From the NCBI GenBank assembly GCA_015520115.1, contig WAQS01000240.1, forward strand, positions 1 through 6,267: DNA of 6,267 nucleotides. The letters are read 5' to 3'. A program made the translations under genes and the position numbers. The notes under the pieces are model-generated. The model worked only from the letters and a program-made list of their open reading frames with translations. It was not told the origin of the DNA and searched no databases. Within the stretch, counting starts at the first letter, position 1, and each line of letters begins with the position of its first letter. Shown one piece after another: positions 1-6,267 of this stretch. The stretch comes from Ferroglobus sp. (GTDB lineage: Archaea > Halobacteriota > Archaeoglobi > Archaeoglobales > Archaeoglobaceae).

Positions 1-2194
1 TCTCAAGCTGGTCGAAGTAGTGCTTCGAAGTAATCTTCCCTGAATTTCCTCCTGGAATTATCGTGTACGCCTTTTCTCCTATTTCCACGATCATTCTAAA
101 GCTACTTCCTACCTGAGGGTTTTCTTCGACTCTAAAGTTGTAAATCGTGTATTTTGATCCGTTCATCGGGTAGCTTGGATAATTGAAAACTTTAAGCTTA
201 ACTCCGAAGGGATGCTCTATCTTAAGCCTGTTGTAATCTCCGTATGTTTTCCAGCCGTTTTTATTCATCTCTTCGACGGCTTTTTCAAGAGCCCTCAGAA
301 TAATGTCTCTTCTTTTCTCGATTTTTTCCGTCCTCACGTCATCGAACCACTTGCTGTCCTCTTCGAGCTTTTGAATCACCCAAAGTCTTGGGTAGTACGG
401 CTCTATTCCGGCTTTTTCAAAGTCGTCGTCGAAGATCTCTTTTACGTAATTCTTCAGCCAGAGGGAGAAAATCAGAGCAGCTTTACTATCTTTTTTCATT
501 TCGTAGTTCCATTTCTTCAGGGTCTCAACGTAGTCTCTAAACTTCTCCTCGTCTTTTGCCGCTTCAATTATCAGGGGAACGAAGAACTCCGCTGGCTTTG
601 AGTAAACGTCTCTCTGCATTTTCTTCACGTACTCTACATCGATCCTTCCTTGCTTAATTCCCTTCTCTATCAGCTCCTCTATCCTCATCGCCCTGTAAGG
701 GTCGGCAAAGTACATGCTATCTCCTAAGTAGTAGCTGTAATTGCCCACAATCCTCTGATTTGCCGTAGCTATGTAATCTGGATTCATCGCATGGGGTATC
801 TCTTCGAACGGAATGAATCCTTCCCAGCTTGACTCTCCGTAGGGTGTGAAGCCGATCCACTCTCCATCTCCTTTCGATCCGTTGAAAACCACGTTTCCAG
901 CCACTTCTTTCCCATCCACGTACCTTATCGGATACTTTCCGGCCGGATAGTAAGCTATGCTACTTTCATCGGCAACCACGAGGTTTTGAGCTGGAACGTC
1001 AAAGAACCTCGCAGCATTTATAACGTCCTCGACGCTTCTCGCTTTGTTGTAGAGATATATCGCCAAAGCCTCTCTTGTTCCGCTGAATCCCGTCCAAGCT
1101 ACGGAAACGTTATACTTTTTCAGAAAAGGACCGTGAACGGTCTTTATAACTTCAACTTCCACTTCTTTCCCCTTAACCTTTATGACTCTCTTTTCTTTTT
1201 TGGGTTCCAGCCATTCTCCTTTGTAGAGGTACTTTCCGTCCTTCCAAACGTAAGCGTAGAAGTCTATCACATCAGCTCCAACGTTCGTGAATCCCCAAGC
1301 CACATGCTTATTGTATCCTATTATCACGAACGGGATTCCGGGGAACGTTACACCTCTAACTTCGAAATCTTTCGTTTTTAAATGCATTTCATACCAGACC
1401 GGCGGGGCTGTTAAGAGTAGATGAGGGTCGTTAGCTAAAATCGGCTTACCGCTCTCGGTAAATTTTCCGGAGATAACCCAGTTGTTGCTTCCAACCCCTT
1501 CTGGATAGCTTACACTTACGTTCTCCAACTTTGCGGGAGAGGAGTAGTTTTCCAGAATTTCGTAACCGTGACCGAGTTTCGCCGGATAAAGTTCGAGAGC
1601 TTCTGGGAGCTTTCTCCTTATCTCTTCCCTCTTCAAATCCCAGAAGTTTCCGGTTAGCTCCCAAGCGATCTCTTTTGCTATCAGCAGAGTATCCACCGGA
1701 GTCCATTTCTCCGGCTTATAGTTCAAGAGAACGAACTCTATCGGCAGATTTCCCGAGTCTATGTAAGCGTTAACACCTTCGCAGTAGGCGAGAATGGCTT
1801 CTTTAACGCTTTTATTCCTCTTCAAAACCTCCCACGAAGCTTTTGCCGCGCTTTCGAAATCCATTTCAACGTGAAACTTATCGCTTTCCAAAGTTATTTC
1901 TCCAAAGATTTCGGAAAGCTGACCTTTCATATACCTTCTGTGAAGGTCCATCTGGAAAAGTCGGTCTTTGGCTTGCAAATAGCCTACTGCAAAGAACAGA
2001 GCTTTTTCGTTTTCAGCGTAAATGTGGGGAACTCCGAACTCATCGTAGTAAATTTCTACCCTTCCGTAAGGATTGTTCATTTCGATCTCATCTTTCCATA
2101 AACTTCCTGAGAAGGGGGCGAAGGAATTCAAATAATTGTTCGCTGCGGCTACGAACAGAATTAGAAGGGGCAGAGATAAGGCTATGCGTTTCAT
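1..2194 (-). CDS. Penicillin acylase family protein (Ntn hydrolase), 3' end cut by window edge
   Basis: The reading frame is open for 731 codons from ATG 2194 to the left edge, with no stop and the same frame at both ends. The family hydrolyses amide bonds, such as penicillins, acyl-homoserine lactones or other N-acyl compounds, after self-cleavage into alpha and beta chains. Visible hallmarks are a hydrophobic N-terminus (residues 4-18) that looks like an export signal, the alpha-chain motif DEFGVPHIYA (51-60), GYLQAKDRLFQMDLHRR (71-87), and the processing site GSNNW with the predicted nucleophile Ser236 as first beta residue. They are followed by NDPHLLLTAPP (from 255), WGFTN and ATANQR. 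Asn479 of ATANQR is beta residue 244, close to the oxyanion-hole Asn241 of E. coli penicillin G acylase. Perhaps 30-50 C-terminal residues lie outside the window. It starts 38 bp after the ModE-like gene on the same strand, so it may be read from the tup transcript. No clear ribosome binding site precedes the ATG. The substrate cannot be told from sequence. Confidence 0.93.
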   Translation of the reverse strand, partial: MKRIALSLPLLILFVAAANNYLNSFAPFSGSLWKDEIEMNNPYGRVEIYYDEFGVPHIYAENEKALFFAVGYLQAKDRLFQMDLHRRYMKGQLSEIFGEITLESDKFHVEMDFESAAKASWEVLKRNKSVKEAILAYCEGVNAYIDSGNLPIEFVLLNYKPEKWTPVDTLLIAKEIAWELTGNFWDLKREEIRRKLPEALELYPAKLGHGYEILENYSSPAKLENVSVSYPEGVGSNNWVISGKFTESGKPILANDPHLLLTAPPVWYEMHLKTKDFEVRGVTFPGIPFVIIGYNKHVAWGFTNVGADVIDFYAYVWKDGKYLYKGEWLEPKKEKRVIKVKGKEVEVEVIKTVHGPFLKKYNVSVAWTGFSGTREALAIYLYNKARSVEDVINAARFFDVPAQNLVVADESSIAYYPAGKYPIRYVDGKEVAGNVVFNGSKGDGEWIGFTPYGESSWEGFIPFEEIPHAMNPDYIATANQRIVGNYSYYLGDSMYFADPYRAMRIEELIEKGIKQGRIDVEYVKKMQRDVYSKPAEFFVPLIIEAAKDEEKFRDYVETLKKWNYEMKKDSKAALIFSLWLKNYVKEIFDDDFEKAGIEPYYPRLWVIQKLEEDSKWFDDVRTEKIEKRRDIILRALEKAVEEMNKNGWKTYGDYNRLKIEHPFGVKLKVFNYPSYPMNGSKYTIYNFRVEENPQVGSSFRMIVEIGEKAYTIIPGGNSGKITSKHYFDQLE

Positions 2195-2232
2195 TAATTC
2201 GAGTATATTTTTAACTTTTTTAATTTTTTCGT

Positions 2233-2571
2233 TCAGATTTTAACTGCTCCTCTCAATTCCTCGATCTTCCTCTCAAAAGCTTTCTCTGCTTCTTCATAAA
2301 TTTCAAGAAGTTTCTCAGCCAACTCCGTTAAAGAGCTCTCCCCTCCCTTTTCACCACCTCTTTTGGTCTCGACTATTCTATTTCCGAGTTTTTCCTCCAT
2401 CTTTTTTATGTACCCCCAGACATATCTGTAAGACATCTCCAGCTCTTTCGAAGCTTTAGATATGCTACCGTGCTTTTTTATCGCTTTTAGAATTTCCGCT
2501 CCCCCTTTTCCCATCAAAAACTCTCCATCCTTTTCTATCCATATCCTGAACTTGAGTTCAATAATAGGCAT
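2233..2571 (-). CDS. ModE-type winged helix-turn-helix regulator without oxyanion-binding domain
   Basis: This 112-residue protein matches the N-terminal DNA-binding half of the molybdate/tungstate regulator ModE. Residues 22-34 (GKGGAEILKAIKK) and 35-62 (HGSISKASKELEMSYRYVWG and on) form the LysR-like helix-turn-helix. The glycine-rich stretch GGEKGGESS (72-80) before LTE is the typical ModE wing. Residues 83-107 form a charged helix, probably for dimerisation. E. coli ModE has about 260 residues with C-terminal TOBE/Mop domains that bind molybdate or tungstate; none are present here. Metal sensing must therefore be absent, indirect, or supplied by another protein. I chose ATG 2571 over the in-frame GTG codons at 2577 and 2574; either choice overlaps the end of tupC. 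Its place as fourth gene of the tungstate cluster suggests that it autoregulates the operon through the palindrome at 4867-4884. That role is inference. Confidence 0.88.
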   Translation of the reverse strand: MPIIELKFRIWIEKDGEFLMGKGGAEILKAIKKHGSISKASKELEMSYRYVWGYIKKMEEKLGNRIVETKRGGEKGGESSLTELAEKLLEIYEEAEKAFERKIEELRGAVKI

Positions 2572-3247
2572 CACCACTCACGAACTTCTTAGTCAATTCA
2601 TTTTTAGGATTCTCAAAAATTTGTTTCGTTTCTCCGTACTCTATCAGCTTTCCGTTGTGGAGAAAGGCAACTTTATCCGATAGTCTCTTAGCCTGAAAGA
2701 TGTTGTGAGTGGCTATTACTATCGTTTTTCCTGATTTTGCGAGGTCTCTGATGCATTTCTCAACTATAGATGCGTTTTCGGCGTCAAGGTTTGAAGTGGG
2801 CTCGTCGAAGAGGTAAACTTCTCTTTCGATTGCCAAAGCTCTCGCTATAGCGAGTCTCTGCTTTTCCCCTCCGCTTAAATTCTTAGCCTTCTTCTTCGCA
2901 ACCTCAAGGAGGTTCAATTTCTCTAAAATTTCTTCAGCTTTCTCTTTACTCGAATTGCCGTCTAAGGATAAAGCGTAGAGCAAGTTGTCTAAAACAGTGC
3001 CTCTAAAAACGACTGGCTGCTGAAAAACCATCGTAATCTTCTTCCTGTGCTTTTCACTTGCCTCTTCTCCCATGAAGTAGTACTCTCCTTCAAAACTTTC
3101 AAGCAAAGCTATAATTCTCAGAAGCGTGGTTTTTCCAGCTCCGCTGCTCCCTAAAATGGCAGTAATTCCTCTCTCTATCTCCATGCTCAAGCTTAGCTTG
3201 AATTGTCCGTAATCCTTGACTACATTTCTGAGCTCTATCACAGCCAT
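2558..3247 (-). CDS. tupC: Tungstate ABC transporter, ATP-binding protein TupC
   Basis: This 229-residue ABC ATPase powers the importer from the cytoplasmic face. All motifs are intact: Walker A GSSGAGKTT (33-41), Q-loop MVFQQP (73-78), signature LSGGEKQRLAIARAL (124-138), Walker B VYLFDEPTSNLD (144-155) with catalytic Glu149, and the switch histidine His181 in IATHN. The length is that of a bare ATPase domain, without the C-terminal TOBE regulatory domain found in ModC and WtpC; this fits the Tup type. I chose ATG 3247 rather than the ATG eight codons upstream at 3271. GGTGA stands four bases before 3247, and residues from 3247 begin with the usual strand MAVIELRNV. It overlaps the end of tupB by 10 bp and the start of the ModE-like gene by 14 bp, which suggests translational coupling. 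Confidence 0.93.
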   Translation of the reverse strand: MAVIELRNVVKDYGQFKLSLSMEIERGITAILGSSGAGKTTLLRIIALLESFEGEYYFMGEEASEKHRKKITMVFQQPVVFRGTVLDNLLYALSLDGNSSKEKAEEILEKLNLLEVAKKKAKNLSGGEKQRLAIARALAIEREVYLFDEPTSNLDAENASIVEKCIRDLAKSGKTIVIATHNIFQAKRLSDKVAFLHNGKLIEYGETKQIFENPKNELTKKFVSGDAYY

Positions 3248-3915
3248 TTTTTCACCAAGTTCATTATCCATGAGATCGCAAAAACTACCGATAGGAGGAT
3301 TAGCCCGAGGACTATCGCAACGTCTATCTCTCCCCTCGCCACGTGCATTTGGATTGCGGTAGTTAAAACCCTTGTGTTTGCTAAGCCTCCGTAAACGAAC
3401 ACGTTTCCACCGATCATGAGAGCTATTCCCAACTCAGCCACTGCTCTGTTGAATGCGGCTATGGAGGAGAGGACGATTCCCGGAAGAGCTTCACTTATAA
3501 CTTTGACGACAGCCTGAGCTCTTGAGGCTCCGAGAGTTAAGGCGAGCTCGTATATTTCTTCACTTACCTGCTCAATTGAGGTGGCGGTTATACTTACAAC
3601 TATGGGCAGAACAAGGAGCATCTGTCCCAAGCTTATTCCCATTTCAGTGTAGAGCAGTCCGAGGAAGCCGAAAGGTCCTTTTGGGGCTAAGAGTAGGTAG
3701 AGAAATAAACCCATTACGACCGTCGGGATTCCAAGGAGGGTGTTGAATATCGATTTTAAGAATTCTCTGCCGGTGAAGTTGTATAAAGAAAGGAGAACTC
3801 CCACCGGTATCCCAATTGTGGAAGCAAGTATCGCAGCCAGACCCGAGACTTTTAGAGATCTGAGGGTTATTTCGGCAACGATTCCCCAGTCCAAGTCACC
3901 AAAAAGCGATACCAT
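3238..3915 (-). CDS. tupB: Tungstate ABC transporter, permease TupB
   Basis: This is a 225-residue integral membrane protein of the BPD permease family, forming the channel of the tungstate importer, probably as a homodimer. Hydrophobic segments lie at about 22-45, 56-78, 92-113, 146-170 and 198-222. The cytoplasmic EAA loop that docks on TupC is seen at 120-139, with EIYELALTLGASRAQ. The motif GIPTVVMGL (62-70) is typical of TupB-like permeases. An in-frame ATG exists at 3954, but ATG 3915 is preferred. It is preceded by GAGG with a short three-base gap, and its overlap with the end of tupA is only 20 bp instead of 59. The gene lies between tupA and tupC in the order usual for tup operons. 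Confidence 0.92.
   Translation of the reverse strand: MVSLFGDLDWGIVAEITLRSLKVSGLAAILASTIGIPVGVLLSLYNFTGREFLKSIFNTLLGIPTVVMGLFLYLLLAPKGPFGFLGLLYTEMGISLGQMLLVLPIVVSITATSIEQVSEEIYELALTLGASRAQAVVKVISEALPGIVLSSIAAFNRAVAELGIALMIGGNVFVYGGLANTRVLTTAIQMHVARGEIDVAIVLGLILLSVVFAISWIMNLVKKWL
3252..3256 (-). promoter_or_regulatory. Ribosome binding site of tupC
   Basis: GGTGA on the minus strand lies four bases before ATG 3247. It decides between the two possible tupC starts and sits inside the last codons of tupB. Confidence 0.7.
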
Positions 3916-4867
3916 ATTCCTCAGCTCTGTATCTATACTCCTTGGGGCACTCACTCCCGTTTATGAATCCGTACTTAGCGATCCAGCTGTAGTAGGGCTC
4001 TATTTTCTTCTCCAGAACTTCCACAGCCGGATAGAAGAGAGGCATGCCGAATTCGTCTCTTCCAAAACCTCTAAGAACCTCTTGTCCATCAGTTACGAGC
4101 CACTTCTCAAATTTCATAGCCAAATCGAAGTTCTCGTTACCCTTCTCCGGGTTTACAACTATTATCGAGTAGACGTTTATTAACTCCTCTCCCCTATCAA
4201 CGAGAATTTCTAAGTCTATTTTTCCGGCTCTCTTAAATCTCAGGTATGTTCCGGTATCTGAGAGTGTGTAGGCTTTTTCGTTGCTTGCGTAAAGCAAAGT
4301 CTGACCCATCCCAGCTCCAGTTTCTCTAAACCATTTCTCCTTTCTTATTTCCTCGTAATCGAAACCGGCGGCTTTCCATAAAGCTATTTCTTTAACATTC
4401 GTCCCCGACAGATCTCCCCTCGAAACCCATATGGCTTTTCCTTCTCTTCCAGCTTCCGCTATCTTTTTCATAGCGTCAACGACACTCGAACCCCTAATTT
4501 TTGCCGGATCATCTTTTGGACCAACTATTACGAAGAAGTTGTAGGCGAAGATTTTTCTGTTCACTCCGTAACCTTCTCTCATAAACTCTTCCTCCTTACT
4601 CTTCGCATGAACGAGTATTGCATCGCTAACCCCAAGCTTTGCATCGTTTATAGCTGCCCCAGTCCCCTTAGCTATGAAATGCACTTCAATCCCGTATTTC
4701 TCCTTAAAGATCCTCGCAACCTCGTCAAGAAAGCCCGTGTCGTATAAACTTGTGGTGGTCGAAATCGTCAAGATTTTCAGTTCTTTCCTCTTATTCTGCT
4801 CGTAAAAGTAAAGTCCAAAGGTTATTACCAAAATCGCCAAGGCTAAAATTACTATCTTTCGAGCCAT
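3896..4867 (-). CDS. tupA: Tungstate-binding protein TupA, membrane-anchored
   Basis: This 323-residue extracytoplasmic solute-binding protein captures tungstate for TupBC. The key sign is STTTSLYDTGFLD (36-48): the TTTS signature marks TupA and separates it from ModA and WtpA. GTGAAINDAKLGVSDAILVHA (68-88), SRGDLSGTN (149-157) and GAGMGQTLLYASNE (184-197) are further conserved TupA stretches that line the oxyanion site. The N-terminus (MARK then a hydrophobic run, residues 5-22) has no lipobox cysteine, so it is probably an uncleaved membrane anchor. Two further in-frame ATGs lie upstream at 4879 and 4873. ATG 4867 is preferred because it sits about 25 bases from the centre of the TATA box, which predicts a leaderless transcript, and because the others lie inside a palindrome. 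Tungstate would supply tungstopterin enzymes such as aldehyde:ferredoxin oxidoreductases; that is family knowledge, as none is in the window. Confidence 0.93.
   Translation of the reverse strand: MARKIVILALAILVITFGLYFYEQNKRKELKILTISTTTSLYDTGFLDEVARIFKEKYGIEVHFIAKGTGAAINDAKLGVSDAILVHAKSKEEEFMREGYGVNRKIFAYNFFVIVGPKDDPAKIRGSSVVDAMKKIAEAGREGKAIWVSRGDLSGTNVKEIALWKAAGFDYEEIRKEKWFRETGAGMGQTLLYASNEKAYTLSDTGTYLRFKRAGKIDLEILVDRGEELINVYSIIVVNPEKGNENFDLAMKFEKWLVTDGQEVLRGFGRDEFGMPLFYPAVEVLEKKIEPYYSWIAKYGFINGSECPKEYRYRAEEYGIAFW
3919..3922 (-). promoter_or_regulatory. Ribosome binding site of tupB
   Basis: GAGG on the minus strand lies three bases before ATG 3915, inside the end of tupA. The spacing is tight, but no comparable site precedes the longer start at 3954. 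Confidence 0.5.
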
Positions 4868-4884
4868 ATGCATGTACATGCATA
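4867..4884. promoter_or_regulatory. Perfect 18-bp palindrome, probable operator of the tup operon
   Basis: TATGCATGTACATGCATA reads the same on both strands, with its centre between 4875 and 4876. It fills the space between the tupA TATA box and the tupA start codon and takes in the A of ATG 4867. A dimer bound here would cover the transcription start. The natural candidate is the ModE-type protein encoded in the same operon. The palindrome is directly seen; the binding partner is inference. Confidence 0.7.
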
Positions 4885-4887
4885 ACG

Positions 4888-4895
4888 AATATAAA
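4888..4895 (-). promoter_or_regulatory. Archaeal TATA box of the tup operon
   Basis: TTTATATT on the minus strand, preceded by the A-rich stretch ACAAAAACAA that could serve as BRE. Its centre lies about 25 bases from ATG 4867, the distance expected for a leaderless archaeal transcript. Confidence 0.65.
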
Positions 4896-5196
4896 TTGTT
4901 TTTGTTGGGAACGATTTCAGAATTACTTTTTCTTTCTTCGAAAACCCTTAAACTTTACCCTCTTAGAATATATTTTAACCAATTTTGATGAAGCTCAAGG
5001 AAATAATGAAAAGCTCAACCTCTTTGAAAGAGAGTTCCAAACGACATCAGAATCCTTGGCATAGCTACCTACATCCAGACGTCCCCCAATAAGAAACCCT
5101 GTTAAATACCTGGAAATTTTCGCAAGCCGTTCATAGCTTTATTACAATCATCTAGAGTGGTTGAGTTGTCAGCCTCCTCAGATCCTTAGCGCAATA
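4896..5196. other. Divergent intergenic region between tupA and vapB
   Basis: About 300 bases without a convincing intact gene. The left third is A/T-rich and belongs to the tup promoter. The middle carries the decayed coding stretch at 4988-5136. For 5137-5190 I see only short open frames and no clear element. Confidence 0.6.
4988..5136 (+). pseudogene. Small decayed coding stretch of unknown origin
   Basis: ATG 4988 opens a 34-codon frame that ends at TAA 5090-5092 and contains NPWHSYLHPDVP. At the run of five C's (5083-5087) a change of frame lets the protein continue as PIRNPVKYLEIFASRS to TAG 5134-5136. The two pieces join smoothly as one protein-like text, which suggests the N-terminal remnant of a frameshifted gene. 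A TATA-like AATATATTT at 4967-4975 lies just upstream. I do not recognise the family with certainty. A transposase N-terminus is one guess, given the surrounding decay, but no terminal repeats or downstream domain were found. It could also be a short chance frame. Confidence 0.3.
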
Positions 5197-5203
5197 TTTA
5201 TAA
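5197..5203 (+). promoter_or_regulatory. Archaeal TATA box of vapB
   Basis: TTTATAA, preceded by GCGCAATA, has its centre about 34 bases before ATG 5234. It predicts transcription from about 5225 and a leader of only about ten bases. Confidence 0.55.
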
Positions 5204-5216
5204 CCTCACAAACAAA

Positions 5217-5234
5217 GTGGGAAATGTGGGAACA
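5217..5234 (+). repeat. Tandem 9-bp repeat before vapB start
   Basis: GTGGGAAAT is followed at once by GTGGGAACA, two units with seven identical leading bases, between the TATA box and the vapB ATG. It covers the predicted transcription start. It could be a binding site for the antitoxin or provide the GGG of a weak ribosome site; either role is inference. Confidence 0.4.
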
Positions 5235-5488
5235 TGCCCCTAACAAAGGTCGACGAAAAGGGGAGAATTCTGCTACCTAAGGAAATAAGAGAGAAGTTGA
5301 ACATAAAACCGGGAGATGAGTTCTTGGTTGCTGACGTAGACAAAGATGCGGTCGTACTAAAGAGGATAGATGTCAGAAAGATGTTAGAGAGTCTAATCGA
5401 GAAAGCTAAGAGCGTGGATCTCGAAAAACTTGAAGAAGAGATAGAGAGGGAAGGTAATAGAGTTGCGAGGAAAAAGCTTTTTGATTGA
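5234..5488 (+). CDS. vapB: AbrB/SpoVT-type antitoxin (VapB)
   Basis: This intact 84-residue protein begins with a classic SpoVT-AbrB swapped-hairpin DNA-binding domain (residues 3-45), with the core KVDEKGRILLPKEIREKL and NIKPGDEFLV. Residues 47-84 form a charged helical tail (VRKMLESLIEKAKSVDLEKL and on), the part that in VapB proteins wraps and inhibits the PIN toxin. It would act as cytoplasmic antitoxin and as repressor of its own promoter. Its stop at 5486-5488 overlaps the start of the PIN gene, the usual coupled vapBC arrangement. That toxin is broken, so this gene now stands as an orphan antitoxin. It may still silence its own promoter or neutralise related toxins elsewhere. Confidence 0.88.
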   Translation: MPLTKVDEKGRILLPKEIREKLNIKPGDEFLVADVDKDAVVLKRIDVRKMLESLIEKAKSVDLEKLEEEIEREGNRVARKKLFD

Positions 5489-5853
5489 TACGAACGTTTT
5501 CATAGCGGCAGTAAAAAAGGGATAGACGAAGACGACGGATCTAGTTCTGTACTTGTTAACGAACCCGGAGTTTGAGATAGTGGCTAACGATGTTCTCATT
5601 GCGGAGTACAAAAATACGCGAAGGAGCTGAACGCTGAGGATTTTCTCGAATTCTTAAAGATTAGAGTTTTAGCGTATTCAACCTCTCAAAGGACGAAATT
5701 GAAAAGTGCAAACGATATTTTCCGGAAGAGGAAGCTGCCGACGTAATTCATGCAGCAACCTGCCTAAAAACGAGTGCTTTGACGAGATCAAGAGAGCTGG
5801 CCTGATAGAAGTGTGGAGAATTTTCGGAAGCTATTGATAGACTGCTCGATTAG
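5463..5853 (+). pseudogene. vapC: PIN-domain toxin VapC, degraded
   Basis: A PIN ribonuclease can be read only by changing frame repeatedly. From TTG 5463 the text holds LIDTNVFIAAVKKG with the first catalytic Asp, then meets TAG 5523-5525 (perhaps a former TGG). It continues as TKTTDLVLYLLTNPEFEIVA to about 5612. One base is missing in the A-run 5610-5614; the next frame gives YAKELNAEDFLEFLKIRVLA. Another base is missing at about 5675, followed by FNLSKDEIEKCKRYFPEEEA and then ADVIHAATCLKTSA, which carries the later conserved Asp. Here the expected strand and TNDxxF-like motif are deleted. FDEIKRAGLIEVWRI follows from 5778, then one extra T near 5823, and SEAIDRLLD ends at TAG 5853. With one stop, four frame breaks and a lost motif it cannot make an active toxin. 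The start is uncertain, because the gene overlaps vapB. Confidence 0.85.
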
Positions 5854-5893
5854 ATGATGCTGTTTGGTGCCGAAGAGTAAAAGATCGGATCTC

Positions 5894-5938
5894 TTCGATC
5901 GATAGCGGGAGCTTGAGGAACTTCTGAAATCGATCGAA
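5894..5938. repeat. 10-bp inverted repeat with 25-bp spacer
   Basis: TTCGATCGAT at 5894-5903 is the exact reverse complement of ATCGATCGAA at 5929-5938. It spans the point where the polymerase-like fragment becomes open, next to the in-frame TAG at 5903-5905. It could form a hairpin, or mark a rearrangement junction. No flanking duplication was seen. Confidence 0.4.
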
Positions 5939-6154
5939 AACACTTTGGAAGCTTCTGCAATTAGAGAGTTGAAAAAGCTTGGTGTGAAGGTGTTTCCGGG
6001 AATGGAAGTGGAATATGTGGTCGTGGATTTCGACAAGAAGGTGGTTTCTGTCAAAACTCCTGAAAACGTCGACTTCGAGTACTACTCCAAAATCCTCAGG
6101 AAAGCTTTTGAAGAAGTTAAATTCGCCGTAAATTTTGCGAAGAAGTTAACCTGA
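5906..6154 (+). pseudogene. Headless protein fragment, resembles C-terminus of a family B DNA polymerase
   Basis: The frame is open from 5906, just after TAG 5903-5905, to TGA 6152-6154. It reads RELEELLKSIENTLEASAIR, then ELKKLGVKVFPGMEVEYVVV, DFDKKVV, VDFEYYSKILRKAFEEVKFA. The run of a helix ending in ELKKLG, then V-PGMEV-YVVVD, then a helix starting EYY resembles the end of the thumb domain of archaeal family B polymerases, perhaps a second, B2-like copy. This is by general pattern only. The only start codon in the open stretch before the conserved text is TTG 5945, and nothing of the palm or finger domains is present. The same frame also reads VPKSKRSDLFDR just upstream of the TAG, so the fragment may once have been longer. 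Codon use fits its neighbours. It may instead be the tail of another protein family. Confidence 0.5.
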
Positions 6155-6267
6155 TATATCCTCGGCTTTGAGGGCGACTTTCACTCCCTCTTCCTTACAA
6201 GCGTCTTTGAAATCTTCGTCGAGGGTTGCGAGCAAGTCGACGCTGTGACGAATGCACGTAGCTAAGA
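6146..6267 (-). CDS. PIN-domain protein, C-terminal end only (5' cut by window edge)
   Basis: Read leftward from the edge, 39 full codons end at TAA 6148-6146. They hold LATCIRHSVDLLATLDEDFK, then DACKEEGVKVALKAEDISG. The pattern of a helix, a strand ending in LATLDEDF, a further helix and a short final strand matches the end of PIN-domain nucleases, in which the T-D-x-D-F motif carries the last conserved acidic residues. The family covers VapC toxins and stand-alone archaeal PIN proteins; which it is cannot be told from this part. Its stop overlaps the stop of the polymerase-like fragment by nine bases in tail-to-tail orientation. This second PIN protein keeps the very motif that the nearby vapC pseudogene has lost. 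Confidence 0.72.
   Translation of the reverse strand, partial: LATCIRHSVDLLATLDEDFKDACKEEGVKVALKAEDISG

Follow-up and report, generated by a model that had tools for sequence, protein, structure and literature searches.

A predicted ModE-type operator before the TupABC-like operon of a Ferroglobus species, as one site of a predicted tungsten regulon in the Archaeoglobales

What controls the tungstate-type transporter operon of a Ferroglobus species, and through which protein? The question is raised by a window of 6,267 nucleotides (the whole stretch of DNA that was analysed), in which TATGCATGTACATGCATA, fully self-complementary over 18 bp, occupies positions 4867-4884 beside the promoter of the operon. 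An earlier note had reported this perfect palindrome, together with a TATA box at 4888-4895 and a tupA ATG at 4867, and each was found at its place with the palindrome exact in sequence. The features of the locus are as follows.

4896..4901, minus strand: BRE-like hexamer AAACAA, predicted by consensus only
4888..4895, minus strand: TATA-like box TTTATATT, abutting the 24-bp box; best BRE-TATA match, score 20 of 21 on our own scale
4864..4887, minus strand: 24-bp ModE-type box CGTTATGCATGTACATGCATATGG, predicted operator; 1 mismatch to the order-wide consensus; same place in 15 readable family relatives
4867..4884, no strand: perfect 18-bp palindrome, inner part of the box (sequence, shuffles, genome scan)
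3896..4867, minus strand: tupA-like tungstate-binding protein gene from ATG 4867, predicted leaderless; NF041772 TupA 174 bits (cut-off 400), PF12849 128.6 bits
3238..3954, minus strand: tupB-like permease gene; NF041773 TupB 140 bits (cut-off 320), NF038017 ABC permease 183 bits, above cut-off
2558..3271, minus strand: tupC-like ABC ATPase gene; PF00005, no TOBE by Pfam
2233..2571, minus strand: ModE-like winged-helix protein, DNA-binding domain only, 112 residues from ATG 2571, overlapping the end of tupC; TIGR00637 92.9 bits (cut-off 98.5)

The predicted operon runs in the order tupA-tupB-tupC-modE with overlapping frames. As the equivalog scores for TupA and TupB both lie below their cut-offs and the first gene product matched no NCBIfam model but TupA, the transporter is named TupABC-like, and we infer its specificity for tungstate. 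The TATA box upstream of tupA is centred at about 4891.5. Archaeal transcription generally starts 26-27 nt from the TATA box, which predicts a start near 4865, and the tupA ATG at 4867 would thus be leaderless. Two more in-frame ATGs of tupA, at 4873 and 4879, lie within the palindrome.

The symmetry of the palindrome by itself is mildly unusual at most. It is the sole perfect palindrome of at least 16 bp in the window, and no second copy of it was found at up to 3 mismatches either elsewhere in the window or in the draft genome to which the window belongs (1.65 Mb, about 91% complete); likewise, 200 shuffles of the window gave no match at that tolerance. A first-order Markov model, however, predicts about 0.04 perfect 18-bp palindromes for a window of this length and about 12 for the genome. 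The interest of the element therefore rests on its place and its conservation.

To what extent, then, is the element conserved before tupA? Genes similar to tupA are present in 17 of the 55 genomes of the family, the window's own included, and the DNA upstream of them is readable in 16 (the own genome and 15 relatives), with only 21 bp available in genome G032. The exact 18-mer occurs in the own genome alone among the 57 genomes of the order, and a version within 2 mismatches precedes tupA only in G029, so the exact palindrome was rejected as the conserved unit. Conservation was found instead in a 24-bp box (4864-4887 in the window) with the ends CGWTATG and CATAWCG, a variable centre and the consensus CGWTATGNA-N8-CATAWCG. 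This box, at up to 1 mismatch, lies just upstream of or overlaps the tupA start in all 16 readable genomes. Furthermore, the best BRE-TATA match abuts it at 15 of the 16 loci, the two centres being 15-18 bp apart; G010 has a better-scoring match further up. The centre of the box differs by species, reading CGTTATGAACGTTCATGCATATGG in the congener G023, where the counterpart of the palindrome is a different and imperfect sequence. Since the centre varies in this way, the symmetry is incidental, and the comparison indicates that its perfection is a local accident inside a conserved dyad. The earlier note had taken the 18-bp palindrome to be the element; it stands as the inner part of the box, while the unit kept upstream of tupA extends over 24 bp.

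The distribution and layout of the box point to the ModE-like protein of the same operon. Of the 57 genomes of the order, 41 encode a close ModE-like protein, defined by a cut at E 1e-23 and found at E 9.4e-24 or better; seven others have matches at E 2.5e-19 and weaker, and nine have none. The box is present in 39 of the 41 genomes with a close ModE-like protein compared to 2 of the 16 without (Fisher p 1.7e-9, uncorrected for kinship and incomplete genomes, and with the cut set after the list had been seen). The two ModE-bearing genomes without a box at up to 1 mismatch are G016, which is 72% complete, and G032, with its 21 bp of readable tupA upstream DNA. By coordinates, 18 of the 41 genomes have modE on the strand of the box, no more than about 3 kb downstream of it and behind tup or wtp genes; in G033, modE and tupA are on different contigs.

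The E. coli ModE consensus is given as ATCGNTATATA-N6-TATATANCGAT in the available text of PMC545781. The spacing of the archaeal box, CGNTAT-N12-ATANCG, is that of this consensus, and 9 of the 10 core positions match. Scored against the full consensus, the site in the window reaches 13 of 22, as does an unrelated place at 3955, and the 64 promoters compared below score from 11 to 17; the full-consensus scan of the window was rejected as non-discriminating. The link to ModE therefore rests on the core geometry and the co-occurrence. One of the seven weaker ModE-like matches, that in G024 (L188, 3455-4507), is a helix-turn-helix fused to a PBP-like domain and divergent from wtpABC-like genes, in a genome with no ModE-type box at up to 1 mismatch; this locus resembles the TaoR-type layout as far as it is described in the available part of PMC11980592.

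The regulator itself is a short protein. Its 112 residues were predicted to form a winged helix whose last element is a single long helix (model pLDDT 90). Among sequence relatives with solved structures, the nearest is 2ijl of Agrobacterium (E 1.7e-10), and E. coli ModE (1b9m/1o7l) follows at E 3.8e-7; the best fold match of the model is 1b9m (E 1.3e-6), with LysR-type DNA-binding domains from 3.1e-5. Its score against TIGR00637, the ModE domain, is just under the cut-off. No TOBE/Mop molybdate-binding domain was found in it by Pfam, alignment or the predicted model, and it is for this reason called ModE-like rather than a full ModE. The regulator of the operon had been described as a ModE-type winged-helix protein, which applies to its DNA-binding domain but not to a ligand-binding domain, which is absent; because of this absence, a tungstate-responsive repressor is not established. 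Metal sensing would have to be the work of a partner or of the small domain, unless there is none and the operon is under plain autorepression.

Genomes of the order were also searched for the sensor domain. The complete genome of the congener G023 yielded no TOBE domain at E 0.001, and the window's genome a single weak one, in a separate protein that is an ABC ATPase by eye (G000:C39). This ATPase was rejected as the missing sensor. Beside it (L191, 259-2115) is a second binding protein, ModA-like by eye, and no box was found upstream of the ModA-like and ATPase genes on this contig. In the order as a whole, 30 ModE-like matches that were read, together with the TOBE search, showed three forms. 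First, the DNA-binding domain stands alone in G000, G023, G033 and others. Second, in several genera (for example L029, L030, L039 and L041) it is followed by some 35 further residues containing G-x-V and G-D-x-V, possibly a reduced sensor; profile comparison of this tail with TOBE gave a probability of 26% over 14 columns. Third, it is joined in the same frame to a true TOBE in G026-G031, G055 and G056. Genomes with each of the three forms carry the same box.

The box is not confined to tupA. At up to 1 mismatch, it was found at 72 unique places in 41 of the 57 genomes of the order, and its pattern gave 110 strand hits compared to 14 for a reversed control pattern. Molybdenum or tungsten genes follow at 63 of the 72 places: tupA at 18, wtpA at 20, modA at 2, aldehyde ferredoxin oxidoreductase (AOR) at 19, fwdD at 3 and moeA at 1. 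These assignments were made from the gene starting just downstream, with family models run on one representative of each kind and the others placed by visible similarity; the WtpA, ModA and MoeA-type representatives scored above a cut-off and those of TupA, FwdD and AOR below theirs. The nine remaining places are inside modE of G005, in G011:C14, in G019:C26 (two in tandem), in G022:C153, at G035:C28:3140, in G052, in G053 and in G055:C28. The tandem boxes of G019:C26 (L159), at 2511 and 2543, lie 32 bp from each other, and no gene is evident downstream of them; the box hit of G029:C25 falls within a coding frame.

The reach of the box is narrower in the Ferroglobus lineage. Within 1 mismatch, G000, G023 and G033 have no box besides that of tupA. 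With 2 mismatches allowed, the further hits in these genomes are about as many as the reversed-pattern control gives, and a wider regulon in the own genome at this tolerance was rejected; one of these hits, in G033:C191, has the box pattern on both strands. The earlier note had suggested that wtpA, modA and tungstoenzyme upstream regions be compared as well. In this comparison, which was run in part, boxes were found before wtpA and modA but not before most AOR genes: 3 of the 22 AOR genes checked (23 were found, in five genomes) have a candidate box, at 1 mismatch in G001, 3 in G000 and 4 in G023, and those without one include five genes of G026, three of G033 and others among the 22. The degenerate boxes of G000 and G023 precede one AOR gene in each genome and also lie upstream of its TATA box; the related gene of G033 has no such box.

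The position of the box relative to the promoter differs between transporter and enzyme genes. A fixed BRE-TATA consensus of our own choice was scored around the box in 64 promoters, comprising 40 of transporter genes (tupA 18, wtpA 20, modA 2) and 24 of enzyme genes (aor/aor2 21, fwdD 3); those of wtpA and modA and all but two of the enzyme promoters were gathered through box hits, and the presence of the box there is a matter of selection. Orthologous promoters in the set are non-independent. All 40 transporter promoters have their best BRE-TATA match upstream of the box, and in 37 of them the two centres are 15-18 bp apart; in G010, G038 and G041, the best match differs from the one adjoining the box. 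In this arrangement, the box fills the space between TATA and the predicted start, and a repressor bound there would keep RNA polymerase out. In the enzyme promoters, whose spacing is loose, the best match is downstream of the box centre in 19 of 24, at 14-46 bp, and the match at 14 bp, in G003, overlaps the box. The exceptions are a zero distance in G037 and an upstream match at four aor genes, in G002, G005, G010 and G020.

The available parts of PMC7830388 and PMC6737238 describe CopR and TK0271, respectively, as archaeal activators with palindromic sites directly upstream of BRE/TATA, which is where most aor and fwdD boxes lie; both are named there as other regulators, not ModE, and activation in the present case is a prediction. 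E. coli ModE, according to the available text of PMC11980592, represses modABCD and activates moaABCED. The mirrored geometries, the site position of the archaeal activators and the dual role of E. coli ModE together suggest that one regulator would repress uptake and may activate the enzymes. Activation is proposed less surely than repression, and a box that touches the BRE could also repress.

Taken together, these observations make it very probable that the palindrome is the core of the tupA box, a likely operator where the ModE-like protein of the same operon, bound as a dimer, would block tupABC-modE transcription. The dimer of the protein encoded at 2233-2571 would bind 4864-4887, the bound dimer would exclude TFB or RNA polymerase and thus turn the operon off, and binding would follow cellular tungstate or molybdate. 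Since the predicted operon ends with modE, the regulator would in this way repress its own gene as well. At the tungstoenzyme genes of relatives, where the box lies upstream of TATA, the same protein could activate instead. The operator idea of the earlier note gains support from the conservation of the tupA box and its co-occurrence with the ModE-like protein. In place of the compact circuit of operator, transporter and repressor that it proposed, the predicted operator is one site of a predicted order-wide tungsten and molybdenum regulon.

A broader proposal, which we put forward tentatively and with slightly more doubt than confidence, is a two-way tungsten switch made of one box and a sensor-less ModE. 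On the start-site side of TATA the box would turn uptake off, upstream of BRE/TATA it would turn tungstoenzymes on, and the sign would be set by position alone; the Ferroglobus regulator would have lost its sensor and would govern almost only its own transporter operon. The simplest reading of the Ferroglobus lineage may be that a once broader metal-sensing regulator is now mainly an autorepressor, with sensing lost or moved to a partner.

Three other explanations of the element were weighed. The box might be the operator of another factor that co-occurs with ModE-like proteins, such as an XRE-like regulator divergent from tupA, and G009 (L153), G011 (L154) and G031 (L155) do have a gene, XRE-type by eye, that starts next to the box on the opposite strand. 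However, such a gene was seen at these three of the loci read and not at the others, whereas the box tracks the ModE-like protein across the order and fits the spacing of the ModE consensus, which makes this explanation distinctly unlikely. Still less probable is an mRNA hairpin that hides the start codon. The palindrome overlaps the possible upstream ATGs at 4873 and 4879, but TATA abuts it, and by the usual archaeal spacing transcription would start at its far end and leave it untranscribed; furthermore, 19 of the 24 enzyme promoters have the box on the upstream side of their best TATA match, and an RNA element in the window was rejected because no Rfam family matches the window at gathering scores. 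A chance palindrome built from repeated ATGCAT units, for which the dozen or so expected per genome would speak, is the least credible of all, since all 15 readable relatives have a related element, with a diverged centre, in the corresponding position.

Compared to characterized ModE systems, the predicted Ferroglobus operator shows several likenesses and differences. First, it shares with the E. coli ModE box of modABC repression both the spacing, as given in the available text of PMC545781, and the place at a molybdate/tungstate transporter gene; the inner half-site is TATATA in E. coli and TATGYAT-like here. Unlike in E. coli, the regulator has no molybdate-binding domains, and the target is a tungstate-type operon with an archaeal TATA/BRE promoter. 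Second, the same text describes a Desulfovibrio ModE that likewise consists of the DNA-binding domain, whose sensing mechanism its authors call unclear; the box predicted there is a different inverted repeat, while the classical spacing is kept here. Third, in Geobacter metallireducens, as described in the available part of PMC2700814, ModE is split and has also lost a domain, and the lineage keeps some predicted boxes; there, the DNA-binding domain was lost, the metal-binding part kept and the boxes are decaying, whereas here the loss is the reverse and the tup box is kept.

For Archaea, the abstract of a study by Studholme and Pau reportedly treats methanogens. By its title, that study (Studholme and Pau 2003, BMC Microbiol 3:24) deals with archaeal ModE boxes, and the available text of PMC9765008 states that ModE controls modABC in Methanosarcinales. 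Our literature searches, with most subscription papers beyond reach, found no paper joining ModE boxes with Archaeoglobales, and the tungsten regulon of this order, the mirrored promoter geometry and the missing sensor look new. An isolated palindrome leads to a predicted tungsten regulon in an order of hyperthermophiles, in which a bacterial-type regulator and box are tied to archaeal TATA promoters in two mirrored geometries. It also raises the question of how a ModE without a metal-binding domain gauges cellular tungstate, for which relatives with and without the sensor on the same box provide a natural comparison.

The box was also sought beyond the order. In a phylum sample of 196 genomes, the exact pattern occurs in 27 (12 of this order and 15 outside) and the reversed control in none. 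The 15 outside genomes have 16 places, which precede modA-like or wtpA-like genes at 11, Nif3-like genes at 4 and one other gene, which we take to be FmdE-like with no model confirming it; models were run on 100-residue starts at five of the 11 and one of the four, and one modA match was weak (E 0.00037). The exact boxes before the Nif3-like gene (TIGR00486 for one representative) are all in one family (L197-L200; G105, G093, G085 and G142), an unexpected member of the regulon.

Two neighbours of the operon complete the window. A penicillin amidase family gene (PF01804; 2-2194, minus strand) directly follows the tup-modE operon on the same strand, with no box before it within 2 mismatches. On the other side, at 5234-5488 on the plus strand, is an AbrB/MazE-type antitoxin-like gene (PF04014, TIGR01439), and the frames that follow it, at about 5460-5840, resemble a broken PIN-type toxin, judging by a motif seen by eye.
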